Assembly (NCBI GenBank): GCA_021324975.1
Contig: JAJPIA010000063.1
Location: 1-64,000, forward strand
DNA length: 64,000 bases
From: Bacillota bacterium
Lineage (GTDB): Bacteria > Sysuimicrobiota > Sysuimicrobiia > Sysuimicrobiales > Segetimicrobiaceae
Reading direction: 5' to 3'
Shown piece after piece: positions 1 through 64,000 of the stretch; position 1 is the stretch's first letter; every line of letters starts with the position of its first letter. A program made the translations under genes and the position numbers. The notes beneath the pieces were generated by a model. It saw only the letters and a list, made by a program, of their open reading frames with translations. It was not told where the DNA came from and ran no database searches.

Positions 1-1272
1 CACCCGGTCAGGGCGCTCCTCGGCCTCGCCGTCTTTCTCGCCGCGATGGCCCTCGTGATCGGACGGCCCCGGGGGCTCAACGAGGCCTGGCCGGCGGTCG
101 GGGGCGCGGGCGGGCTCGCCGTGCTCGGTCTGCTCACGCCGGCCGACCTGCTCGCCGTCGCGCGGGAGACGGGCGGCATCCTCCTGTTCCTCCTCGGCAT
201 GATGATCGTTTCCGCCGCGCTGGAGCTCGCCGGCGTGTTCGCGTGGGCGGCATCGTACGCGGCGCGCGCCAGCGGCGGCAGCGGACGGCGTCTCCTCGTC
301 AACGTCTTTGTGCTCGGCGCGGCGGTCACCGCTGCGCTGTCGCTCGACGTGACCGTCATCATCGTCACGCCGCTCGTCTACGCGACGGTGACGGCACTCG
401 GGGTGGACCCGCTGCCCTACTTGTACGCCTGCACGTTCGTGGCCAACACCGGCTCGCTGGTGTTTCCGATGAGCAACCTCACGAATCTGCTCGTGACCGA
501 CGGCCTCCGGCTGCCCTTCTGGCGGTTCACGGCGGCGATGGCGTTGCCTGACGCGGCGGCGGTCGCGATGAACGTCGCCGTCTTCGCGTGGGTCTTCCGC
601 GACCGCCTCGCGGGCAATCTCCCGACGGCGCCCGCCAAGGCTGTGGCCACCCGTACGCCGTTCTTCCGCGGGGCCGCCGCGGTGCTGGCCCTGTCGCTGC
701 TGGGCCTGTTCGCGGCAGGCCTTGCCGAGCGCCCGCTCTGGCCCGTCGCGCTCGCGGCCGCCGCGGCGATGGCCGGCGTCGCCGTCGCGACCGGAGGCGC
801 CTCGCTCCCCGCGATCGCCCGGGGCATCTCGTGGTCCCTGTTCCCGTTCGTGTGGGGCATGGATGCGATCGTGCGGGGCGTGGAGCATGCCGGCCTCATG
901 ACGGGGTTCGCGCGGATCGTCCTGGGCGGTCACGCCTCGCCGGCGGCGCGCCTCGTCGCGGCCGGCGGGATCGCCGCCGCCGGCGCGAATGTCTTCAACA
1001 ACATTCCGATGACGCTCCTCATGCTCGGCATCCTGCCTCTCGCGCCCCGCGGCGACGTGATGGCGCTCGCCGCCGCCACGCTGATCGGCGTCAACATCGG
1101 CCCGGCGCTCACGACCGCAGGGTCGCTCGCCACGATACTCTGGCTCGCGGCCGTGCGCCGGCGGGGGGTCGAGGTACCGGCGCTCGAGTATCTCCGGATC
1201 GGCGCCGTCACGGTTCCGCTCGTGCTGGCGGCGGCGCTCGCGGCGCTCATCCTGGAAGGAGGCCTGAGATGA
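1..1272 (+). CDS. ArsB/NhaD-like (ion transporter superfamily) permease, 5' end outside window
   Basis: The reading frame is open from base 1, so the gene probably begins upstream; the first ATG inside the window is at 46. The translation is a chain of hydrophobic segments, with a mid-protein stretch (SLDVTVIIVTPLVYA) and a C-terminal repeat-like one (NVFNNIPMTLLMLG, NIGPALTTAGSLATILW) that are typical of the two inverted halves of ArsB/NhaD/SLC13-type anion or Na+/H+ transporters. It should be an inner-membrane secondary transporter. Substrate (arsenite, Na+/H+, citrate-like anion) cannot be read from sequence, and no arsR or arsC is next to it. It overlaps the following UspA-like gene by 4 nt (ATGA), so the two are likely co-transcribed. 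Confidence 0.8.
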   Translation, partial: HPVRALLGLAVFLAAMALVIGRPRGLNEAWPAVGGAGGLAVLGLLTPADLLAVARETGGILLFLLGMMIVSAALELAGVFAWAASYAARASGGSGRRLLVNVFVLGAAVTAALSLDVTVIIVTPLVYATVTALGVDPLPYLYACTFVANTGSLVFPMSNLTNLLVTDGLRLPFWRFTAAMALPDAAAVAMNVAVFAWVFRDRLAGNLPTAPAKAVATRTPFFRGAAAVLALSLLGLFAAGLAERPLWPVALAAAAAMAGVAVATGGASLPAIARGISWSLFPFVWGMDAIVRGVEHAGLMTGFARIVLGGHASPAARLVAAGGIAAAGANVFNNIPMTLLMLGILPLAPRGDVMALAAATLIGVNIGPALTTAGSLATILWLAAVRRRGVEVPALEYLRIGAVTVPLVLAAALAALILEGGLR

Positions 1273-1808
1273 AGCGGGTGCTGGTCGCGGTCAGCGGGGC
1301 GATGGTGGAGCGGTTCCTCGATCGTGTGCTGGCCCGGCTGGCCTGGGCCGACACGGAATTGTGCCTCCTGCATGTTGTGGACACGCGGCCCCTCAAGGAG
1401 TACGGGCTCGCGGCCGGCGGCCTGGCCGGGCGCGCCGCCGGGGCCGAGCACCGCCTCCGGCACATGGGCGCGCTCGGCGCCGAGGCCGGTGAACGCATGC
1501 TCGCCGACGCCGAGGCGCTGGCCGCGCCGCGCCTCCCGGCCGGGATCACGGTCCGCCGTCTACAGCGCACCGGCATTCCGGAACACGAGATCATTGCCGC
1601 GGCGTACGAAGTCGAAGCCGGCTTGGTGGCGCTCGGTGCCGCCGAGGGAAGCGCAACCCCGCCGTCCAGGCACGGCCCCCCGCCGCCCAAGCCCGGGGGG
1701 CCGCCCAAGTTTCCGCGGCGTCACCTCAGCCCGACCGTGCGGTTCGTGGTCGACCACGCCCCATGCGACGTGCTGCTGCTCTACGCGGACGGTCCCGCCG
1801 CGCGCTGA
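1269..1808 (+). CDS. UspA-like universal stress protein with proline-rich insertion
   Basis: This is a 179-residue protein with the Usp alpha/beta fold pattern: an N-terminal beta strand (KRVLVAVSGA), a central LCLLHVVDTRPL strand and the C-terminal VRFVVDHAPCDVLLLY strand. In normal Usp proteins the segment before the last strand carries the G-x2-G-x9-G-S/T nucleotide loop. Here it is replaced by a Pro/Gly-rich stretch (PPPPKPGGPPKFPRR), so ATP binding is doubtful. The ATG start overlaps the stop of the upstream permease (ATGA), which makes a permease-Usp pair. A role in controlling the transporter or in stress is inference from that pairing. Confidence 0.75.
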   Translation: MKRVLVAVSGAMVERFLDRVLARLAWADTELCLLHVVDTRPLKEYGLAAGGLAGRAAGAEHRLRHMGALGAEAGERMLADAEALAAPRLPAGITVRRLQRTGIPEHEIIAAAYEVEAGLVALGAAEGSATPPSRHGPPPPKPGGPPKFPRRHLSPTVRFVVDHAPCDVLLLYADGPAAR

Positions 1809-1827
1809 GTGAGCATGCCGGTCCACC

Positions 1828-4059
1828 TCAACCGAGGAGCAGCTCCGGCCGGATCGGCAGGTCGCGGACGCGCACGCCGGTGGCGTGATAGACCGCGTTT
1901 GCGATCGCCGCCGCCACCCCGGTGGCTCCCAATTCCCCGATCCCCTTGGCGCCGAGCGGGCTCGCGTGGGGATCGACCTCATCGACGAAGTACGCTTCGA
2001 GGGCGCCGACATCGGCGTTGGCCGGGACGAGATACCCGGCAAGGTTCTTCGAGACGAAGCGCCCGAGCTCGGCGTCGGTCTCCGACTGCTCGAGCAATGC
2101 CTGTCCGATGCCCCAGATCATGCCGCCCGTCATCTGGCTGCGGGCGGTCTTGGGATTGATGATGCGTCCCGCGCTGTAGGCGCCCACGCAGCGCGCAACA
2201 CGGGTGATGCCGAAATCGGCTTCGACCCGCACGTCGACGAACACGGCCCCAAACGTGTACATCGCGTAGTCCCCGGTGCCGAGCACGTCGCCGCCCGGCG
2301 CCCAGCTGCCCTCGGCCTCGATGGCCTCCCGTCCCGAGCGGGCGACGACGGCCGCGTAGGCATCCCTGCGGGTTGGGCTGCCTCTTGGCGTGACGGCACC
2401 GTCAGGATGCACCTCCAGGTCCTCGAGCCGGGCCTCGTACAGCGGCGAGGCCTTGTCGGCGATCGCCGTGCGCAGGATCGCAAGGCGGAGTTTGGTGGCC
2501 GCGTCCGCGACGGCGGACCCCACCCCCATCGTGCTGGACGACCCGAACGTGCCCCCGGCCTCGGGCAGGGTCGTGTCGCCGAGGACGATTTCGACGTGCT
2601 GGGGGTCGATGCCGAGGCGGTCCGCCGCGATCTGCGGCATGATGGTGCGCACGCCGGTGCCGATCTCCTGGGTCCCCGACTCGACCACGACGGACCCGTC
2701 GGCCCGCATCCGCACCCGCGCCGCGGACGGGAACCGGTACGTCGTCATCAGCGCGGTCGCCATGCCGTAACCGACGAGATCGTTCCCGTCGCGCACCGCG
2801 CGCGGGTGCGGCGCCCGCCGCGACCACCCGAACCGTTCGGCACCGAGATGGTAGGCCTCGCGAAGCTTCTTCGAGGAGTACGGCTTGCCGGTGGTCGGAT
2901 CGCGCTCGGCGTAGTTGCGTAACCGCAGCTCCAGCGGGTCCATCCCGAGTTCGTACGCCAGCTCGTCCATCGCCGACTCGAGCGCAAAGTTGCCCATGCC
3001 CTCGTTCGGCGCCCGCATCGCGGTGGGCTGGATGGTGTTGAGTTTGACCACCCGATGGCGGGTGGCGATCGCCGGACAGGCGTACACGGTACGCGTACCC
3101 GCGGCGGCGTACTCCGGGAACGCCTCGGGGACGGCGTTGGCGTAGACGACGTCGTGCGCGACGGCGACGAGCCGCCCATCACGCGAGGCCCCCAGCGCGA
3201 CATCGTGCACGGTCGCGCTCTGGTAGCCGCACGCGGCGTACATCTGCGACCGGGTCAGGACGAGCTTCACCGGGCGGCGCGCCTCGCGAGCGGCGAGCGC
3301 GGTGAGGATTTCGTGCGGCCAGACGAAGCCCTTGCAACCGAAGCCGCCGCCGAGAAACAGGGACACCACCCGGACGTCATCGGCCGCGAGGCCGAGCGCC
3401 TCCGCCACGACGCTGCGGACGCCCCACACGTGTTGGGTGGTATCGTAGAGCGTGAGGCGGTCGCCGTCCCAGCTGGCGATCGTCGCCGAGGGTTCCATGG
3501 GATTGTGATGGCGAAATCCCATCGTATAGCGGCGGCTGAGGCTCACGGGCGCAGACCCCAGCGCCGCATCGGGGTCACCGGTGCGGGTATCGGGTTCGTC
3601 GTACCCTTGCGTCACCGTCTCGAGCGTGTCGAAGACGGCCGCATCCGCGTCGGGACCGAACCGCTCCAGCATGCTCATCTGCGCCGGCCGCACGGCGTAC
3701 GATGGGCGGACAAGCGACGCCGCGTGCATCGCTCGCTCCAGCGAGTCGGCCACGATCAGGGCGATCGGCTGGCCCTCGTAGCGGATCTGGTCGGACTGCA
3801 GGGGCAGGAACGTCATGCTGCCAAACCCGGGCGCCGGCGGCCGGAGCCGGGGCGCGTTGTGATGCGTCATCACATACACCACGCCCGGCGCGCGCTCCGC
3901 GCCGGACGTATCGAGCGCCTCGATGGTTGCGCTTGCCACCGCGCTCGTGGCGAACACCGCGTAGTGCAACCCCGGGACCTGAGTGTCCGCGGTGTAGGTG
4001 GCGCTCCCGGTCACCTTGAGCCGGCCGTCTTTGCGGCTGAGTTCGCTCCCGATCCTCAT
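1828..4059 (-). CDS. paoC: aldehyde oxidoreductase molybdenum-binding subunit (PaoC/XdhA-like)
   Basis: A 743-residue large subunit of a xanthine dehydrogenase-family enzyme that binds the molybdopterin cofactor and oxidises aldehydes or N-heterocycles. It begins with GSELSRKDGRLKVTGSATYT, has the Moco-contacting FLGGGFGCKG and MRAPNEGMGNFALE segments, and ends with GAKGIGELGATG, which holds the catalytic Glu of the family. The track ORF runs upstream to 5079 only because the frame stays open through the next gene; ATG 4059 fits the domain start and overlaps the paoB-like stop by 4 nt (ATGA). Operon order is FeS, FAD, Moco subunit, as in E. coli paoABC (yagTSR). No PaoD/XdhC-type insertion chaperone lies nearby. 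Confidence 0.9.
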   Translation of the reverse strand: MRIGSELSRKDGRLKVTGSATYTADTQVPGLHYAVFATSAVASATIEALDTSGAERAPGVVYVMTHHNAPRLRPPAPGFGSMTFLPLQSDQIRYEGQPIALIVADSLERAMHAASLVRPSYAVRPAQMSMLERFGPDADAAVFDTLETVTQGYDEPDTRTGDPDAALGSAPVSLSRRYTMGFRHHNPMEPSATIASWDGDRLTLYDTTQHVWGVRSVVAEALGLAADDVRVVSLFLGGGFGCKGFVWPHEILTALAAREARRPVKLVLTRSQMYAACGYQSATVHDVALGASRDGRLVAVAHDVVYANAVPEAFPEYAAAGTRTVYACPAIATRHRVVKLNTIQPTAMRAPNEGMGNFALESAMDELAYELGMDPLELRLRNYAERDPTTGKPYSSKKLREAYHLGAERFGWSRRAPHPRAVRDGNDLVGYGMATALMTTYRFPSAARVRMRADGSVVVESGTQEIGTGVRTIMPQIAADRLGIDPQHVEIVLGDTTLPEAGGTFGSSSTMGVGSAVADAATKLRLAILRTAIADKASPLYEARLEDLEVHPDGAVTPRGSPTRRDAYAAVVARSGREAIEAEGSWAPGGDVLGTGDYAMYTFGAVFVDVRVEADFGITRVARCVGAYSAGRIINPKTARSQMTGGMIWGIGQALLEQSETDAELGRFVSKNLAGYLVPANADVGALEAYFVDEVDPHASPLGAKGIGELGATGVAAAIANAVYHATGVRVRDLPIRPELLLG

Positions 4060-5045
4060 GCGCCCGCCCCGAGACCGACCGCCGCCCGCACGACGGCCCG
4101 TTTGGCCAGATCGACCTTGAAGCCGTTCGCGCGCCTCGGGCGCGCCTCGCTGAAGGCGCCGCTCTCGAGCGCGGCCCGCACGGCGGCAACTGTAAACGGC
4201 CGGCCGGCGAGCGCCCGCTCCGCCACCCGAAGGCGCCAGGGCTTTGGAGCGACGCCACCGAGCGCGATCCGCGCGTTGCGGATGGTTGCCCCGTCGAGAT
4301 CGATCCCGACCGCGGCCGACACGAGCGCGAACTCGTACGACGCCCGCTCCCGCACCTTGATGTAGCGGGAGCGCGCCGCAACCGCGGAAGCCGGCACCTC
4401 GATCGCGACGATGAGCTCGCCGGGGCGGAGCGTGGTGTCGTCCTGCGGCCGGTCGCCGGGCAAGCGATAGAAGTCCCCGAACGGGACCTCCCGCGCACCC
4501 TGGGGACCTTGGACATGAACGACGGCGTCCAACGCGGCAAACGCGACGGCCACATCCGACGGATGGGTCGCAACACACGCGTCGCTCCAGCCGAAGATCG
4601 CGGCGTGGCGGTCCGCGCCGCGCAGCGCGGCGCAGCCGGAGCCGGGCGCGCGCTTGTTGCACGGCACCGGCGCGTCGGCCCGGAAGTAGGGACAGCGCGT
4701 GCGTTGCAGGAGGTTGCCGCCCATCGACGCCATGTTCCGCAGCTGTTGCGACGCGCTGCGGACCAGCGCCTCGGCCACGGCGGGGTAGTCGCGCCGGACG
4801 GCCGGGTGCGCCGCCACCTCGCTCATCCGCGCCAGCGCTCCGATGCGCAGGCGTCCCGGAGCCGTGTCGATGGTCTCCAGATCCTGAAGCCCGTTGATGT
4901 CCACGAGGGTCCCAGGGCGGACGATCCCCTCTTTGAGCCAGTTCAGAAGCTCTGTGCCGCCGGCGATGAAGATCGCCCCGGGGGCGGCGGCCAAGGCGAG
5001 GGCCTGCGATGCGTCGGTCGCGCGGCGGTAGATGAACGGCTCCAT
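4056..5045 (-). CDS. paoB: aldehyde oxidoreductase FAD-binding subunit (PaoB-like)
   Basis: A 329-residue FAD subunit of the same enzyme. FAD-binding motifs include FIAGGTELLNWLKEG near residue 25 and the ASMGGNLLQRTRCPYF segment. The latter is followed by a Cys-containing insertion (CPYF, PCNKRAPGSGCAAL, DACVATHPSD), the feature that distinguishes PaoB and 4-hydroxybenzoyl-CoA reductase-like subunits, which carry an extra [4Fe-4S] cluster, from plain xanthine dehydrogenase FAD subunits. The C-terminal CO_deh_flav_C-like domain (IALGGVAPKPWRL) is present. The ATG overlaps the paoA stop by 1 nt (TAATG), and the stop overlaps the paoC start, so the subunits are translationally coupled. Confidence 0.9.
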   Translation of the reverse strand: MEPFIYRRATDASQALALAAAPGAIFIAGGTELLNWLKEGIVRPGTLVDINGLQDLETIDTAPGRLRIGALARMSEVAAHPAVRRDYPAVAEALVRSASQQLRNMASMGGNLLQRTRCPYFRADAPVPCNKRAPGSGCAALRGADRHAAIFGWSDACVATHPSDVAVAFAALDAVVHVQGPQGAREVPFGDFYRLPGDRPQDDTTLRPGELIVAIEVPASAVAARSRYIKVRERASYEFALVSAAVGIDLDGATIRNARIALGGVAPKPWRLRVAERALAGRPFTVAAVRAALESGAFSEARPRRANGFKVDLAKRAVVRAAVGLGAGA

Positions 5046-5809
5046 TAGCCCGCTCCCGACGGCTCGGCGACAGCGTCACCGGCCTGCCGTACCGCCGCCA
5101 CGATCTGTGGGTAACAGCTGCACCGGCAGAGGTTGCCGCTCATCCGCTCGCGGATCTCGGGCTCGCTCAACATTACCGCAGGCGCCGTGACGTCGTCGGT
5201 CGCCGCGCTCGGCTCGCCCCGGCGGATCTCATCCAGCAGCGCGAGCGCCGACATGATTTGGCCGGACGTGCAGTATCCGCACTGGAACGCATCATGCTCG
5301 ATAAACGCGGCCTGCACAGGATGCAACTGCCCGTCCGGTGCGATGCCCTCGATCGTGGTGATCTCGTCGGCGGTGTGCATGACGGCCAGCGTCATGCAGG
5401 CGAGAATGCGTCTTCCGTTGACGTGCACGGTGCAGGCGCCGCACTCACCGCGGTCGCAGCCTTTCTTCGTACCGGTGAGCCCGATTCGCTCCCGCAACGT
5501 GTCCAGCAGCGTGGCCCTCGGGTCGGCGATCACGTCGTGCCGGCGCCCGTTGACGGTAAGAGTGATGCGGGCCGGCTCCGGACCCAGCGCCTCTGCGCGG
5601 TGGAACGAGGTGCCGGGCGGGCGGCTCCCCGCGCCGCCCATTCCGCCGGCGCCGGCCGGCGGCCGCGCATTCCAAGAGGCTGCACCCGCAAGGAAGTCGT
5701 GTCGGCTCAATGCAACCCCCTCATCGCGTCGGTCAGGCGTCACCGAGGTCGTGGTAAGCAGCGCGGGCGAGAGGTTCCCGCCACCAGTATAGTCGCTCCC
5801 GGCGCTCAT
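5045..5809 (-). CDS. paoA: aldehyde oxidoreductase 2Fe-2S subunit (PaoA-like)
   Basis: The two [2Fe-2S] cluster domains are clear: a plant-type ferredoxin motif (GCDRGECGACTVHVNG), then the four-helix domain with QCGYCTSGQ and NLCRCSCYP. The sequence AVMHTADEITTIEG and the rest of the core closely follow E. coli PaoA. PaoA carries a Tat signal; the equivalent here is LSRHDFLAGAA, where the second Arg is His. Two starts are possible: ATG 5809, overlapping the dnaJ-like stop by 4 nt, gives 254 aa; TTG 5710, preceded by GAGGGGG at good spacing, gives 221 aa beginning exactly at the Tat-like segment. I kept the longer ORF but consider TTG 5710 credible. Whether the enzyme is exported is open. Confidence 0.88.
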   Translation of the reverse strand: MSAGSDYTGGGNLSPALLTTTSVTPDRRDEGVALSRHDFLAGAASWNARPPAGAGGMGGAGSRPPGTSFHRAEALGPEPARITLTVNGRRHDVIADPRATLLDTLRERIGLTGTKKGCDRGECGACTVHVNGRRILACMTLAVMHTADEITTIEGIAPDGQLHPVQAAFIEHDAFQCGYCTSGQIMSALALLDEIRRGEPSAATDDVTAPAVMLSEPEIRERMSGNLCRCSCYPQIVAAVRQAGDAVAEPSGAG

Positions 5810-6240
5810 CGTCTCCCGAGCGCGGCCACCTGGCTCCAGATCCTGAGGAGCACGCCGACCATGACGACGAGGTCGGCCAGGCTCAAGACGGGGTTCTCAA
5901 GCAGTCTCGCGAGCATCATGCCCGCCGTGACGACCGCCGCGGACAGCACGATCTTTTGGAGAAACGCGGCCACGTGGTCGACCCCGGCGCCGCCGGCCGG
6001 CGGCGCTCCCTGCGGTGACCGCCGCGCACGTGCGCGATCGTAGGCGCCGCGGAGATCCGCATCGCCCAGGACGGTGTACGCCTCGTTGATGAGCTTCGCC
6101 CGCTCCTCGTCGCCGCCGAGATCGGGATGCGCACCCATCTCGCCCATGAGCGTGCGGTATGCCTTTTTGACCATGTCCTGCGAGGCGCGCGGGTGCACCT
6201 GCAGAACCTCATAGTAGTCGATCTCCGGTCGAAATCGCAT
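5806..6240 (-). CDS. J-domain (DnaJ-like) membrane protein
   Basis: A 144-residue protein with an N-terminal J domain: DYYEVLQVHPRAS, helix II KKAYRTLMGE, the diagnostic HPD at residues 38-40, then INEAYTVLGDADLRGAYDRAR. The J domain should stimulate an Hsp70 (DnaK). No Gly/Phe or zinc domain follows. Instead, residues of about 90-140 form hydrophobic stretches (IVLSAAVVTAGMMLARLL and LSLADLVVMVGVLLRIW), so it is probably anchored in the membrane and recruits Hsp70 there. It overlaps paoA by 4 nt and is the first gene of that operon, which hints at, but does not prove, a role in maturing or exporting the oxidoreductase. Confidence 0.82.
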   Translation of the reverse strand: MRFRPEIDYYEVLQVHPRASQDMVKKAYRTLMGEMGAHPDLGGDEERAKLINEAYTVLGDADLRGAYDRARARRSPQGAPPAGGAGVDHVAAFLQKIVLSAAVVTAGMMLARLLENPVLSLADLVVMVGVLLRIWSQVAALGRR

Positions 6241-6252
6241 CGCCGCGCCACG

Positions 6253-6261
6253 ATTGTAGCA
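6253..6261 (-). promoter_or_regulatory. extended -10 promoter for the dnaJ-like/pao operon
   Basis: On the minus strand TGCTACAAT reads as an extended -10 element (TG-N-TACAAT). It ends 12 nt before the ATG at 6240, so the 5' leader would be only about 6 nt. No convincing -35 hexamer lies 17 nt upstream. The same 9-mer recurs at 15432-15440. Confidence 0.5.
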
Positions 6262-6282
6262 CGCGCCGCGTCGCGACCCGCC

Positions 6283-6597
6283 CTACTCTCTCGGCCCCTG
6301 CCCGCCCGCCTCGGGATCGTCCTCCAGCCCGACGGAAAACGACCGCTCGAGCAACGATTGCGGGTACGCCCGGAACGCCAGATGCGTGTTGGTGCGGACG
6401 ATCCCCGGGATCTCGACCATGGCGCCGGTCACCGTGTCCGCGAGATCCTGATAATCCTTGAGGCGCAGCACGGCGATGATGTCCCACTCGCCGGTCACGG
6501 AGTAGACCTCGGCCACGCCGGGCACCTCAGCAAGGCGGCGCGCAACCTCCTGCGTGCGGCGGCGCTCAGTCTGGATCATGACAAAGGCCGTGAACAT
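6283..6597 (-). CDS. stand-alone Lrp/AsnC ligand-binding (RAM) domain protein
   Basis: A 104-residue protein that matches only the C-terminal alpha/beta sandwich of Lrp/AsnC regulators (AFVMIQTERRRTQEVARRL, VYSVTGEWDIIAVL, IVRTNTHLAFR). The helix-turn-helix domain is absent, so it is a 'demi-Lrp' that binds a small effector, often an amino acid, as an oligomer. ATG 6597 is preceded by GGGGAGGAG with 6-nt spacing; the longer track ORF to 6714 has no homologous extra part. A possible role as effector sensor or hetero-oligomer partner of a full Lrp is family knowledge, not shown here. Confidence 0.8.
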   Translation of the reverse strand: MFTAFVMIQTERRRTQEVARRLAEVPGVAEVYSVTGEWDIIAVLRLKDYQDLADTVTGAMVEIPGIVRTNTHLAFRAYPQSLLERSFSVGLEDDPEAGGQGPRE

Positions 6598-6664
6598 CGT
6601 TGCTCCTCCCCGCCCCCCACCGCGCCGATTCCGCCCGTCGGCCGACGCGCAGCGACCCGGCGCG

Positions 6665-8422
6665 TCATTCGGCGCGCCCGGTGCGGTGCTCCTGTGGAGA
6701 CCGCGGCGTCGCACACGGCGTTTCGCGCGGGCCGCCGACGCGCGGGAAACCGGGCACGGCGAGCGACGCCGCGACGGCCTCGTACTCCAAGACCGCCCGA
6801 CGTTCTGCCTCGGCGGACCAGCCCAACTCCTCGGCCATCAGCCTGGCCACGCGGGGTGCGACCTCCACGCCATGCCGCGGCAACACGTGCGCGAGGCGCG
6901 TGCGCCGGAGCAGCACATCCGCTACGGTCAACGCCATCTCGTCCCGGACCGCGGCGACGACCTCCACGGCAACGTGCGGCTGACCCGGCACGAGCGGCTC
7001 GGCGAGCGCACGACGGTCGGCGATCATCTCGAAGAGACCGCGGCACCGCGCCCCGTAGGCCCGGATGAGATGCACCATCGTACGCCGCGGCAGGCCCGCC
7101 CGCCGCCCCTCGTGCCAAACCTCCCCGCCCTCGGCGGGTGGCGGAGCGCCGTCCAAAGGGATGTCTCGGGTCGGAGAGGCGGTACCGGCGCGTTGCCCCA
7201 ACGCCTCGTTCACGGCGTCTTCGGCCATCTTGCGGTAGCTCGTCAACTTGCCGCCGACGATGGTCACGAGGCCCGGCCCGGCCCGGACGACCTCGTGACG
7301 GCGCGATATGCGCGCGCTGGATCGGTCGTTCGATGCGCTGACCAGCGGCCGCAGCCCGGCGTATACACCGAGCACGTCGTCACGGCGGAGCGGTGCGCCC
7401 AGAAACCTGGACGCGTGGTCGAGCAGGTAGTCCACCTCGCCGCCGTCGACCGCGGGGACGTCCGGCGGACCCTCCCATGGCGTGTCTGTCGTTCCGATCA
7501 ACACCGCGCCCTGCCAGGGCACGACAAACGCCAGGCGGCCGTCGTCCGTCTCCGGCAGCACGAACGCCGCGCGTCCCATCGGCAGGCGCTCCGCGCGAAC
7601 GACGAGGTGAACGCCTTTGGCCCGGCGCAGGCGAAAGCCGGGGCGCGCGACCAGCCCGGCGACGGCGTCGGCCCAAACGCCCGTCGCGTTGACGATGACG
7701 CCGGCCCTGACGATGAGGCGGGCGCCCGTCACGCGGTCGGTCACCTTCGCCGCCGTCACCCGCCCCCGCTCGACGACGAACTCTTCGACCGGGGCGTAGT
7801 TGCATGCTACGGCCCCGCGCGAGACGGCCGTACGGAGTACCGTGATGGTCAGCCGCGCGTCGTCCGCGGCCGCGTCATAATAGAGGTAAGCCGACCGTAG
7901 CCCCCGGCGGCGCATCGGCGGGACGAGCAGGACCGCCGCATCCTCGCTGAGCCGGCGATGCCGCGGCAGCCCGCAGGCAGGACCGGCGGCGGCAAGGCGA
8001 TCGTACACCCACAAACCGCATCGGAGCCCAAGCGGCAACCACGGCCGGAGCAGGCTCGGGAGCCGAAGCCCGAGCGGCCGCCTGGCTCCCTCGTACAGCG
8101 GCAGCACGAACGGCAAGGGACGGACGAGGTGCGGCGCATTGCGCAGGAGACGCCCCCGCTCAACAAGGTCTTCGCGGACCAGGCCGATATCGAGCATGGG
8201 AAGATACCGGAGGCCGCCGTGCACGAGCTTGGTCGACCGGCTGCTGGTGCCCTCGGCGAAGTCGGACCGTTCGACCAGGGCCACCGACAGCCCCCGCGCG
8301 GCGGCATCCAGCGCCACCCCGGCGCCGGTGATGCCGCCGCCGACCACGAGCACGTCGAAGGTGCGGTCGCCGAGCGCCGCGAGCCGCTCCGTGCGCGACG
8401 CGGGCGACGGCGCCGGCCGCAC
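6665..8422 (-). CDS. glpD: aerobic glycerol-3-phosphate dehydrogenase
   Basis: This 585-residue FAD enzyme oxidises sn-glycerol 3-phosphate to dihydroxyacetone phosphate and feeds electrons to quinone at the membrane. The N-terminal dinucleotide-binding motif is FDVLVVGGGITGAG with the VERSDFAEGTSSRSTKLVHGGLRYL segment characteristic of GlpD. The C-terminal part has GGKLTSYRKMAEDAV and the all-helical DAO_C domain up to about residue 550. A short low-complexity tail follows. The GTG start at 8422 is preceded by GAGG and lies 1 nt after the stop of the DUF488 gene. No glycerol kinase or facilitator is in the window, so the substrate may come from lipid turnover. Confidence 0.92.
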   Translation of the reverse strand: MRPAPSPASRTERLAALGDRTFDVLVVGGGITGAGVALDAAARGLSVALVERSDFAEGTSSRSTKLVHGGLRYLPMLDIGLVREDLVERGRLLRNAPHLVRPLPFVLPLYEGARRPLGLRLPSLLRPWLPLGLRCGLWVYDRLAAAGPACGLPRHRRLSEDAAVLLVPPMRRRGLRSAYLYYDAAADDARLTITVLRTAVSRGAVACNYAPVEEFVVERGRVTAAKVTDRVTGARLIVRAGVIVNATGVWADAVAGLVARPGFRLRRAKGVHLVVRAERLPMGRAAFVLPETDDGRLAFVVPWQGAVLIGTTDTPWEGPPDVPAVDGGEVDYLLDHASRFLGAPLRRDDVLGVYAGLRPLVSASNDRSSARISRRHEVVRAGPGLVTIVGGKLTSYRKMAEDAVNEALGQRAGTASPTRDIPLDGAPPPAEGGEVWHEGRRAGLPRRTMVHLIRAYGARCRGLFEMIADRRALAEPLVPGQPHVAVEVVAAVRDEMALTVADVLLRRTRLAHVLPRHGVEVAPRVARLMAEELGWSAEAERRAVLEYEAVAASLAVPGFPRVGGPRETPCATPRSPQEHRTGRAE

Positions 8423-8423
8423 G

Positions 8424-8954
8424 CTACCTCGACCGTCTCGGCGGCCGTCTCGAAGGGGACCGCCGGCCGGGGGTCCGTGCGCGCGCGGGCCGGGCTGAGC
8501 CGCGCGAAGCGCGCGAACGTCTCTTCGGCGGAGCGCCGCCCGCCGCGGGCGCGTCCGTAACCGAGGTCAGTTCCAGGAGCGCCTCCCGGACCAGGACCGC
8601 CTGGTTGTGCTCGGGATCGCGTGCGCCGTAGACGAGCGTGAGCCGCCCGCCGCGGGCGTACGCGCGCAGCTCTCGAAGCAACCCCGTTTTCGACGCGAGC
8701 TCCAGGTGATAGCGCCGCCGGAACTCATCCCATCGCGCCGGATCATGCCCGAACCACTTCCGCAGCCCCGGACTGGGGCCGAGGTCGGGCAGCCACGCCA
8801 CGATGCGGAGGCGGTCTCTGCTGACGCCGCGCGGCCACAGCCGATCAACGAGGACCCGCGGCCCGTCGTCGGCGGCCGGCGGATCGTAGGCCCGCCGCGC
8901 CGTGATCACTAACGGTGTCTGGCGCGATCCTGCCATGGCGTTCACACTCCACAT
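8424..8954 (-). CDS. DUF488 family protein with basic C-terminal tail
   Basis: The first about 125 residues match DUF488/YeaO proteins: RVLVDRLWPRGVSRDRL, WLPDLGPSPGLRKWFGHDP and LTLVYGARDPEHNQA. Family function is unknown. Normal members are about 115-125 aa; this one continues for about 45 residues that are almost only Arg, Ser, Pro, Ala and Gly (SRASRGSARPARARTPGRR). The tail may be a disordered nucleic-acid-binding extension, or simply erosion of the original stop codon. Start choice is between ATG 8954 and ATG 8936. The gene is divergent from the importer operon at 9127, and its upstream region is shared with that operon's leader. Confidence 0.7.
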   Translation of the reverse strand: MWSVNAMAGSRQTPLVITARRAYDPPAADDGPRVLVDRLWPRGVSRDRLRIVAWLPDLGPSPGLRKWFGHDPARWDEFRRRYHLELASKTGLLRELRAYARGGRLTLVYGARDPEHNQAVLVREALLELTSVTDAPAAGGAPPKRRSRASRGSARPARARTPGRRSPSRRPPRRSR

Positions 8955-8957
8955 CTT

Positions 8958-9126
8958 CGGTTCTCCGGGGCGGGAACCGCTCCTGTGGTTCCCCGTTGAG
9001 ATCTGCGCCATTCGTTACACCGGGATTACCGGGGGAAGAGGGTTCTCCTGCGCGGCCATGGAACCGGGGAGCGACTTTCGCGCCGGGCTTTTGGCGCGAC
9101 CACGCAAATGAGGAGGGGAACCGATC
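8958..9126 (+). promoter_or_regulatory. candidate structured 5' leader (riboswitch-like) of the ABC/PuuA-like operon
   Basis: The 170 nt before the ATG at 9127 hold alternating complementary segments: GGTTC at 8959, GGGAACC at 8972, GGTTCCCC at 8987, GGGTTCTCC at 9040, GGAACC at 9060 and GGGGAACC at 9115. GGGAACC/GGTTCCC (8972-8978 with 8987-8993) makes a 7-bp hairpin with an 8-nt loop. The same GGTTCCCC is an exact complement of 9115-9122, which includes part of the Shine-Dalgarno (GGAGGGG). A separate 7-bp hairpin (TCGCGCC/GGCGCGA, 9078-9099) stands just before the Shine-Dalgarno. The mutually exclusive pairings are what an RNA switch would show. I do not recognise a known riboswitch class. 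Confidence 0.4.
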
Positions 9127-10290
9127 ATGCGAGAGAGTCTCGCGGAAGCTCGGCACGCGCGCGCGCTCGCGCGGGTGACGCGCCGGCGATTTCTCGGCTG
9201 GGCCGGCGCCGCCGGACTCGGGTTCGCGGCCGGATCGCGGCTCGCCGGGCGTGCCGACGCCGCGATGCCGGCAGGCGGACCGATGTCCATCGCGGACCTC
9301 ACGGCGGGCGCCAAGAAAGAGGGCCTGCAGCTACACGCCTACGGGATGCCGCCCGACTGGGCGAACTGGGAGGGCATCTTCGCGGGCTTCAAGACGAAGT
9401 ATAGCGTGACCTCGATCTACAAGCCCGAGGGGGACCTCAGCTCCGCTCAGGAACTGCAGAAGTTCGAGGCGGAAAAGGCGCACCCGATCGGTGACATCGG
9501 CGACGTCGGATTTCAGTGGGGTCCGGTCGCGGTCCAGCGCGGCATCGTACAGGCGTACAAGACCGCGCACTGGAGCGCGATCGCGGACAATCTCAAAGAC
9601 CCCAACGGGTACTGGGTCGCCGAGTACTCCGGCGTGATGTCGTTTGCGGTAAATACGGCCCGCGTGAAGAAGTCACCGCAGACCTGGCATGACCTGCTCG
9701 ACCCCGCCTTCAAGAACATGGTGACCATCGATCAGGATCCGCGTCAGGCGTTCGACGCGTTTGCCGCCGTGGTGTCGGCCGCGTACGCGAACGGCGGCAG
9801 CATCACGAACGTCGAGCCCGGCATCGAGTACTTCGCCAAGCTCAAAAAGGCCGGCAACTTCATTCCCGTCAAGGCGGAGCTGGCCTCCATGCAGACGGGA
9901 GAAGCGGGCGTCGCGATCCGCTGGACGTTTCTCAACCTCGCCGACCGCGACACCGTCAAGCAGAAGGGCGGCCCCGCATACGAAGTGGTGATTCCGTCAG
10001 ACGGGTCCGTCGCTTCGCCGTACGTCTCCGTGATCAACAAATGGGCGCCGCACCCGAACACCGCTAAACTCTTCCAGGAGTACTTGTTCAGCGACGAGGG
10101 CCAGCTCGGCCTGCTCCAGGGGTACGCGGTGCCGGCGCGGATGAAGCAGCTCACGGTGCCGGCCGATCTTGCAGCGAAACTGCCGCCGAGCTCGGCGTTC
10201 TCCAAGGTCGTCTACCTCACCGACCTCAAGGCGCTCGCCGCGGCGCAAGCGGTCGTCAAGGATCAGTGGGGACCAAAGGTCATGGGATAG
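9127..10290 (+). CDS. ABC transporter extracellular substrate-binding protein (PotD/AfuA-like), Tat-type signal
   Basis: A 387-residue solute-binding protein. Residues about 18-40 form a Tat signal (TRRRFLGWAGAAGLGFAAG) ending near AGRADAAM. The mature part has features of the family-1/PotD-type binding proteins (PDWANWEGIFAGFKTKY, GVMSFAVNTARVKKSPQTW, SPYVSVINKWAPHPNTAKLF). The ATG at 9127 follows GAGGAGGGG with 6-9 nt spacing. It is the first gene of an operon with two permeases, an ATPase, a PuuA-like gamma-glutamyl ligase and an SDR, so a small amine, polyamine or amino-acid-like substrate is the best inference. Confidence 0.85.
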   Translation: MRESLAEARHARALARVTRRRFLGWAGAAGLGFAAGSRLAGRADAAMPAGGPMSIADLTAGAKKEGLQLHAYGMPPDWANWEGIFAGFKTKYSVTSIYKPEGDLSSAQELQKFEAEKAHPIGDIGDVGFQWGPVAVQRGIVQAYKTAHWSAIADNLKDPNGYWVAEYSGVMSFAVNTARVKKSPQTWHDLLDPAFKNMVTIDQDPRQAFDAFAAVVSAAYANGGSITNVEPGIEYFAKLKKAGNFIPVKAELASMQTGEAGVAIRWTFLNLADRDTVKQKGGPAYEVVIPSDGSVASPYVSVINKWAPHPNTAKLFQEYLFSDEGQLGLLQGYAVPARMKQLTVPADLAAKLPPSSAFSKVVYLTDLKALAAAQAVVKDQWGPKVMG

Positions 10291-10392
10291 GCCCGGGCCG
10301 TGGGGCGGGCCTGACCTCGGGCCCGTGCCCGCGGTCGATCTCGAGGTGAGCGCCGCTCCCCGACCTCGGCGGGGCTTCTCCCCGGGGCGCCG

Positions 10393-11295
10393 ATGAACAC
10401 CGTTGCAATCCGCCGTCAGGAGACGCACGCCATGCGCCGGGGGCGGGCCGCGCACCTATTGGGCACGGCGGCGGGACTCGCGCCGTTTGCCGTGTTCGTC
10501 ACGCTGTTCCTGATCCTCCCCGTCGCCCAGATGCTCGCCGGCGCCTTTGCGTTGCCGGGCGGCGGCGCGGGGCTGGACAACTTCCGGCGCGCGCTCGCCC
10601 CGCAGTATCTCGAGGCCTTTCGGACGAGCGTGGCCCTGTCCGTCGAGACCGCGCTCGTGGGCGCGGTCGCCGGCACGGCGGTCGCGTACGCCATCGTGCA
10701 GGGCGAACTGCGCCACCGGCAGACCCTGGTCATCACGTTCTGCACGGTGACGAGCAACTTCGCTGGCGTTCCGCTCGCCTTCGCGTTCATCACGACACTT
10801 GGGGTCGTGGGATGGGTGACCGTCGCGTTCCAAGCGGTCTTTCACGTGAGCCTGTACAATGACCTCGGCTTCACCATCTACTCGTATCTCGGGCTCGTCG
10901 TAGTGTACACGTACTTTCAGCTGCCGCTCATGGTGTTGCTCGCGGTGCCGGCCTGCGCCGCGCTGCGACGCGAGTGGCAGGAAGCCGCCCGGAACCTCGG
11001 CGCCGGCGCCTGGCGGTTCTGGCGGGACGTGGGCATCCCGGTGCTCGCGCCGCCGCTGGTCGGCGCCGCCGCCTTGCTGTTCGCCAACGCGTTCGGCGCG
11101 TACGCGACCGCGTACAGCCTGAGCAGCGGCGCGATCAACCTGGTGCCGCTCCGCATCGGCACGCTGATCAATGGGGACGTCTCGTTCGACGCCGGGCTCG
11201 CCAACGCCCTCGGCCTAGGGATGACCGTGGTCATCGCCGCCGCCATCCTCGTCTACCAGGCCGCAAACCGGCGCGCGCGGCGGTGGATGCGGTGA
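10393..11295 (+). CDS. ABC transporter permease (PotB/CysU-type)
   Basis: A 300-residue integral membrane protein with about six hydrophobic helices, starting with LGTAAGLAPFAVFVTLFLILPVAQMLAGAF and ending with LGMTVVIAAAILVYQAANRR. The cytoplasmic EAA-type loop that docks the ATPase reads EAARNLGAGAWRFWRDVGIPVLAP. ATG 10393 is used here; an in-frame ATG at 10432 (MRRGRAAH) is a possible shorter start. The preceding 100 nt contain only GC-rich sequence with small inverted repeats and no gene. Its stop overlaps the GTG of the next permease (GTGA). Confidence 0.87.
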   Translation: MNTVAIRRQETHAMRRGRAAHLLGTAAGLAPFAVFVTLFLILPVAQMLAGAFALPGGGAGLDNFRRALAPQYLEAFRTSVALSVETALVGAVAGTAVAYAIVQGELRHRQTLVITFCTVTSNFAGVPLAFAFITTLGVVGWVTVAFQAVFHVSLYNDLGFTIYSYLGLVVVYTYFQLPLMVLLAVPACAALRREWQEAARNLGAGAWRFWRDVGIPVLAPPLVGAAALLFANAFGAYATAYSLSSGAINLVPLRIGTLINGDVSFDAGLANALGLGMTVVIAAAILVYQAANRRARRWMR

Positions 11296-12065
11296 TCCAG
11301 CGGTCCGTCGTCGCGCTGTTCCTCCTGTACCTCCTCCTACCGCTCAGCGGCATCCTCGGGTTCACGCTGCTCGACGGCGGCCGCCTCACGCTCGCGCACT
11401 ACCGCCAGTCGCTCGGGGATGCCGAGTTTGCCGCTTACATGGCACACTCGCTCGTCCTCGCGGCGGGGACGGTCGTGCTCGGCGTGTCGCTGATGACGTT
11501 CACGACATTTTGGGTGCACATGCGGGCGCGCTCGCTCAAGCCGCTGCTCGAGCTGACGGCGTTCCTCCCGTTCGTCGTGCCCGCCGTGACGCTGGCGCTC
11601 GGGCTGATCCAGCTCTACTCGCGTCCGCCGCTGCCGCTCACCGGGACGGCCACGCTGCTCGTGCTGGCGTACACGGTGCTCACGCTGCCGTTCGCGTACC
11701 GGGCGGTTGAAAACGGGCTCGCGGCCATCGACAGCCGGACGCTGAGCGAGGCGGCGCAGAGCCTGGGCGCGGGGTGGTGGCGGCGGTTCCTCACGGTGAT
11801 CGTGCCCAATCTGTGGCCGGGCATCACGAGCGCTGCGCTCCTCGGGTTCGCGCTCGTCATGGGGGAGTTTACGCTCGCCCTGTTCCTCGTGGGCTCGGCG
11901 TATGAGACCTACCCGCTGTACCTCAATCAGGTTTGGCGCACCGACCCCAAGTACGGCGCGGCCCTGGCCGTGCTGTCGTTCCTCATCACCTGGGCGTCGT
12001 CGGTCGCCATCCTGTGGACCAGCCGCCGCGCGCCCGGCCAGATGCAGGGCGCGGCGCTGCGATAG
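11292..12065 (+). CDS. ABC transporter permease (PotC/CysW-type)
   Basis: The second permease of the importer, 257 residues, with six predicted helices from SVVALFLLYLLLPLSGILGFTLL onward and an EAA loop (EAAQSLGAGWWRRFLTVIVPNL). The track ORF starts at 10974 because the frame is open; the real start is the GTG at 11292, which overlaps the stop of the upstream permease. It would pair with the 10393 permease to form the membrane channel. Substrate is unknown beyond the operon context. Confidence 0.87.
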   Translation: MIQRSVVALFLLYLLLPLSGILGFTLLDGGRLTLAHYRQSLGDAEFAAYMAHSLVLAAGTVVLGVSLMTFTTFWVHMRARSLKPLLELTAFLPFVVPAVTLALGLIQLYSRPPLPLTGTATLLVLAYTVLTLPFAYRAVENGLAAIDSRTLSEAAQSLGAGWWRRFLTVIVPNLWPGITSAALLGFALVMGEFTLALFLVGSAYETYPLYLNQVWRTDPKYGAALAVLSFLITWASSVAILWTSRRAPGQMQGAALR

Positions 12066-12067
12066 CC

Positions 12068-13159
12068 ATGGCCTTCCTCGTGCTGGAAGGTCTCAGCAAG
12101 ACGTTTGGGCACACCGCGGCGCTGTCGGACGTCACGCTCTCCGTGGAGCGCGGCGAGCTCGTGTCGCTCCTCGGCCCAAGCGGGTGCGGCAAGACGACCA
12201 CGCTCCGCATCGTCGCCGGCTTCGAAACGCCCGACCGCGGACGCGTGCTCCTCGACGGCCGGGATCTTACCGGCGTTCCCCCGGAACGGCGCGGCTTCGG
12301 CATGGTGTTTCAGCACTACAGTCTCTTCCCGAACATGACGGCGGCCCAGAACATCGGCTACGGTCTTAGGGTCGCCCGCCGGCCGGCGCGGGAAATCCGG
12401 CGCCGCGTCGGCGAGTTGCTGGAACTCATCGGGCTTCTCGACGCGGGCGAGCGGTATCCGCACCAGCTCTCGGGCGGCATGCAGCAGCGGGTCGCCCTCG
12501 CCCGCGCGCTCGCGATCGAGCCGCGGATCCTGCTGCTGGACGAACCGCTCTCCGCGCTGGACGCCAAGGTGCGCGTGACGCTGCGGAACGAGATCCGCCG
12601 GATCCAAACGCGCCTCGGGATCACCGCGCTGTACGTGACGCACGATCAGGAGGAAGCCCTTTCGCTCTCCGACCGCGTGGTCGTCATGTCGCGCGGCTGC
12701 ATCGAGCAGGTCGGGCCTCCCGAAGAGGTGTACGGCGAGCCTAGGACCGAATTTACCGCGAGCTTCATCGGCTCGATGAACAGGCTCGCCGGCGTCGCCG
12801 GAGCGGACGGGACGCTCGCCTATCGCGGGCAGATCCTACGGCTGCCGCCGGACGCGGCGGTTCCCGCCGGCCGGGCCGCCACGCTCGTCGTGCGGCCCGA
12901 AGCGATCACGCTGACGGTGGACGGCGGCCCACCGCCTTCCGGACGCGCGAACGTGCTCGCGGGCACGCTCGTGACACGGACGTTTCTCGGCCCCGTCGTC
13001 CGCCTCATCGTCGACGTGGACGGCGAGTACCTCAGCGTGGACGTGCCGGGAGCACAACGCCGCGCCTATCCGCAGGGCGGGCGCGTCTGGCTGTCGTTCG
13101 ATCCGGGGGCCGCCATCGTGATGGTCCCCAGCGCCGCAATGGAGGACGGTGGCACATGA
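12068..13159 (+). CDS. ABC transporter ATP-binding protein (PotA/FbpC-type)
   Basis: A 363-residue ATPase. Walker A is GPSGCGKTTT, the Q-loop region is GMVFQHYSLFPNM, the signature is LSGGMQQRVALA, Walker B is ILLLDEPLSALD and the switch His is in VTHDQEEAL. The C-terminal about 120 residues form a TOBE/MOP-like regulatory domain, usual for polyamine, iron and sugar importers. ATG 12068 lies 2 nt after the permease stop. The gene overlaps the following glutamine-synthetase-family gene by 4 nt (ATGA), so transport and the ligase are produced together. Confidence 0.92.
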   Translation: MAFLVLEGLSKTFGHTAALSDVTLSVERGELVSLLGPSGCGKTTTLRIVAGFETPDRGRVLLDGRDLTGVPPERRGFGMVFQHYSLFPNMTAAQNIGYGLRVARRPAREIRRRVGELLELIGLLDAGERYPHQLSGGMQQRVALARALAIEPRILLLDEPLSALDAKVRVTLRNEIRRIQTRLGITALYVTHDQEEALSLSDRVVVMSRGCIEQVGPPEEVYGEPRTEFTASFIGSMNRLAGVAGADGTLAYRGQILRLPPDAAVPAGRAATLVVRPEAITLTVDGGPPPSGRANVLAGTLVTRTFLGPVVRLIVDVDGEYLSVDVPGAQRRAYPQGGRVWLSFDPGAAIVMVPSAAMEDGGT

Positions 13160-14535
13160 CGCACTCCGCGTCCGGCCGGTTCTCGCTCGACGATCTCGCA
13201 CGGGAGGTGGCCCAGGGCGGCATCGATACCGTGATCGCCGCAATGGTAGACATGCAGGGACGGCTCATGGGGAAGCGCGTCACCGGCGAGTTTTTCCTCG
13301 ATGAGGTCGCCGGGGACGGCGCGCACGCCTGCAGCTACCTCCTCGCCTGCGACGTCGAGATGGAACCGCTCCCCGGGTACCGCCTTACGAGCTGGAGCAC
13401 GGGCTATCACGACGTCCGGCTCCGGCCCGATCTCTCCACGCTCCGCCGGATCCCGTGGCTCGAGCGGACGGCGCTCGTGCTGTGCGATGTCTGCGACGAT
13501 GCGGGCGCGCCCATCCCCGAATCGCCCCGCCAGCTCCTGCAGGCGCAGGTCGCGCGCGCCGCGCAGGCCGGCCTGCGTCCCATGATGGCGTCGGAGCTCG
13601 AGTTCTACGTCTTCCGGGAGACCTACGAGCGCGCGCGGGAGAAGCACTACCACGACCTGGTGCCCTACGGACAGTACATCGAGGACTACCACATTCTCCA
13701 GGGGACCAAGGAGGAGTGGCTGATCCGTCAGATCCGCAACCACGCCACGGGTGCCGGCGTGCCGGTCGAGTTCAGCAAGGGGGAATGGGGCCCGGGCCAG
13801 CACGAGATCAATCTGCGTTATACGCACGCCGTCGAAATGGCGGACCGCCACACGCTGCTAAAGCAGGCGGCCAAGGAGATCGCGGCGGCCAATAGCGTGG
13901 CCATCACGTTCATGGCGAAGTGGCGCGCGGATCTCGCCGGTTCGTCCTGCCACGTGCACAGCAGCCTGTGGGACCGCGAGGGGACGCGAAACCTGTTCCA
14001 CGAGGAGGGTGCGGACGGCGGCATGTCGCGGTTGTTCCGCCACTACTTGGGCGGTCAGATCGAGGCGGCCCGCCAGCTCGCGTATTTCTTTGCACCGTAC
14101 GTCAACTCGTACAAGCGGTACCTCGCCGGCACCTTTGCGCCGGTGTTCGCGGTGTGGAGCCGCGACAACCGCACCTGCGGCTTTCGGGTCGTCGGCGACG
14201 GCGGCGCTCTCCGCGTCGAGAATCGCATCCCCGGCGCCGACGTCAATCCCTATCTCGCGTTCGCCGCAACGATCGCCGCGGGGCTGTGGGGCATCGAGCA
14301 CCGCGTGGAGCCGCCGCCGAGCTTCGAGGGCGACGCCTACCACGCACACGGACTCCTGCGCGTCCCCGGGACGCTGCGCGAGGCGCTGGACGAGCTCGCG
14401 CGTAGCGAGATCGCGCGCGCGGCGTTCGGCGACCGCGTGGTGGAGCACTACCTTCACACCGGGCTTCTGGAGCAGCGGGCCTATGACCGCGCGGTCACGT
14501 GCTGGGAGCTTGCGCGCAATTTCGAGCGCATTTAG
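13156..14535 (+). CDS. glutamine synthetase-family gamma-glutamyl ligase (PuuA-like)
   Basis: A 459-residue member of the glutamine synthetase superfamily. It has the beta-grasp-like N-terminal domain (AAMVDMQGRLMGKRV) and catalytic-domain motifs: ASELEFYVF, EWGPGQHEINLRY, SSCHVHSSLWD (the H-x-H-S-S loop) and NRIPGADVNPYLAFA near the C terminus. It lacks the Tyr-adenylylation loop of GlnA-I and groups by eye with gamma-glutamylputrescine synthetase (PuuA)-like enzymes that couple glutamate to an amine using ATP. The 4-nt overlap with the ABC ATPase strongly suggests that it acts on the imported solute. A true nitrogen-assimilating role is less likely in this context. Confidence 0.82.
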   Translation: MTHSASGRFSLDDLAREVAQGGIDTVIAAMVDMQGRLMGKRVTGEFFLDEVAGDGAHACSYLLACDVEMEPLPGYRLTSWSTGYHDVRLRPDLSTLRRIPWLERTALVLCDVCDDAGAPIPESPRQLLQAQVARAAQAGLRPMMASELEFYVFRETYERAREKHYHDLVPYGQYIEDYHILQGTKEEWLIRQIRNHATGAGVPVEFSKGEWGPGQHEINLRYTHAVEMADRHTLLKQAAKEIAAANSVAITFMAKWRADLAGSSCHVHSSLWDREGTRNLFHEEGADGGMSRLFRHYLGGQIEAARQLAYFFAPYVNSYKRYLAGTFAPVFAVWSRDNRTCGFRVVGDGGALRVENRIPGADVNPYLAFAATIAAGLWGIEHRVEPPPSFEGDAYHAHGLLRVPGTLREALDELARSEIARAAFGDRVVEHYLHTGLLEQRAYDRAVTCWELARNFERI

Positions 14536-14603
14536 TGCCTCATCTGCTATGTGCGACAAGGGTAGACGTCCGACGCCTTTGACATTTGCGTGGGAGGTCT
14601 TGC

Positions 14604-15371
14604 ATGAGGCTGCGTGACAAAGTCGCCCTGATCACCGGCGCGGGCGGCAGCATGGGCCGGCTGGGGGCGAGTGCGTTCGCCCGCGAGGGCGCGCGGATCG
14701 TCGCCGTCGATGTCGAGGCCGGCGCGGCGGAAGCCACTGCAGCCGCGATCACGCGTGACGGAGGACGGGCGATCGCGGTGCGGGCGGACGTCGCCATCGA
14801 GGCGCAGGTCAAGGAGGCCGTGCGCCGCGGGGTGGGCGAGTTCGGCCGCCTCGATGTGCTCTACAACAACGCCGGCATCTTCCCCGAACGCGACGGGTCC
14901 GTGGTCGACATCGACGAGCCGGTGTGGGATCAGGTCATGGCGGTCAACGTTAAAGGCATCTATTTTTGCTGCAAGCACGGCATCCCGGAGTTGCTGCGCG
15001 GGGGCGGGGGATCGATCATCAACGTCGCGTCCTTTGTCGCGCTCGTCGGGTGCACGGTGCCGCAGGACGCGTACACGGCGAGCAAGGGCGCCGTGATCGC
15101 GCTGACCAAGTCGCTCGCCGTACAGTTCGGCCCCAAGCAGATCCGGACGAACGCCATTGCGCCGGGCCCCATCGAAACGCCGCTGTTGACGTCGTGGCTG
15201 CTCAACAACCCCGAGGCCAAGCAACTGCGCCTCAACCGCATCCCGATGGGGCGCTTCGGCCGGCCGGACGACATCGTCAACCTGGCGCTCTACCTGGCAT
15301 CGGACGAATCCACGTGGGTGAACGGGAGCGTCATCGTCGCGGACGGCGGCATCACGTCAAATTACTTCTGA
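14604..15371 (+). CDS. short-chain dehydrogenase/reductase
   Basis: A 255-residue classical SDR. The cofactor motif is TGAGGSMG, the structural NNAG motif is present, the catalytic Tyr-Lys is in YTASKGA, and PGPIETPLL follows. An acidic residue after strand 2 (VAVDVEAG) favours NAD(H). ATG 14604 is preceded by GTGGGAGG at good spacing; the track start at 14586 is less likely. It lies 68 nt after the PuuA-like ligase and probably completes the pathway by oxidising an alcohol or amine-derived intermediate. The actual substrate is unknown. Confidence 0.87.
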   Translation: MRLRDKVALITGAGGSMGRLGASAFAREGARIVAVDVEAGAAEATAAAITRDGGRAIAVRADVAIEAQVKEAVRRGVGEFGRLDVLYNNAGIFPERDGSVVDIDEPVWDQVMAVNVKGIYFCCKHGIPELLRGGGGSIINVASFVALVGCTVPQDAYTASKGAVIALTKSLAVQFGPKQIRTNAIAPGPIETPLLTSWLLNNPEAKQLRLNRIPMGRFGRPDDIVNLALYLASDESTWVNGSVIVADGGITSNYF

Positions 15372-15431
15372 TCTGCCCGCGAGCCGGCCCAACTGAGAGT
15401 CGGCAGCATCGGTGCGCGGCGGCGCTTCGCA

Positions 15432-15440
15432 TGCTACAAT
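15432..15440 (+). promoter_or_regulatory. extended -10 promoter upstream of the GNAT gene
   Basis: TGCTACAAT is an extended -10 (TG-N-TACAAT), identical to the element at 6253-6261 on the other strand. No good -35 is seen. Transcription would begin near 15447, about 80 nt before the acetyltransferase ATG, and would include the hairpin at 15454-15485. Confidence 0.45.
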
Positions 15441-15453
15441 AACACCCGGGCCG

Positions 15454-15485
15454 GGACGCCCTCGGAGACAAATCCGGGGGCGTCC
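15454..15485 (+). terminator. strong hairpin (terminator or attenuator) between SDR and GNAT genes
   Basis: GGACGCCCTCGGA and TCCGGGGGCGTCC pair over 13 bp with one U:G wobble and a 6-nt loop GACAAA. The following bases (TGCTGTTTGTG) are only moderately T-rich. It sits just downstream of the TGCTACAAT promoter, so it could end the upstream operon, attenuate the GNAT transcript, or fold as part of a small leader RNA. Confidence 0.5.
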
Positions 15486-15528
15486 TGCTGTTTGTGCAAG
15501 GTGAACCGTCGTGTGGGAGGTGAGTTCG

Positions 15529-16038
15529 ATGCACGCCCGCTCCGCCACGCCGGACGACGCGGCCGCCATCGCCGCGATCTACAATCAGGGCATCGAGGAC
15601 CGCGTCGCGACGTTCGAGACGCGGGCGCGCACGCCGCAGGACGTGGCGGCCTGGTTCGACGGCCGGCATCCCATCGTCGTCGTCGAGGATGGGGGCACCG
15701 CAATCGCGTTTGCGTCCACGTCGACGTACCGGCCCCGGGAATGCTACGCTGGGATCGCCGAGTTCTCCGTGTACGTTGCGCGGGGGGCGCGTGGCCGCGG
15801 CGCCGGTCGCGCCGCGATGCTGGCGCTGATCGACGCGGCCGAGCGCGCGGGGCTGTGGAAGCTCGTGTCGCGTGTGTTCCCGGAGAATACCGCCAGCCTC
15901 GCGCTGTTGCGCAGCGTCGGCTTTCGCGAGGTGGGAAGGTACGAAAAGCACGCCCGGCTCGACGGCGTGTGGAAGGACGTCGTGATCGTGGAGTGCCTGA
16001 TCCCCGCGAACCTCGCGCGGGACGCGCGCTCCGCCTAG
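15529..16038 (+). CDS. GNAT N-acetyltransferase (phosphinothricin/arsinothricin acetyltransferase-like)
   Basis: A 169-residue GNAT enzyme that acetylates an amino group with acetyl-CoA. The start RSATPDDAAAIAAIYNQGIEDR, the middle YAGIAEFSVYVARGARGRG with the R-G-x-G-A/R CoA loop, and FPENTASLALLRSVGFREVG are typical of the Pat/ArsN1 family, which acetylates glutamate-analogue antibiotics. ATG 15529 is preceded by GGGAGGTG; the GTG at 15511 is too far upstream of the conserved start. The close likeness suggests self-protection or amino-acid detoxification, but substrate is not proven. It ends 28 nt from the convergent propeller gene. Confidence 0.82.
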   Translation: MHARSATPDDAAAIAAIYNQGIEDRVATFETRARTPQDVAAWFDGRHPIVVVEDGGTAIAFASTSTYRPRECYAGIAEFSVYVARGARGRGAGRAAMLALIDAAERAGLWKLVSRVFPENTASLALLRSVGFREVGRYEKHARLDGVWKDVVIVECLIPANLARDARSA

Positions 16039-16066
16039 GGAGCAGCAGCGCCTACTTCATCTCCAG

Positions 16067-17689
16067 CTACTTCAACCCGTACGCCGCCACGGTATGCCCG
16101 GCGCCCACGTAAACGCGCCCCGCGGCGATCGCCGGTGTGATGAACTGGTGCGCGCTCCCCAGCAGGTCCGGGCCGGACGAGGCGTACACTGCGGCGCCGG
16201 TGGCGGCGTTGAGTGCGTAGAGCACGCCCTCCGCGCTGTCGACCACCCACACGAGCCCGCCGGACGCACCGGCGCTCGACACGGCGGGCGCGCCCGCGTT
16301 GCTCATCGATCCGCTGCACCAGGCCACGTCAAACCCCGCGCCCCCCGCGGCCCCGAGCTTGAGCGCGGCGACACCGCCGGTGCCGCGGCACGGCGCGGGC
16401 TGGGAGCCGTGGCCCGGGACCACGATGAACCGGCCCGCGGATCCGCCGTCCCAGTACGCCGCGGCGGAAAATACCTCAGGCCGCCCGCCGCGGCAGGAGC
16501 CAAAGACGCAGCGGCTGTACACCCCCTCGCCCGTCACGCCGTTGCCCTTGGAGAGGCCGCCCATGTCGTCGGCGTTGATCAGGTAACCGACGCCCTGCTT
16601 GCCCGCGATGAAGATGAGGTGCGGCACGAGACCGGGCTGCGGCGGGAGCAGGAGCGGGGCCGCCGATCCCAGGTCGACATCGCCCGCGTTCAGCGCGACG
16701 AAGTTGCTCGGCACGAAGTAGTCCCGCGTCGCGCGCGAGAAGCGTAGTGTCGGCTCGGTCTGGAGCCGGATCACCGCGTCGCCGAAGTCCACGGCGCTGC
16801 CGGACTCGCTGTTGCCGGTCGAGGCGTAGAGGTTGCCCGCGGCATCGAGGGCGACGCCCCCGGCCGCCCAGATCGCGCCCATGCGCTGCGTGGGGACGGC
16901 GAACGACTGCTGATGCCCGGGATCGCCTGCCGGGACGCCGATGACCCAGCCGTAATACTGCCCGCAGTCACCGAAGTAGCCGCCGAAAGGGACGTAGAGC
17001 ACGCCGTGCGCCAGCCCGAGCGCGGCGCGCTGGTGCTGCGCGGTCGCCACGAACTGCCGGCCGTCGGACGCCGGGGGCGCGATCGTCACGGGCCAGCCCG
17101 GGCGCATCCGGCCGCTCGCCAGATCGAGCGCCGCGGCCTTGTACACCTTCGTCCGCCCGCCGTCCGGGGTCGTGAGCCCAACGAGGTACAGCGTGGACGC
17201 TGCGCGGTCGACGACCGGCGTGCTCGTGATGCCGACCGGATCGATGTTGCCGCATGGCAACGACGCGCGCGGCACCGGTTGGCCCACGGAGACCGGGCCC
17301 CACACGACCCTGCCGGTCGCGGCGTCGAGCGCGTAGACGAGATCCCGCTCCGTCACCGTGTAGATCACCGTGCGCGGCGCTCCGCCGCCCGCGGCCACGC
17401 CGGAGACGACGAGCGGCTCGGCGTAGATCTCGCCCTGGACCGGAGCCGTCCACAGCTTCCCAAACCTCCCCGCGCGGATGGAGTCCGGCGTGAGGGTCGA
17501 CTCGTTGGCGTCCCACCCGGTGCGCGCGAAATCGCCGTGGAACGTCAGGACGTCCGCGCCCGCGGGTGCGGGCGCCGGCGCCGCGGCGGGGGCGCCCGCG
17601 CCGATCGCGGCCAGCAGGAACACGCCCGCGCACATGGTATGCCACAGCGATCCGAAGCTGCGCGCTCGGATCGCCGACCGCGTAGTCAT
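16067..17689 (-). CDS. secreted PQQ/BamB-like beta-propeller repeat protein
   Basis: A 540-residue protein with an N-terminal signal sequence (HTMCAGVFLLAAIGAGAPAAA) and then repeated blades with PQQ-type motifs: VIYTVTERDLVYALDAATGRVVWG, ARSTLYLVGL-like and GVLYALNAATGAAVYAS near the end. Such propellers either bind PQQ as quinoprotein dehydrogenases or serve as binding scaffolds. I do not see the Trp-docking motif or the acidic metal site expected of an active alcohol dehydrogenase. ATG 17689 is preceded by GGAGGTG; earlier in-frame starts up to 17746 lack this. It is divergent from the yihY-like gene. Confidence 0.75.
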   Translation of the reverse strand: MTTRSAIRARSFGSLWHTMCAGVFLLAAIGAGAPAAAPAPAPAGADVLTFHGDFARTGWDANESTLTPDSIRAGRFGKLWTAPVQGEIYAEPLVVSGVAAGGGAPRTVIYTVTERDLVYALDAATGRVVWGPVSVGQPVPRASLPCGNIDPVGITSTPVVDRAASTLYLVGLTTPDGGRTKVYKAAALDLASGRMRPGWPVTIAPPASDGRQFVATAQHQRAALGLAHGVLYVPFGGYFGDCGQYYGWVIGVPAGDPGHQQSFAVPTQRMGAIWAAGGVALDAAGNLYASTGNSESGSAVDFGDAVIRLQTEPTLRFSRATRDYFVPSNFVALNAGDVDLGSAAPLLLPPQPGLVPHLIFIAGKQGVGYLINADDMGGLSKGNGVTGEGVYSRCVFGSCRGGRPEVFSAAAYWDGGSAGRFIVVPGHGSQPAPCRGTGGVAALKLGAAGGAGFDVAWCSGSMSNAGAPAVSSAGASGGLVWVVDSAEGVLYALNAATGAAVYASSGPDLLGSAHQFITPAIAAGRVYVGAGHTVAAYGLK

Positions 17690-17766
17690 TGAGCACCTCC
17701 GAATGCGGGGCGGCATGGGACCGGCCGCGGGGAATATTCGAACCAACGATGCTGCGCCGTCGGGCG

Positions 17767-18687
17767 ATGTCTAACCCTTACCAACTCGTGGAAAGGACGC
17801 CGCTCCGTCTTCGGCGCCCCGCCAGGGCATTCGTCCGCGCGATCGCCGCGTTGTGGTACCACGGCGACCTGTTCTCGGGCGCGGCCATCAGCTTCTACGC
17901 GCTGTTCTCGCTCCTGCCGCTCCTGATCCTGTTTGCGGTCTTCATCAACGTCGCGTTTCCGCACGCGCACCCCGACCGGATCATCTCCCGGCTGGTGGGC
18001 GGCGCCCGGCATCCCGACATCCTGCTGCGCACGGTGCAGGATGCCTACGGCCATCGGGCGTCGCTGGGATGGTTCGGCAGCCTGACCCTGATCGTCGCGG
18101 CCACCGGCGTGTTCGGGGCCATCCAGGTGGCCCTGGATCGCGTCTTCGAATGCCACGGCCGTCTCCTGGCAGTCCGGTTCGCCGTGGGCGTCCTGATGAT
18201 GGTCGGCTCGCTGCTGATCTTCATCAGCGTGATGTTTTCCACCGTGCTGACACTGCGCTTGTTGCGTGAAGCGGGGCTGGCGCCGCTCCTCGGGATTCCG
18301 CTCGACCCCCGGCGCGGCGGCGGACGCATCATCGCGCTGTTCCCCGTTGTGGCGCAGTTCAGCATCTTTTGGGTCGGCTACCGGCTTTTACCCAACGTCC
18401 CCGTGCGGTGGAGCGAGGCGTGGCCGGGCGCCGTGATCGCGACGGTGCTCTGGCAGGCCACGAGCTATTTGCTCGGCCTGTACATCGGCCGCGTGGCGGA
18501 CTACACGGCCCTCTACCAGTCGCTCGGCGTGGTCGTGGCGCTGTTGGCATGGATCTACGCGCTCGCCTGCACATTTTTGTTCGGCGCGGAGTTTGTCGCG
18601 GCGTACGCGCCGAGACGGCCCGTCCCCGCGCGCCTGCGGAACGCCGGGATCCCTCTGCCCGGGCAGGGGGGCCCTCGTTCTCGGTGA
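17767..18687 (+). CDS. YihY/BrkB family inner-membrane protein
   Basis: A roughly 306-residue membrane protein of the YihY (formerly 'RNase BN/BrkB') family. Conserved segments are FSGAAISFYALFSLLPLLIL near the N terminus, GASLIVAATGVFGAIQVALDRVF-like sequence, FSIFWVGYRLLPNVPVRW, and the C-terminal WLYALACTFLFGAEF pattern. About six helices are predicted. Function is unknown; the RNase label is obsolete. ATG 17767 and ATG 17749 are both possible and neither has a good Shine-Dalgarno; the TTG at 17689 is too far out. It is followed after 46 nt by the nitrilase gene on the same strand. Confidence 0.82.
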   Translation: MSNPYQLVERTPLRLRRPARAFVRAIAALWYHGDLFSGAAISFYALFSLLPLLILFAVFINVAFPHAHPDRIISRLVGGARHPDILLRTVQDAYGHRASLGWFGSLTLIVAATGVFGAIQVALDRVFECHGRLLAVRFAVGVLMMVGSLLIFISVMFSTVLTLRLLREAGLAPLLGIPLDPRRGGGRIIALFPVVAQFSIFWVGYRLLPNVPVRWSEAWPGAVIATVLWQATSYLLGLYIGRVADYTALYQSLGVVVALLAWIYALACTFLFGAEFVAAYAPRRPVPARLRNAGIPLPGQGGPRSR

Positions 18688-18733
18688 ACTACGTCACCGC
18701 GGTGGCGGGCTTGGGCCCCGCGGGGAGGCTCCT

Positions 18734-19549
18734 ATGCGTATTGCGCTGTGCCAGCAGGTTTCATCGCCCCGGAAGGACGAGAACCTGGAGACAGCCCGGC
18801 TTGCGATTCGAGAGGCGAAACGCCAGGGGGCCGACCTGGCGCTATTGCCCGAGGTGTTCATGGCGTTCCTCGCGCCCGACAGCCCGGTGGCGGCCGCGCA
18901 GGTCGCCGAGCCGATCGACGGGCCGTTTGTCTCCGCGCTTGCCGCGGAAGCGCGGCGGCATCATCTGTACGTCGGTTGCGGCGTGTACGAGACCGCGCCG
19001 GACGAGCGCAGGCGCGCGTACAATACCGTCGTGCTCCTCGCGCCGGACGGCGATCTCGCGCTGGCGTACCGCAAGACCCATCTCTACGACGCCTTCGGAT
19101 ATCGCGAGTCGGACCGGATCGTCCCAGGGACCGAACCCCCCGGGGTGGCCCGCACCCCGCTCGGGACGCTCGGGCTGCTCGTGTGCTACGAGTTGCGCTT
19201 CCCGGAGCTCGCGCGCGCGGTGGCGGTCGCAGGGGGCGACGTGCTGTTGCTGCCGGCCGCGTGGGTGGCCGGACCGCTCAAGGAGCACCACTGGACAACG
19301 CTGCTCGCGGCGCGGGCGATCGAAAACACGATCTTCGTCGCCGCGGCGGACCAGGTCGGGACCATCTGCGCCGGCCGCAGCCGGCTCCTCGACCCGATGG
19401 GCGTCACGCTCGCCGACGCCGGCGAGGAGGCCTGCGTGGTGACGGCGGAGGTGGATCTCGCGCGGGTCGCACGCGTGCGCGAAAAGCTGCCCTCACTGCG
19501 TCACCGCCGGGAGGAGCTCTACGCGCGGCGTGAGCCGGCGCGGCGATGA
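18734..19549 (+). CDS. carbon-nitrogen hydrolase (nitrilase superfamily, Nit2/omega-amidase-like)
   Basis: A 271-residue enzyme with the nitrilase catalytic triad: Glu in LALLPEVF, Lys in AYRKTHLYDAFGY and Cys in LLVCYELRFPEL. The triad contexts are those of Nit/omega-amidase branch members that hydrolyse small omega-amides such as alpha-ketoglutaramate, or deaminated glutathione, to acid and ammonia. ATG 18734 follows GGGGAGG. A near-perfect palindromic terminator lies just downstream. Its neighbour across that terminator is an aminotransferase, a common metabolic partner for omega-amidases, but the two are convergent. Confidence 0.87.
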   Translation: MRIALCQQVSSPRKDENLETARLAIREAKRQGADLALLPEVFMAFLAPDSPVAAAQVAEPIDGPFVSALAAEARRHHLYVGCGVYETAPDERRRAYNTVVLLAPDGDLALAYRKTHLYDAFGYRESDRIVPGTEPPGVARTPLGTLGLLVCYELRFPELARAVAVAGGDVLLLPAAWVAGPLKEHHWTTLLAARAIENTIFVAAADQVGTICAGRSRLLDPMGVTLADAGEEACVVTAEVDLARVARVREKLPSLRHRREELYARREPARR

Positions 19550-19552
19550 GAC

Positions 19553-19584
19553 GTCGGAGGGGCGCCGCGCGGCGCCCCTCCGAC
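19553..19584. terminator. 32-nt perfect palindrome, bidirectional terminator
   Basis: GTCGGAGGGGCGCCGC is followed directly by its reverse complement, giving a perfect GC-rich palindrome between the convergent nitrilase and aminotransferase genes. It can form a very stable hairpin on either strand. There is no T-run, as is usual in very GC-rich genomes. Confidence 0.75.
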
Positions 19585-19603
19585 ACGACCGCAAACCGGC
19601 GTC

Positions 19604-20560
19604 CTATCCTCGCGCCGCGGCCTTGACCCGACCGTAGACGGGCGTCAGCCACCGCCGGTACTGCGCGACGCGCCCCTCGGCCACGGCGAAGTAGGTCTCC
19701 TGCAGCCGGCGGGTCACCGGCCCCGGTTGCCCCGTTCCCACGGGGTAGTGGTCGACCGAGTTGATCGGGGTGATCTCCGCCCCACTGCCGCAGAAGAACG
19801 CCTCGTCGGCGATGTATAGCTCCGTGCGATCGATGTCGCGCTCCTGCACCGGCATCTTCAGGACGTCGCGGGCCAACTCCAGGATCGTCTCGCGCGTAAT
19901 CGACTCCAGGATGTTGGACGTGATCGGAGGGGTGACGAGGACACCGTCGCGGATCATGGCGAAGCACGCCCCCGGTCCCTCCGAGACCTTGCCCCGCTCG
20001 TTCATCAGGATCGGCTGTCCCGTGTACCCGTTGAGGCGCGCCTCCACGGAGGCCAGCCGGGCCTGGTGATAGTTCGCACCGGCTTTCACGCGCGGCGGAA
20101 CGTTGGTATCCGCGATGCGCGTCCACGTGCTGATGCAGGTGTCGACGCCGGCCGTGACCTCCTCGCCGTGCGGCGAGAGTCGAGGCAGGATGAAGCCGCC
20201 GATCCGGGCCTCGGCGGGCGGAAACGTACGCCCTTCGCCCTCGCCGACGTACAGGCTCAGGCGAAACCAGACTGTCCCCTCGAAACGGTTGGCGCGCAGG
20301 ACCTCGACCTGGGCGCGGGTCAGCTCCTCCGGCGACCAGGGAATGGGCATGCGCATGATCTTCGCGGAGTTGCGAAGGCGCCTGAGGTGCTCGTCGTTTC
20401 TAAAGATGTAGAGCTCGCGCTCGTCGCTGTTCCAGTAGGCGCGGACGCCCTCGAACACGTTTGCGCCGCGGAGCACGGTCGCCGTGGACACGTGCACCGT
20501 CGCCCGCTCCCAGGGCACGACTTCACCGTCGAACCAAACCCACTCCGGATGTCCGGACAT
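19604..20560 (-). CDS. ilvE: branched-chain amino acid aminotransferase (class IV)
   Basis: A 318-residue PLP fold-type IV aminotransferase. Typical pieces are VWFDGEVVPWERATVHV, GANVFEGVRAYWN, the PLP-Lys region VPPRVKAGANYHQARLA, NERGKVSEGPGACFAMI, and EAFFCGSGAEITPINSVD near the C terminus. It would interconvert Leu, Ile and Val with their 2-keto acids. ATG 20560 matches the domain start; the track ORF up to 20692 adds an unlikely Gly/Arg-rich extension. GGAGGAG lies about 10 nt upstream. A D-amino-acid transaminase activity is a less likely alternative. Confidence 0.88.
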   Translation of the reverse strand: MSGHPEWVWFDGEVVPWERATVHVSTATVLRGANVFEGVRAYWNSDERELYIFRNDEHLRRLRNSAKIMRMPIPWSPEELTRAQVEVLRANRFEGTVWFRLSLYVGEGEGRTFPPAEARIGGFILPRLSPHGEEVTAGVDTCISTWTRIADTNVPPRVKAGANYHQARLASVEARLNGYTGQPILMNERGKVSEGPGACFAMIRDGVLVTPPITSNILESITRETILELARDVLKMPVQERDIDRTELYIADEAFFCGSGAEITPINSVDHYPVGTGQPGPVTRRLQETYFAVAEGRVAQYRRWLTPVYGRVKAAARG

Positions 20561-20696
20561 CGCTAGCACGCTCCTCCGCGGGAAATAACGGCCCCCAGGG
20601 CCGCCGGTACCGGTTCCTTCGCCCTGCCCCACACGATTCCTCGTCCGCTCGCGTCCGTGCGCGCCGTGATGGCGACCGCGCGACGTCGCCACAGGA

Positions 20697-23549
20697 TCAG
20701 GGGCGTTTGGACTGCACGGTCCCCGGCGCGGCGCCGTTAAGATGCTGCGGCGTGTCGAGAATGCCGGTCCAGAGGTCGCCGACGCGCTCCAGACGATCGA
20801 ACACCGTGGCCGGCGTCCACGACAGCGGGTCCACGCCGGCCCGCAGCTCGTCCCACGTCACCGGAACGCTGACCGTCGCCTCCGGCACGGGCCGCAGGCT
20901 GTACACGCTCGCGAGCGTCTTGCCGCGCACATTTTGATTGTAGTCGACAAACACCTTGCCGCGACGTTCCTCGACCGCCCACGCGGTGGTCAGCTCCTCC
21001 GGATGCCCGCGGACCAGCCATTCGGCGAGCGTCTTCGCGAACGCGTGCGTCTGGGCGTACGTGTACTCGCGCGCGAGCGGCACGAAGACGTGAATACCGG
21101 TCTTGCCCGACGTCTTGACGAACGATCGCAGGCCGAGTGACGAGAGCGCCTCCTCGACCCACAGCGCCGCTTGACGCGCGGCATCGAAACCTCGCCGCGT
21201 GTAGTCGGGATCGAGCTCGCCGTGACGGCGCACGGGCTGCGCGCCCTCCGGATAGATAAACGGGTCGATGTCGAACACGATGTAATCCGGGTAGTTGAGC
21301 ACGCTCCGCTCCAGCGCCTCTTCGGATCCGGCGAACACGGTGGCCCCGCGCTCGCCGTCCCGGCCGCCGAGGGGCGTCGTGCGCGAGAACCATGCGTGCA
21401 TCTCGATGCACGCGAGCTGGGCCAGCCACAGCAGCGTGGCCTCGTCCCCCCCAACAACGGTCTCGATATCCCGCCGGCCCTGGTCCGACCAGATGCGCAT
21501 CCGCCGGGCAAACGGCGGCGCGTCCGGGACGTCCTTTTGAAAGAACGCCTCGCCATCGATCCCATCCGGAAACCGCCGAAGCGATAGCGGGCGATCGCGC
21601 AGGTGCGGCAGCACAAATGGGGCGGCGCGCCGGTAGTACTCGATGACGTCGCCCTTCGTGATGCCGGCCCCCGGAAAGAACACCTTGTCGAGGTTGGTGA
21701 AAGCCAAGCCGGCCGGCGCTTCCGGCGCACGAGCCGCCTTGCGGCCGGCGCCCGTGCGGCGCGACGCTCGCGGCCGGACCGCTTGGCGCGCCGACGCCGC
21801 GGGTGCGGCCTGGGATTCGTTGTCCCGGAACACAGCCTCCGGGCCCCTTCCAAGCTCGTCCCCGGACGCCGCCACCGCTGCGGCCCGGGAGACGAGCACG
21901 TCCCGCGCGGGCACGTCGTCCCGTACGCGCACGAACACCGGGAAGCGCAGCACGCCGTCGGGAGTCCACCCGCCGTACGCCACCTCCACGACGACCTCGG
22001 GACGCACCCATGTCGGCGGGGCAAGAGGACGTGGGCGCGGCGTGAAGGGCGCGGTTGCCACGACGAGCGGGTCCAGCCGGCGGCGCAGCGCGCGCACGTC
22101 CGCATCGCTCAACCCCCCGCCGACCTGGCCCACCGGGACCAGATGGCCGGTCTCGGGGTCATACTGGCCGAGCACGAGCGCGCCGAACGAGCGGGCGCGC
22201 TGCCCTTTCCCACGCGTGAAGCCGCGGACGACCGCCTCGACGGTACCGCGCACCTTCACCTTTTGCCAGTCCGGGCTGCGCACGCCCGGCCGGTACAGGC
22301 TCGCGGCCCGCTTGGCGACGATGCCCTCCAATCCGTGCTCGCGCGCCGCCGCGAACAGCGCCAAACCCCGTTCCGTGACGGTGTCGGTTCTGAGGAGGCC
22401 CGCCGGCAACTGGAGCGCGTCCAAGATCCGGCGGCGCTCCGCCAGCGGGCTTTCCCGGAGATCCCGCCCGTCGAGGTACAAGCAGTCGAAGACCGCGTAG
22501 ACGACGCCGATTCGGCGCGCCGCGCCGCCGTCCGGCGTCGAGGGATCCACGTGCAACCGGCGTTGAAGCCGCGCAAAGCTGGCTCGGCCGTCTGCGTCCG
22601 GCGCGATGATCTCGCCGTCGAGCACGGTGCTCCGGACCTCCATCTGGGACACGGCGTTGACGATCTCGGGGAACTGCGCGTTGAGGCGGCGCCGGGTGCG
22701 GCTGAGCAGGCTGACCTCCTGGAGCGACCCCTGCCGGCGGACGAACGCGAGGGCCCGCACGCCGTCCCACTTCACCTCGAAGAGCCAGCCGGCCCGGTCG
22801 AACGGGGCGTCGACGCTCTGAGCGAGCATCGGTGTGAACGGTTCCGGAAAGGGATCCGTGCCCTCCTCTCCGTCCGCGGCCTTCCGCCGGCCGCGGCTGC
22901 GACCCGTCTTGGAGGCACGTCCCCGCCGCGACGTCGCGGGACCGGCCGCCTCGGGCTGCACCGCGGGCTGCCACCGCTCGCCCGCGTCGGATGCGATCTC
23001 CTCCATGGTCCGCCCGCTCTTCACGGATCGGGTACCCATCGGCGAATACCCGGCGACAACGAACTCGTCTTTGCCCTTGAAGAGCAGCCAGTCACGACCT
23101 TCGTTGCGCTTCGTCCGCACGAAGTGGAACTCGCCGCGCAGCTTCTCCCCGCGGCAATCGAGCGTGAGCTTGCCGGCCTGGAACGCCTCGACCGGGTCTC
23201 CCTCGCGGCACGTGTAGGTGCCGCGGTCCCACAGGAGCACGGTCCCCGCGCCGTAGTTCCCGGGCGGGATCACGCCCTCGAAGTCTCCGTACTCCAGCGG
23301 ATGGTCCTCGACCAGCACCGCCAGCCGTTTGTCCGCCGGATCGAGCGACGGCCCCTTGGGCACGGCCCAGGAGCGAAGCACGCCTTCCATCTCGAGCCGC
23401 AGATCCCAGTGGCGTCGCGTGGCATCGTGCTCCTGCACGACGAAGCGGTGGCCGGCGCCGCGGGCGGTCCGGCCGGCGCGCGGTGCCGCGCCGTGGGGCT
23501 CGGGCGTGCGGTCGAACCGGCGCTTGCGTTCGTACTCCTTAAGCCCCAT
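20697..23549 (-). CDS. ligD: multifunctional NHEJ DNA ligase LigD
   Basis: A 950-residue three-domain protein for repair of double-strand breaks by non-homologous end joining. First comes the 3'-phosphoesterase domain (FVVQEHDATRRHWDLRLEMEG, about 35-160). Then comes the ATP-dependent ligase (FEVKWDGVRAL with the adenylated Lys, VLDGEIIAPD, GIVAKRAASLYRPG, to about 540). Last is the primase/polymerase domain (FTNLDKVFFP, YIVFDIDPF with metal-binding Asp, KTSGKTGIHVFVPL). This PE-LIG-POL order is that of Pseudomonas LigD; mycobacterial LigD is POL-PE-LIG. A low-complexity linker lies between phosphoesterase and ligase. ATG 23549 overlaps the DUF72 gene by 11 nt. The expected partner gene ku is not in the window. 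Confidence 0.95.
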   Translation of the reverse strand: MGLKEYERKRRFDRTPEPHGAAPRAGRTARGAGHRFVVQEHDATRRHWDLRLEMEGVLRSWAVPKGPSLDPADKRLAVLVEDHPLEYGDFEGVIPPGNYGAGTVLLWDRGTYTCREGDPVEAFQAGKLTLDCRGEKLRGEFHFVRTKRNEGRDWLLFKGKDEFVVAGYSPMGTRSVKSGRTMEEIASDAGERWQPAVQPEAAGPATSRRGRASKTGRSRGRRKAADGEEGTDPFPEPFTPMLAQSVDAPFDRAGWLFEVKWDGVRALAFVRRQGSLQEVSLLSRTRRRLNAQFPEIVNAVSQMEVRSTVLDGEIIAPDADGRASFARLQRRLHVDPSTPDGGAARRIGVVYAVFDCLYLDGRDLRESPLAERRRILDALQLPAGLLRTDTVTERGLALFAAAREHGLEGIVAKRAASLYRPGVRSPDWQKVKVRGTVEAVVRGFTRGKGQRARSFGALVLGQYDPETGHLVPVGQVGGGLSDADVRALRRRLDPLVVATAPFTPRPRPLAPPTWVRPEVVVEVAYGGWTPDGVLRFPVFVRVRDDVPARDVLVSRAAAVAASGDELGRGPEAVFRDNESQAAPAASARQAVRPRASRRTGAGRKAARAPEAPAGLAFTNLDKVFFPGAGITKGDVIEYYRRAAPFVLPHLRDRPLSLRRFPDGIDGEAFFQKDVPDAPPFARRMRIWSDQGRRDIETVVGGDEATLLWLAQLACIEMHAWFSRTTPLGGRDGERGATVFAGSEEALERSVLNYPDYIVFDIDPFIYPEGAQPVRRHGELDPDYTRRGFDAARQAALWVEEALSSLGLRSFVKTSGKTGIHVFVPLAREYTYAQTHAFAKTLAEWLVRGHPEELTTAWAVEERRGKVFVDYNQNVRGKTLASVYSLRPVPEATVSVPVTWDELRAGVDPLSWTPATVFDRLERVGDLWTGILDTPQHLNGAAPGTVQSKRP

Positions 23550-24309
23550 CAACGAGCTCCATCAACCGGCGCGCGTAGCCGACGGCTTCCGGCCCGGTCT
23601 CGTGCGTGAAGTAGCAGAACACGGGGCGAAGGCCGGCCTGCTCGCGCAGGTGCCGCGCCCATGTCTGCAGCCGCTCATCGTCGTAGTGAAGCCGGTGCAG
23701 CCGATAGTAGCCCCACCCTGCCGTGTGCACGAGCGGCTCGCATCCGTCTTCGTCCTCGGCGATGCAGACCGCGACGCGATGCGTGCGCAGCAACGCGTAC
23801 GTCGCCTCGTCGTGCCAGCTCGCGTGGCGAAACTCGATCGCCGTGTACGGCAGTGGAGGCATGGCGACGAGGAACCGTTCCAGCAGCTCGAGATCCCGGC
23901 GGAAAGAAGGCGGTAGCTGGAACAGCACCGGCCCGAGCCGGTCGCCGAGTTCGCCGGTGCGCTCGGCCAGCCACCGCAGGTCGTCGTCCACGTCGCGCAG
24001 GCGTTTCTGGTGCGTGATGCGCCGGTGCGCCTTGATCGCGAAGCGGAACTCCGGCGGCGTCTGGGCGTGCCACGCCGCGAGCATGGCGGAGGTCGGCATG
24101 CGGTAAAACGATACGTTGATCTCCACGGTGGGCAGCGCCGCCGCGTAGTGGGACAGCAGGCGGTCGTTGGGCAGATCCGGCGGGTAGAAGCCGCCCTTCC
24201 ACTCTGCGAACGCAAACCCCGAGGTCCCGGCGAGGACGCGACCGCGGGCCGCCTCCCCGCCGGCCGCCCGGCCGTCGCTCATGTCCGTCAGCACCTCGTC
24301 CGGCATCAT
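23539..24309 (-). CDS. DUF72 (YecE-like) protein
   Basis: A 256-residue TIM-barrel-like protein of the DUF72 family: VLAGTSGFAFAEWKGGFYP at the start, VEINVSFYRMPTSAMLAAWHAQTPPEFRFAIKAHR-type core, LGPVLFQLPPSFRRD, and EFRHASWHDE. Biochemical function is unknown. It overlaps the ligD start, and DUF72 genes are often seen beside DNA-repair or LigD genes, so co-expression is likely. Of several possible starts I chose the ATG pair at 24309/24306. Confidence 0.82.
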   Translation of the reverse strand: MMPDEVLTDMSDGRAAGGEAARGRVLAGTSGFAFAEWKGGFYPPDLPNDRLLSHYAAALPTVEINVSFYRMPTSAMLAAWHAQTPPEFRFAIKAHRRITHQKRLRDVDDDLRWLAERTGELGDRLGPVLFQLPPSFRRDLELLERFLVAMPPLPYTAIEFRHASWHDEATYALLRTHRVAVCIAEDEDGCEPLVHTAGWGYYRLHRLHYDDERLQTWARHLREQAGLRPVFCYFTHETGPEAVGYARRLMELVDGA

Positions 24310-24346
24310 GCGCCTCCGACCGTCCACCCGCGCGGCACGCTCGCGC

Positions 24347-25192
24347 CTACCCCTCCGTCCGCAGCAGCAGACCCAGCTCGCGGGCGGTGGTCATCACACG
24401 CGCAAACACCGCCGCGGCGATCGCGAGCAGCACGACGTTCGTCGCCGCCGCCCATCCGACGTGGGCCCACGGAAGCGGACCGCCGGTGAGGACCGTGCGC
24501 ATCCCTTCGAAAGCGTGCGTGGTGGGCAGCAACCAGGCGATGCGCTGGATCGCCCGGGGCAGCACGGCCACCGGATAGAAGACCGCGGAGAGCGGTTGAA
24601 ACAGAAACGGGATGGCCCAGGCCAGCGCTTCGGCGCCGTGGCCGTAGCGCAGGATCAGCGCCGTCGTGATGATGCCCATGCTCCAGGCGGCAACGATGAG
24701 GTTGAGCACGAGCGGCACGAGCGCGAGACCGTAGTGGAAGATGTTGAACGCGTACAGCGCGAGCGCGAGGACGGCCAGCAGGGTGCCGATGATCACAATT
24801 TTCATCACGCCGAGCAGCATCGTGGCGGAGAGAAACTCGGCCGTGCTGATCGGGCTGACGAAGACGTTGACGAGATTGCGCGACCACACGTCCTCGAGAA
24901 ACGACACCGAGATTGCCTGCTGAACCCGGAAGAAGATGTCCCACAGGATCATGCCGCCGAGCAGGAACGCCACGGCGGCGCCGGCACCGCCTCGGAGTTG
25001 GCGTACGTAGACGCTGAGAAAGCCCCAGACGAGGAGATCCATCACCGGCCAGTACACGATCTCCAGCGACCGGATGAGGCTCCGGCGATACAAGTAGAGC
25101 TGACGCTGGAGCAGCGCGAGCACCCGTCCGGCGCTCAGGCCCCGGATCTCCGCCGTCCTCGCGGCGCGCCGGCTCGCCCCTACCCGCCCCAT
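24347..25192 (-). CDS. ABC-2 type transporter permease
   Basis: A 281-residue membrane protein with six predicted helices and the layout of ABC-2 exporters: a cytoplasmic N-terminal helix (RVLALLQRQLYLYRRSLIRSLE), hydrophobic core segments (VAFLLGGMILWDIFFRVQQAIS, VMKIVIIGTLLAVLALALYAF), and the AWAIPFLFQPLSAVFYPVAVLP motif. It overlaps the partner ATPase gene by 13 nt. The pair should export a lipid, polysaccharide or drug-like molecule; substrate is unknown. Confidence 0.85.
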   Translation of the reverse strand: MGRVGASRRAARTAEIRGLSAGRVLALLQRQLYLYRRSLIRSLEIVYWPVMDLLVWGFLSVYVRQLRGGAGAAVAFLLGGMILWDIFFRVQQAISVSFLEDVWSRNLVNVFVSPISTAEFLSATMLLGVMKIVIIGTLLAVLALALYAFNIFHYGLALVPLVLNLIVAAWSMGIITTALILRYGHGAEALAWAIPFLFQPLSAVFYPVAVLPRAIQRIAWLLPTTHAFEGMRTVLTGGPLPWAHVGWAAATNVVLLAIAAAVFARVMTTARELGLLLRTEG

Positions 25193-25938
25193 GCGGCCGG
25201 CGCCTCCTCCCGCGCGACGTCGAGAAACATGTGCTCGAGCGTGTCGCGCTCGAACCGGCGCAATACGTCCCCGGGCGCGCCGTCGGCGAGCAGACGACCA
25301 CGGTGCAGAAACAGGATCCGGTCGCTGAGCCGCTCGACTTCCTGCATGTTGTGCGAGGTGTAGAACAGCGTCATCCCGCGCTCGTCCCGAATCTCCTTCA
25401 GCGCCTGCCTGACCCGCTCCGCGCCGTCGGGGTCCAGACTCGCCGTCGGCTCGTCCAGGAAGAGCACCTCGGGATCGTTGAGGAGCGCCTTGACCAACCC
25501 GAGCCGCGTCCCTTCCCCCGACGACAGGCGTCCCGCCGCGCGGTCGCGCAGCCGCGTGAGGCCGAACCGCTGGAGCAGCGCGTCGATGCGGTCCCGTGGA
25601 CGCGCAAGGCCGTAGAGGCGGGCGAACACCGCGAGATTCTCGCCGACCGTCAGGTTGCCCGGCAGCGAGACGTACGGCGAGGTGAAATTGACACGCGCCA
25701 GGATGCCCCGGCGCGCCTCCGGCATCGGCAGGCCCAGGATCTCCACGCGTCCTCGCGTCGGCCGCAGCAGCCCGAGCAGCATGCCGAGCGTGGTGGTCTT
25801 GCCCGCTCCGTTGGGCCCGAGGAAACCCACGATCTCCCCGCGCTCGACGACAAACGACAGATCCTCCACGACGGCCAGCGCGCCGTAGTGCTTCGTCAGG
25901 TGCTGCACGAGGATCGCGGGGTCGACCGGCAGGGTCAC
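25180..25938 (-). CDS. ABC-2 exporter ATP-binding protein
   Basis: A 252-residue ATPase: Walker A GPNGAGKTTT, signature LSSGEGTRLGLV (Ser replaces the first Gly of LSGGQ), Walker B VLFLDEPTASLD and switch TSHNMQEVERL. The track ORF begins at 25962, but a TATAAT element overlaps that region and a GTG stands 6 nt after it, directly before the conserved start VDPAILVQHLTKHYG. I therefore place the start at GTG 25938, which would make a leaderless mRNA. The permease follows with a 13-nt overlap. Confidence 0.87.
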   Translation of the reverse strand: MTLPVDPAILVQHLTKHYGALAVVEDLSFVVERGEIVGFLGPNGAGKTTTLGMLLGLLRPTRGRVEILGLPMPEARRGILARVNFTSPYVSLPGNLTVGENLAVFARLYGLARPRDRIDALLQRFGLTRLRDRAAGRLSSGEGTRLGLVKALLNDPEVLFLDEPTASLDPDGAERVRQALKEIRDERGMTLFYTSHNMQEVERLSDRILFLHRGRLLADGAPGDVLRRFERDTLEHMFLDVAREEAPAAWGG

Positions 25939-25950
25939 GGCAGCATTATA
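25938..25950 (-). promoter_or_regulatory. TATAAT -10 placed for a leaderless GTG start
   Basis: On the minus strand TATAAT is followed by 6 nt and then the GTG of the exporter ATPase, so transcription would be expected to start at the G of the start codon. No TTGACA-like -35 is present at 16-18 nt; TG directly precedes the TATAAT. Same geometry as at padR (58306-58341). Confidence 0.5.
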
Positions 25951-26021
25951 CACCGCCACCACGGACCGCCCGCGGCCGGTGGGTCGTCGACGCCGGCCTT
26001 CCGCGCGCCCGCATTTGTCCG

Positions 26022-26027
26022 TATAAT
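26022..26027 (+). promoter_or_regulatory. TATAAT -10 promoter of the OpuC-like operon
   Basis: A consensus TATAAT on the plus strand with a poor -35 (TTCCGC) at 17-nt spacing. It would start mRNA near 26034 and drive the quaternary-amine importer genes, with a leader of up to about 120 nt depending on the start codon used. Confidence 0.5.
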
Positions 26028-26156
26028 GGGAAATCGTACGACAGGGGCGACGTTATGCACATTGCCGGCGCCGGGCAGCCAGCGCCGGTACGGCCAGCAG
26101 CTTACCAAGGCGTAGACTGGAGCGCCCCGCCCATGATCGGCCTGGACGGCGTGGCC

Positions 26157-27149
26157 ATGATCGCGTTTCGCAACGTCTCCAAGCGCTACGCGCACGGGGC
26201 GCGGGCTGCCGTCGACGACGTGTCGTTCGACGTGCAGTCTGGCAGCCTGTGCATGATCGTCGGCACGTCCGGATCGGGCAAGACGACGCTGCTCCGCATC
26301 GTCAACCGCCTGATCGAGCCTACCGGCGGCGAGCTGCTCATCAACGGACGCAACGTCCTGCACGAAGACCCGATCGCCCTCCGCCGCCGCGTCGGCTACG
26401 TGATCCAGCAGGTCGGACTATTTCCGCACATGACGGTGGCGGAGAACGTGCGTGTGACCGCGGAGATCGCGGGATGGACGCGCCGCCGGCTCGAGGGCCG
26501 TGCGGACGAGCTGTTGACGCTCGTTGGGCTCGCCCCCGCCGAGTACCGGCACCGGTATCCCCGGCAGCTGTCGGGCGGAGAGCAGCAACGTGTCGGCATC
26601 GCGCGGGCGCTCGCGGCGGACCCCGGGATCTTGCTGATGGACGAGCCGTTCGGCGCCCTCGACGCCATCACGCGCGACCGCATGCAGCACGAACTCCTCC
26701 GGATCCAGCGGAGCCTGCGCAAGACGATCCTATTCGTGACCCATGACGTGGAAGAGGCGCTGCGGCTCGGCGACCAGATCGTCGTGCTTTCGGGCGGCCG
26801 GCTCGTCCAAACCGGCAGCCCGGTCGAATTGCTCGCCCATCCCGCCGACGACTTCGTCCGCCAGCTCGTCGGCGCCGACAGCGCCGTGCGCCAACTGGAG
26901 CACCTGCCGGTCTCGGCCGCGCTCGATCCGCACGCGACGTGGGCGATCGCGCCGGGGGACGGCCTGCGCGTGCTGCCGGACAGCACCCTGCTCGATGCCA
27001 TGCTGCGGCTGCTCGACACCGGCGCGCCCGCCCTCGCCGTCCAACCGCCGTCGTCTTCCGCGCCGGTGGGCTACGTGACGCCGGCGAGCATCATCCGCCT
27101 GATCGCGCCCGGGCGCGGCGGACCCGCGGCACGCGCGGGACACGGGTGA
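26157..27149 (+). CDS. glycine betaine/choline-type ABC transporter ATP-binding protein (OpuCA/OsmV-like)
   Basis: A 330-residue ATPase: IAFRNVSKRYAHGARAA start, Walker A GTSGSGKTT, LSGGEQQRVGIA, Walker B ILLMDEPFGALD and THDVEEALRLGDQ. Sequence style (LRIVNRLIEPTGGELLING, RRVGYVIQQVGLFPHMTV) is that of the ProV/OpuCA branch. The C terminus is short, with at most a vestigial CBS region. Start is uncertain: ATG 26157 fits the domain best, while in-frame ATG 26133 and ATG 26055 would add 8 or 34 unconserved residues. First of four transporter genes. Confidence 0.87.
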   Translation: MIAFRNVSKRYAHGARAAVDDVSFDVQSGSLCMIVGTSGSGKTTLLRIVNRLIEPTGGELLINGRNVLHEDPIALRRRVGYVIQQVGLFPHMTVAENVRVTAEIAGWTRRRLEGRADELLTLVGLAPAEYRHRYPRQLSGGEQQRVGIARALAADPGILLMDEPFGALDAITRDRMQHELLRIQRSLRKTILFVTHDVEEALRLGDQIVVLSGGRLVQTGSPVELLAHPADDFVRQLVGADSAVRQLEHLPVSAALDPHATWAIAPGDGLRVLPDSTLLDAMLRLLDTGAPALAVQPPSSSAPVGYVTPASIIRLIAPGRGGPAARAGHG

Positions 27150-27155
27150 GCCGGC

Positions 27156-27812
27156 GTGCACTTTCTTCTCAATCCCGCCAGCTACGATCTCACCGATGCG
27201 TCGAGCGTGCCGAACCTCCTGCTGCAACACCTCGTCATCGTCGGCACGAGCATGCTGATCGCGATCCCGGTCGCCGTGCCCGTCGGCGTCGCGATCGCGC
27301 GCTACCGGCGATTCTACCTGCCCGTGATTACGGCGGCGGGGCTCCTGTACACGATTCCCGGCCTGGCGCTGCTCGCGCTGCTGGTACCGGTGACCGGGCT
27401 GAATGCGACGACGGCGATCATCCCGCTCGTCATCTACGCGCAGCTGGTGCTGATCCGCAACACCGCCGCCGCGATCGACGCCGTGGATCCACTCCTCGTC
27501 GAGACGGGATACGCGATGGGGATGACGCGCGCGCAGGTGCTCCGCCGGGTCGTGGCGCCGCTGGCACTCCCGCTGGTGGTGGCGGGGCTGCGGGTGGCGA
27601 CGGTCACCACGATCGGCATCGCCTCCCTCGCTTCGCTCGTCGGCGCCGGCGGCCTCGGGGATCTCATCTTTTCCAGCCTGCAGAACACCAACTACGACGA
27701 AGTCCTCGGCGGGGCCATCACGATCGCGGCGCTGGCCGTCACCGTCGATCTGCTGCTCCTTGCCGTGCAGCGGGTGCTCAACCGGGGCCGTCTGCCCGTG
27801 GCCCTGTCATGA
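27156..27812 (+). CDS. glycine betaine/choline-type ABC permease (OpuCB/OsmW-like)
   Basis: A 218-residue permease that starts with GTG 27156, 6 nt after the ATPase stop. It has about five to six helices and the ProW-type EAA loop (ETGYAMGMTRAQVLRRVVAPLALP) followed by TIGIASLASLVGAGGLGDLIF, a signature of quaternary-amine permeases. It would form a heterodimer with the permease at 27859. Confidence 0.87.
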   Translation: MHFLLNPASYDLTDASSVPNLLLQHLVIVGTSMLIAIPVAVPVGVAIARYRRFYLPVITAAGLLYTIPGLALLALLVPVTGLNATTAIIPLVIYAQLVLIRNTAAAIDAVDPLLVETGYAMGMTRAQVLRRVVAPLALPLVVAGLRVATVTTIGIASLASLVGAGGLGDLIFSSLQNTNYDEVLGGAITIAALAVTVDLLLLAVQRVLNRGRLPVALS

Positions 27813-27858
27813 GGGAGCGCACGGGCGCGGCGCCCGCCGCGGGCGCCGGGAGGGGCTG

Positions 27859-28521
27859 ATGCTCACCCGCTTGGCGGCGTTCGTCGCCGATCCCGCAAAC
27901 ACGTTTCCGGCGCACACGGCGGAGTACGTGACCCTCTGCGCGGCCGCGGGGACGCTCGCCGTGCTCACCGGGACCGCGCTGGGCGTGGCGGTGGCGCGTC
28001 GGCCGGTGCTGGCGTTCGTCGCCATCAATGGCAGCGGGCTCATGCGGGCGATCCCCGTCATCGCGTTTTTGGCCTTCGCCATCCCCTACCTCGGCCTGGG
28101 CTTCCTGCCGTCGTTGATCGCGCTCGCCGTGCTCGGCGTGCCGCCCGTTCTCTTGAACACGTGCACCGGCATCCGCGGCATCGATCCCGCGACGATCGAC
28201 GCGGCGCGCGGCTGCGGCATGACGCGGTGGCAGATCGCCCGCCGCGTGCAGCTCCCGCTCGTCGTACCGGTCATCGCGGCGGGCGCCCGCACGGCGGTGG
28301 TGCAGATCGTGGCGACGGCAACGCTCGCCGCATTCATCGGCGCGGGCGGCTACGGCGATTACATCCTCTCGGGGCTGTACCAGGTCGACACCACGCAGAT
28401 TCTGGCGGGGGCGATTCCCGTCACGCTGTTGGCCATCGTCGCGGAGATCACGCTCGGACGCCTGCAGCACGTCCTGACGCCCGCGGGGCTACGGACGCCG
28501 GGAGGTGAAATGCGCCCATAA
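27859..28521 (+). CDS. glycine betaine/choline-type ABC permease (OpuCD/OsmY-like partner)
   Basis: A 220-residue permease with the same organisation as its neighbour: RAIPVIAFLAFAIPYLGLG, the EAA loop DAARGCGMTRWQIARRVQLPLVVP and TATLAAFIGAGGYGDYILSGLY. ATG 27859 follows GGGAGGGG. The track ORF from 27760 is just frame extension. It completes the transporter membrane domain. Confidence 0.87.
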   Translation: MLTRLAAFVADPANTFPAHTAEYVTLCAAAGTLAVLTGTALGVAVARRPVLAFVAINGSGLMRAIPVIAFLAFAIPYLGLGFLPSLIALAVLGVPPVLLNTCTGIRGIDPATIDAARGCGMTRWQIARRVQLPLVVPVIAAGARTAVVQIVATATLAAFIGAGGYGDYILSGLYQVDTTQILAGAIPVTLLAIVAEITLGRLQHVLTPAGLRTPGGEMRP

Positions 28522-28587
28522 CGCCTCGTCACCCGCGATCCATCGCCGGACTCGAACGGACGCTTCCTTATAAAGGAGGGGAGACGG

Positions 28588-29499
28588 ATGCAACGACACG
28601 GTTGGCGGCGTCGCTGCCTCGCGGCGGCCGTCGTCGTCGGGCTCGTCCTGGTCCCGGCCGCCGCCGGGCCGCGCACCGCCGCGGACGCCGCGGCCATGGC
28701 GCATCTCGTGGTCGGCGGCAAGCTCGACACGGAGGCGCAGTTGCTCACCAAGATGTACGTGCTCCTGTTGCGTCACGCCGGCTTCGATGTCACCGAGAAG
28801 GCGAAGCTCGGCACGAACGACATCGTGTTCAGCGCGATTACGAGCGGCCAGATCGACCTCTATCCCGAGTTTACGGCGACCGGGCTCGCCCGCCTCGGGC
28901 TCAAGACCACGCACGACGATCGCCACGACTACGCCGCCGTCAAATCCGGCTACGAAAAACGGTACCACATCACCTGGCTCGACATGGCGCCGCTCAACGA
29001 TACCTACGGCATCTGCTCCACGCAGGCGCGGGCGGGCCAGCTCCACGCCACGAAGGTGTCCGAGCTGGCGTCGGCGGCCTCATCGCTCACGGTTGCAACC
29101 CCGCCGGACGGCAAGACGGATCCCAACGTGCTGCCCGGGCTCAAGGGCACGTACGGTTTCACGTTCGGCAAGGTGACCGTCCTCGACGAAGCGCTGACCT
29201 TCGCGGCGGTTCAGCAGGGCCGGGCCGACGTCAACGTGTGCTACACCACGAACGCCTTGATCCCCAAGAACCACTTCGTCCTGCTCGACGATGACCACCA
29301 CCTGTTCCCCATCTACCACCCGGCGCCGATCGTCCGCGACGCCTCGCTGCAAAAAGCGCCGGGGATCGCCGCCGCGCTGAACGGCCTCGCTCCGAAGCTG
29401 ACAACCACCGTGAGCCAGCAGCTCCAGCTGGAGGTCGTCAACGGCACGTCCGTCACGCAGGCTGCGACGGATTGGTTGAAAAGCGTGGGGCTCCTGTAA
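28588..29499 (+). CDS. quaternary-amine ABC transporter substrate-binding protein (OpuCC/OsmF-like)
   Basis: A 303-residue binding protein with a signal peptide (RRRCLAAAVVVGLVLVPAAAG). The mature part shows OpuAC/OsmF features: VVGGKLDTEAQLLTKMYVLLLRHAGFDV, SGQIDLYPEFTATGLARL, WLDMAPLNDTYGIC and FAAVQQGRADVNVCYTTNALIP. ATG 28588 follows AAAGGAGGGG, one of the strongest ribosome sites here. Substrate is likely glycine betaine, choline or carnitine, or a related osmolyte. A class V aminotransferase follows after a hairpin. Confidence 0.88.
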   Translation: MQRHGWRRRCLAAAVVVGLVLVPAAAGPRTAADAAAMAHLVVGGKLDTEAQLLTKMYVLLLRHAGFDVTEKAKLGTNDIVFSAITSGQIDLYPEFTATGLARLGLKTTHDDRHDYAAVKSGYEKRYHITWLDMAPLNDTYGICSTQARAGQLHATKVSELASAASSLTVATPPDGKTDPNVLPGLKGTYGFTFGKVTVLDEALTFAAVQQGRADVNVCYTTNALIPKNHFVLLDDDHHLFPIYHPAPIVRDASLQKAPGIAAALNGLAPKLTTTVSQQLQLEVVNGTSVTQAATDWLKSVGLL

Positions 29500-29514
29500 C
29501 CCGCGCGTATCGTC

Positions 29515-29554
29515 GAGCCGGGCCCGGGCCTGACGCCTCGCCCGGGCCCGGCTC
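29515..29554 (+). terminator. GC-rich hairpin after the binding-protein gene
   Basis: GAGCCGGGCCCGGGC pairs perfectly over 15 bp with GCCCGGGCCCGGCTC across a 10-nt loop. No T-run follows. It probably ends or attenuates the OpuC-like transcript before the aminotransferase gene. Confidence 0.65.
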
Positions 29555-29629
29555 AAACGGTCGAAGGAGGCGGTCTGCCCCTCACCGAAGCCGCGAGGTA
29601 CCGCAGTATCGAATCGCGGGAGGCGTCGC

Positions 29630-30745
29630 ATGACGGACGACATCACGCTGCACATTCCCGGGCCGATTCCCGTGGAGCCGGACGTGCTCGCGGCCATGGC
29701 ACAACCGGTCCGGCAACACTACGGCGGCGACTGGGTGGCGTACTACCAGGCGTTCACCGAGCGGCTCCGTCGTGTTTTTGCCGCCGGCGGCACCGTGTAT
29801 CCGCTCCCCGCCTCGGGCAGCGGCGGTGTGGAAGCCATGATGAGCACCCTCATCGGCAACGGCGGGCGCGTGGGGGTCATCGTCAACGGATTCTTCGGCG
29901 AGCGGGTGCTCCAGATCGCCCGCGCCCACTCCGCGCAGGTCGAGACGCTCGAGCTGCCCTGGAACCGTCCGGCCGATCCGGGCGAGGTCCGGACCTGGTT
30001 GCGCCGCACCCCCGTGTCGGTGCTTGGGGTCGTGCACAGCGATACCTCGACGGGGGTGATCAACCCCGTGGCGGAGATCGCCGCGGCCGCGCGCGAGGAG
30101 GGCGTCGCGGTGGCGGTGGACGCGGTCTCGTCGCTGGCCGGCATGCCCGTCGAGACCGACGCATGGGGATTGGCGGCGGTCTCGACCGCGTCGCAAAAGT
30201 GCCTCGAAGCGCCGCCGGGCCTGGCGCCGGTCGCCGTGACGAAGGCCGGGTGGGAGCTGATCGACCGGCAGCCCGAGCCGGCGCGGGGCTGGTATCTCAA
30301 TCTCCGCACGTGGCGAGAGTACGAGCATTCCTGGCCGCACCATCCGTATCCGGTGACCCTCGCGACCAACAACATCTTCGCGCTCGACCGGGCGCTGGAG
30401 CGAATCCTGGCGGAGGGCTTGGAGGCGCGGTTTGCACGGCACCGCGCGGCGCAACAGGCGTTGCGCCGCGGGCTGCAGCGCCTGGGGTTCACGGTGCTGG
30501 CCGATGCCCGTTGGGCGTCCCCGACCATCACGGTGGCGTACCCGCCGTCGGGTACCAGCCCCGATCAGATCGTGCAGGGGCTCCGGTCGCGCCACGGCAT
30601 CGCGATCGCCGGCGGCCTCACGCAGCTCGCCGGAAAAGTGATCAGGGTCGGCCACCTCGGCACGCAGGCGTACCCCGAGAAGATGCAGCGGGTCGTGGAC
30701 GCGCTCGAAGCCTGCCTCAAAGAGCTGAGCGCCGCACGGGCCTAG
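29630..30745 (+). CDS. class V aminotransferase (alanine-glyoxylate/serine-glyoxylate type)
   Basis: A 371-residue PLP enzyme of fold type I, class V. It starts with LHIPGPIPVEPDVLAAMAQPV, has PLPASGSGGVEAMMSTL (PLP phosphate loop), SVLGVVHSDTSTGVINPV, VDAVSSLAGMPVETDAWG, and the Schiff-base Lys in STASQKCLEAPPGLA. Typical reactions are alanine or serine with glyoxylate, and some members use taurine, 2-aminoethylphosphonate or purine-derived ureidoglycine. Position behind an osmolyte importer suggests an imported amino compound as donor, which is inference. Confidence 0.87.
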   Translation: MTDDITLHIPGPIPVEPDVLAAMAQPVRQHYGGDWVAYYQAFTERLRRVFAAGGTVYPLPASGSGGVEAMMSTLIGNGGRVGVIVNGFFGERVLQIARAHSAQVETLELPWNRPADPGEVRTWLRRTPVSVLGVVHSDTSTGVINPVAEIAAAAREEGVAVAVDAVSSLAGMPVETDAWGLAAVSTASQKCLEAPPGLAPVAVTKAGWELIDRQPEPARGWYLNLRTWREYEHSWPHHPYPVTLATNNIFALDRALERILAEGLEARFARHRAAQQALRRGLQRLGFTVLADARWASPTITVAYPPSGTSPDQIVQGLRSRHGIAIAGGLTQLAGKVIRVGHLGTQAYPEKMQRVVDALEACLKELSAARA

Positions 30746-30770
30746 CACCGCCTCTTCCGCCGCCACCGGC

Positions 30771-31556
30771 ATGATGCCGCCGACGCGTCTCGCCGTGGTC
30801 GGCGACATCCACTGCGGCCCCGACCGGGACACCCAGCTCGGGAGCCGCGCGCCGGAGCTGCTCGACGGCGTCGTGGCCGCGGCGCGCGCGTTCCGGGCGC
30901 ACGGCATCGTCGACCTCGGGGACCGCATCAACCCGGTGGCGCACGCCCAGGACCGCACGCGCACGGCATATGTGCGCCGGCGCCTCCTGGAAGCCGGCGT
31001 CCCGGTCTACCACGCGCTCGGCAACACCGACGTCGCCAACCTCGAGAAGGATGAAGTGTGCGCGCTGCTCGGCAAGACCGGACCCTATGAGGTCGCCGAG
31101 CTCAACGGGACACGCCTCGTGCTGCTCGACAGCGTCGATCCCCTCGTGGAGCGGGTGGGCGGAGCGATCGGCGAGGCGCAGCGAGCGTGGCTCGAGGACG
31201 CGACCCGCGGCGCGGACCCCTGCGTCGTGTTCTCGCATCATCCCCTGGCAGGCCAGCCGCTCGAGGGGCACCGCTACTTCGCCGAGCGGCCGCACCTCGC
31301 CGCCGTGCGCGGCGGGGAGCATCTTCGCCCGCTCCTCGAACGCCCGGGGGTGCGCGCGGTGTTCGCCGGGCACCTGCATTGGACGCGCACGGCGGCCGTC
31401 GGCGGAACGCCCCACGTGACGCTCGCCTCGCTCGTCGACTGCGCCTACACCGGCGGCGAGCCCGCGAACGCGTACGCGCTCGTCACCACCGGCTGGGACC
31501 GGCTCGACGTCGCCGTCACGGGCCTGCTGCCCGCCACGCTCTCGGTGCCGGCGTAG
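30771..31556 (+). CDS. calcineurin-like metallophosphoesterase
   Basis: A 261-residue enzyme with the metallophosphoesterase metal motifs in order: GDIHCG, LGDRIN, GNTD (in place of GNHD/E), FSHHPL and GHLHWTR. Substrate cannot be deduced; family members act on cyclic nucleotides, phospholipids, or as phosphodiesterases. It starts 25 nt after the aminotransferase and shares its strand, so it may be in the same transcript. Confidence 0.85.
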   Translation: MMPPTRLAVVGDIHCGPDRDTQLGSRAPELLDGVVAAARAFRAHGIVDLGDRINPVAHAQDRTRTAYVRRRLLEAGVPVYHALGNTDVANLEKDEVCALLGKTGPYEVAELNGTRLVLLDSVDPLVERVGGAIGEAQRAWLEDATRGADPCVVFSHHPLAGQPLEGHRYFAERPHLAAVRGGEHLRPLLERPGVRAVFAGHLHWTRTAAVGGTPHVTLASLVDCAYTGGEPANAYALVTTGWDRLDVAVTGLLPATLSVPA

Positions 31557-31621
31557 AACGCCGCGGCGCCGGCGCCCGCGCACCACCCCACATATTCGTC
31601 CGGCCCGGACGCCGCCGTCGG

Positions 31622-31650
31622 TTGACCGGCGCGCATCTACGGCGTATCAT
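31622..31650 (+). promoter_or_regulatory. sigma70-like promoter of the marR/ABC-2 operon
   Basis: TTGACC (31622-31627), a 17-nt spacer and TATCAT (31645-31650) are close to consensus. The transcript would start near 31657, only about 5 nt before the ATG at 31662, or 14 nt before a second in-frame ATG at 31671. Confidence 0.6.
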
Positions 31651-31661
31651 TAGCGTAGCGT

Positions 31662-32198
31662 ATGGTTAGTATGACGAATCATTCGCACGGCAAATCGAAC
31701 GGCGACGGGCGCTCCCGCGTGAGAGCCTGGGGCCGCCCGAAGCAGGCATCCCCGGACGCGCGGACGTGCGCCGCCCGTCTCGTCGAGGTGGCGCCGCTCG
31801 TCGTCCGCTTCATCCGCGGGCAGATGCGGCGGCAGATGCCGGGGCTCACGATGGCGCAGTTCCGCGCCATGTCGTACCTGTACCGCCGCCCGGGGTGCTC
31901 GCTGCGCGCGCTGGCAGCGCATCTCGGCGTCACCCCGCCGACCTGCTCCGCGCTGGTGGCGCGCCTCGTGGTGCGCGGTGTCGTGACCCGCGCGCCCAAC
32001 CCGGCCAGCCGCCGGGAGGTGGCGCTTCACCTGACGCCCGGCGGGCGGGCGCAGTTCGAGGCCGCGACGGAGGCGGCGCGCCGCAGGACGGCGCGCGTGC
32101 TGGCGGAGTTGCCCAGCACGACCGTCCGCCGGCTCACGCAGGACCTCCACGAGCTGTGGGCGGCCTTTGCGGCCGCGGAAGGAGACTCCGAGCGATGA
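31662..32198 (+). CDS. MarR-family transcriptional regulator
   Basis: A 178-residue winged-helix regulator: LTMAQFRAMSYLYRRPGCSLRALAAHLGVTPPTCSALVARLVVRG is the recognition region and SRREVALHLTPGGRAQFEA the wing. The N-terminal about 35 residues are disordered. Its stop overlaps the start of an ABC-2 ATPase by 4 nt (ATGA), so it is co-transcribed with, and probably controls, that exporter. The tight promoter-start spacing suggests that repression acts right at the promoter. Confidence 0.87.
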   Translation: MVSMTNHSHGKSNGDGRSRVRAWGRPKQASPDARTCAARLVEVAPLVVRFIRGQMRRQMPGLTMAQFRAMSYLYRRPGCSLRALAAHLGVTPPTCSALVARLVVRGVVTRAPNPASRREVALHLTPGGRAQFEAATEAARRRTARVLAELPSTTVRRLTQDLHELWAAFAAAEGDSER

Positions 32199-33070
32199 CG
32201 AGCATGCGCTGCGAGCAGGCGCCGCCCGGGCCGCTGCCGGCACGCGGCGGGGAGGCGGCGGCCGGCCCCGCGGGGCCGGAGGCCATTCACACCGAGGCGC
32301 TGACGCGGTGCTTCCGCGACATGGTGGCGGTGGACCGCGTCTCCATCGAGGTCCGGGCGGGGGAGATCTTCGGGCTCCTCGGGCCGAACGGCGCCGGCAA
32401 GAGCACGATGATCAAGATGCTGACCACGCTGCTGCCGCCGACGGGCGGCCGCGCGCAGGTGGCGGGATTCGACGTCGCGCGCGAGCCCACGCAGGTGCGC
32501 CGCCGCATCGGGTACGTCCCGCAGGCGCTGTCCGCCGACGGGGCGCTCTCCGGCTACGAAAACCTGCTCGTCTCCTCCAAGCTCTACGGGGTTCCGCGCG
32601 CGGAGCGCCGGCGGCGCATCATCGACGCGCTGGACCTCGTGGGCCTCGCCGACGCCGCGCATCAGCTGGTCCGCCAGTACTCCGGGGGCATGATCCGGCG
32701 GCTGGAGGTCGCGCAGGCCATGCTGCACCGGCCGGCTGTGCTGTTCATGGACGAGCCGACCGTGGGCCTCGACCCGGTCGCGCGCCGCGCGGTATGGGAC
32801 CATGTCCGGCGCCTGCGGACAATGTGGGGCACAACGATCTTGCTCACGACGCACTACATGGACGAGGCCGACGATCTGGCCGATCGCGTCGCGATGATGC
32901 ACCGGGGGCACGTCGCGGCCGTGGGGACGCCGGCCGAGCTCAAGGCCGCGACCGGCGACGGCGCCACGCTGGACGACGTCTTCGTGCACTTCACCGGCGC
33001 CAGTATCGAAACCGGAGGGACCTATCGTGACGTCCTACGCAGCCGCCGCACCGCGCGGCGTCTCTCTTAG
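32195..33070 (+). CDS. ABC-2 exporter ATP-binding protein (DrrA-like)
   Basis: A 291-residue ATPase: Walker A GPNGAGKST, VPQALSADGALSGYENLLV (typical DrrA Q-loop area), signature YSGGMIRRLEVAQAM, Walker B VLFMDEPTVGLDP and TTHYMDEADDLADRV, then the C-terminal TLDDVFVHFTG tail characteristic of daunorubicin-resistance ATPases. An about 30-residue low-complexity N-terminal extension precedes the domain. With the next gene it forms a drug or lipid exporter under MarR control. Its 3' end overlaps the permease gene by 44 nt. Confidence 0.9.
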   Translation: MTSMRCEQAPPGPLPARGGEAAAGPAGPEAIHTEALTRCFRDMVAVDRVSIEVRAGEIFGLLGPNGAGKSTMIKMLTTLLPPTGGRAQVAGFDVAREPTQVRRRIGYVPQALSADGALSGYENLLVSSKLYGVPRAERRRRIIDALDLVGLADAAHQLVRQYSGGMIRRLEVAQAMLHRPAVLFMDEPTVGLDPVARRAVWDHVRRLRTMWGTTILLTTHYMDEADDLADRVAMMHRGHVAAVGTPAELKAATGDGATLDDVFVHFTGASIETGGTYRDVLRSRRTARRLS

Positions 33071-33851
33071 CCCGCGGGGCGCGGCCGCGTTCCTCGGCCA
33101 GGTGGCCACCGTGGCCGACGCGGAGATTCGCAAGCTCCGGCACGACCCGCTGGAGCTCGCGATGCGGGCGGTGCAGCCCACCCTGTGGCTCGTCGTCTTC
33201 GGACAGGTGATGTCGCGGCTGCGCGGCGTGCCCACCGGCAACCTCCGCTACCTCGACTTCATGGCGCCCGGCATTCTCGCCCAGAGTGTGCTCTTCATCG
33301 CCATCTTCTACGGCGTCGCGGCGATCCGCGAGCGCGATCTCGGCGTGCTCAACAAATACATGGTCAGTCCGATCTCCCGCACGGCGCTGGTGCTCGGCAA
33401 GGCGCTCTCTGCCGGCGTGCGGGCCCTGTCGCAGGCGGTCGTCGTCTACGGGCTCGCACTGCTGCTCGGCATCCACGCCGCGTGGGCGCCGTGGAACGTG
33501 GCGGGCGTGCTGCTCCTGATCTTGATGGGATCCGGGGTCTTCTCGACCTTGTCGCTCGCGATCGCCTGTCTCGTCAAAACGCACGAGCGCGTGATGGGCA
33601 TGGGGCAGATCATGACGATGCCGCTCTTCTTTGCGAGCAACGCCATCTACCCCGTGGTGCTGATGCCGGCGTGGCTGCGTGCGATCGCCGCGCTCAACCC
33701 GCTGACGTACGAGGTCGACGGCCTGCGCGCGCTCATGGTGCAGGGCGGCACGAGCACGATCGGTCTTGGGGTGGACGTCGCCGTGCTGCTCGCGTTCGTG
33801 GCGGCGCTGGTGGCGATCGTGACGCGGTTGTACCCGCGCATTTTGGTCTGA
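33027..33851 (+). CDS. ABC-2 exporter permease (DrrB-like)
   Basis: A 274-residue membrane protein starting with GTG 33027 after GGAGGG. It has the DrrB pattern: RAVQPTLWLVVFGQVM, YLDFMAPGILAQSVLFIAIFYG, GVLNKYMVSPISRTALVLGK, then FFASNAIYPVVLMPAWLRAIAALNPLTYEVDGLRALM. Six helices are predicted. The long overlap with the ATPase gene implies translational coupling. Confidence 0.88.
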   Translation: MTSYAAAAPRGVSLSPRGAAAFLGQVATVADAEIRKLRHDPLELAMRAVQPTLWLVVFGQVMSRLRGVPTGNLRYLDFMAPGILAQSVLFIAIFYGVAAIRERDLGVLNKYMVSPISRTALVLGKALSAGVRALSQAVVVYGLALLLGIHAAWAPWNVAGVLLLILMGSGVFSTLSLAIACLVKTHERVMGMGQIMTMPLFFASNAIYPVVLMPAWLRAIAALNPLTYEVDGLRALMVQGGTSTIGLGVDVAVLLAFVAALVAIVTRLYPRILV

Positions 33852-33964
33852 CCCGCCCGTCTCCTGACGAGCGGGGCGGCGCGACCCGACCCGGCGCTCT
33901 CGGCACACACCGCCCCGCGGCGCACCTCCGCGCGCTGAGCTCGTACGCGGAGATCGGCGCGGCG

Positions 33965-34936
33965 CTAGCCGGGGAGCAAGAGCAGCTTGCCCGTCGTGGC
34001 GCGGCTTGCGAGCGCGCGATGCGCCTCCGCCGCCTGCGCCAGCGGGAACGTGCGGTCGATGCGCACCCTGAGCCGCCCGGAGGCCACCCACCCCAGCACC
34101 GCGTCGGCGCGCTCCAGCAGCGCCTCGCGCGTCATCACGTAGTGTCCCATCGTGGGCCGCGTGATGAAGAGCGATCCCTTCTGGGCCAGGACCTGCAGGT
34201 CCAACGGCGGCACCGGTCCGCTGGCCTGCCCATACAGCACGAGATACCCGCGGGGCGCGAGACAGTTGAGGCTGCGTTCGAACGTGACGCGGCCGACCGA
34301 GTCGTACACCACCTGCACACCCTGCCCGCCGGTCAACCGCTTCGTCTCGGCCTCGAAGTCCTGCGTTTCGTACAGCACGACCTCGGCGGCCCCCGCCTCG
34401 CGCGCGAGCGTCGCCTTGGCCGCGGTGGAGACGGTGCCGATCACGCGCGCACCTCGCATCTTCGCCATCTGCACGAGCAGGAGTCCCACCCCTCCGGCCG
34501 CCGCGTGGATCAGCGCCGTATCACCCGCCTGGAGCGGGTACGTGGCGTGCGAGAGGTAGTGCGCCGTCATCCCCTGGAGCATGACGGCCGCGGCCTGCCG
34601 GGAGTCCATGCCGGCCGGCACGGGCACGAGCCGCGGGACCGGAACGACCGCATGCGTGGCGTATGCGCCGAGCCGGCCGGCGTATGCCACGCGGTCGCCC
34701 TGCCGCACGCCGCCCGACCCGGCACCGACCGCCTCGACCACGCCCGCGCCCTCGGATCCCGGCACAAACGGCAACGGCACCTTGTACTGGCCGAGCCGCT
34801 GGTAGATGTCGACGAAGTTGATGCCGATTGCCTCGAGGCGCACGAGCGCCTCGCCGGGCCCCGGGGCCGGCGTCGGCACCTCCTCGTAGCGCAGCACCTC
34901 CGGCCCGCCGTACGCGGGCACCCGGATCGCCTTCAT
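33965..34936 (-). CDS. NADPH:quinone oxidoreductase-like zinc-less alcohol dehydrogenase (MDR superfamily)
   Basis: A 323-residue medium-chain reductase: MKAIRVPAYGGPEVLRYEEVPTP start, FVPGSEGAGVVEAVG, the nucleotide-binding ALIHAAAGGVGLLLVQMAK, and QVVYDSVGRVTFERSL. There are no structural-zinc cysteines, which places it in the quinone oxidoreductase (QorA) group that reduces quinones or enones with NADPH. ATG 34936 is 5 nt downstream of the aldehyde dehydrogenase stop, so the two are co-transcribed. Confidence 0.88.
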   Translation of the reverse strand: MKAIRVPAYGGPEVLRYEEVPTPAPGPGEALVRLEAIGINFVDIYQRLGQYKVPLPFVPGSEGAGVVEAVGAGSGGVRQGDRVAYAGRLGAYATHAVVPVPRLVPVPAGMDSRQAAAVMLQGMTAHYLSHATYPLQAGDTALIHAAAGGVGLLLVQMAKMRGARVIGTVSTAAKATLAREAGAAEVVLYETQDFEAETKRLTGGQGVQVVYDSVGRVTFERSLNCLAPRGYLVLYGQASGPVPPLDLQVLAQKGSLFITRPTMGHYVMTREALLERADAVLGWVASGRLRVRIDRTFPLAQAAEAHRALASRATTGKLLLLPG

Positions 34937-34941
34937 GGCCG

Positions 34942-36357
34942 CTACGAGACGTGCAGGACGATCATCTTGAGCTCGGACATCTCCTGGACCGCGTACTTGG
35001 GGCCTTCTTTCCCGAACCCGCTCTCCTTCAGGCCGCCGTACGGCATCAGGTCCGCACGCCACTGCGGGCCCCAGTTGATGTGGATGTTCCCGGCCTCGAC
35101 CTCCCGCGCGAAGCGCATCGCCGTGTTAATGTTTTCCGTGAACACCCCGGCGGACAACCCGTAGTTGGTGTCGTTCGCCAGCGCGATCGCGTCGTCCACC
35201 GTCGGCGCCGGCGTGACCGCCACCGCGGGGCCGAACAACTCGCTCTTCGCCACGCGCATCTGTGGCGTCACGTCGGCCAGGACCGTCGGAGTGTGGATGG
35301 CGCCGCGCCGATCGCCCCCCACCACCAGCCTCGCCCCGGCGCCGACGGCCTCTTTGATCCACGCCTCCACGCGCTTCGCGTCCGTCTCCCGGACCATCGG
35401 CCCCACCTTGGTGCGCTCGTCGAGCGGGTCGCCGGTGGTCAGCGCGGCCACCTTCGGCTGGAGCGCCGCGAGAAAGTCCTGGTAGATCGGCTGCAGGGGA
35501 ATGACGCGCTGCGCGCTGATGCACACCTGACCCGCGTTGCTGTAGCCGGTCGCCGCGACCGCCGTGGCGACCTTGTCCAGGTCCGCGTCCGGCATGATGA
35601 TGAGGGGCGAGTTGCTGCCGAGCTCCATCGTGACCTTCTTGAGCCCGGCAACCCTGCAGATCTGCTCGCCCACGTCCCGGCTGCCGGTGAACGTGATCTT
35701 GCGCACGCGGGCGTCGGCGCACAGCGCCTCCCCCACGTCCTTGCCGCTGCCGGTGATGCACTGGATGCCATCCGCGGGCACGCCGCACTCGAGCAGGAGC
35801 GCGGTCAGTTTCAGCGCGCTGAGCGGCGTGTCCGTCGCGGGCTTCAGGATGACGCTGTTGCCCGCCGCGAGCGCGGGGCCGACCTTGTGCGCGACGAGGT
35901 GCAGGGGGAAGTTGAACGGGCTGATGCCCACGACGACGCCGCACGGCACGCGCAACGTAAACCCCATCTGCGTCCTGACACCCGGGGCGCCATCGAGCGG
36001 GATGACCTCGCCGTACAGGCGCTTCGCCTCTTCCGCCGAAAGGGCCAGGATCTCCGCGGCGCGCGTGACCTCGAACCGGGCCTCGCCGATGATCTTGCCT
36101 TCCTCGAGCGTGATCGTGCGCGCGAAGTCGTCGGCGCGGGCCAGAAGCAGGTCCGAGGCTTTGCGCAGGATCTGGAACCGCTCGTACCCGGTCAGGCGGC
36201 GCATCGCGGCGGCGCCGCGTACCGCGGTCGCGAGCGCCCGCTCCACGTCGTCGGGATCGGCCCTGGGGATCGTGTCGATCTCCGAGCCGTCGTACGGGTT
36301 CAGCACCGGGATCGTCTGTCGCTTGTCCACCCACTCGTTCCCCACGTACGTCTTCAT
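34942..36357 (-). CDS. NAD(P)-dependent aldehyde dehydrogenase
   Basis: A 471-residue aldehyde dehydrogenase with Asn in GISPFNFPLHLV, Glu in TMELGSNSPLII, catalytic Cys in NAGQVCISAQRV and the ELFGPAVAV/NTNYGLSAGVF-type C-terminal motifs. It resembles the lactaldehyde, phosphonoacetaldehyde or GapN-like branches more than betaine-aldehyde enzymes; exact substrate is unclear. First gene of a two-gene operon with the quinone oxidoreductase, which suggests joint detoxification or catabolism of an aldehyde. Confidence 0.9.
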   Translation of the reverse strand: MKTYVGNEWVDKRQTIPVLNPYDGSEIDTIPRADPDDVERALATAVRGAAAMRRLTGYERFQILRKASDLLLARADDFARTITLEEGKIIGEARFEVTRAAEILALSAEEAKRLYGEVIPLDGAPGVRTQMGFTLRVPCGVVVGISPFNFPLHLVAHKVGPALAAGNSVILKPATDTPLSALKLTALLLECGVPADGIQCITGSGKDVGEALCADARVRKITFTGSRDVGEQICRVAGLKKVTMELGSNSPLIIMPDADLDKVATAVAATGYSNAGQVCISAQRVIPLQPIYQDFLAALQPKVAALTTGDPLDERTKVGPMVRETDAKRVEAWIKEAVGAGARLVVGGDRRGAIHTPTVLADVTPQMRVAKSELFGPAVAVTPAPTVDDAIALANDTNYGLSAGVFTENINTAMRFAREVEAGNIHINWGPQWRADLMPYGGLKESGFGKEGPKYAVQEMSELKMIVLHVS

Positions 36358-36412
36358 GATCCCTCTCCCTCCTCGCGGGCCGGCGGCCTCGGCGCGGACC
36401 GCTCAGGCGCCC

Positions 36413-37006
36413 TCACGGAAGATCTTCCCGACCCTGATCCACGTGTGCCCGGTAGAACTCCAGCACCTTGGCCCGGTCCAGTTCGTGCAGCCACAGCCGC
36501 CAGTCCCAGGAGAGCACGGCGTACTGATGCGGCATGTCCTCGTACGGCGCGGCCACGAACTTGACGTTGCCGAACTTGCTCGGCGGAAAGTCGCGGAGCA
36601 TCTCCTGCAGCCGGAGCTCGACCCCGGGCGCCGCCGGCGGCCTGAAGAGCACGACGATGTAGCCGTGCTCGAGATTGTGAACCCAAAACCCCGGGGCGAG
36701 CCCCTGCATGTAGACACCCGCCGGCGCGGGCATCGGGTAGTGCGGACCCGAGGCCGGCGGATGTGCGCGGTACGGGATCGCGCTCCCGACGGGCACGTGG
36801 TCGTACCCCTCGTCGGGCACGTGCTCGCCGATCATCGGGCCCGCGGGGAGCGCGTGCGGCCTGAGCAGCCACCACCCGCCGGCACCGGCCATGACCAGCA
36901 CCGCGAGCCCCACGATCCACGCCCACGAGCGTCCGCCGCGCTGGCGAGGCGCCGGCGCGGTGCCACGTCGCGACGCGCGCCGTGCGCGGCCTTGTCCTTG
37001 CGGCAT
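36413..37006 (-). CDS. DUF3105 membrane-anchored protein
   Basis: A 197-residue protein: a basic N terminus, one membrane helix (SWAWIVGLAVLVMAGAGGWWLL, about residues 30-50), and an outer DUF3105 domain with the signature GPHYPMPAPAGVYMQ and HNLEHGYIVVLFRP. The domain's role is unknown. ATG 37006 is preceded by GGGTGGGG; ATG 37051 would add 15 residues, and the track start at 37315 is not credible. It shares the strand with the aldehyde dehydrogenase, 55 nt downstream of it. Confidence 0.75.
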   Translation of the reverse strand: MPQGQGRARRASRRGTAPAPRQRGGRSWAWIVGLAVLVMAGAGGWWLLRPHALPAGPMIGEHVPDEGYDHVPVGSAIPYRAHPPASGPHYPMPAPAGVYMQGLAPGFWVHNLEHGYIVVLFRPPAAPGVELRLQEMLRDFPPSKFGNVKFVAAPYEDMPHQYAVLSWDWRLWLHELDRAKVLEFYRAHVDQGREDLP

Positions 37007-37124
37007 GCTGTGCCCCACCCCACCTCGCGGCACGCCGACTTGCCCGTCCATAGTCGGTTCCCGGTCCCGTCCGCGGCCCCCTGCAACGAAAGATCGGCGC
37101 GGATCCGCGTCGAAGCACGCGGCC

Positions 37125-37685
37125 ATGAAGATCCTCGCCTGCGCCGACCTGCACGGCCACGCGGAACGCATCGCGCGCGTGCGCACCCTCGTCGCCGAGC
37201 ACTCGCCGGCCGTGGTCCTGCTCCCAGGCGACCTCACCCACGCCGGCCACGGGGAGGAAGCGCTCGATCTTCTCGGCGCGTTTGCGGTCCCGGTCTTTGC
37301 GGTCGCCGGCAACATGGACGGGCCGCGGGCGCTCGCGGAGATCGTTCACCGCGGCGGGCTGGCGGGAGCGACGCCGGTGGAGATCGGCGGCGTGTCGTTC
37401 GGAGGTCCACACGTGGCGTCGCCGTGCGACGTGCTGGTCACCCATGAGCCGCCGGCCGGCACCCTTGATCTCGCGTACTCCGGCCACCACATCGGTACCC
37501 GCGCCGTGCTGGACCTGATCCGGCAGGTCCGCCCGCGGGTGCTCGCGTGCGGGCACGTCCACGAGGCGGGCGGCGTGGCGTGCCTCGACGGCACGCTTGT
37601 CGTGAACTGCACCATGGGCGACGGAAAGACCGGCGGCGCCCTGATCGAGCTCGCCGCCGACGGCGTCACGGCGCGGCTCCTCTGA
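37125..37685 (+). CDS. YfcE/MJ0936-like metallophosphoesterase
   Basis: A 186-residue compact phosphoesterase: CADLHGHAERI, LLPGDLTHAGH, VAGNMDGPRA, VTHEPPAGTLD and ACGHVHEAGG are the metal-binding motifs (D-x-H, G-D, G-N-x-D, H, G-H-x-H). Such proteins hydrolyse phosphodiesters in vitro. ATG 37125 starts at the first strand; the track ORF from 36891 is frame extension. The stop overlaps the SIS gene start (TGATG), so the two are coupled. Confidence 0.82.
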   Translation: MKILACADLHGHAERIARVRTLVAEHSPAVVLLPGDLTHAGHGEEALDLLGAFAVPVFAVAGNMDGPRALAEIVHRGGLAGATPVEIGGVSFGGPHVASPCDVLVTHEPPAGTLDLAYSGHHIGTRAVLDLIRQVRPRVLACGHVHEAGGVACLDGTLVVNCTMGDGKTGGALIELAADGVTARLL

Positions 37686-38752
37686 TGGCCGCGATCACGG
37701 CGGAGACCGCGGCCGGGCGGTTGATGCGCCGCGAGATCGAGGAGCAGCCCGAGGTCGTCGCGCGGCTGTACGATCGCGAGCGTCCGGCGATTGCCCGCCT
37801 GGGCCGGTGGCTCCGGCGCCGGGCGCCCGAGACGATCGTGCTGGCGGCGCGCGGGACGTCCGACAACGCCGCGCTCTACGGCCGCTACCTCATCGAGACG
37901 TTGCTCGGGATCCCGGTCTCGCTTGCGGCCCCGTCGGTGCTCACCGTCTACCACGCCCGGCTTCGCCTCCGCCGGTCGCTGGTCATCGGGCTCTCGCAGT
38001 CCGGCGCATCACCGGACATCGTCGAGTTCGTCGAGACCGCGCGACGGTACGGTGCCCGGACCGTCGCCGTGACCAACGAGGCGGGGTCGCCGCTGTCCCA
38101 CGCGGCGCACGACACCGTGCTGCTGCTCACGGGCCGCGAGCGGAGCGTCGCCGCGACCAAGACCTACACGGCACAGCTGACGGCGCTCAGCCTGTTCGTG
38201 GCGGCGGCGTCCGGCCGCGGCCGACTCATGGACGCGCACGCCGGCCTGCCGGACTGCATGGCGCGTACCTTCGAGGCGGACGGCCGCATCCGCGACATCG
38301 CACACCACTGGCGCCGGATCGAGGAGTGCCTCGTGACGTCGCGGGGCTACGACTACGCGACCGCGCGCGAGGCCGCGCTCAAGCTCAAGGAGACGTGTTA
38401 CCTCGTGGCGGAGCCGGTCTCCGCGGCCGACCTGCTGCACGGGCCGATCGCCGTGGTGGACGAGGGCTTTCCGGTCCTGCTCATCGCGCCCCCGGGAGCC
38501 GTGCTGCCGCATCTCACGGCGCTCGCATCGCGGCTGCGGCGCCGGGGCGCAGGCACGCTGATCGTGTCCTCCGACGCGGCCATCCTCCGGCAGGCCGCCA
38601 TCCCGCTCGCGATGCCGGCCGTCCCGGACGAACGCCTCAGTCCGCACGTCTACGTGATACCGCTGCAGCTCCTCGCGTACCACTTGTCGCGGATCCGGGG
38701 ACACGATCCCGACCACCCGCGCGGGCTGCACAAGATCACGCGGGCGCGTTAG
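37685..38752 (+). CDS. double-SIS domain protein (GlmS isomerase-like, amino-sugar isomerase/deaminase)
   Basis: A 355-residue protein of two SIS domains without the GlmS glutaminase half. Motifs are IVLAARGTSDNAALYGRYL, GLSQSGASPDIVEFV (phosphosugar loop), KTYTAQLTALSL and KLKETCYLVAEPVSAADLLHGPIAVVD. This is the pattern of AgaS/NagB-II/FrlB-like enzymes that isomerise or deaminate phosphorylated amino sugars. A convergent polysaccharide deacetylase next to it fits amino-sugar metabolism. Coupled by 1-nt overlap to the upstream phosphoesterase. Confidence 0.85.
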   Translation: MAAITAETAAGRLMRREIEEQPEVVARLYDRERPAIARLGRWLRRRAPETIVLAARGTSDNAALYGRYLIETLLGIPVSLAAPSVLTVYHARLRLRRSLVIGLSQSGASPDIVEFVETARRYGARTVAVTNEAGSPLSHAAHDTVLLLTGRERSVAATKTYTAQLTALSLFVAAASGRGRLMDAHAGLPDCMARTFEADGRIRDIAHHWRRIEECLVTSRGYDYATAREAALKLKETCYLVAEPVSAADLLHGPIAVVDEGFPVLLIAPPGAVLPHLTALASRLRRRGAGTLIVSSDAAILRQAAIPLAMPAVPDERLSPHVYVIPLQLLAYHLSRIRGHDPDHPRGLHKITRAR

Positions 38753-39579
38753 CCGTCGCGCGCGGCGAATTCCTCGGCCGCGGCATCCATGCGCACGAAC
38801 ACCGCGCGCTGCGCCGCGAGCGCGTCGATCAATCGTTCCAGGACGAGCATGCGGTGTCCGCGGCCCATCACCTGGGGGTGGAAGGTGTACGTCAGCACCC
38901 CCCAGTCCACCGTCGCGGCCATGTAGCGAAAATCGTCCACCCAGTTGTCGAGCACGTCCCCGCCACGGCGGAGCCCGGGTTGAATCCCGGCGGGGGACCG
39001 CGCGTACTCGAAGTGGGGGTAGTCGTCCAGGGACCAGCTCACCGGCATCTCGATGAGGCGGGTCGCGGCGCCCCAGCGCACGGGGCGGTCCGGTGCGATG
39101 TCGTCGCCCTGCCGCGCCCGGTACGGCAGGCAGTCGTGCGCCATCATGCTGCTGTCGTAGACAAACCCCTGCTCGAGCAAGAGACGCACCGTGTGGGGAC
39201 TGAGGTCCCACGCGGGCGACCGGTAACCCCGCGGGGCGCTGCCCGAGATCCGGCAAATAGCCTCTCTGCCCCGGCGGAGCACCGCGGCCTCGTCCTCGGC
39301 GGAGAGTGTCGCCGGCGGTTCGTGCAGGTACCCATGATGCCCGATCTCGTGTCCCTCCGCGTGCACCCTTCGGCACATCTCGGGGTACGTGTCGACGGTG
39401 TGGCCCGGAATGAACCATGTGGACGCGATACCGCGCCGAGCGAGCAGATCGAGGATGCGTCCCGCGCCGACCACGCCGAACTCGCCACGGGAAATCGCCG
39501 TGGGCGTCACGGCACCGCGCGCGATCCAATTGGAGACCGCGTCGAAGTCGAATGTCAAGCACACGAGATGTCGCGCCAT
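38749..39579 (-). CDS. polysaccharide deacetylase family protein (NodB domain, PgdA/PuuE-like)
   Basis: A 276-residue NodB-homology enzyme: LTFDFDAVS (metal Asp pair), WFIPGHTVDTYPE, HEIGHHGYLHEPP (metal His pair) and RGYRSPAWDLSPHT. The N-terminal layout without signal peptide matches the Helicobacter PgdA/allantoinase PuuE branch, which acts on peptidoglycan sugars, purine-derived amides or N-formyl compounds. ATG 39579 follows GGAGGGAGG. Its 3' end overlaps the convergent SIS gene by 4 nt. Confidence 0.85.
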   Translation of the reverse strand: MARHLVCLTFDFDAVSNWIARGAVTPTAISRGEFGVVGAGRILDLLARRGIASTWFIPGHTVDTYPEMCRRVHAEGHEIGHHGYLHEPPATLSAEDEAAVLRRGREAICRISGSAPRGYRSPAWDLSPHTVRLLLEQGFVYDSSMMAHDCLPYRARQGDDIAPDRPVRWGAATRLIEMPVSWSLDDYPHFEYARSPAGIQPGLRRGGDVLDNWVDDFRYMAATVDWGVLTYTFHPQVMGRGHRMLVLERLIDALAAQRAVFVRMDAAAEEFAARDG

Positions 39580-39743
39580 GCCTCCCTCCTCCGCCAGCCT
39601 GGCATTCACGCCCGGAGCCACTTATGCGCGGACCGCGCGCGGCCCTGTCGCCCGGCTCAGCAGGATTCCCGCGCCGCCTCCAATATCACGTTCATGAAGC
39701 CCGACGCCCCGAAACCGTAGCGGGCGTGAAGGAGGGGAGATCG

Positions 39744-40160
39744 GTGGCCGATACCATCCGGATCGTGGACTACTATTACATCGAGGCGCCGAACAAGCCG
39801 GGGGAGGGCGCGCAGATGCTGCGCCACCTCGAGGATGCCGGCGTGAATCTTGCGGTGCTGCACGCGTTCCCGAGCGGCCGTCGCACGCAGGTGGACTTCG
39901 TGTCGACGGACGCCGCGGCGCTCAAGCGCGCCGCGAGACCGGCGAAGTGGAAGCTCGTCGGGCCGAAAAAGGCGCTCCTCGTCAACGGCGACGACCGGGT
40001 CGGCGCCTTAACCGGCTACTTCGAGACGCTCGGCGAGGCGGGGGTCAACGTGACCGCGGTGACCGCGATCGCGGCGGGCGCCGGCCGCTTCGGGGCCATC
40101 ATCTGGGTCGACCCGCGCAACGTCCGCCGCGCCGCGCAGTTGCTCGGCGCTTCGTCGTAG
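39744..40160 (+). CDS. ACT-domain-like small protein
   Basis: A 138-residue protein that looks like two tandem ACT-like halves: IRIVDYYYIEAPNKPGEGAQMLRHLEDAGVN and KALLVNGDDRVGALTGYFETLGEAGVNV. ACT domains bind amino acids and regulate enzymes. The GTG at 39744 follows GGAGGGGAG; the track ORF from 39417 is frame extension. No enzyme is fused or adjacent that would reveal its partner, so the role is unknown. Confidence 0.68.
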   Translation: MADTIRIVDYYYIEAPNKPGEGAQMLRHLEDAGVNLAVLHAFPSGRRTQVDFVSTDAAALKRAARPAKWKLVGPKKALLVNGDDRVGALTGYFETLGEAGVNVTAVTAIAAGAGRFGAIIWVDPRNVRRAAQLLGASS

Positions 40161-40226
40161 GCCCGGCACCCGCGCAGCGGCCCGCTGCCTTCCGTGCGCG
40201 TCGCGCGCCGCCGCGACAGGGTGGCG

Positions 40227-40985
40227 CTAGTCGTAGTATTGCGGCGCCTTGCGCAGCGTCGCCCACTGCGCCGGATCGTGCCCGTACACGAGCATCGCCC
40301 GCTCCGCGCGGGCGAGCTCCATGAGACGCCGCGCGCTCGCACGGGCCCGGTCCCGGTCCATGTACACGCCCCAGTTGTCGGTCTCCACGTTCTCCGGGGT
40401 GTAGATGGCGTCGATGGCCAAGATGACCGGGCCCGTCCGCGGCAGGCGCACCAGGACCGACTGGTGGCCGGGCACGTGCCCCGAGGTCTCGAGGAGCCGC
40501 ACGCCCGGGGCGATCTCCGTATCGCCCTCCACCACCTCGTAGCGGAGGTGCGGCAGGTCGAACAGGTCTTGCTGGAAGCGGTCGGAACCGCGCGCGGCTT
40601 CGTAGCACTCGCGCTGGACGAAGATCCGGGCGCGGCCGAAGTCGGCGTGATTCCCGCAGTGGTCGAAGTGAAAGTGCGTGCTCACCAGCACGTCGATGTC
40701 GTCGACCCCGAGGTCGATCTCGCCGAGCCGGTGCGCGATGTCGTCTTCCGGCCGCATCTTGACGGTGAGCACCTTCGCGAACGGCTTACCGCGGTGGGTC
40801 GCGAGCGGGTCCGCGATGTGCTTGCGGTGGATGCCGGTGTCTACCAGCAGATTGCGGCCGTCGTCCGCCTGAATCACGTACCCGACGATGGGAATGTCGA
40901 TCCGGGTGCCATCGCCCGACCCGGGGGTCAGCACGGCACCCTTGTCCACATCGCACCGTCCCAGGTCCAAGATATACAGTCGCAC
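40227..40985 (-). CDS. metallo-beta-lactamase-fold hydrolase (N-acyl homoserine lactonase-like)
   Basis: A 252-residue MBL-fold enzyme with the zinc motif STHFHFDHCGNH, the second-shell His in ETSGHVPGHQSVLV, metal Asp in VILAIDAIY and final His in YGHDPAQW. The N terminus (VRLYILDLGRCDVDKG) and overall order match AiiA/AttM-type lactonases that open acyl-homoserine or other lactones. GTG 40985 is preceded by AAGGAGG. The larger track ORF to 41675 is antisense frame extension. Located just downstream of a peptide importer on the same strand. Confidence 0.82.
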   Translation of the reverse strand: MRLYILDLGRCDVDKGAVLTPGSGDGTRIDIPIVGYVIQADDGRNLLVDTGIHRKHIADPLATHRGKPFAKVLTVKMRPEDDIAHRLGEIDLGVDDIDVLVSTHFHFDHCGNHADFGRARIFVQRECYEAARGSDRFQQDLFDLPHLRYEVVEGDTEIAPGVRLLETSGHVPGHQSVLVRLPRTGPVILAIDAIYTPENVETDNWGVYMDRDRARASARRLMELARAERAMLVYGHDPAQWATLRKAPQYYD

Positions 40986-41071
40986 GGCCCGCCTCCTTCG
41001 CGCATCGCGGTCAGACCTCGGCAAGGGTGGAGCCAGACACCGGCCGCCCCTGGCGGTGCATCGACACTGCA

Positions 41072-41965
41072 CTATGGACGGCGCAGCGCGGGGTCCAGCG
41101 CCTCCGTGACGCCGTCGCCCACGAAATTGATGGCGAGGATGACGAGCACGATCGCAGTGCCCGGCGCCGTGCTCATCCACCAGGCGGCGTTCAGGTACTC
41201 CCGGCCGGTGTTGAGATCCGCGCCCCACTCCGGGGTGGGCGGATGGACGCCGAAGCCGAGAAAGTTCAACGTCGAGCCCGCGATGATCGCCCAGCCCAAG
41301 GCGGTCGTGGAGAGAACCGCGACCTGGGCCCAGACGTTCGGCAGAATGTGCCGGCCGAGAATCCGCACGGATCCGCAACCGATCGCCCGGGCCGATACCA
41401 CGAACTCGCGCTGCCGGATCGACAGCATGGCCCCGCGCACGAGCCGCGTAAAGGCGGGGATCAGCGACACGCCCACGGCGATCATCACGTTGAGGAGGCC
41501 GGTGCCCAGGATCGTCACCACGACGAGCGCGAGCAGGATGCCCGGAAACGCCAGCATGATATCCATCGCCCGCATCACCGCGCCGTCCACCGCGCCGCCC
41601 GCATACCCCGCGGCGGCGCCGAGTACCACCCCCGCCCCGGCGGCGATACCGATGGCGATCACCGCCGCGAGGCACGTCGGCCGGGCGCCGGCCACGACCC
41701 GGCTGAGCACGTCGCGGCCGAATTGGTCCGTGCCAAGCCAGTGCACCGCGTCAGGCGGGCGCAACCGGTCCATGATGCTGACGCGCTCCGGACTGTACGG
41801 CGCTACCATAGGCCCCGCCGCCGCAAGCGCAAACACCACGAGCAACAGCACGGCGCCGGCGGCCGCGAGGCGGTGGCGGGCGAACCGTCGCCAGGCCCAG
41901 GACGGCCGTCCCGTGGCCGGCGGCGCCGGCGCCGGCGGCGCCGCGGAGGTGGCCTGAACGTTCAC
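41072..41965 (-). CDS. dipeptide/oligopeptide ABC transporter permease (DppC/OppC-like)
   Basis: A 297-residue permease with the OppC-type N-terminal helix (RHRLAAAGAVLLLVVFALAAAGP), HWLGTDQFGRDVLSRVVAGAR, and the EAA loop VVSARAIGCGSVRILGRHILPN, ending with PPTPEWGADLNTGREYL and INFVGDGVTEALDPALR. The GTG at 41965 directly abuts the stop of the DppB-like gene, with no spacer. No DppD/DppF ATPase genes are in the window, so they must be encoded elsewhere. Confidence 0.9.
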   Translation of the reverse strand: MNVQATSAAPPAPAPPATGRPSWAWRRFARHRLAAAGAVLLLVVFALAAAGPMVAPYSPERVSIMDRLRPPDAVHWLGTDQFGRDVLSRVVAGARPTCLAAVIAIGIAAGAGVVLGAAAGYAGGAVDGAVMRAMDIMLAFPGILLALVVVTILGTGLLNVMIAVGVSLIPAFTRLVRGAMLSIRQREFVVSARAIGCGSVRILGRHILPNVWAQVAVLSTTALGWAIIAGSTLNFLGFGVHPPTPEWGADLNTGREYLNAAWWMSTAPGTAIVLVILAINFVGDGVTEALDPALRRP

Positions 41966-42889
41966 TCAGCCGTACCGCACGCGCGGATCCAGCGCCGCGT
42001 ACGCGACGTCCACGGCGAGGTTGACCAGTAGGTACACGAGCGCCACGACGAGCACGACCCCCTGGATCATGGGGAAGTCCTTGGCCTGAATCGCCCGCAC
42101 CGCGAGCGACCCGAGCCCCTGGCGCCCGAAGATGGTCTCCACGACCACAGCCCCGCTCAACAGGTTGCCCACCTGGAGCCCGAGCAGCGTGACCACGGGG
42201 ATCAAGGCGTTCTTGAGCGCGTGCCGCACCACGACCGCGCCGGCGCGCAGGCCCTTCGCGTACGCCGTCGAGACGTAGGGCTGCCCCAGGGCCTCGAGCA
42301 GGTTCGCGCGGCACAGGCGCGTGATGATCGCGGAAAAGCCCCAGCCGAGGCTCACCGACGGCAGGATGAGCCCGCGGGCGCCGCCCTCGCTGAGCGCGGG
42401 AAGCCACCCCAGGCGCACCGCGAACACGAGAATGAGCAGCACGGAGAGCCAGAAGTTGGGCACCGCCACGCCGAGCACGGAGAAGCCGGTCCCGGCGAGA
42501 TCTATCCAGCTCCCGCGGTACATCGCGCCGATGATGCCGGCACCGAGCCCCACGGTCGCGGCGACGACCATCGTAGCCAGCGCCAGGGTGGCCGTGGCGG
42601 GAAAGACGAGCCCGATCTCCTCCGCCACCCGCCGCTGCGAGATAAAGGAGACGCCCAGATCGCCGTGCACGAGCCGCCAGACAAAGTCCCCGTATTGCAC
42701 CAGCAGCGGCCGATCGAGGCCGAGAGACCGCCGCAGGCTGACGATCTGATCCGGGGTGGCGTCGGTGCCGAACAACATGATCTGCGCCGGATCGCCCGGG
42801 ATGAGGTGCAGGATCAGGAACACGAGCGCGGTGACGCCAAACACAATCGGCAGGCTCGCGAGGAGTCGCCGGCCGATGAATGCGCCCAC
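41966..42889 (-). CDS. dipeptide/oligopeptide ABC transporter permease (DppB/OppB-like)
   Basis: A 307-residue permease: RRLLASLPIVFGVTALVFLILHLIPGDPAQ is the standard DppB N terminus, followed by LGLDRPLLVQYGDFVWRLVHGDLGVSF, the EAA loop STAYAKGLRAGAVVVRHALKNALIPV and VVETIFGRQGLGSLAVRAI. GTG 42889 start. It lies 30 nt after the binding-protein gene in the order binding protein, DppB, DppC. Confidence 0.9.
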   Translation of the reverse strand: MGAFIGRRLLASLPIVFGVTALVFLILHLIPGDPAQIMLFGTDATPDQIVSLRRSLGLDRPLLVQYGDFVWRLVHGDLGVSFISQRRVAEEIGLVFPATATLALATMVVAATVGLGAGIIGAMYRGSWIDLAGTGFSVLGVAVPNFWLSVLLILVFAVRLGWLPALSEGGARGLILPSVSLGWGFSAIITRLCRANLLEALGQPYVSTAYAKGLRAGAVVVRHALKNALIPVVTLLGLQVGNLLSGAVVVETIFGRQGLGSLAVRAIQAKDFPMIQGVVLVVALVYLLVNLAVDVAYAALDPRVRYG

Positions 42890-42919
42890 CGATCCGCCCC
42901 CGCGCGATCCTCCGCCGGC

Positions 42920-44584
42920 CTACGCGCGCAGCGTGGCGTCGTAGTAGATGGGGAACCCGTTGACGGTGAAGCGGAGCGCCTGCACGCGGTCGCTGGCGTC
43001 GAACACCGCCCGCTGCTGGTAGATCGGGATGACGACCGCCGCCTCCATGACGCGCCGGACGGCCTGGCGGAACGGCGCGATCCGCTTCGAGGGATCGGCC
43101 GTGGCGTTGCCTTTGGTGACCAGCGCGTCTACCTGCGGGTCGCAGTAGTGCATCCAGTTGAAGCCGTGGGTGACCTGGTCGCACGCGTAGAGCGCCCGCA
43201 TCAGGAACGGATCGACGGAATAATAGAAAAAGTCGGCGAGGTTGTGATCGCCGCGGTTGTACGTCTCGGCCACGGTCGGGAAGGACTGTGCGGAGATGTC
43301 CGTCTGGATCCCGACGTCCTGCCACTGCGCCTGGAGCAACTGCGAGATCTGATCGAAGCCGAAGTTGGCGATGTTGATGAACACGAGGCGGAGCGGCCGG
43401 CCGTCCTTCTGGCGGACGCCGCCGGCCCCGATCTTCCATCCGGCTTCCTCCAGGAGGCTCTTGGCCCGGCCGGCATCATATCGGTACATCTTGTCGAGGG
43501 TGGGATCGTAGGACAGCGTCCCGGGGAGGAAGATGTTGTGCGCCGGCTCGTAGATGCCCTTGTACAGGGCTTCGATAATCGCCTCTTGGTTTGTGGCGAA
43601 CTGCAGCGCCTGCCGGACCCGCAGGTCATCGGTCGGCGGGCGCTTGGCGTTCACCATGATGGAGTACGGCATGCCGGTCACCGGCGCCGCGAACACCGTG
43701 TAGCCCGAGGCGTGCTGCAACGCCTGGACGTCGGTCGGCGCCAGGTTTTCCGCGATGAGCACCTCGCCGGTGCGGAGCGCGTTGAATCGCGTCGACGCGT
43801 CGGGGATGATGCGGAACGTGATCTCGGCGAGATGGGGCGATCCCTGGTGGTGGGCCACCGGTGGCGCCCAGTTGTAGTCGGGGTTGGCGACGATCGTCAC
43901 GTGATTGCCGAGGACCCACTCCTGGAACTTGAACGGCCCCGTGCCGACGGGATGCTGGCTCACGCCTTGGTGGCCGTATCGCTTGAGCGCCGTCGGCGAG
44001 ATCGGGGAGAGGCCGGACGTCGCCACGTTGTTGAGAAACGCGCCGTTCGGCTCCTTGAAGACGATCGTCACGACATCGTCGCCGGTCACCTCGGTGTGCG
44101 AGTATGGGCCCAGCGCCGTGATCGCAGATCGCGACTTGGTCTCAGGATTCACGATGTGCTCCAGCGTGGCCTTGACGGCCTCGGCAGTAAACGGCGTGCC
44201 GTCGTGGAACTTGACGTCGCGCCGCAGGTGGAACGTGTACCGCTTCGCGTCCCCCGACACCTCCCAGCGCAGCGCGAGCCCGGGGAAGTATTCCTGCCCC
44301 TGGCGCATCCCCGGGAGATGCCAGATCAGCGGGTCGAAGAGGTTGAGGCTGATGTACCCGCTGGAGATGAGGCCCGACGTCCCGGGGTCGAGCGACTCCG
44401 GGCTCTGCCACATCCCGAACACGAGCCGGCCCTGAGGCGCCGGCGCCGAGGTAGCGGTGCGGGTCCTCGTCGCGCCGAGGAGCGCCGCGCCCCCCGTGCC
44501 GAGCGCGCCGGCAAGCAGAGTTCGCCGCGTCACTCGAGCGCCGGCCGCGCTCGTTGCCGGGCGTGGCGTATGTTGCGTTGTCAC
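42920..44584 (-). CDS. peptide-type ABC transporter substrate-binding protein (SBP_bac_5), Tat-type signal
   Basis: A 554-residue family-5 binding protein. The Tat signal is TRRTLLAGALGTGGAALLGA near residue 20. Mature motifs are LVFGMWQSPESLDPGTSG, FHLRRDVKFHDGTPFTAEAVKATLEHI, GTGPFKFQEW and YDAGRAKSLLEEAGW. These proteins bind di-/oligopeptides, nickel, opines or other solutes. The GTG at 44584 follows GGGAGGGA. It is divergent from the sensor gene at 44695 with about 110 nt between. Confidence 0.9.
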   Translation of the reverse strand: MTTQHTPRPATSAAGARVTRRTLLAGALGTGGAALLGATRTRTATSAPAPQGRLVFGMWQSPESLDPGTSGLISSGYISLNLFDPLIWHLPGMRQGQEYFPGLALRWEVSGDAKRYTFHLRRDVKFHDGTPFTAEAVKATLEHIVNPETKSRSAITALGPYSHTEVTGDDVVTIVFKEPNGAFLNNVATSGLSPISPTALKRYGHQGVSQHPVGTGPFKFQEWVLGNHVTIVANPDYNWAPPVAHHQGSPHLAEITFRIIPDASTRFNALRTGEVLIAENLAPTDVQALQHASGYTVFAAPVTGMPYSIMVNAKRPPTDDLRVRQALQFATNQEAIIEALYKGIYEPAHNIFLPGTLSYDPTLDKMYRYDAGRAKSLLEEAGWKIGAGGVRQKDGRPLRLVFINIANFGFDQISQLLQAQWQDVGIQTDISAQSFPTVAETYNRGDHNLADFFYYSVDPFLMRALYACDQVTHGFNWMHYCDPQVDALVTKGNATADPSKRIAPFRQAVRRVMEAAVVIPIYQQRAVFDASDRVQALRFTVNGFPIYYDATLRA

Positions 44585-44694
44585 AGCTCGTCCCTCCCTT
44601 TTGCCCCTCAGGTTCCACGTCCCGCTTGCGAACTCCCTTCACGCGTCCCCTCGCGCTGCGGCCGCGCGGGAGGAAGCAGCGGGGCGCGGGTCTA

Positions 44695-47600
44695 ATGAGG
44701 CGGGCGATCCCGACGCAGTCCACCAGCGAGGAGACGTACCGGACCGTGCCATACCCCCGCAGGCGCGGCCTCATCCTTCGTCAGGGCGTCACGATCGCGC
44801 TCGTGGCGGCTGCGTACGTCGTCACCGGCAAGCTCGGCCTCCGGCTGGCCGCCGTGCATCCGAGCGCGACGCCGGTCTGGGCGCCGACGGGCATCGCGCT
44901 GGCGTCGGTGCTCCTGCTCGGATACCGGGCATGGCCTATCACGTTTGCCGGCGCCTTCTACGTCAACATCACCACGGCCGGCGACCTCTGGACCACGCTC
45001 GGGATCGCCGCGGGGAACACGAGCGAGGCGCTCATGGGCGCGTACCTGATCAACCGCTACGCCCACGGACGCGACGCGTTCGACAGTCCGCGCACCACGC
45101 TCGCCTTCATGCTGTTCGGCGCCGGGGTGGCGCCGGCGGTGAGCGCGACCGCCGGCGTCACGAGCCTCGCGCTCGGCGGGTACGCCTCGTGGCACGCCTA
45201 CCCGGCGATCTGGGCCACGTGGTGGCTCGGCGACATGGCCGGAGCCATGATCGTTGCTCCACTTCTGATCCTGTGGAGCCGGCCGGCGCGCTTGGAGTTG
45301 AGCGGACGCGAGATCGGCGAGCGCGCGCTGTTCCTCGCGATGCTCGCGGCGGTCGCGTGGATCGTCTTCGGCGGCATCTTCCCGTTCTCGTACCTCACGG
45401 TGCCGCTCACGGTCTGGGCCGCGTTTCGTCTCAGCCTCCGGGAAACGTCCACGGTGGTCGTGCTGCTCGCCGGCATTGCGACGGTGGCCACGGTTCACGG
45501 GACGGGTCCGTTTCACACCGTCGGCCCCAACGCGTCGCTTCTGTACCTCGTCGCTTTTATGGGCATTCTCGCGCTCGCGGCGCTTCCGGTCGCAAGCATC
45601 GTATCGGAACGCGCGAGAGTCTCGGAGGCGCTCGCGGACCGCATGCAGGCGGAGCAGGCCGCGCACGCGGCGGCGGAACGAGCCGCGCACCGCCTGGCGC
45701 GGCTGTACGCCGTGAGCGAGGCGCTGTCGGAGGCGATGACGTCCGGGGAGGTGGCGGACGTCATCATCGCCGAGGGCACCCGGATCCTCGGCGCATCGGC
45801 GGCCTCCGTGTACCGCCTGTCCGAGGACGGCGCCGCCCTGGAGTCGCTGCGGCACCACGGTTATCCCGCCGACGTCGTGGAGCACTGGCGGCGCCTACCT
45901 ACGTCCGGGACCTCGCTGGCCGCCGAGGCGGCGAGAACAGGACAGCCGCGGTACCTGCCGTCGCGCGATGCGATGCTCTCGCAGTATCCTGGGTTCCGCG
46001 ACACAGCTCTGCCCCAGGCCGGAGCCCGGGCCGTCGCGCCGCTTCTCGTCGGGCCCAGGACCACGGGCGCCCTGGTCTTCGTGTTCGACGGGCCGAAGGA
46101 GTTCAACGAGGAGGAGCGCGGCCTCATCGTCGCGCTCGCGCACCAGTGCGCGCAGGCGCTGGAACGCTCCCGGCTCTACGAGCGCGAACGCAGGGTCGCC
46201 GAGATGCTGCAGGGCGCGTTCCTTCCGGCCGGGCTCCCCCAGGTGCCCGGCATCCGCGTGCACGCCGCGTATGTCCCCGCGACCGCGACGCCGTCCGTGG
46301 GCGGTGACTGGTACGATGTGTTTCGCCTGTCCGATGGACAAGTCGCACTGTCCGTCGGGGACGTCGTTGGGCACGGCGTCCAGGCCGCCGCGGTGATGGG
46401 GCAGGTGCGACAGTCGATTCGCGCCGCGGCATTGGACGACGCGGAGCCCGCACGGGTGCTCGCGCGGGCGGATCGCGTGCTCAACCTCACCTACGAATTC
46501 GAGGCGATGGCAACTGCGATCTTCGCACGGTTCGACCCCATCGCGCTCACGCTGGAGTACGCCACGGCGGGCCATCCGTCGCCCGTCGTCGCGGACGCGG
46601 ACGGATCGGTGCGGATGCTCGAGGGCGGCGGCCTCCCGCTCGGCTACGCGGGCGACCGCGTCTTTCCGTCGCGAACCGTGCAGCTCGCCCCGAGCACGCT
46701 CCTCGTGCTGTATACGGACGGCATCACCGAATTGACGCGCAATCCCACGGCCGGCCGCGAGCGGCTGCTCGCCGCCGTCGCGCACGCGCACGAGGCCGGG
46801 GCCGAGGATCCCGCCCACAGCATCCTGGCCCAAATCCTCGGCGACGGCTCCGCGCCGGATGACATCGCCATCGTCTCGGCGGCGGTCGACGCCGCTGCGG
46901 TGGCCGAGCTCGACCTCGCCCTGCCCGCGCAGCCCTCCAGCCTGCGGCTCGTCCGCCAAGCGATCCGAAAGCTGGCAGCCGGGCTCGCCCTGAGCGAGGA
47001 CCGGTCTTTCACGCTCAGCGTCGCCGTGGGCGAAGCGGTCAACAACGTCATCGAGCACGCGTACGGGGTCGCGCCTGGAAAGGTTTACGTGCGGGCGCGC
47101 CGTGACGGCGCGTCGCTTCGGGTCGAGGTGGAGGACCGCGGGCAGTGGCGGCCCGCCCGCCCGCAGGGAACAGGCGGGCGCGGCCTCGCGCTGATCGGCG
47201 GGCTCGCGGAACACCTGGAATTGATCGCGGGCTCTACGGGCACCATCATCCGGTTCACCGTTCCGCTCGAGCACCCGCAGGCCGAGGCCATCGGTGCGCC
47301 TCGGGCGGTCTCGCCGCGGCCGCCGCAGCCGCACCAGGTGTCCGCCGGCGCACTGCCGGCGCACCCGACCGACGCGGGGACGCGAGACGGCCGGTTCGAG
47401 GTCCGGCCGGTAGACGGCGTTCCCGTGGTCGACGCGGCCGGCGACATCGACCTGGACAACCTCGGGCGCTTTCTGGCGGCGCTGGAACAGGCCGCCGCCC
47501 AGAGTGAGCACGTCGTCATCGTCAACCTCGAGGGAACCACGTACATCGACAGCCGGGGCGTGCACGCCTTGTTCCAAGCCGGGCAGCGGCTCAAAACGCG

Positions 47601-47745
47601 CCGGCGGGACCTCCTCCTGGTGATCCCCAAAACGTCTCCGCTGCGCGCGATCCTCGCCGTCACCAAGCTGGGCGCGGTGTTGGACATATTTCACACGCTC
47701 GACGAGGCGCTCGCGAGTCCGTTGAGCGGGAACGCCGCGGGATGA
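44695..47745 (+). CDS. MASE1-GAF-SpoIIE-HATPase-STAS partner-switching signalling protein
   Basis: A 1016-residue fusion. Residues about 20-290 are a MASE1 membrane sensor (KLGLRLAAVHPSATPVWAPTGIA and several helices). A short coiled coil and a GAF domain follow (about 345-495). Next is a PP2C/SpoIIE phosphatase (VGGDWYDVFRLSDGQ, SVGDVVGHGVQAA, YTDGITE, PDDIAIV). Then comes an RsbW-like HATPase (EAVNNVIEHAY, GRGLALIGGLAE), and finally a STAS domain (LEGTTYIDSRGVHAL, with the Asp-Ser of the phosphorylatable site). RsbU, RsbW and RsbV activities thus sit in one chain. ATG 44695 is used; the frame is open upstream to 44554. Confidence 0.88.
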   Translation: MRRAIPTQSTSEETYRTVPYPRRRGLILRQGVTIALVAAAYVVTGKLGLRLAAVHPSATPVWAPTGIALASVLLLGYRAWPITFAGAFYVNITTAGDLWTTLGIAAGNTSEALMGAYLINRYAHGRDAFDSPRTTLAFMLFGAGVAPAVSATAGVTSLALGGYASWHAYPAIWATWWLGDMAGAMIVAPLLILWSRPARLELSGREIGERALFLAMLAAVAWIVFGGIFPFSYLTVPLTVWAAFRLSLRETSTVVVLLAGIATVATVHGTGPFHTVGPNASLLYLVAFMGILALAALPVASIVSERARVSEALADRMQAEQAAHAAAERAAHRLARLYAVSEALSEAMTSGEVADVIIAEGTRILGASAASVYRLSEDGAALESLRHHGYPADVVEHWRRLPTSGTSLAAEAARTGQPRYLPSRDAMLSQYPGFRDTALPQAGARAVAPLLVGPRTTGALVFVFDGPKEFNEEERGLIVALAHQCAQALERSRLYERERRVAEMLQGAFLPAGLPQVPGIRVHAAYVPATATPSVGGDWYDVFRLSDGQVALSVGDVVGHGVQAAAVMGQVRQSIRAAALDDAEPARVLARADRVLNLTYEFEAMATAIFARFDPIALTLEYATAGHPSPVVADADGSVRMLEGGGLPLGYAGDRVFPSRTVQLAPSTLLVLYTDGITELTRNPTAGRERLLAAVAHAHEAGAEDPAHSILAQILGDGSAPDDIAIVSAAVDAAAVAELDLALPAQPSSLRLVRQAIRKLAAGLALSEDRSFTLSVAVGEAVNNVIEHAYGVAPGKVYVRARRDGASLRVEVEDRGQWRPARPQGTGGRGLALIGGLAEHLELIAGSTGTIIRFTVPLEHPQAEAIGAPRAVSPRPPQPHQVSAGALPAHPTDAGTRDGRFEVRPVDGVPVVDAAGDIDLDNLGRFLAALEQAAAQSEHVVIVNLEGTTYIDSRGVHALFQAGQRLKTRRRDLLLVIPKTSPLRAILAVTKLGAVLDIFHTLDEALASPLSGNAAG

Positions 47746-47834
47746 CGGCGCCCGCCACTGATCCGGCGGTGGCCGCCGCATCCCGCTGACTCGATCGTCT
47801 GTCCGGCAAACGTTGCACGCGTGGGAGGGATACG

Positions 47835-49256
47835 ATGAACAAGGGTGATCTGTGCTGGACGTCCGCGCAGGAGCTCGCGCGGATGATTCGGACCAAGGCC
47901 GTGTCGCCGGTCGAGGTGGTCGACGCGGTGCTGGAGCGGATCGACCGGGTCAATCCGACCGTCAACGCCTACGTCACCGTCACCGCGGATCAGGCGCGCG
48001 CGGCGGCTGCGGCGGCCGAGGCCGCGGTCATCCGCGGGGACACGGTCGGTCCGCTTCACGGCGTGCCGTACTCGCTCAAGGATCTCACCGCAACCCGCGG
48101 CATCCGGACGACCATGGGCTCCAAGATCTTCGAGCACAACGTACCGGACGAGGACGCGCTCCTTGTCCGGCGCCTATATGCCGCGGGCGCGATCCTCGTC
48201 GGCAAGACCAACACGCCCGAGTTCGGGTGCAAGCCGTTTACGGACAACCGCGTGTTCGGCGCGACCCGGAACCCGTGGGCGCTGGATCGGTCGGCCGGAG
48301 GGTCCAGCGGGGGTGCCGCGGCAGCGGTGGCATGCGGGTTGGCCCCGCTCGCCGAGGGCAGCGATCTCGCCGGGTCGATTCGCCATCCGGCAGCGTGGTG
48401 CGGCGCCGTGGGCTTCAAGCCGACGCAGGGCCGGATTCCACGATACCCCAACGTGGCCGGGTGGAACGCGATGTCGTCGAACGGCCCGATCACGCGCACG
48501 GTCGGGGACGCGGCGCTCATGTTTTCGGTCATGGCTGGGCCGGACGATCGCGACCCGCTGAGCCTGCCGCACACGGGCGAGCGCTGGACCGCCCTCGCCG
48601 ACGCACCGAGTGTTCGCGGGTGGCGCGTCGCGTGGACGCCGGATCTCGGCGGTGCGGCGGCGGTCGACAGCGAGATCGCGTCCGCGTCCGCCGCCGCGGC
48701 CCAGGCGTTCACCGAGCTCGGCTGCACGGTCGAAACAGCCGCACCGGACGTGGGGAACATCATGGAGCCGTTTCTGGCGCTCAACGTCGCGGTGCGCGTG
48801 GCCACGGTTGGCCGTCACCTCGCGCAGTGGCGTGACCAGATGGATCCGATCCTCGTCCAGCGCCTCGACCTGAGCCGGAATCTCACGCCCGAGCAGATCG
48901 GTCAGGCAGAGGTCGCACGCACGGCGTACCATCATCGCCTGCTGCGCTTCTTCGAGCGGTACGACCTCTTGCTGCTCCCGACAACGGCGACCGCTGCCAC
49001 GCCACTCCAGGCTCCGATCCCGGCGGAGATCGCCGGCCGCTCGATCCGGCAACACCTCGACATGCTCATTCCGACGTTTGCCTTCAACCTGAGCGCGTTT
49101 CCGGCGATCTCCGTGCCGTGCGGCTGGACGGCGAGCGGCCTACCGGTGGGGCTGCAGATCGTCGCGGGGTGGCGACAGGACGCACGTGCGCTTGTGGCGG
49201 CGGCCTGTTTCGAGGCCCAACATCCCTGGTCAAATCGCCGGCCACCGCTGCAATAG
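47835..49256 (+). CDS. amidase signature family enzyme
   Basis: A 473-residue amidase with the Ser-cisSer-Lys triad: Lys82 in PYSLKDLTA, cis-Ser near residue 158 in SAGGSSGGAAAAV and nucleophilic Ser181 in GSDLAGSIRHPA. The rest (GFKPTQGRIP, SNGPITRTVGDAALM, GLPVGLQIVAGW) is canonical. It hydrolyses an amide; candidates include aryl/alkyl amides and carbamates. It is not GatA by context, since gatB and gatC are absent. ATG 47835 follows GTGGGAGGG. Confidence 0.88.
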   Translation: MNKGDLCWTSAQELARMIRTKAVSPVEVVDAVLERIDRVNPTVNAYVTVTADQARAAAAAAEAAVIRGDTVGPLHGVPYSLKDLTATRGIRTTMGSKIFEHNVPDEDALLVRRLYAAGAILVGKTNTPEFGCKPFTDNRVFGATRNPWALDRSAGGSSGGAAAAVACGLAPLAEGSDLAGSIRHPAAWCGAVGFKPTQGRIPRYPNVAGWNAMSSNGPITRTVGDAALMFSVMAGPDDRDPLSLPHTGERWTALADAPSVRGWRVAWTPDLGGAAAVDSEIASASAAAAQAFTELGCTVETAAPDVGNIMEPFLALNVAVRVATVGRHLAQWRDQMDPILVQRLDLSRNLTPEQIGQAEVARTAYHHRLLRFFERYDLLLLPTTATAATPLQAPIPAEIAGRSIRQHLDMLIPTFAFNLSAFPAISVPCGWTASGLPVGLQIVAGWRQDARALVAAACFEAQHPWSNRRPPLQ

Positions 49257-49374
49257 CCGGGCTGTGAACACGGCGCCTCGCCGGTACCGCCCGCGTGTCC
49301 TGCGAGCGGAAACCTAGTTCATCATCGCATTACTTCGGCAAGGGGAGGTACGTTGATGCCGCGGGGCCGGCGCG

Positions 49375-49929
49375 TCAGCGGTGCCCGGCGAGCGCCGTCA
49401 CCGGGAAGACGTCCCGATACTTGCCCCCGGCAAAAACGAACACTGTCGATACACGGTCTCCCTTACCCGCTGAGCGGTCAATCAAGAACGCGACGCCTGT
49501 CCGGTCGTAGACGAGCACGATGGCGCCGTCACCATAGTCGACGGTTTCCGCGTAGCCGTACGCCGCGCGAATCGCATTCGGGCTGCTCCCCACTCCTAGC
49601 CCGGCGGCCGTACGGTATCCGGCGTCATCGGAGCCGGAGAGCGCCACGATCTTCCGGGTCACGACATCGACCAGCGCGCCCAAATGACGGAGGGGCCAGT
49701 GATAGCTCAGCATCGCTTGCGGGAGCAGCGCGGGGGGGAGCGGCGGCCCAAGCATCTCCGACACCGTGTCCACCGAATCTCCGAGGTGAAAGAGGCCGAT
49801 GGACCGGCCGGGCACGACGGGGTGGCTTTGGGCATGGGCGGGCAGCGCCGCGAGCACTAGGCCCGCGATAGCAAGAAGCGCCACAGTCCGGGCGCGCTGC
49901 GTAGACAACCTCGGGACCCGCACGGTCAA
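49375..49929 (-). CDS. secreted hypothetical protein
   Basis: A 184-residue protein with a clear signal peptide (RTVALLAIAGLVLAALPAHAQS, cleavage after AHA) and a small exported domain with the pattern SIGLFHLGDSVDTVSEMLG...GLGVGSSPNAIRAAYG. This repeated 'G-x-S-x-x-x-V/I' style resembles outer-surface domains of unknown function in which two similar halves follow each other. I do not recognise the family. Starts TTG 49929 or GTG 49923 are both possible without a strong Shine-Dalgarno. A TATTAT -10-like element lies at 49970-49975 on this strand, beside a tandem repeat. Confidence 0.6.
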   Translation of the reverse strand: MTVRVPRLSTQRARTVALLAIAGLVLAALPAHAQSHPVVPGRSIGLFHLGDSVDTVSEMLGPPLPPALLPQAMLSYHWPLRHLGALVDVVTRKIVALSGSDDAGYRTAAGLGVGSSPNAIRAAYGYAETVDYGDGAIVLVYDRTGVAFLIDRSAGKGDRVSTVFVFAGGKYRDVFPVTALAGHR

Positions 49930-49971
49930 TACACCCGCCTATCGCCCGGCATCACCCGATCTTCCTTAAAT

Positions 49972-50001
49972 AATATCACCGCCACCAATATCACCCTCAC
50001 C
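49972..50001. repeat. two tandem 15-bp direct repeats upstream of the secreted-protein gene
   Basis: AATATCACCGCCACC is followed immediately by AATATCACCCTCACC (13 of 15 identical). The pair overlaps the TATTAT-like -10 of the minus-strand gene 49375-49929. Direct repeats with this period could be binding sites for a response regulator. Confidence 0.5.
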
Positions 50002-50200
50002 GCCGGGGCATTCCGCGAGGCGCCGCGCCGTCCACTCGCCGGGCCCGGTGACCCTGGGCGGCTCCGCGGCCCCGCGGCGGCTTACAATGAAAATGGAGCG
50101 GATCGCCCGTACTTTGGTCTGGCGCGACGAATGTCCGAAACCGGCGGAGATTTGGGCATTCGAAGTCGTGCGCGGTGCCCGCGCGGTGGAGGCGCTGCCC

Positions 50201-51238
50201 ATGTCCCAAAATCTGTTCAGACAGACGATCGTCGCCGTCATCTGGGATTTCGACAAGACCTTGATCCCGGGGTACATGCAGACCCCGCTGTTCCGCCACT
50301 ACGGTGTCAATGAGGAGAAATTCTGGAGGGAGGTCGCGGGGCTACCGGAGTTCTACAAGAAGCGCGGCCTGGAGCTTGTCTCCCGCGATACGCTCTACCT
50401 CAATCACATCCTCACGTATGTGCGAAGCGGCCGCTTCAAGGGGCTCAACAACACGTTGCTGCGGGACCTCGGCGCGGCGCTCGAATTCTACCCAGGACTG
50501 CCCGAGTTCTTCGCCGCGGTCAAGGAGCACGTGGCTCAGCAGCCGGAATACCGGCAGGCCGAGATCCGCGTGGAGCACTACATCGTCAGCGTCGGGCTCC
50601 GGCAGATGATCCTCGGCAGCAAGATCGCGCCGTACGCCGACGGGGTGTGGGGATGCGAGTTCGTAGAGACGGTGGCACCCCCGGACTATCTGGACGCCGG
50701 ACGGCAACAGCTTCTGCTGCAGACCCACCCGACCGCCTCCGAGATCGTCGAGCTGGGGTACGTCATCGACAACACAACGAAGACCCGGGCGATCTTTGAG
50801 ATCAACAAGGGAACGAACAAAGAACCGACGATCGACGTGAACGCGAAGATCGAGCCGCAGGACCGCCGGGTCCCCATCGAGAGCATGATCTACGTGGCCG
50901 ATGGACCGAGCGACATCCCCGTGTTTTCCATCGTCAAGCAGTACGGTGGCCAGGCATACGCGGTGTACGGCCAAGGCGCGGGCAAAGAGTTCGAACAGGT
51001 TCGGACCCTGCAGGCCCAGCAACGCATCGACGCCTTTGGCCCGGCGGACTACCGGGAACGATCACACACCGCGATGCTCATTCTCGACGCAGTCGACCGC
51101 GTCGCACGCCGCATCGTGGAAACCCGCCGCCGGATGGTCGGCGATCGCGTGGGCGCGCCGCCCCGGCACATCGCGAACGACGCCGACGCGGCCCCGGCCG
51201 TACGGACGCCTCGTCAACTCGATCTCGGCAGGGGATAG
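50201..51238 (+). CDS. HAD-superfamily hydrolase
   Basis: A 345-residue haloacid-dehalogenase-fold protein. Motif I is VIWDFDKTLIPGYM (D-x-D-x-T), and motif III/IV is IYVADGPSDIPVFSIVKQYGG. A large helical cap lies between them (YKKRGLELVSRDTLYLNHIL and so on). It should be a phosphatase; substrate is unknown. ATG 50201 has GTGGAGG upstream and precedes motif I by 15 residues. The frame is open to 50048, and a TACAAT element at 50083-50088 may be its promoter, giving a leader of about 100 nt. The C-terminal about 50 residues are low complexity. Confidence 0.8.
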   Translation: MSQNLFRQTIVAVIWDFDKTLIPGYMQTPLFRHYGVNEEKFWREVAGLPEFYKKRGLELVSRDTLYLNHILTYVRSGRFKGLNNTLLRDLGAALEFYPGLPEFFAAVKEHVAQQPEYRQAEIRVEHYIVSVGLRQMILGSKIAPYADGVWGCEFVETVAPPDYLDAGRQQLLLQTHPTASEIVELGYVIDNTTKTRAIFEINKGTNKEPTIDVNAKIEPQDRRVPIESMIYVADGPSDIPVFSIVKQYGGQAYAVYGQGAGKEFEQVRTLQAQQRIDAFGPADYRERSHTAMLILDAVDRVARRIVETRRRMVGDRVGAPPRHIANDADAAPAVRTPRQLDLGRG

Positions 51239-51281
51239 GTGCGCGGCCGGTGGTGTGCCGCCGCCTGGCCGCGCACCCGCG

Positions 51282-51638
51282 TCACTGGGCGGGCAGGCCC
51301 GGGATCTCCAGGATCGGCCGGATCTCGACGGTTCCAAGCCGCGCCCCAGGGAGCCGGCCCGCGATCTCGATCGCCTCGTCGAGGTCTGGGACATCGACCA
51401 GGAAGTATCCTCCAAGTTGCTCGCGCGTCTCCGCGAACGGGCCGTCGGTGACGAGGCGCTTGCCCTGCCGCACCCGCACGCTCGTCGCCGTGGACACGGG
51501 CTGCAGGGGAGAGGCGTCGAGATACTGCCCGGTCGCCTTGATCTGGTGCGCGATCTGCGCGGATTCCCGGTAGCATTGCTCCTTTTCGGCTTCGTCCGAG
51601 GCATCCTCGGCGCCGTACACGAGCAGCATGTATTTCAT
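51282..51638 (-). CDS. YciI/DGPF-domain protein (second of pair)
   Basis: A 118-residue DGPF (YCII-related) protein: MKYMLLVYGAEDASDEAEK, RVRQGKRLVTDGPFAETREQLGGYFLVDVPDLDEAIEIAGR and the C-terminal VEIRPILEI. Proteins of this type usually accompany ECF41/ECF42 sigma factors and are thought to be their targets; biochemical activity is unknown. ATG 51638 is preceded by GGAGGG and overlaps the stop of the first DGPF gene (ATGA). Confidence 0.88.
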   Translation of the reverse strand: MKYMLLVYGAEDASDEAEKEQCYRESAQIAHQIKATGQYLDASPLQPVSTATSVRVRQGKRLVTDGPFAETREQLGGYFLVDVPDLDEAIEIAGRLPGARLGTVEIRPILEIPGLPAQ

Positions 51639-52078
51639 CGCCCGCCCTCCTTCCCGTGCGCCGCGGACGGCCGCTGCAGGCCGGGCAGCGTCGCCGCCGC
51701 ACGCTGAACGTCCGGCGGGAAGTCGGACAGTTCCTGCACCTGGCGTAGCTCGATCACGTATTCGTCGCGATCCGATGCCGGGCACCTGAGCGCCCAGTCG
51801 ACCGCCTCCTGTTTCGACCCCACCTGGATCATCCAGTACCCGCCGAGCGTCTCCTTGGTTTCCACAAACGGCCCGTCGGTCACGGTACGCTTGCCCTTCG
51901 ACACCGAGACGCGCACGCCCATCGACGGCGGGTGAAGGCCATCGAGGGCGAGCAGGACGCCGGCTTGCTGTAGGGCTCTATTGTATTCCATCATCGCCTC
52001 GACGGCCTTGGCGTCCGGCATGGCGCCCGCCGCCGCCTTCTCATACCCCTTCGGAATCATCAACATCATGAACCGCAT
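51635..52078 (-). CDS. YciI/DGPF-domain protein (first of pair)
   Basis: A 147-residue protein: MRFMMLMIPKGYEKAAAG, VSVSKGKRTVTDGPFVETKETLGGYWMIQVGSKQEAVDWA. It is paralogous to the next gene and co-transcribed with it. ATG 52078 follows GGAGGGG; the track ORF to 52255 is extension through the promoter region. The ECF42-like sigma factor is encoded divergently 270 nt away, and an ECF42-type promoter element lies upstream (52235-52261). Confidence 0.88.
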   Translation of the reverse strand: MRFMMLMIPKGYEKAAAGAMPDAKAVEAMMEYNRALQQAGVLLALDGLHPPSMGVRVSVSKGKRTVTDGPFVETKETLGGYWMIQVGSKQEAVDWALRCPASDRDEYVIELRQVQELSDFPPDVQRAAATLPGLQRPSAAHGKEGGR

Positions 52079-52234
52079 CGTACCCCTCCATCTCGGCGTA
52101 TGGACTCCCCGCCGGCATCCAGTCGGCCGCGGATTCCCGCGGGGCGCACGATCACATACCTCCCACGCGTGGTGCGGGGCCGGCTCGGGCACGCCGGCGC
52201 CCCTGCCCATGCTGAGTGTGCGTTCCGCAACGTA

Positions 52235-52261
52235 GTCGAACGGGTCGGTTCGCAATCGACA
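52235..52261 (-). promoter_or_regulatory. putative ECF42-dependent promoter for the DGPF pair
   Basis: On the minus strand TGTCGA (52261-52256) and CGAC (52238-52235) are separated by 17 nt. This matches, as I recall it, the TGTCGA / CGA(T/C)-type promoter described for ECF42 sigma factors of Streptomyces. It faces the DGPF genes, with a leader of about 150 nt. Confidence 0.5.
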
Positions 52262-52349
52262 GCCCGCTGGCGGCCCGCACCTCTTTTTCGATATGCTGGG
52301 AGCCGGCCGGCAGGGAAGGCACGCGACACGTACGCCGGGAGCCCGCGAT

Positions 52350-53591
52350 ATGAGCCAGGATGCAGCCCATGTAGCTCAGGCGGTGGAGGCGATCTACCGG
52401 TCGGAGTCGCGCCGGGTCCTCGCCACGCTCATCCGCGTTCTCGGGGACTTCGACCTCGCCGAGGAGGCGCTGCACGATGCCTTTGCGGCGGCCGTGGCAC
52501 AGTGGCCGAGGGACGGTGTGCCCGCCAACCCGAAGGCGTGGCTCGTCTCCACCGGCCGCTTCAAGGCCATCGACGCCATGCGGCGCCGTGCGCGATTCGA
52601 CGCGTCGCTTGCCGAGCTTGCGAAGGAACTGGACACCGGCACGGCCGAATGGCGGGACGAGGAGCTCGAGGACGACCGGCTCAGGCTCATCTTCACCTGC
52701 TGCCATCCGGCCCTACCGCAGGACGCGCAGGTGGCGCTGACCCTGCGGGAAGTGTGCGGCCTCACCACGGAGCAGATCGCGCACGCCTTCCTCACGGCCG
52801 CGCCCACGCTCGCCCAACGCATCGTCCGTGCCAAGCGAAAGATCCGCGACGCCCGCATTCCGTATCGCGTGCCGTCTCGAGCGGACCTGCCCGATCGGCT
52901 GGATAGCGTGCTCCGCGTAGTCTACCTCGTGTTCAATGAGGGCTACTCGGCGTCCTCCGGCGCCGCGCTCACGAGGCCCGATCTCTCCGGCGAGGCCATC
53001 AGGCTTGGCCGGTTCCTCCTCGATTTGCTGCCGGAGCCGGAGGTCGCAGGATTGCTCGCGTTGATGCTGCTGCACGAGTCACGCCGGGCCGCGAGAGCGT
53101 CGGCCGCGGGGGAATTGATCCTGCTCGAAGAGCAGAATCGTTCGCGATGGAACCGCGAGCAGATCCGGGAAGGGCTGGAACTCGTGACCCGGGCGGTCTC
53201 CTCGCCGCGGGCCGGCCCCTACACGATCCAAGCGGCGATTGCGGCCGTTCACGCCACGGCACCCACAGCCGGCGCCACGGACTGGAACCGCATCGTCGCG
53301 CTGTACGACGCGCTGCTGCGCACGGATCCGTCGCCCGTCGTCGAGTTGAACCGCGCGGTGGCGGTCGCGATGCGCGACGGCCCGAGGGCCGGCCTCGGTC
53401 TCATCGATGCCCTCCTCGAGCGGGGGGATCTCGCCGAATACCACCTGGCGCACGCCGCACGGGCCGACCTGCATCGCCGGTTGGGGCAGGTCGACGCCGC
53501 CCGCGCCTCCTACGAGCGCGCCCTCGCCCTGACGGAGCAGGAACCCGAACGGCGGTTTCTGGAGCGGCGCCTGCGCGAGCTACGGGGTTAA
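52350..53591 (+). CDS. ECF42-type RNA polymerase sigma factor with TPR-like C-terminal extension
   Basis: A 413-residue sigma factor: region 2 near the start (AIYRSESRRVLATLIRVLGDFDLAEEALHDAFAAA-type), LVSTGRFKAIDAMRRR, region 4 (LTLREVCGLTTEQIAHAFLTAAPTLAQRIVRAKRKI), then an about 220-residue helical C-terminal domain (DUF6596/TPR-like; RVVYLVFNEGYSAS, VVELNRAVAVAM, LGQVDAARASYERAL). This long form next to DGPF genes is the hallmark of ECF42. The C-terminal domain replaces an anti-sigma factor. ATG 52350 starts the conserved part. Confidence 0.9.
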   Translation: MSQDAAHVAQAVEAIYRSESRRVLATLIRVLGDFDLAEEALHDAFAAAVAQWPRDGVPANPKAWLVSTGRFKAIDAMRRRARFDASLAELAKELDTGTAEWRDEELEDDRLRLIFTCCHPALPQDAQVALTLREVCGLTTEQIAHAFLTAAPTLAQRIVRAKRKIRDARIPYRVPSRADLPDRLDSVLRVVYLVFNEGYSASSGAALTRPDLSGEAIRLGRFLLDLLPEPEVAGLLALMLLHESRRAARASAAGELILLEEQNRSRWNREQIREGLELVTRAVSSPRAGPYTIQAAIAAVHATAPTAGATDWNRIVALYDALLRTDPSPVVELNRAVAVAMRDGPRAGLGLIDALLERGDLAEYHLAHAARADLHRRLGQVDAARASYERALALTEQEPERRFLERRLRELRG

Positions 53592-53602
53592 GGAGACCTG
53601 CT

Positions 53603-56005
53603 GTGCGGCGGATCGCGTATGCGGCGGTGGGCATGGTCGTCGCGGCCTGCGTCGGCCTCGGCCTCGGAGGAGAACGCGTGGCCGGACCGGACGGCTCCGA
53701 TGGCGTGACGGCGAACAACTGGACGTTGACGCCGGCCGGCGTGCAGGTCGCCGTCGGGGACCGGCCGTTCGGCGCGGCGTTGAGTCCCGACGGACGCTAT
53801 CTTGCCGTGAGCGACGACGGGGACGGCGTGCAGTCGCTGGCGCTGCTCGACACCTCGGCGAGGCTCGTCGTCCAGTCGATCCCGTATCACAAGCCGGACG
53901 CGCTGTACGTCGGCGTGGCGTGGGCGCCGGACGGGCGCCGCTTGTATGCCTCGGCCGGCGGCAACAATCTGGTGCGCACGTACGACTTCCAGGACGGGCG
54001 CCTGCGGGAAGGATCGCCGATCACCTTGGGAGAGCGCGCGGCACACGTCTACCCGGCCGGCCTGGCAGTGTCGGCGGACGGCCGGAGCCTCTACGTCGCG
54101 GAAAATCTGGCCAACCGGCTCGTCGCCGTCGACGCGGCGACGGGGCAACCCTCAGGTGTGGCTGATACCGGACCCCTCCCGTACGCCGTGGCCGCCGCCA
54201 CGCACCGCGGCAAGATCTACGTGAGCAACTGGGGCGCCGACACCGTGACGGTCCTGCGGGCCGATGGACTCGCACCGCTCGGCACGGTGACCGTGGGGCT
54301 TCACCCCGCGGCGCTCGCGCTGGACCCATCTGGCGGGAGACTCTACGTCGCCAATACCGACGGCGACAGCGTGTCGGTGGTGGATACCGGGACGGATCGC
54401 GTGGTGGCGACGGTATCGCTCGCGCCGTATCGTGGTGCGCCGGAGGGCAGCATCCCGGACGGCCTCGCCGTGAGCAGCGATGGGCGGACGCTGTATGTCG
54501 CGAACGCCGGCAACAACGACGTTGCGGTGGTGGACCTCTCCGGTCCCCGGCCCGTGGTCGCGGGGTTGATCCCGACCGCCTGGTACCCGACGACCGTGAC
54601 CATGTCGCGCGACGGACGCGTACTGTTCATCACGAACGCCAAGGGGCTCGGCGCCGGGGCGAACCCTCATGGCCCGAACCCCACGCGAGCCGAGACGGAC
54701 AACGAGCAATATATCGGCAGCATGATCGTCGGCACCGTGTCGATCGTGGATGTCCCGGACGCCCGGCAACTCGCGGCGTTGTCGGCCCGTGTCGTCCAGA
54801 ACAACGGCTTCGACGAGGGCGCCGGTAGGCTGATACGCTCCGCCGCCGCGATACCGCCCCGCGTCGTGCCCCGGCGGGTCGGGGGCCCGTCGCTGATCAA
54901 GCACATCATTTACATCGTCAAGGAGAATCGCACGTACGACCAGGTGCTGGGCGACCTGCGGCAGGGAAACGGCGACCCGTCGCTCGTCTTGTTCGGGCCG
55001 GCCGTCGCGCCCAATCATCACACGCTGGCGCAGCAGTTCGTCCTGCTCGACAACTTCTACGCGAATGCCGAGGTCAGCGCGGACGGCCACAACTGGTCGA
55101 TGGCGGCGATGGCCAACGACTACGTGCAGAAGAACTGGCCGGCCAACTACTCCGACCGGGGCCGCGCCTACGACTTCGAGGGCGGACAGCCGGCCGCGTA
55201 CCCGCGCAGCGGGTTTCTCTGGGATGCGGCGGCGCGGGCCAAGGTATCGTACCGGATCTACGGCGAGTTCACCGAGTTGGGCATGACTCCCTCGCGGGGC
55301 ACAATGGCCTCGATGGAGCGGCACGTCGACCCCGCCTATCACGGCTGGGACCTCAAGGTAACGGACCAGACCCGGGTCGACGAGTGGCTGCGCGAGTTCA
55401 GGACATTTGAGCAGTCCGGGGAGATGCCGCAGCTCATGATCCTCCGGCTGCCTCAGGACCACACCGCGGGCACCCGCCCCGGCTATCCGACGCCGCAGGC
55501 CATGATGGCGGACAACGACCTCGCGCTCGGGCGTCTCGTGGACGCCGTCAGCCATTCCCGCTTCTGGCAGGACACGCTGATCGTGGCGCTGGAAGACGAC
55601 GCCCAGGACGGCCCGGACCATGTCGATGCCCATCGCACCGTCGCCCTCCTCGCCGGCGCCTACGTCCGGCGGGGCGCGGTGGACCACACGTTCTACAGCA
55701 CCGTCTCCGCCTTGCGCACGATCGAGCTCATCCTCGGCATCCCGCCGCTCACGCAGTATGATGCCGCCGCGCAGCCGCTCCTCGGCGCCTTCACGAGCGA
55801 CGCGCGATTGGATCCGTACACGGCGATCGTGCCCCGGCAGTCCCTGACCGTCATGAATACCCCCGCGTCGCCGGGCGCGGCGGAGTCGGCGCGCCTCGAT
55901 TTCGACGAGGCGGACGAGGTGGGTCCCGGAGTGCTGAGCCGGATCCTCTGGCAGACCGTCAAGGGACACACTCCGCTCCCGACGAGCCCGAGGGAAATCC
56001 GCTAG
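53603..56005 (+). CDS. fused YncE-like beta-propeller and alkaline phosphatase-family phosphoesterase, secreted
   Basis: An 800-residue exported protein. It has a short hydrophobic N terminus (RIAYAAVGMVVAACVGLGLG), then about seven YVTN/YncE-type blades up to about residue 380 (RLYVANTDGDSVSVVDTGTDRVVATV, TLYVANAGNNDVAVVD). A phosphoesterase/AlkP-superfamily domain follows (KHIIYIVKENRTYDQVLGDL, LDNFYANAEVSADGHNW, LEDDAQDGPDHVDAHRT). The GTG at 53603 is preceded by AAGGAGA. It starts 11 nt after the sigma-factor stop, so it may be in the ECF42 operon. The hydrolysed substrate, such as a phosphate ester or phospholipid, is unknown. Confidence 0.85.
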   Translation: MRRIAYAAVGMVVAACVGLGLGGERVAGPDGSDGVTANNWTLTPAGVQVAVGDRPFGAALSPDGRYLAVSDDGDGVQSLALLDTSARLVVQSIPYHKPDALYVGVAWAPDGRRLYASAGGNNLVRTYDFQDGRLREGSPITLGERAAHVYPAGLAVSADGRSLYVAENLANRLVAVDAATGQPSGVADTGPLPYAVAAATHRGKIYVSNWGADTVTVLRADGLAPLGTVTVGLHPAALALDPSGGRLYVANTDGDSVSVVDTGTDRVVATVSLAPYRGAPEGSIPDGLAVSSDGRTLYVANAGNNDVAVVDLSGPRPVVAGLIPTAWYPTTVTMSRDGRVLFITNAKGLGAGANPHGPNPTRAETDNEQYIGSMIVGTVSIVDVPDARQLAALSARVVQNNGFDEGAGRLIRSAAAIPPRVVPRRVGGPSLIKHIIYIVKENRTYDQVLGDLRQGNGDPSLVLFGPAVAPNHHTLAQQFVLLDNFYANAEVSADGHNWSMAAMANDYVQKNWPANYSDRGRAYDFEGGQPAAYPRSGFLWDAAARAKVSYRIYGEFTELGMTPSRGTMASMERHVDPAYHGWDLKVTDQTRVDEWLREFRTFEQSGEMPQLMILRLPQDHTAGTRPGYPTPQAMMADNDLALGRLVDAVSHSRFWQDTLIVALEDDAQDGPDHVDAHRTVALLAGAYVRRGAVDHTFYSTVSALRTIELILGIPPLTQYDAAAQPLLGAFTSDARLDPYTAIVPRQSLTVMNTPASPGAAESARLDFDEADEVGPGVLSRILWQTVKGHTPLPTSPREIR

Positions 56006-56234
56006 GGCCGGAGGCGTCATAGCGGCCGGAGTGTCCGGATCGCCCGGCGCCCGGCGCAGGATGCGGGCGCGCCGCGTGCCGCAGGGCCGAGCCGGCGAGG
56101 CGCGACGCGACCAACGCGGCCGCCACGCCGATCGCGGCGGCCGCGGCCGCCAACAGGCCCACGATCGCGAGTACGGCTTTCGCCACCGCGACCGCCACAA
56201 GCGTGATGAGCTGCACAAACCCCGCGATCATCAT
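55959..56234 (-). CDS. small hydrophobic protein (hypothetical)
   Basis: A 91-residue ORF with one long hydrophobic segment (GFVQLITLVAVAVAKAVLAIVGLLAAAAAAIG) followed by a Pro/Gly/Ser-rich tail. It overlaps the 3' end of the phosphoesterase on the other strand by 47 nt, and no good Shine-Dalgarno is seen. It may be a real small membrane protein or chance. The rest of 56006-56347 shows nothing further. Confidence 0.3.
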   Translation of the reverse strand: MMIAGFVQLITLVAVAVAKAVLAIVGLLAAAAAAIGVAAALVASRLAGSALRHAARPHPAPGAGRSGHSGRYDASGPSGFPSGSSGAECVP

Positions 56235-56347
56235 GGCGCCACCGCCTGGCCCCCGGCGAAGCATGTTTCCCCGGCGACCGGCAAGCCTAACGTGCAGCCG
56301 GTCGGGGTTTGACCGGCGCCTCGAGCCAGCGCCGCAGCGCTTCCCGG

Positions 56348-57493
56348 TTAGCCTACTGCGGCTTCGAACACGCGCAGGAAATTCAGGCCCAGGATCTTCG
56401 CCACGTCGCCGTCCGAGAATCCGCGCTGCACCAACCGGCGTGTGATGTTCGGCCAGTCCTCCCAGCTGCGGAAGTCCGTCAGGTGCTGGTTCCAGTCGAC
56501 GCGGTGTTCCGGGCGGAAGCCGATGGCGTTCATCTCCTCGTTCATCCGGTCCGCCAGCTCGCGGGGAAAGACCGCGCCCCAGTCGGTGCCGATCCCAACG
56601 TGATCGATCCCGCAGATTTCCGCGGCACGCTCGAGGTGGGTCATCGCGACCTCGAGGCTCACCTCGGGCCGGTCGGAGATAAAGAACGGGACGACCAGGA
56701 TGCCGACGTAGCCCCCGGCGCCGGCCACGGCCCGCAGCAAGTCGTCGGCCTTGGCCCGGTCGTGCTTCGACAGCGCGGCGCAAAACGTATGGGTGCAGGC
56801 AACCGGCTTCTTGGACGCGCGGACGGCGTCCCAGGCCGTCTGAGCGCCGCAGTGCGATAAATCGATCAGCACCCCCAACTCGTTGAGCGTACGCACCAAT
56901 TGGACGCCGAAATGGCTCAAACCGGCGTCTGTGCGCTCCGTGCATCCATCCCCCACGTAGTTCCTGTTGTTGTAGGTGAGCTGAATGATACGGATCCCCA
57001 GGTCGTAAAAGAAGTCCAGTTGACGCCCGTCGAGCCCGAAGTGCGTGGTGTTCTGAAAGTTGAGCACAACGGCACGCCGGCCCTCGCGTTTGGCGCGCCG
57101 GACGTCATCGGCGTGGGTCGCCTTCACCAGGTGCTCCGGCAGGGCGTCGATCAGGCGCGTCGTGTGGGCGATCGCGTGCAGTTCGGCCTCGTAGCCGAAC
57201 GGCGGCGAGCCGAAGCCGCCCTGCGTCGCCGACACGCAGGTGACCCCGGCGGCAATCCAGGCGTCGAGATACTGCTCCCGGGCGGCGCCGTCCGTCGCGA
57301 TCTCGCGGACGAGCGAGCCATCGATCTCGGCCAGCACGTCGATCGCCGTCCTCCCGGCCGCCAGCATCGCACGGACCTGCTCGCGTATCCGCTGCGGGAA
57401 GATCGTCGGGCCGCCGGATAGCGTATCGATGACGATGCTTTCCTCGTGCAGGCGCTTCGCCCGCCGTTCTTGTTCGGCGCTCAGCGTCACCAT
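56348..57493 (-). CDS. membrane dipeptidase (renal dipeptidase family M19)
   Basis: A 381-residue zinc peptidase fold: SIVIDTLSGGPTIFPQ (the first metal site is normally D-x-H-x-D; here it reads DTLSG, so that His is missing), AVVLNFQNTTHFGLD, IRIIQLTYNNRNYVGDGCTERTDAGLSHFGVQLVRTLNELGVLIDLSHCG, ACTHTFCAALSKHDR and GIDHVGIGTDWGAVF. M19 enzymes cleave dipeptides, including D-amino-acid or dehydro dipeptides. Start 57493 is preferred because GGAGGG is well spaced before it, whereas ATG 57502 abuts that site. Loss of the H-x-D pair may alter activity. Confidence 0.85.
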   Translation of the reverse strand: MVTLSAEQERRAKRLHEESIVIDTLSGGPTIFPQRIREQVRAMLAAGRTAIDVLAEIDGSLVREIATDGAAREQYLDAWIAAGVTCVSATQGGFGSPPFGYEAELHAIAHTTRLIDALPEHLVKATHADDVRRAKREGRRAVVLNFQNTTHFGLDGRQLDFFYDLGIRIIQLTYNNRNYVGDGCTERTDAGLSHFGVQLVRTLNELGVLIDLSHCGAQTAWDAVRASKKPVACTHTFCAALSKHDRAKADDLLRAVAGAGGYVGILVVPFFISDRPEVSLEVAMTHLERAAEICGIDHVGIGTDWGAVFPRELADRMNEEMNAIGFRPEHRVDWNQHLTDFRSWEDWPNITRRLVQRGFSDGDVAKILGLNFLRVFEAAVG

Positions 57494-57526
57494 GAAGTCC
57501 ATCCCTCCGCGACACGTCCATGATAC

Positions 57527-57740
57527 CTAAACAGCCCGCAGTTTGTCCGGATTGCCGATCAGGAACCGCGCCACGTTGAGGCGTCCCTGCACCGGCCGGA
57601 GCGCCGCTCCGGGCACCTTCCCGCCGCCGTCGGCCCACATCGTGACATCATCGGCGAGCAACACCGTCAACCCCTCCAGGTCGCCGGTCCGCGAGGCGCG
57701 CAGGAATTGCTCGACGGGCCGACGATTACGGATCTTCGGA
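57527..57740 (-). pseudogene. remnant of an ECF41 (SigJ-type) sigma factor C-terminal domain
   Basis: Reading the minus strand gives VEQFLRASRTGDLEGL, then TVLLADDVTMWADGGGKVPG, ALRPVQGRLNVARFLI and finally GNPDKLRAV before a stop. These are the SnoaL-like domain and the extreme C terminus (NPDKLR) of ECF41 sigma factors. There is no sigma region 2 or 4, no start codon (an in-frame stop lies just upstream), and about 50 residues between ARFL and NPDKL are missing. The gene is therefore deleted at the front and internally. It is the only content of the 312-nt gap next to the dipeptidase. Confidence 0.7.
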
Positions 57741-57805
57741 CGTCTCCAATTTCAACCATGCATTTGGGAGAGAATTCGGCGTCGCCCCCCGCGCGTATCG
57801 CGGCC

Positions 57806-58096
57806 TCACTGATGGCTCGCCGGGGCGGGCGGCGTCGAGGATTGGGGGACGGTCGACCACACCTGTCCGTTGAAGCGCACGGTTTGGCCCACGCTCACTT
57901 CATTGTAAAACGTCAACGGAACCTCGTAGGGCGTGCCGTCGACGTCGATCAAGTAATCACCGGCATCGGCCCCACGGACGTATTTCCCAGTCACCCGGCC
58001 ATAGACGTAGGCATGTTGCCCGCATCCGACCGACACGTCGGCAGCAAACAGGCTGAGCATGAGCACGAACAGCAGCACCGCCGTCCCATTTCGCAT
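57806..58096 (-). CDS. small secreted hypothetical protein
   Basis: A 96-residue protein with a signal peptide (NGTAVLLFVLMLSLFAADVSVG) and a Cys directly after, so it might be a lipoprotein although the lipobox (SVGC) is imperfect. The mature 70 residues (YVYGRVTGKYVRGADAGDYLIDVDGTPYEVPLTFYNEVSVGQTVRFNGQVW) look like a small beta-barrel of the OB or DUF type. ATG 58096 follows GGAGG. The track start at 58321 is too long. Function is unknown; a perfect palindrome lies 56 nt upstream. Confidence 0.65.
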   Translation of the reverse strand: MRNGTAVLLFVLMLSLFAADVSVGCGQHAYVYGRVTGKYVRGADAGDYLIDVDGTPYEVPLTFYNEVSVGQTVRFNGQVWSTVPQSSTPPAPASHQ

Positions 58097-58151
58097 GCAG
58101 CGCGCCTCCACCCGGATGTGCCGGGATGTCGTTCCATAATCGGCCAGAATC

Positions 58152-58172
58152 AATATTGAGATTCTCAATATT
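58152..58172. promoter_or_regulatory. perfect 21-bp palindrome (10-1-10), probable operator
   Basis: AATATTGAGA, one T, then TCTCAATATT is perfectly symmetric. It lies in the 244-nt region between the divergent small secreted protein and padR genes. The 7-1-7 core (ATTGAGA-T-TCTCAAT) has the symmetry of Fur/PerR/Zur-family boxes, though not their consensus, and may equally be a PadR site. Confidence 0.6.
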
Positions 58173-58305
58173 CTCACGCCACGATAGAGAACGACCTGGC
58201 CCGTGTCAAGTGGCGACCGCGGGTGTGGGCGGCGTAGCTGCGTGACGTGCGGCCACCGCGGGGACTCACGTCCCGGCGCCACGGCCATAAGCCGTCCGAC
58301 ACATC

Positions 58306-58334
58306 TTGACAATCGAACCATATATGCCTATTAT
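58306..58334 (+). promoter_or_regulatory. consensus promoter for a leaderless padR transcript
   Basis: TTGACA (58306-58311), a 17-nt spacer and TATTAT (58329-58334). Six nt later comes the GTG at 58341, so the expected transcription start is the first base of the start codon. Confidence 0.7.
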
Positions 58335-58340
58335 CCTGGC

Positions 58341-58694
58341 GTGAACCGCCGCAAAGACGAGCTCATTCAGACGGAGATCGACTTGTTGACGGCCGCCCTA
58401 CTCCTGCGCCGGCGTGGCGTCCGCGAGTTCCACGGGTTTCTGATCGGCAAGACCATGGAGGAAGCGGGCAAACCTCGTTCGTTGATTGGTCACGGCACGC
58501 TCTACAAGGCGCTGGGACGCCTCGAAGAGCGCGGATACGTCAAAAGCCGGTGGGAGGGGTCAAGAGCAACGGATCGTGATCGAGGGCCTCGGCGCCGCCT
58601 CTACGAGATCACGGCGGCGGGAGAGCGGGCGCTCGCGTCGGCATCGGCACGTGGAAGCGTGATCCGTCTCGTTCACCGGCCGGCGCCATCGTGA
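58341..58694 (+). CDS. PadR-family transcriptional regulator
   Basis: A 117-residue winged helix protein: LIQTEIDLLTAALLLRRRGVREFHGFLIG, GHGTLYKALGRLEERGYVKSRWEGS (recognition helix and wing) and RRLYEITAAGERAL. The C-terminal dimer helix is short, as in small PadR-s1 proteins. The GTG at 58341 matches the consensus promoter with no leader. It overlaps the following membrane-protein gene by 4 nt (GTGA), a common arrangement in which PadR represses its own operon. Confidence 0.85.
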   Translation: MNRRKDELIQTEIDLLTAALLLRRRGVREFHGFLIGKTMEEAGKPRSLIGHGTLYKALGRLEERGYVKSRWEGSRATDRDRGPRRRLYEITAAGERALASASARGSVIRLVHRPAPS

Positions 58695-59509
58695 TCATGC
58701 GATTCCTTACGCCGACGGTGGCACGCGCCGGGGCCGTCGCGCTCTTGCTGGCCGTGCGGCTGGAAGAGTTCTGGGTCTGGGTCGTTACCGCGCCGGCCCC
58801 GGAGACGATCCGCGATCGCCATCGAACCGAACGCGCCGCGCATCTCATTGACCACGTCTACGACGATCAGATCAACGGGCGCACCCAGGTGCGGACCGCG
58901 CTCCGGGTCTTTACTCGCTTCCTGGCCGGGGTGCCGGCCGATATCATGTTCGCCGCGGATCGATCGGTTGCGAGAGTCAGGACATCTCGGGAGGCCGTCA
59001 TGTCGATAGTGAGAGGATACGCGACCCTTGGTCTCGTGATCGTCGTTACGCTGATTGGCGTCACGGCGGCCCTAATGAGCGGGTCCGAACCCCTCCGAGC
59101 CGCAGGGTACTCGCAGACGTTCGTCACTGCCACACCGGTACCAAACGGCGTCATCGCCGCAAGTCCGGCCGCACCGCCGTCCCCGCGGACCGACACCCCC
59201 GGTCCGTTCGCACCTCCACCGTGCGCGGCGCCGATGTGCGGCGGGCGTTTCATCATCCGTGGACCCGAGGCCTTCGGTCCTGGACCGGTGCTCGCGCCCC
59301 CTCCGGGTGCAGGTGTCTGGATTGCGGGCCTCGGGTTTTTGCTCTACCTCGGCCTGCTGGTCAGCTTGATCGCGCTCGCCTGGAAGCTCATACGCGTCAT
59401 CCCCAGATGGCGTCGTCCAGACAATGCCATGGGTCTCCTGCGCGAGCGGTATGCCCGTGGCGAGATCGACGACGATGAGTTTGGAAGGCGGTTAGCGGCC
59501 CTCCGCTGA
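58691..59509 (+). CDS. membrane protein with C-terminal SHOCT domain
   Basis: A 272-residue protein. The N-terminal 100 residues have a weak hydrophobic stretch and charged helices (PETIRDRHRTERAAHLIDHVYDD). A helix at about 100-130 (TLGLVIVVTLIGVTAALMSG) is followed by a Pro-rich linker (APPSPRTDTPGPFAPPPCAAP), another helix (IAGLGFLLYLGLLVSLIALAW), and a SHOCT motif at the end (MGLLRERYARGEIDDDEFGRRLAAL). SHOCT mediates oligomerisation. GTG 58691 or ATG 58697 start. PadR-coupled, presumably its regulatory target; molecular function is unknown. Confidence 0.68.
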   Translation: MIMRFLTPTVARAGAVALLLAVRLEEFWVWVVTAPAPETIRDRHRTERAAHLIDHVYDDQINGRTQVRTALRVFTRFLAGVPADIMFAADRSVARVRTSREAVMSIVRGYATLGLVIVVTLIGVTAALMSGSEPLRAAGYSQTFVTATPVPNGVIAASPAAPPSPRTDTPGPFAPPPCAAPMCGGRFIIRGPEAFGPGPVLAPPPGAGVWIAGLGFLLYLGLLVSLIALAWKLIRVIPRWRRPDNAMGLLRERYARGEIDDDEFGRRLAALR

Positions 59510-59518
59510 ACGTCCCGG

Positions 59519-59552
59519 GAGCCCGTCGGCTCGCTAACGGGCCAACGGGCTC
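59519..59552. terminator. convergent hairpin between SHOCT and marR genes
   Basis: GAGCCCGT (59519-59526) pairs with ACGGGCTC (59545-59552) across an 18-nt loop. It spans the 24-nt gap between the convergent genes and the end of the marR coding region. It may serve as a shared terminator. Confidence 0.4.
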
Positions 59553-60061
59553 TCCCAGACGCGGAATAGTATTTCCTTCAGTTGGGCGAAACGCCGGCTC
59601 CCGAGTTCCGCACTCCATTCGCGCTCAATGACGCTCAACATGTCGTAGATTTTTGCGTATGCGGCGCGCCCACGCTTGGTCAAACGGATCACGCGCCCGC
59701 GGCCCTCGTCGGGCACGTCGGACCGGACAATATAGCCCAGGCTTTCAAGACTCCGCAGCAGCTGGTTCATGGCCTGCTTGCTCACGCCCGCGCGCTCCGC
59801 GAGAGCCCCCGGGCGAACGCGGTCCGGGCCCGGATATTGCAGCACCGCCATATGCGGCACGCGCAGGTCCTCAAAACCGGCCGCGTTCAGTCCCTTGATA
59901 ATGCGCCGCTGGACCGCCTGAGCCGGGACGCGCAGCAATGCACCGATGAGCATATCCCGGGTCCGAACCGGCGATCCCGGCAGTCGGGCCGGCCGCCGAA
60001 CCTCGAGCGCGCGGCCGCGAGGCAGGCGATTCGAGACGGGCGAGCGTCCATCGGCGCGCAT
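59534..60061 (-). CDS. MarR-family transcriptional regulator
   Basis: A 175-residue regulator: LRVPHMAVLQYPGPDRVRPGALAERAGVSKQAMNQLLRSLESLGYIVRSDVPDEGRGRVIRLTKRG is the winged helix region, flanked by dimer helices. The first about 35 residues are basic and unconserved, so a start at MLIGALLRV is possible. It lies 13 nt behind the cupin gene, in the same operon. Two GTAAA-N5-TTTAC sites at the operon promoter are its probable operators, making an autoregulated unit. Confidence 0.87.
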   Translation of the reverse strand: MRADGRSPVSNRLPRGRALEVRRPARLPGSPVRTRDMLIGALLRVPAQAVQRRIIKGLNAAGFEDLRVPHMAVLQYPGPDRVRPGALAERAGVSKQAMNQLLRSLESLGYIVRSDVPDEGRGRVIRLTKRGRAAYAKIYDMLSVIEREWSAELGSRRFAQLKEILFRVWESPLAR

Positions 60062-60074
60062 CTGCGCCCCGATG

Positions 60075-60551
60075 TTACGGCCGAGGAACAGCCGGCGTGA
60101 GGCCGTGGCGGTGCATGATTTCCACCATTTTGGCGCGGTCTGGCGCGCCTCCGCCCGCCGTTTTCAGCACATCGGCAGTCTCGCGGAAATACTGCGGACC
60201 GATCGCCGCCGGCGAGACGATACAGAGCGCTTTCACGTCCCGGTTCCCGTGGTTATCGAACCGGTGGACGGCACCGCGTGGAATGCATAGCGTCTGCCCG
60301 GGCCCGACCTCGATGGGTACCCCGTCGACAGTCCAAGTTAGCACGCCGTTGATGCCATAGATCGTCTCTTCATAATGATCGTGGCTATGCGCCGGAGCCG
60401 TCAGACGCTCCCCAAGCGGGACGGTGAGCTCAAACGCCGTCACGCTGCCGTTCGAGTTCTCACCGATGATGAGGAAACGCACGGTGAGCGGCCCGAGACG
60501 GACGGTCTCGTCGGAAGGATTGACGTGGAGATCGACATTCTGCTGCGCCAT
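60075..60551 (-). CDS. cupin-domain protein
   Basis: A 158-residue single cupin. Motif 1 is PAHSHDHYEETIYGINGVLTWTVDG (metal His, His, Glu) and motif 2 is IPRGAVHRFDNHG. This suits a metal-dependent dioxygenase/isomerase or a small-molecule sensor; quercetinase-like proteins are one possibility. ATG 60551 is preceded by AGAAGGAGG. First gene of the cupin-marR operon, so its substrate may be, or may yield, the MarR ligand. Confidence 0.85.
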   Translation of the reverse strand: MAQQNVDLHVNPSDETVRLGPLTVRFLIIGENSNGSVTAFELTVPLGERLTAPAHSHDHYEETIYGINGVLTWTVDGVPIEVGPGQTLCIPRGAVHRFDNHGNRDVKALCIVSPAAIGPQYFRETADVLKTAGGGAPDRAKMVEIMHRHGLTPAVPRP

Positions 60552-60567
60552 GAGGTACCTCCTTCTA

Positions 60568-60582
60568 GTAAATTTAGTTTAC
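60568..60582. promoter_or_regulatory. proximal MarR operator GTAAA-N5-TTTAC
   Basis: GTAAATTTAGTTTAC is an inverted repeat with 5-bp arms. It lies at the expected transcription start of the cupin-marR operon, between the -10 and the Shine-Dalgarno. A second site of the same form is 25 bp away centre to centre. Confidence 0.68.
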
Positions 60583-60589
60583 CACGTCC

Positions 60590-60618
60590 AGGGTAAACAG
60601 AATTTACTGGAATGTCAA
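60590..60618 (-). promoter_or_regulatory. promoter of the cupin-marR operon
   Basis: On the minus strand TTGACA (60618-60613), a 17-nt spacer, and TACCCT (60595-60590). Transcription is expected near 60583. The distal operator fills most of the spacer and reaches into the -10. Confidence 0.65.
60593..60607. promoter_or_regulatory. distal MarR operator GTAAA-N5-TTTAC
   Basis: GTAAACAGAATTTAC has the same 5-bp arms and 5-bp centre as the proximal site. Lying between -35 and -10, it would block RNA polymerase when occupied. The remaining 60620-60751 between this and the aldolase gene shows nothing recognisable. Confidence 0.68.
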
Positions 60619-60751
60619 TACCGTTTCCCCAGCATGGTCACTCCCTTGAGGACACGATCTTGCGCCATCGCGGAAAGGCAAATGGCGCTATCGGGCGGCA
60701 TCCCGGGGACATCTCCTCGCGTGCAGTCGCGGCTTCGAGCAACCGATTCCC

Positions 60752-61534
60752 TTATTCGACACGTGCGCCTGCTCTAGGCGCGGCTTGGAGAAACGCGCGA
60801 CCGGCCCCCGTGAACAATCCCGTCGCTCCGACGGCGATGGCGCGAACGCCCTGTGCCACAAGAGCCGTCGCCGCCGCGGGCGTCCCAGCCACCGTCGCGA
60901 CGACCTTGCCCGCCCCCGCGCTTTCTGCAATCGCCCGGCGCACGAGGTGATCGACCGAAGGGAGTGACGCATCATCCTTGCCCAATTGCGACAGAGCCAG
61001 ATCCCCCGGGCCGATGAAGACCGCGCGGACGCCGGGCACCGCGAGGATGTCCGTCAGGTTCTCCACTGCTTCGGTATCCTCGATCATCGGAAGCGCCCAG
61101 ACTCTCGTGTTGGCGGTCCGATAGTAGTCGAGAGGGGTTCCCGCGGTTCCATATCGTGCCGCCCGACTTGAACTCAACGCCCCTCGTGCCCCCTCGGGTG
61201 GGAACAAGCACGCCGCGATGGCGTTGCGCGCATCAGCGGACGTCCGAATGTGCGGGAAGATCAGGCCCGTCGCGCCGGTATCGAGATACCGGTAGACGCC
61301 GCGCGTATCAGCGTACGGCACACGGATCCACGTGGCCATTCCCTCGCACGCCGCCGCGCGCACCAAGCCAACGCACTCCCGAATCCCGAGGGCGCCATGC
61401 TCAGCATCGACAAAAACGAAATCGAATCCGCAAGCGCCCGCCGCCTCCACAAGATCGGGATCATCCCACCCCATGACGATGCCGTACGCGACCTGGTCTC
61501 GCTCCAAGCGGTCTCGCAACCGATTGGCGTCCAT
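60752..61534 (-). CDS. HpcH/HpaI-family aldolase (class II pyruvate aldolase)
   Basis: A 260-residue TIM-barrel aldolase: GIVMGWDDPDLVEAAGACGFDFVFVDAEHGALG (metal-site region), WIRVPYADTRGVYRYLDTGATGLIFPHI, ALPMIEDTEAVENL and AVFIGPGDLALS. Members cleave 4-hydroxy-2-oxo acids or 2,4-dihydroxyhepta-2-ene-1,7-dioate to pyruvate and an aldehyde. ATG 61534 follows GAGGAGG and overlaps the gamma-glutamyltransferase stop by 1 nt (TGATG). The track start at 61570 is less likely. Confidence 0.87.
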   Translation of the reverse strand: MDANRLRDRLERDQVAYGIVMGWDDPDLVEAAGACGFDFVFVDAEHGALGIRECVGLVRAAACEGMATWIRVPYADTRGVYRYLDTGATGLIFPHIRTSADARNAIAACLFPPEGARGALSSSRAARYGTAGTPLDYYRTANTRVWALPMIEDTEAVENLTDILAVPGVRAVFIGPGDLALSQLGKDDASLPSVDHLVRRAIAESAGAGKVVATVAGTPAAATALVAQGVRAIAVGATGLFTGAGRAFLQAAPRAGARVE

Positions 61535-63162
61535 CACGCCTCCTCGTGCTGCTTGTGTTCTCGACGCCATAAGCCGATGCCCTTGCCTCCCCGCGGATCT
61601 GATGCCGCCGCCACTCCTGCGGAGGTCACGGTGACTGCTTGGTTACATCCCATGTAGCCGGTCACTTCGATCTCGTAGCCGCGACGGCGAAGGGCGTCCG
61701 CGACCGCCCCGGAAAGCGCCGGCTCGACGTAAATCTTGCGCCCAGACTCGCTGTGAATCCGGGGGGCCGCCACGGCGTCCTGCGGCGACATGCCGAACAC
61801 GACGATGTTCAGCAGCGTCTGGAAGACCGAGCTAATAAGGCGGCTCCCGCCCGACGACCCTATCGCCATCCACGGCGCGCCGCCCCTGTAGACGATGGTT
61901 GGGCTGCCGCCACCCATGCGTTTCCGAGGCGCGATCGAATTGTGATAACCACGGAGCGGGTTGAAGTGGCCAAGAAAATTGTTGTAGAGGAAGCCGAGCC
62001 CAGGGGTCATTACCCCGGCCCCCGCGATCGAGCCGATGGAGTGCGTGATGCTCACGATATCGCCACTGTCGTCGCAGACCGAAACATGTGTGGTATGCCC
62101 GTCCGTTGGAGTAGGACCGGCGTGCCCGGTTTCAAACGCGAACTCCTGTCGGGCGGCCCTGACTCGATGCTTTGAAGCGAGCCACTGCACCGGAACGGTC
62201 ACAAACGCGGGATCTGAAAGGTACGGCATGCAATCGCCAAACGCGGTCCGTGTCGCCCAGGCCACCGCCTCAACGTAGTCCGGTCCGTTCCAGGCCAATC
62301 CGGCAAGGTCGACCGCCTCAATCAAGTTCATCATCGTTAGGAGAACGACGCCATGGCCGGGCGGAGGGCTGGAGTACAGCGTGAGATCGCGGAAGTTCCC
62401 TTGCACCGGGTCAACGGTCTGCACGTCGTAGGTCGCGAGATCCTCCCGCGTCACAAACGCTTCGTGCGCCGCGAAGTCCGCGGCCATGCTGGCTGCCACT
62501 TCGCCTTGGTAAAATTCGTCCGGCCCGCCCCGCGCCAGCCGCTCGAGCGTTCGGCCGTACTCGGGTTGACGCAGGCGCTCCCCCACACGCATGACGCGCC
62601 CGCCGGGGAGGTATCGCTCTCGTGCGGCCGCATCCGTGCTCAACTTTCGAAACACGTCGGGGTAGCCCGGTCGGTCCAAACCCTCGAATGTGTAGTACGT
62701 CTCAAGGTATGGGTAGACGGGAAATCCATCCGAAGCGATTCTTGCAGCAGGCTCCACTAACGTCGACCAGCCAAGTCGCGCATCCCCATGGTGCAAGGCC
62801 GTCTCCATGCCGCGCACGAACCCGGGCGTCATGATCGACATGTAGCCTAGCTGGTTGCGGTCGCCCTCGACCAGGTAGCGCCCCGCACGCTCGCTGCGGC
62901 CCATGAAGGCCTCCTCGAAACAGCCGGGCGCTGCGCGCGAACCGACAGCGACCGACGCGTTGAAAAAGCGCGGCGCCGGCCATCCACGCTTGGTCATCAT
63001 TATGTGCGCCATTCCGGCCAGGCCGCAGCCCAGCGGGTTGGTCACGCCCTGCACAAGCGCCGCGGCAACGGCGGCGTCCGCGGCCGTCCCGCCTCGAGCA
63101 AACATTCGCTCCCCGGTCTCCGCGGCGAGCGGTTCCGGACAAGCAATGGCTCCCGCGTTCAC
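61534..63162 (-). CDS. gamma-glutamyltransferase family protein
   Basis: A 542-residue Ntn-hydrolase. The autocatalytic Thr is in DGHTTHVSVCD, where the chain would split into large and small subunits. Other motifs are AADAAVAAALVQGVTNPLGCGLAG, MTPGLGFLYNNFLGHF, PRKRMGGGSPTIV (glycine pair) and GSSGGSRLISSVFQ. There is no signal peptide, so it is probably a cytoplasmic YwrD-like enzyme rather than a periplasmic GGT. The GTG at 63162 is preceded by TAGGAG. It sits between a peptide-importer permease and the aldolase, which suggests processing of imported gamma-glutamyl compounds. Confidence 0.88.
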   Translation of the reverse strand: MNAGAIACPEPLAAETGERMFARGGTAADAAVAAALVQGVTNPLGCGLAGMAHIMMTKRGWPAPRFFNASVAVGSRAAPGCFEEAFMGRSERAGRYLVEGDRNQLGYMSIMTPGFVRGMETALHHGDARLGWSTLVEPAARIASDGFPVYPYLETYYTFEGLDRPGYPDVFRKLSTDAAARERYLPGGRVMRVGERLRQPEYGRTLERLARGGPDEFYQGEVAASMAADFAAHEAFVTREDLATYDVQTVDPVQGNFRDLTLYSSPPPGHGVVLLTMMNLIEAVDLAGLAWNGPDYVEAVAWATRTAFGDCMPYLSDPAFVTVPVQWLASKHRVRAARQEFAFETGHAGPTPTDGHTTHVSVCDDSGDIVSITHSIGSIAGAGVMTPGLGFLYNNFLGHFNPLRGYHNSIAPRKRMGGGSPTIVYRGGAPWMAIGSSGGSRLISSVFQTLLNIVVFGMSPQDAVAAPRIHSESGRKIYVEPALSGAVADALRRRGYEIEVTGYMGCNQAVTVTSAGVAAASDPRGGKGIGLWRREHKQHEEA

Positions 63163-63172
63163 GGTTTCGCTC

Positions 63173-64000
63173 CTACTCGAGCCTGAGGCTCGGATCTAGA
63201 ATGTCGCGCAGCAGATCGCCCACGATGTTGATGCTGAGCAGGGTCGCTCCTAGCACGGCCCCTGGCCAGATCCCAATCCACCAGTCGGTTTGTAAGTAGC
63301 CGCGGGCAGTTTCCAGCATACTGCCCCACTCCGGGGTCGGGGGTTGCGCGCCGAGGCCGAGGAAGCTCAGGGAGGCGCCAATGAGAATCGCGGTACCATA
63401 ACCGAGAGATCCCAGGACAAACACGACATGGCGAACGTTGGGCACAACGTGCCGCCATATCACGCGGGCCCCTGTAGCGCCCAATCCCTGCGCCGCCTCG
63501 ACATACTGACTGGTCTTCACTCCGAGTGTCGCGCCGCGGACCACGCGGCTGAAGGCCGGCGCCTGGCCGATGCCGACCGCGATCATCGCATTCGTCAGCC
63601 CGGGCCCGAGCAACGTCACCACAATCAGCGCCAGCAATATGCCGGGAAACGCCAAGAGGATGTCCACGCCGCGCATGACGACGTTATCGACCCGACCGCC
63701 ATAGAACCCCGCCGTGACGCCGATACTGGTCCCCAGGATGCTACCGATCGCCGTCGCCAGGAGGGCGTAGCTGAGTGACGTGCGCGCGCCGAACACAACT
63801 CTCGTCAGAATATCGCGCCCAAACTCGTCGGTCCCAAAGGGGTGGGCAATGCTTGGGGCGCCCAACACCGCCACCGGATCCATCTGATTGGGATCGGACC
63901 GAGTTAGTGCGCTCGGTGCGATGGCGACCAGGACCACAACGACGAGGAACCCCGCGGCGCCGATGCTGGCCGGACTGGCACGGCGATACGCACGTCGGAT
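63173..64000 (-). CDS. dipeptide/oligopeptide ABC permease (DppC/OppC-like), 5' end outside window
   Basis: The frame stays open to the last base, and the upstream residues (RRAYRRASPASIGAAGFLVVVVLVAIAPS) form the expected first membrane helix, so the gene starts beyond 64000; the track start at GTG 63937 is internal. DppC-type motifs are HPFGTDEFGRDILTRVVFGAR, EAAQGLGATGARVIWRHVVPN and PPTPEWGSMLETARGYL. It ends 10 nt before the gamma-glutamyltransferase start. It is similar to the 41072 permease but is clearly a separate transporter. Confidence 0.9.
   Translation of the reverse strand: MRRAYRRASPASIGAAGFLVVVVLVAIAPSALTRSDPNQMDPVAVLGAPSIAHPFGTDEFGRDILTRVVFGARTSLSYALLATAIGSILGTSIGVTAGFYGGRVDNVVMRGVDILLAFPGILLALIVVTLLGPGLTNAMIAVGIGQAPAFSRVVRGATLGVKTSQYVEAAQGLGATGARVIWRHVVPNVRHVVFVLGSLGYGTAILIGASLSFLGLGAQPPTPEWGSMLETARGYLQTDWWIGIWPGAVLGATLLSINIVGDLLRDILDPSLRLE

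Follow-up and report, generated by a model that had tools for sequence, protein, structure and literature searches.

The upstream region of an importer and ligase operon as a candidate divergent control region limited to two sister species

The leader of the ABC importer operon studied here is best read as an ordinary, lineage-limited divergent control region, shared by the operon and the DUF488 gene transcribed away from it, a reading to which we give a probability of about one half. What is observed in its favour is the geometry of the locus, the pattern in which it is conserved and the failure to find any known or recurring RNA there. The window (the complete stretch of 64,000 nucleotides that was analysed) had come to attention through a preliminary description in which alternating GGTTC- and GAACC-type segments of this leader were proposed to form a new translational riboswitch, and the structures on which that proposal was built are considered below together with the remaining explanations.

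Divergent layout and conservation

The DUF488 and solute-binding protein (PBP) genes are arranged head to head, with a Shine-Dalgarno (SD) sequence on each side and a conserved block in between (Table 1). A short head-to-head intergenic stretch, a conserved block, half-site-like repeats and an SD on either side are what the region has in common with divergent bacterial promoter/operator regions, although no regulator, operator consensus or start site was identified in it. The sole orthologous leader among the genomes searched was found in a sister species of the same genus (Bacillota bacterium isolate Centralia_MAG_47, L032), where the PBP is 95% and the leader region 78% identical and synteny spans positions 5808-14282. 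As the start and SD of the divergent DUF488 gene are conserved in this species, both promoters must fit into the 190 bp, and as the DUF488 SD shares the region with the operon leader, the operon mRNA may not include the 5' segments. The best conserved block, 9021-9075, is probably a promoter/operator or else the core of a leader.

Table 1. Features of the divergent region and of the adjoining genes in the window.
Feature	Position	Strand	Remarks
DUF488 gene, divergent	8424-8936	-	Pfam PF22752/PF04343; ATG at 8936
SD of DUF488 gene, GGAG	8947-8950	-	left border of the region; kept in the sister species
Divergent intergenic region, 190 bp, between DUF488 (-) and transporter operon (+)	8937-9126	.	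from ORFs and sister synteny
P1 5' strand, CGGTTCTCC (CGGTTCCCC in the sister; U-G to C-G)	8958-8966	+	candidate SD-masking stem
GGGAACC/GGTTCCC hairpin of the preliminary description	8972-8993	+	ensemble probability about 0, not favoured
Most conserved block, with GGTTCTCC (9041) and GGAACC (9060)	9021-9075	.	9027-9056 identical; 0.90-1.0 in 20-column windows
Hairpin TCGCGCCGG-GCTT-TTGGCGCGA, 9 bp	9078-9099	+	retained in the sister, which has three substitutions and an insertion in the loop
SD region GGAGGGGAACCG; P1 3' strand is 9115-9123	9111-9123	+	
Solute-binding protein (PBP), Tat-type, SBP_bac_6	9127-10290	+	
ABC permease 1, BPD_transp_1	10393-11295	+	
ABC permease 2, BPD_transp_1	11289-12065	+	
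ABC ATPase with TOBE_2 domain	12068-13159	+	
Glutamine-synthetase-fold ligase	13156-14535	+	PF00120; type III GS and GGputSyn models below cut-off
SDR oxidoreductase	14586-15371	+	
GNAT acetyltransferase, ArsN1 family A	15511-16038	+	NF040503, 219.9 bits (cut-off 170)

On the divergent-region reading, the promoters of both genes would sit within the 190 bp, and 9021-9075 would most likely be the operon's core promoter/operator. The CGGTTCYCC-like repeats would be at most half-sites for a DNA-binding regulator, or a coincidence in G+C-rich DNA. We infer both the promoter position and the binding of a protein in this region. A transcript starting inside or after the block would lack the segments at 8959-9041, in which case no riboswitch could form. 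The control region perhaps has a start site tucked into an RNA stem. If the conserved block is the promoter, most segments fall outside the transcript, which is what the preliminary description itself had named as refuting its switch. In favour of a divergent control region, the block and four of the six segments are conserved, against 50-60% identity to the sister at 8977-9026. Against it, a scan of the region for the σ70 consensus gave no promoter-like site (promoters of this G+C-rich lineage are not thereby excluded), neither a regulator nor an operator was identified, and the clustering of 8-mer half-sites, with P = 0.015 versus shuffles, is yet matched by 17% of real tiles and so not significant. 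No intrinsic terminator was found in the region. An upstream ORF starting at 9058 has 17 codons and a stop in the window, but in the sister its frame continues into the gene with no stop, and it is thus not a conserved uORF.

No convincing third species emerged when the 43 genomes of the order were searched with covariance models: that of the entire leader retrieved only the window and sister loci, that of its 3' part gave no convincing further member, and two weak R1 matches (E 0.03-0.07) were absent with the full-leader model. Homologues of the PBP elsewhere in the order (at most 46% identity) have unrelated leaders, as have those of about 50% identity in cyanobacteria, Paenibacillus and others. 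Upstream of one distant PBP homologue (L004), a perfect 16-base palindrome, TCCTGGAATTCCAGGA, lies about 85 to 70 bases before the gene and is perhaps an operator, while in another family of the order three loci (L007, L009 and L011) share a motif upstream of the PBP homologue, TTGAAC ... TATTCC, with promoter-like spacing near the start codon.

Most of the family genomes that were examined carry the ligase-SDR-GNAT cassette (13156-16038), conserved at 72-84% identity but mostly without the ABC importer, and no matching leader was found with the ligase orthologues across the family. The leader is not a conserved partner of the cassette genes, since the family's other genera have them outside this operon context. 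In four genus-level relatives (L085-L088), the frame just upstream of the ligase resembles, by eye, a LysR-type regulator. The acetyltransferase of the window cassette passes the curated cut-off for ArsN1a (arsinothricin resistance). The labels of amine importer and gamma-glutamyl ligase given in the preliminary description are plausible, but these substrates are not established, because every specific NCBIfam equivalog model scored below its cut-off with the importer and ligase proteins.

Predicted pairing of the Shine-Dalgarno in two species

The main rival, which we consider possible but rather doubtful, is a lineage-specific structured 5' leader in which a stem, P1, closes a multibranch domain holding the hairpin 9078-9099 and hides the SD, so that translation would be lowered, or conditioned by temperature, protein binding or the kinetics of translation and transcription, with no metabolite aptamer involved. 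P1 (8958-8966 with 9115-9123) has a predicted probability of 0.99 in the window and 0.98 in the sister, and the hairpin one of 0.91 and 0.95, respectively. Between the two species, P1 and the hairpin differ by four substitutions, all of which retain pairing by G-U/G-C exchange that is valid on the + strand only, and the 5' strand of P1 keeps eight of its nine bases within a poorly conserved stretch. Sequestration of the SD by a conserved upstream segment is thus predicted in both species for 8958-8966 with 9115-9123; the preliminary description had proposed masking by a GGTTC-type segment, which would hold for this pairing, albeit not for the segment that it named. A single further copy of the hairpin sequence TCGCGCCGGGCTNTTGGCGCGA (9078-9099) lies between convergent ORFs in one other species of the genus (L056, approximately 1504-1525).

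Folded singly, both leaders are ordinary when compared with shuffles (z -0.96 for the window, 0.02 for the sister). A consensus fold of the two species was judged against column-shuffled and substitution-relocated alignments and 246 control windows, taken from about 29 kb that had been aligned. On the + strand, the joint fold of the natural interval 8939-9129 reached z -3.3 and -2.8; 0.8% and 2.4% of the control windows did as well, but not one of the 36 most divergent windows, and the joint fold of the - strand was unremarkable. The interval of the preliminary description, 8958-9126, gave z -4.3 and -3.9, values which are inflated by the placing of its ends at complementary segments. Among the controls, window 29395-29584 was the strongest; it holds a 15-bp hairpin just past a stop codon and served as a built-in positive control. 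This hairpin (29517-29554, + strand, GAGCCGGGCCCGGGC...GCCCGGGCCCGGCTC) is G+C-rich, begins 17 nt past the stop of ORF 28588-29499, has a fold z of -3.17 and gave a stronger structure signal in the two species than any other control; it probably belongs to the end of the gene, and a T run is lacking.

The joint-fold signal of the leader depends on the alignment and comes from one species pair: with blastn gap placement z drops to -0.26 and -0.79, and other pairwise alignments give values between -1.5 and -3.7. Once P1 and the hairpin had been fixed, the remaining structure, including consensus helices P2 and P3, was no better than in shuffles (z -0.87), and the count of compensatory, double-sided pairs was not significant with two homologues (P 0.09-0.14). 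P1 can also exist only if transcription begins no later than 8958, and the promoter would then lie over the start codon and SD of the DUF488 gene. A signal confined to the + strand is, on the other hand, not predicted by an explanation at the DNA level, and counts against the divergent control region. The folding results suggest that the SD may pair with 8958-8966 in the mRNA, provided that the transcript starts early enough; P1 pairing and the joint fold support a possible occlusion of the SD, but no switching by a ligand.

The GGTTC/GAACC segments and the proposed switch

All six segments are located where they had been described: GGTTC is found at 8959, 8987 and 9041 and GAACC at 8974, 9061 and 9118, with GGGAACC at 8972, GGTTCCC(C) at 8987, GGTTCTCC at 9041, and GGGGAACC at 9115 overlapping the SD. 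They form the densest cluster of that 5-mer pair in the window, and a count of six did not occur in any of 1000 dinucleotide shuffles. The motif was, however, picked post hoc: six copies of some 5-mer pair are found in 11% of shuffles and 36% of real 169-nt tiles, a perfect 7-bp hairpin in 23% and 35%, and 8 nt complementary to the SD end in 4.7% and 8.3%. Given these chance rates and the choice of the motif after the fact, the arrangement is real but just mildly unusual for DNA of 70% G+C. The genome has three occurrences of GGTTCYCC...GGAACC, two of them at the leader; a dispersed repeat was considered and rejected, with neither the GGTTC-type 15-mer nor the 9078-9099 hairpin forming a repeat family in the genus.

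With such frequencies, and with two of the six segments lost as motifs in the sister, the segments might have no function beyond promoter and SD and reflect G+C-rich coincidence and the shared ancestry of two close species. We consider this unlikely, as it leaves the conserved 5' strand of P1 and a joint fold better than the controls to be accounted for.

The helices that had been named individually fare differently as sequence and as structure. The complementarity of 8972 and 8987 is an exact 7 bp, and in the sister six of the seven pairs can still form, two of them via double changes (MAFFT alignment); likewise, the 8-nt complement of GGTTCCCC and GGGGAACC (8987/9115) is exact, but three of its eight pairs are broken in the sister. 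Both helices have a probability of about 0 in the predicted ensemble and were rejected as main structures. At 9041, the third segment is a conserved GGTTCYCC copy which is able to pair with the SD, but with a probability of 0.00. As for mutually exclusive helices acting as a translational switch, two conserved competing states, one of them freeing the SD, were not seen in the two species: no conserved SD-releasing alternative was found, and since the conserved alternatives (8959 and 9041) both mask the SD, they are not an on/off pair.

The idea of a new translational control RNA confined to this genus, whose long-range stem would close a multibranch domain and hide the SD of the importer/ligase operon until opened by a metabolite, temperature or protein signal, is in our view quite improbable.

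Comparison with known regulatory RNAs

In agreement with the preliminary description, the leader matches no known riboswitch class: none of 4227 Rfam families matches at gathering score, and cmscan at E up to 10 gave just two chance matches, to unrelated families. Glutamine and spermidine riboswitches were compared because of the ligase and the importer. The two types of glutamine riboswitch, type 1 (glnA RNA) and type 2 (Downstream-peptide), are leaders of genes linked to the control of glutamine synthetase and have been described as restricted to cyanobacteria (PMC6316151); the leader studied here gives no cmscan match to them at E up to 10. The spermidine riboswitch has a SAM-I-like aptamer and acts by transcription termination (PMC10853860). 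It senses a polyamine, the kind of ligand that the preliminary description had proposed, whereas the leader has neither a SAM-I match nor a terminator.

With translational riboswitches and other SD-sequestering leaders, the region shares an upstream segment that is complementary to the SD and conserved in the sister, but it differs from them in having no conserved aptamer core, SD-releasing alternative or ligand evidence, and in being confined to two species. Riboswitch classes normally have a wider distribution than this. We therefore consider it very unlikely, and the least likely of the explanations, that the leader is a new metabolite riboswitch which responds to a substrate or product of the importer/ligase operon and toggles the SD between masked and free: the operon does import and modify a small molecule, and the SD can pair with either conserved GGTTCYCC copy, but both pairings mask it, that of 9041 has next to no predicted weight, no aptamer-like conserved core was identified, the leader was found in only two species of a single genus among the 43 genomes of the order, and no known class matches it.

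The case is mainly one for caution, as complementary repeats around an SD arise readily in DNA of 70% G+C, and the possibility of a divergent gene layout needs checking before any leader RNA is proposed. Should the SD-masking stem prove real and signal-responsive, an uncultured soil lineage would have in it a small element for the control of translation that is specific to the lineage.
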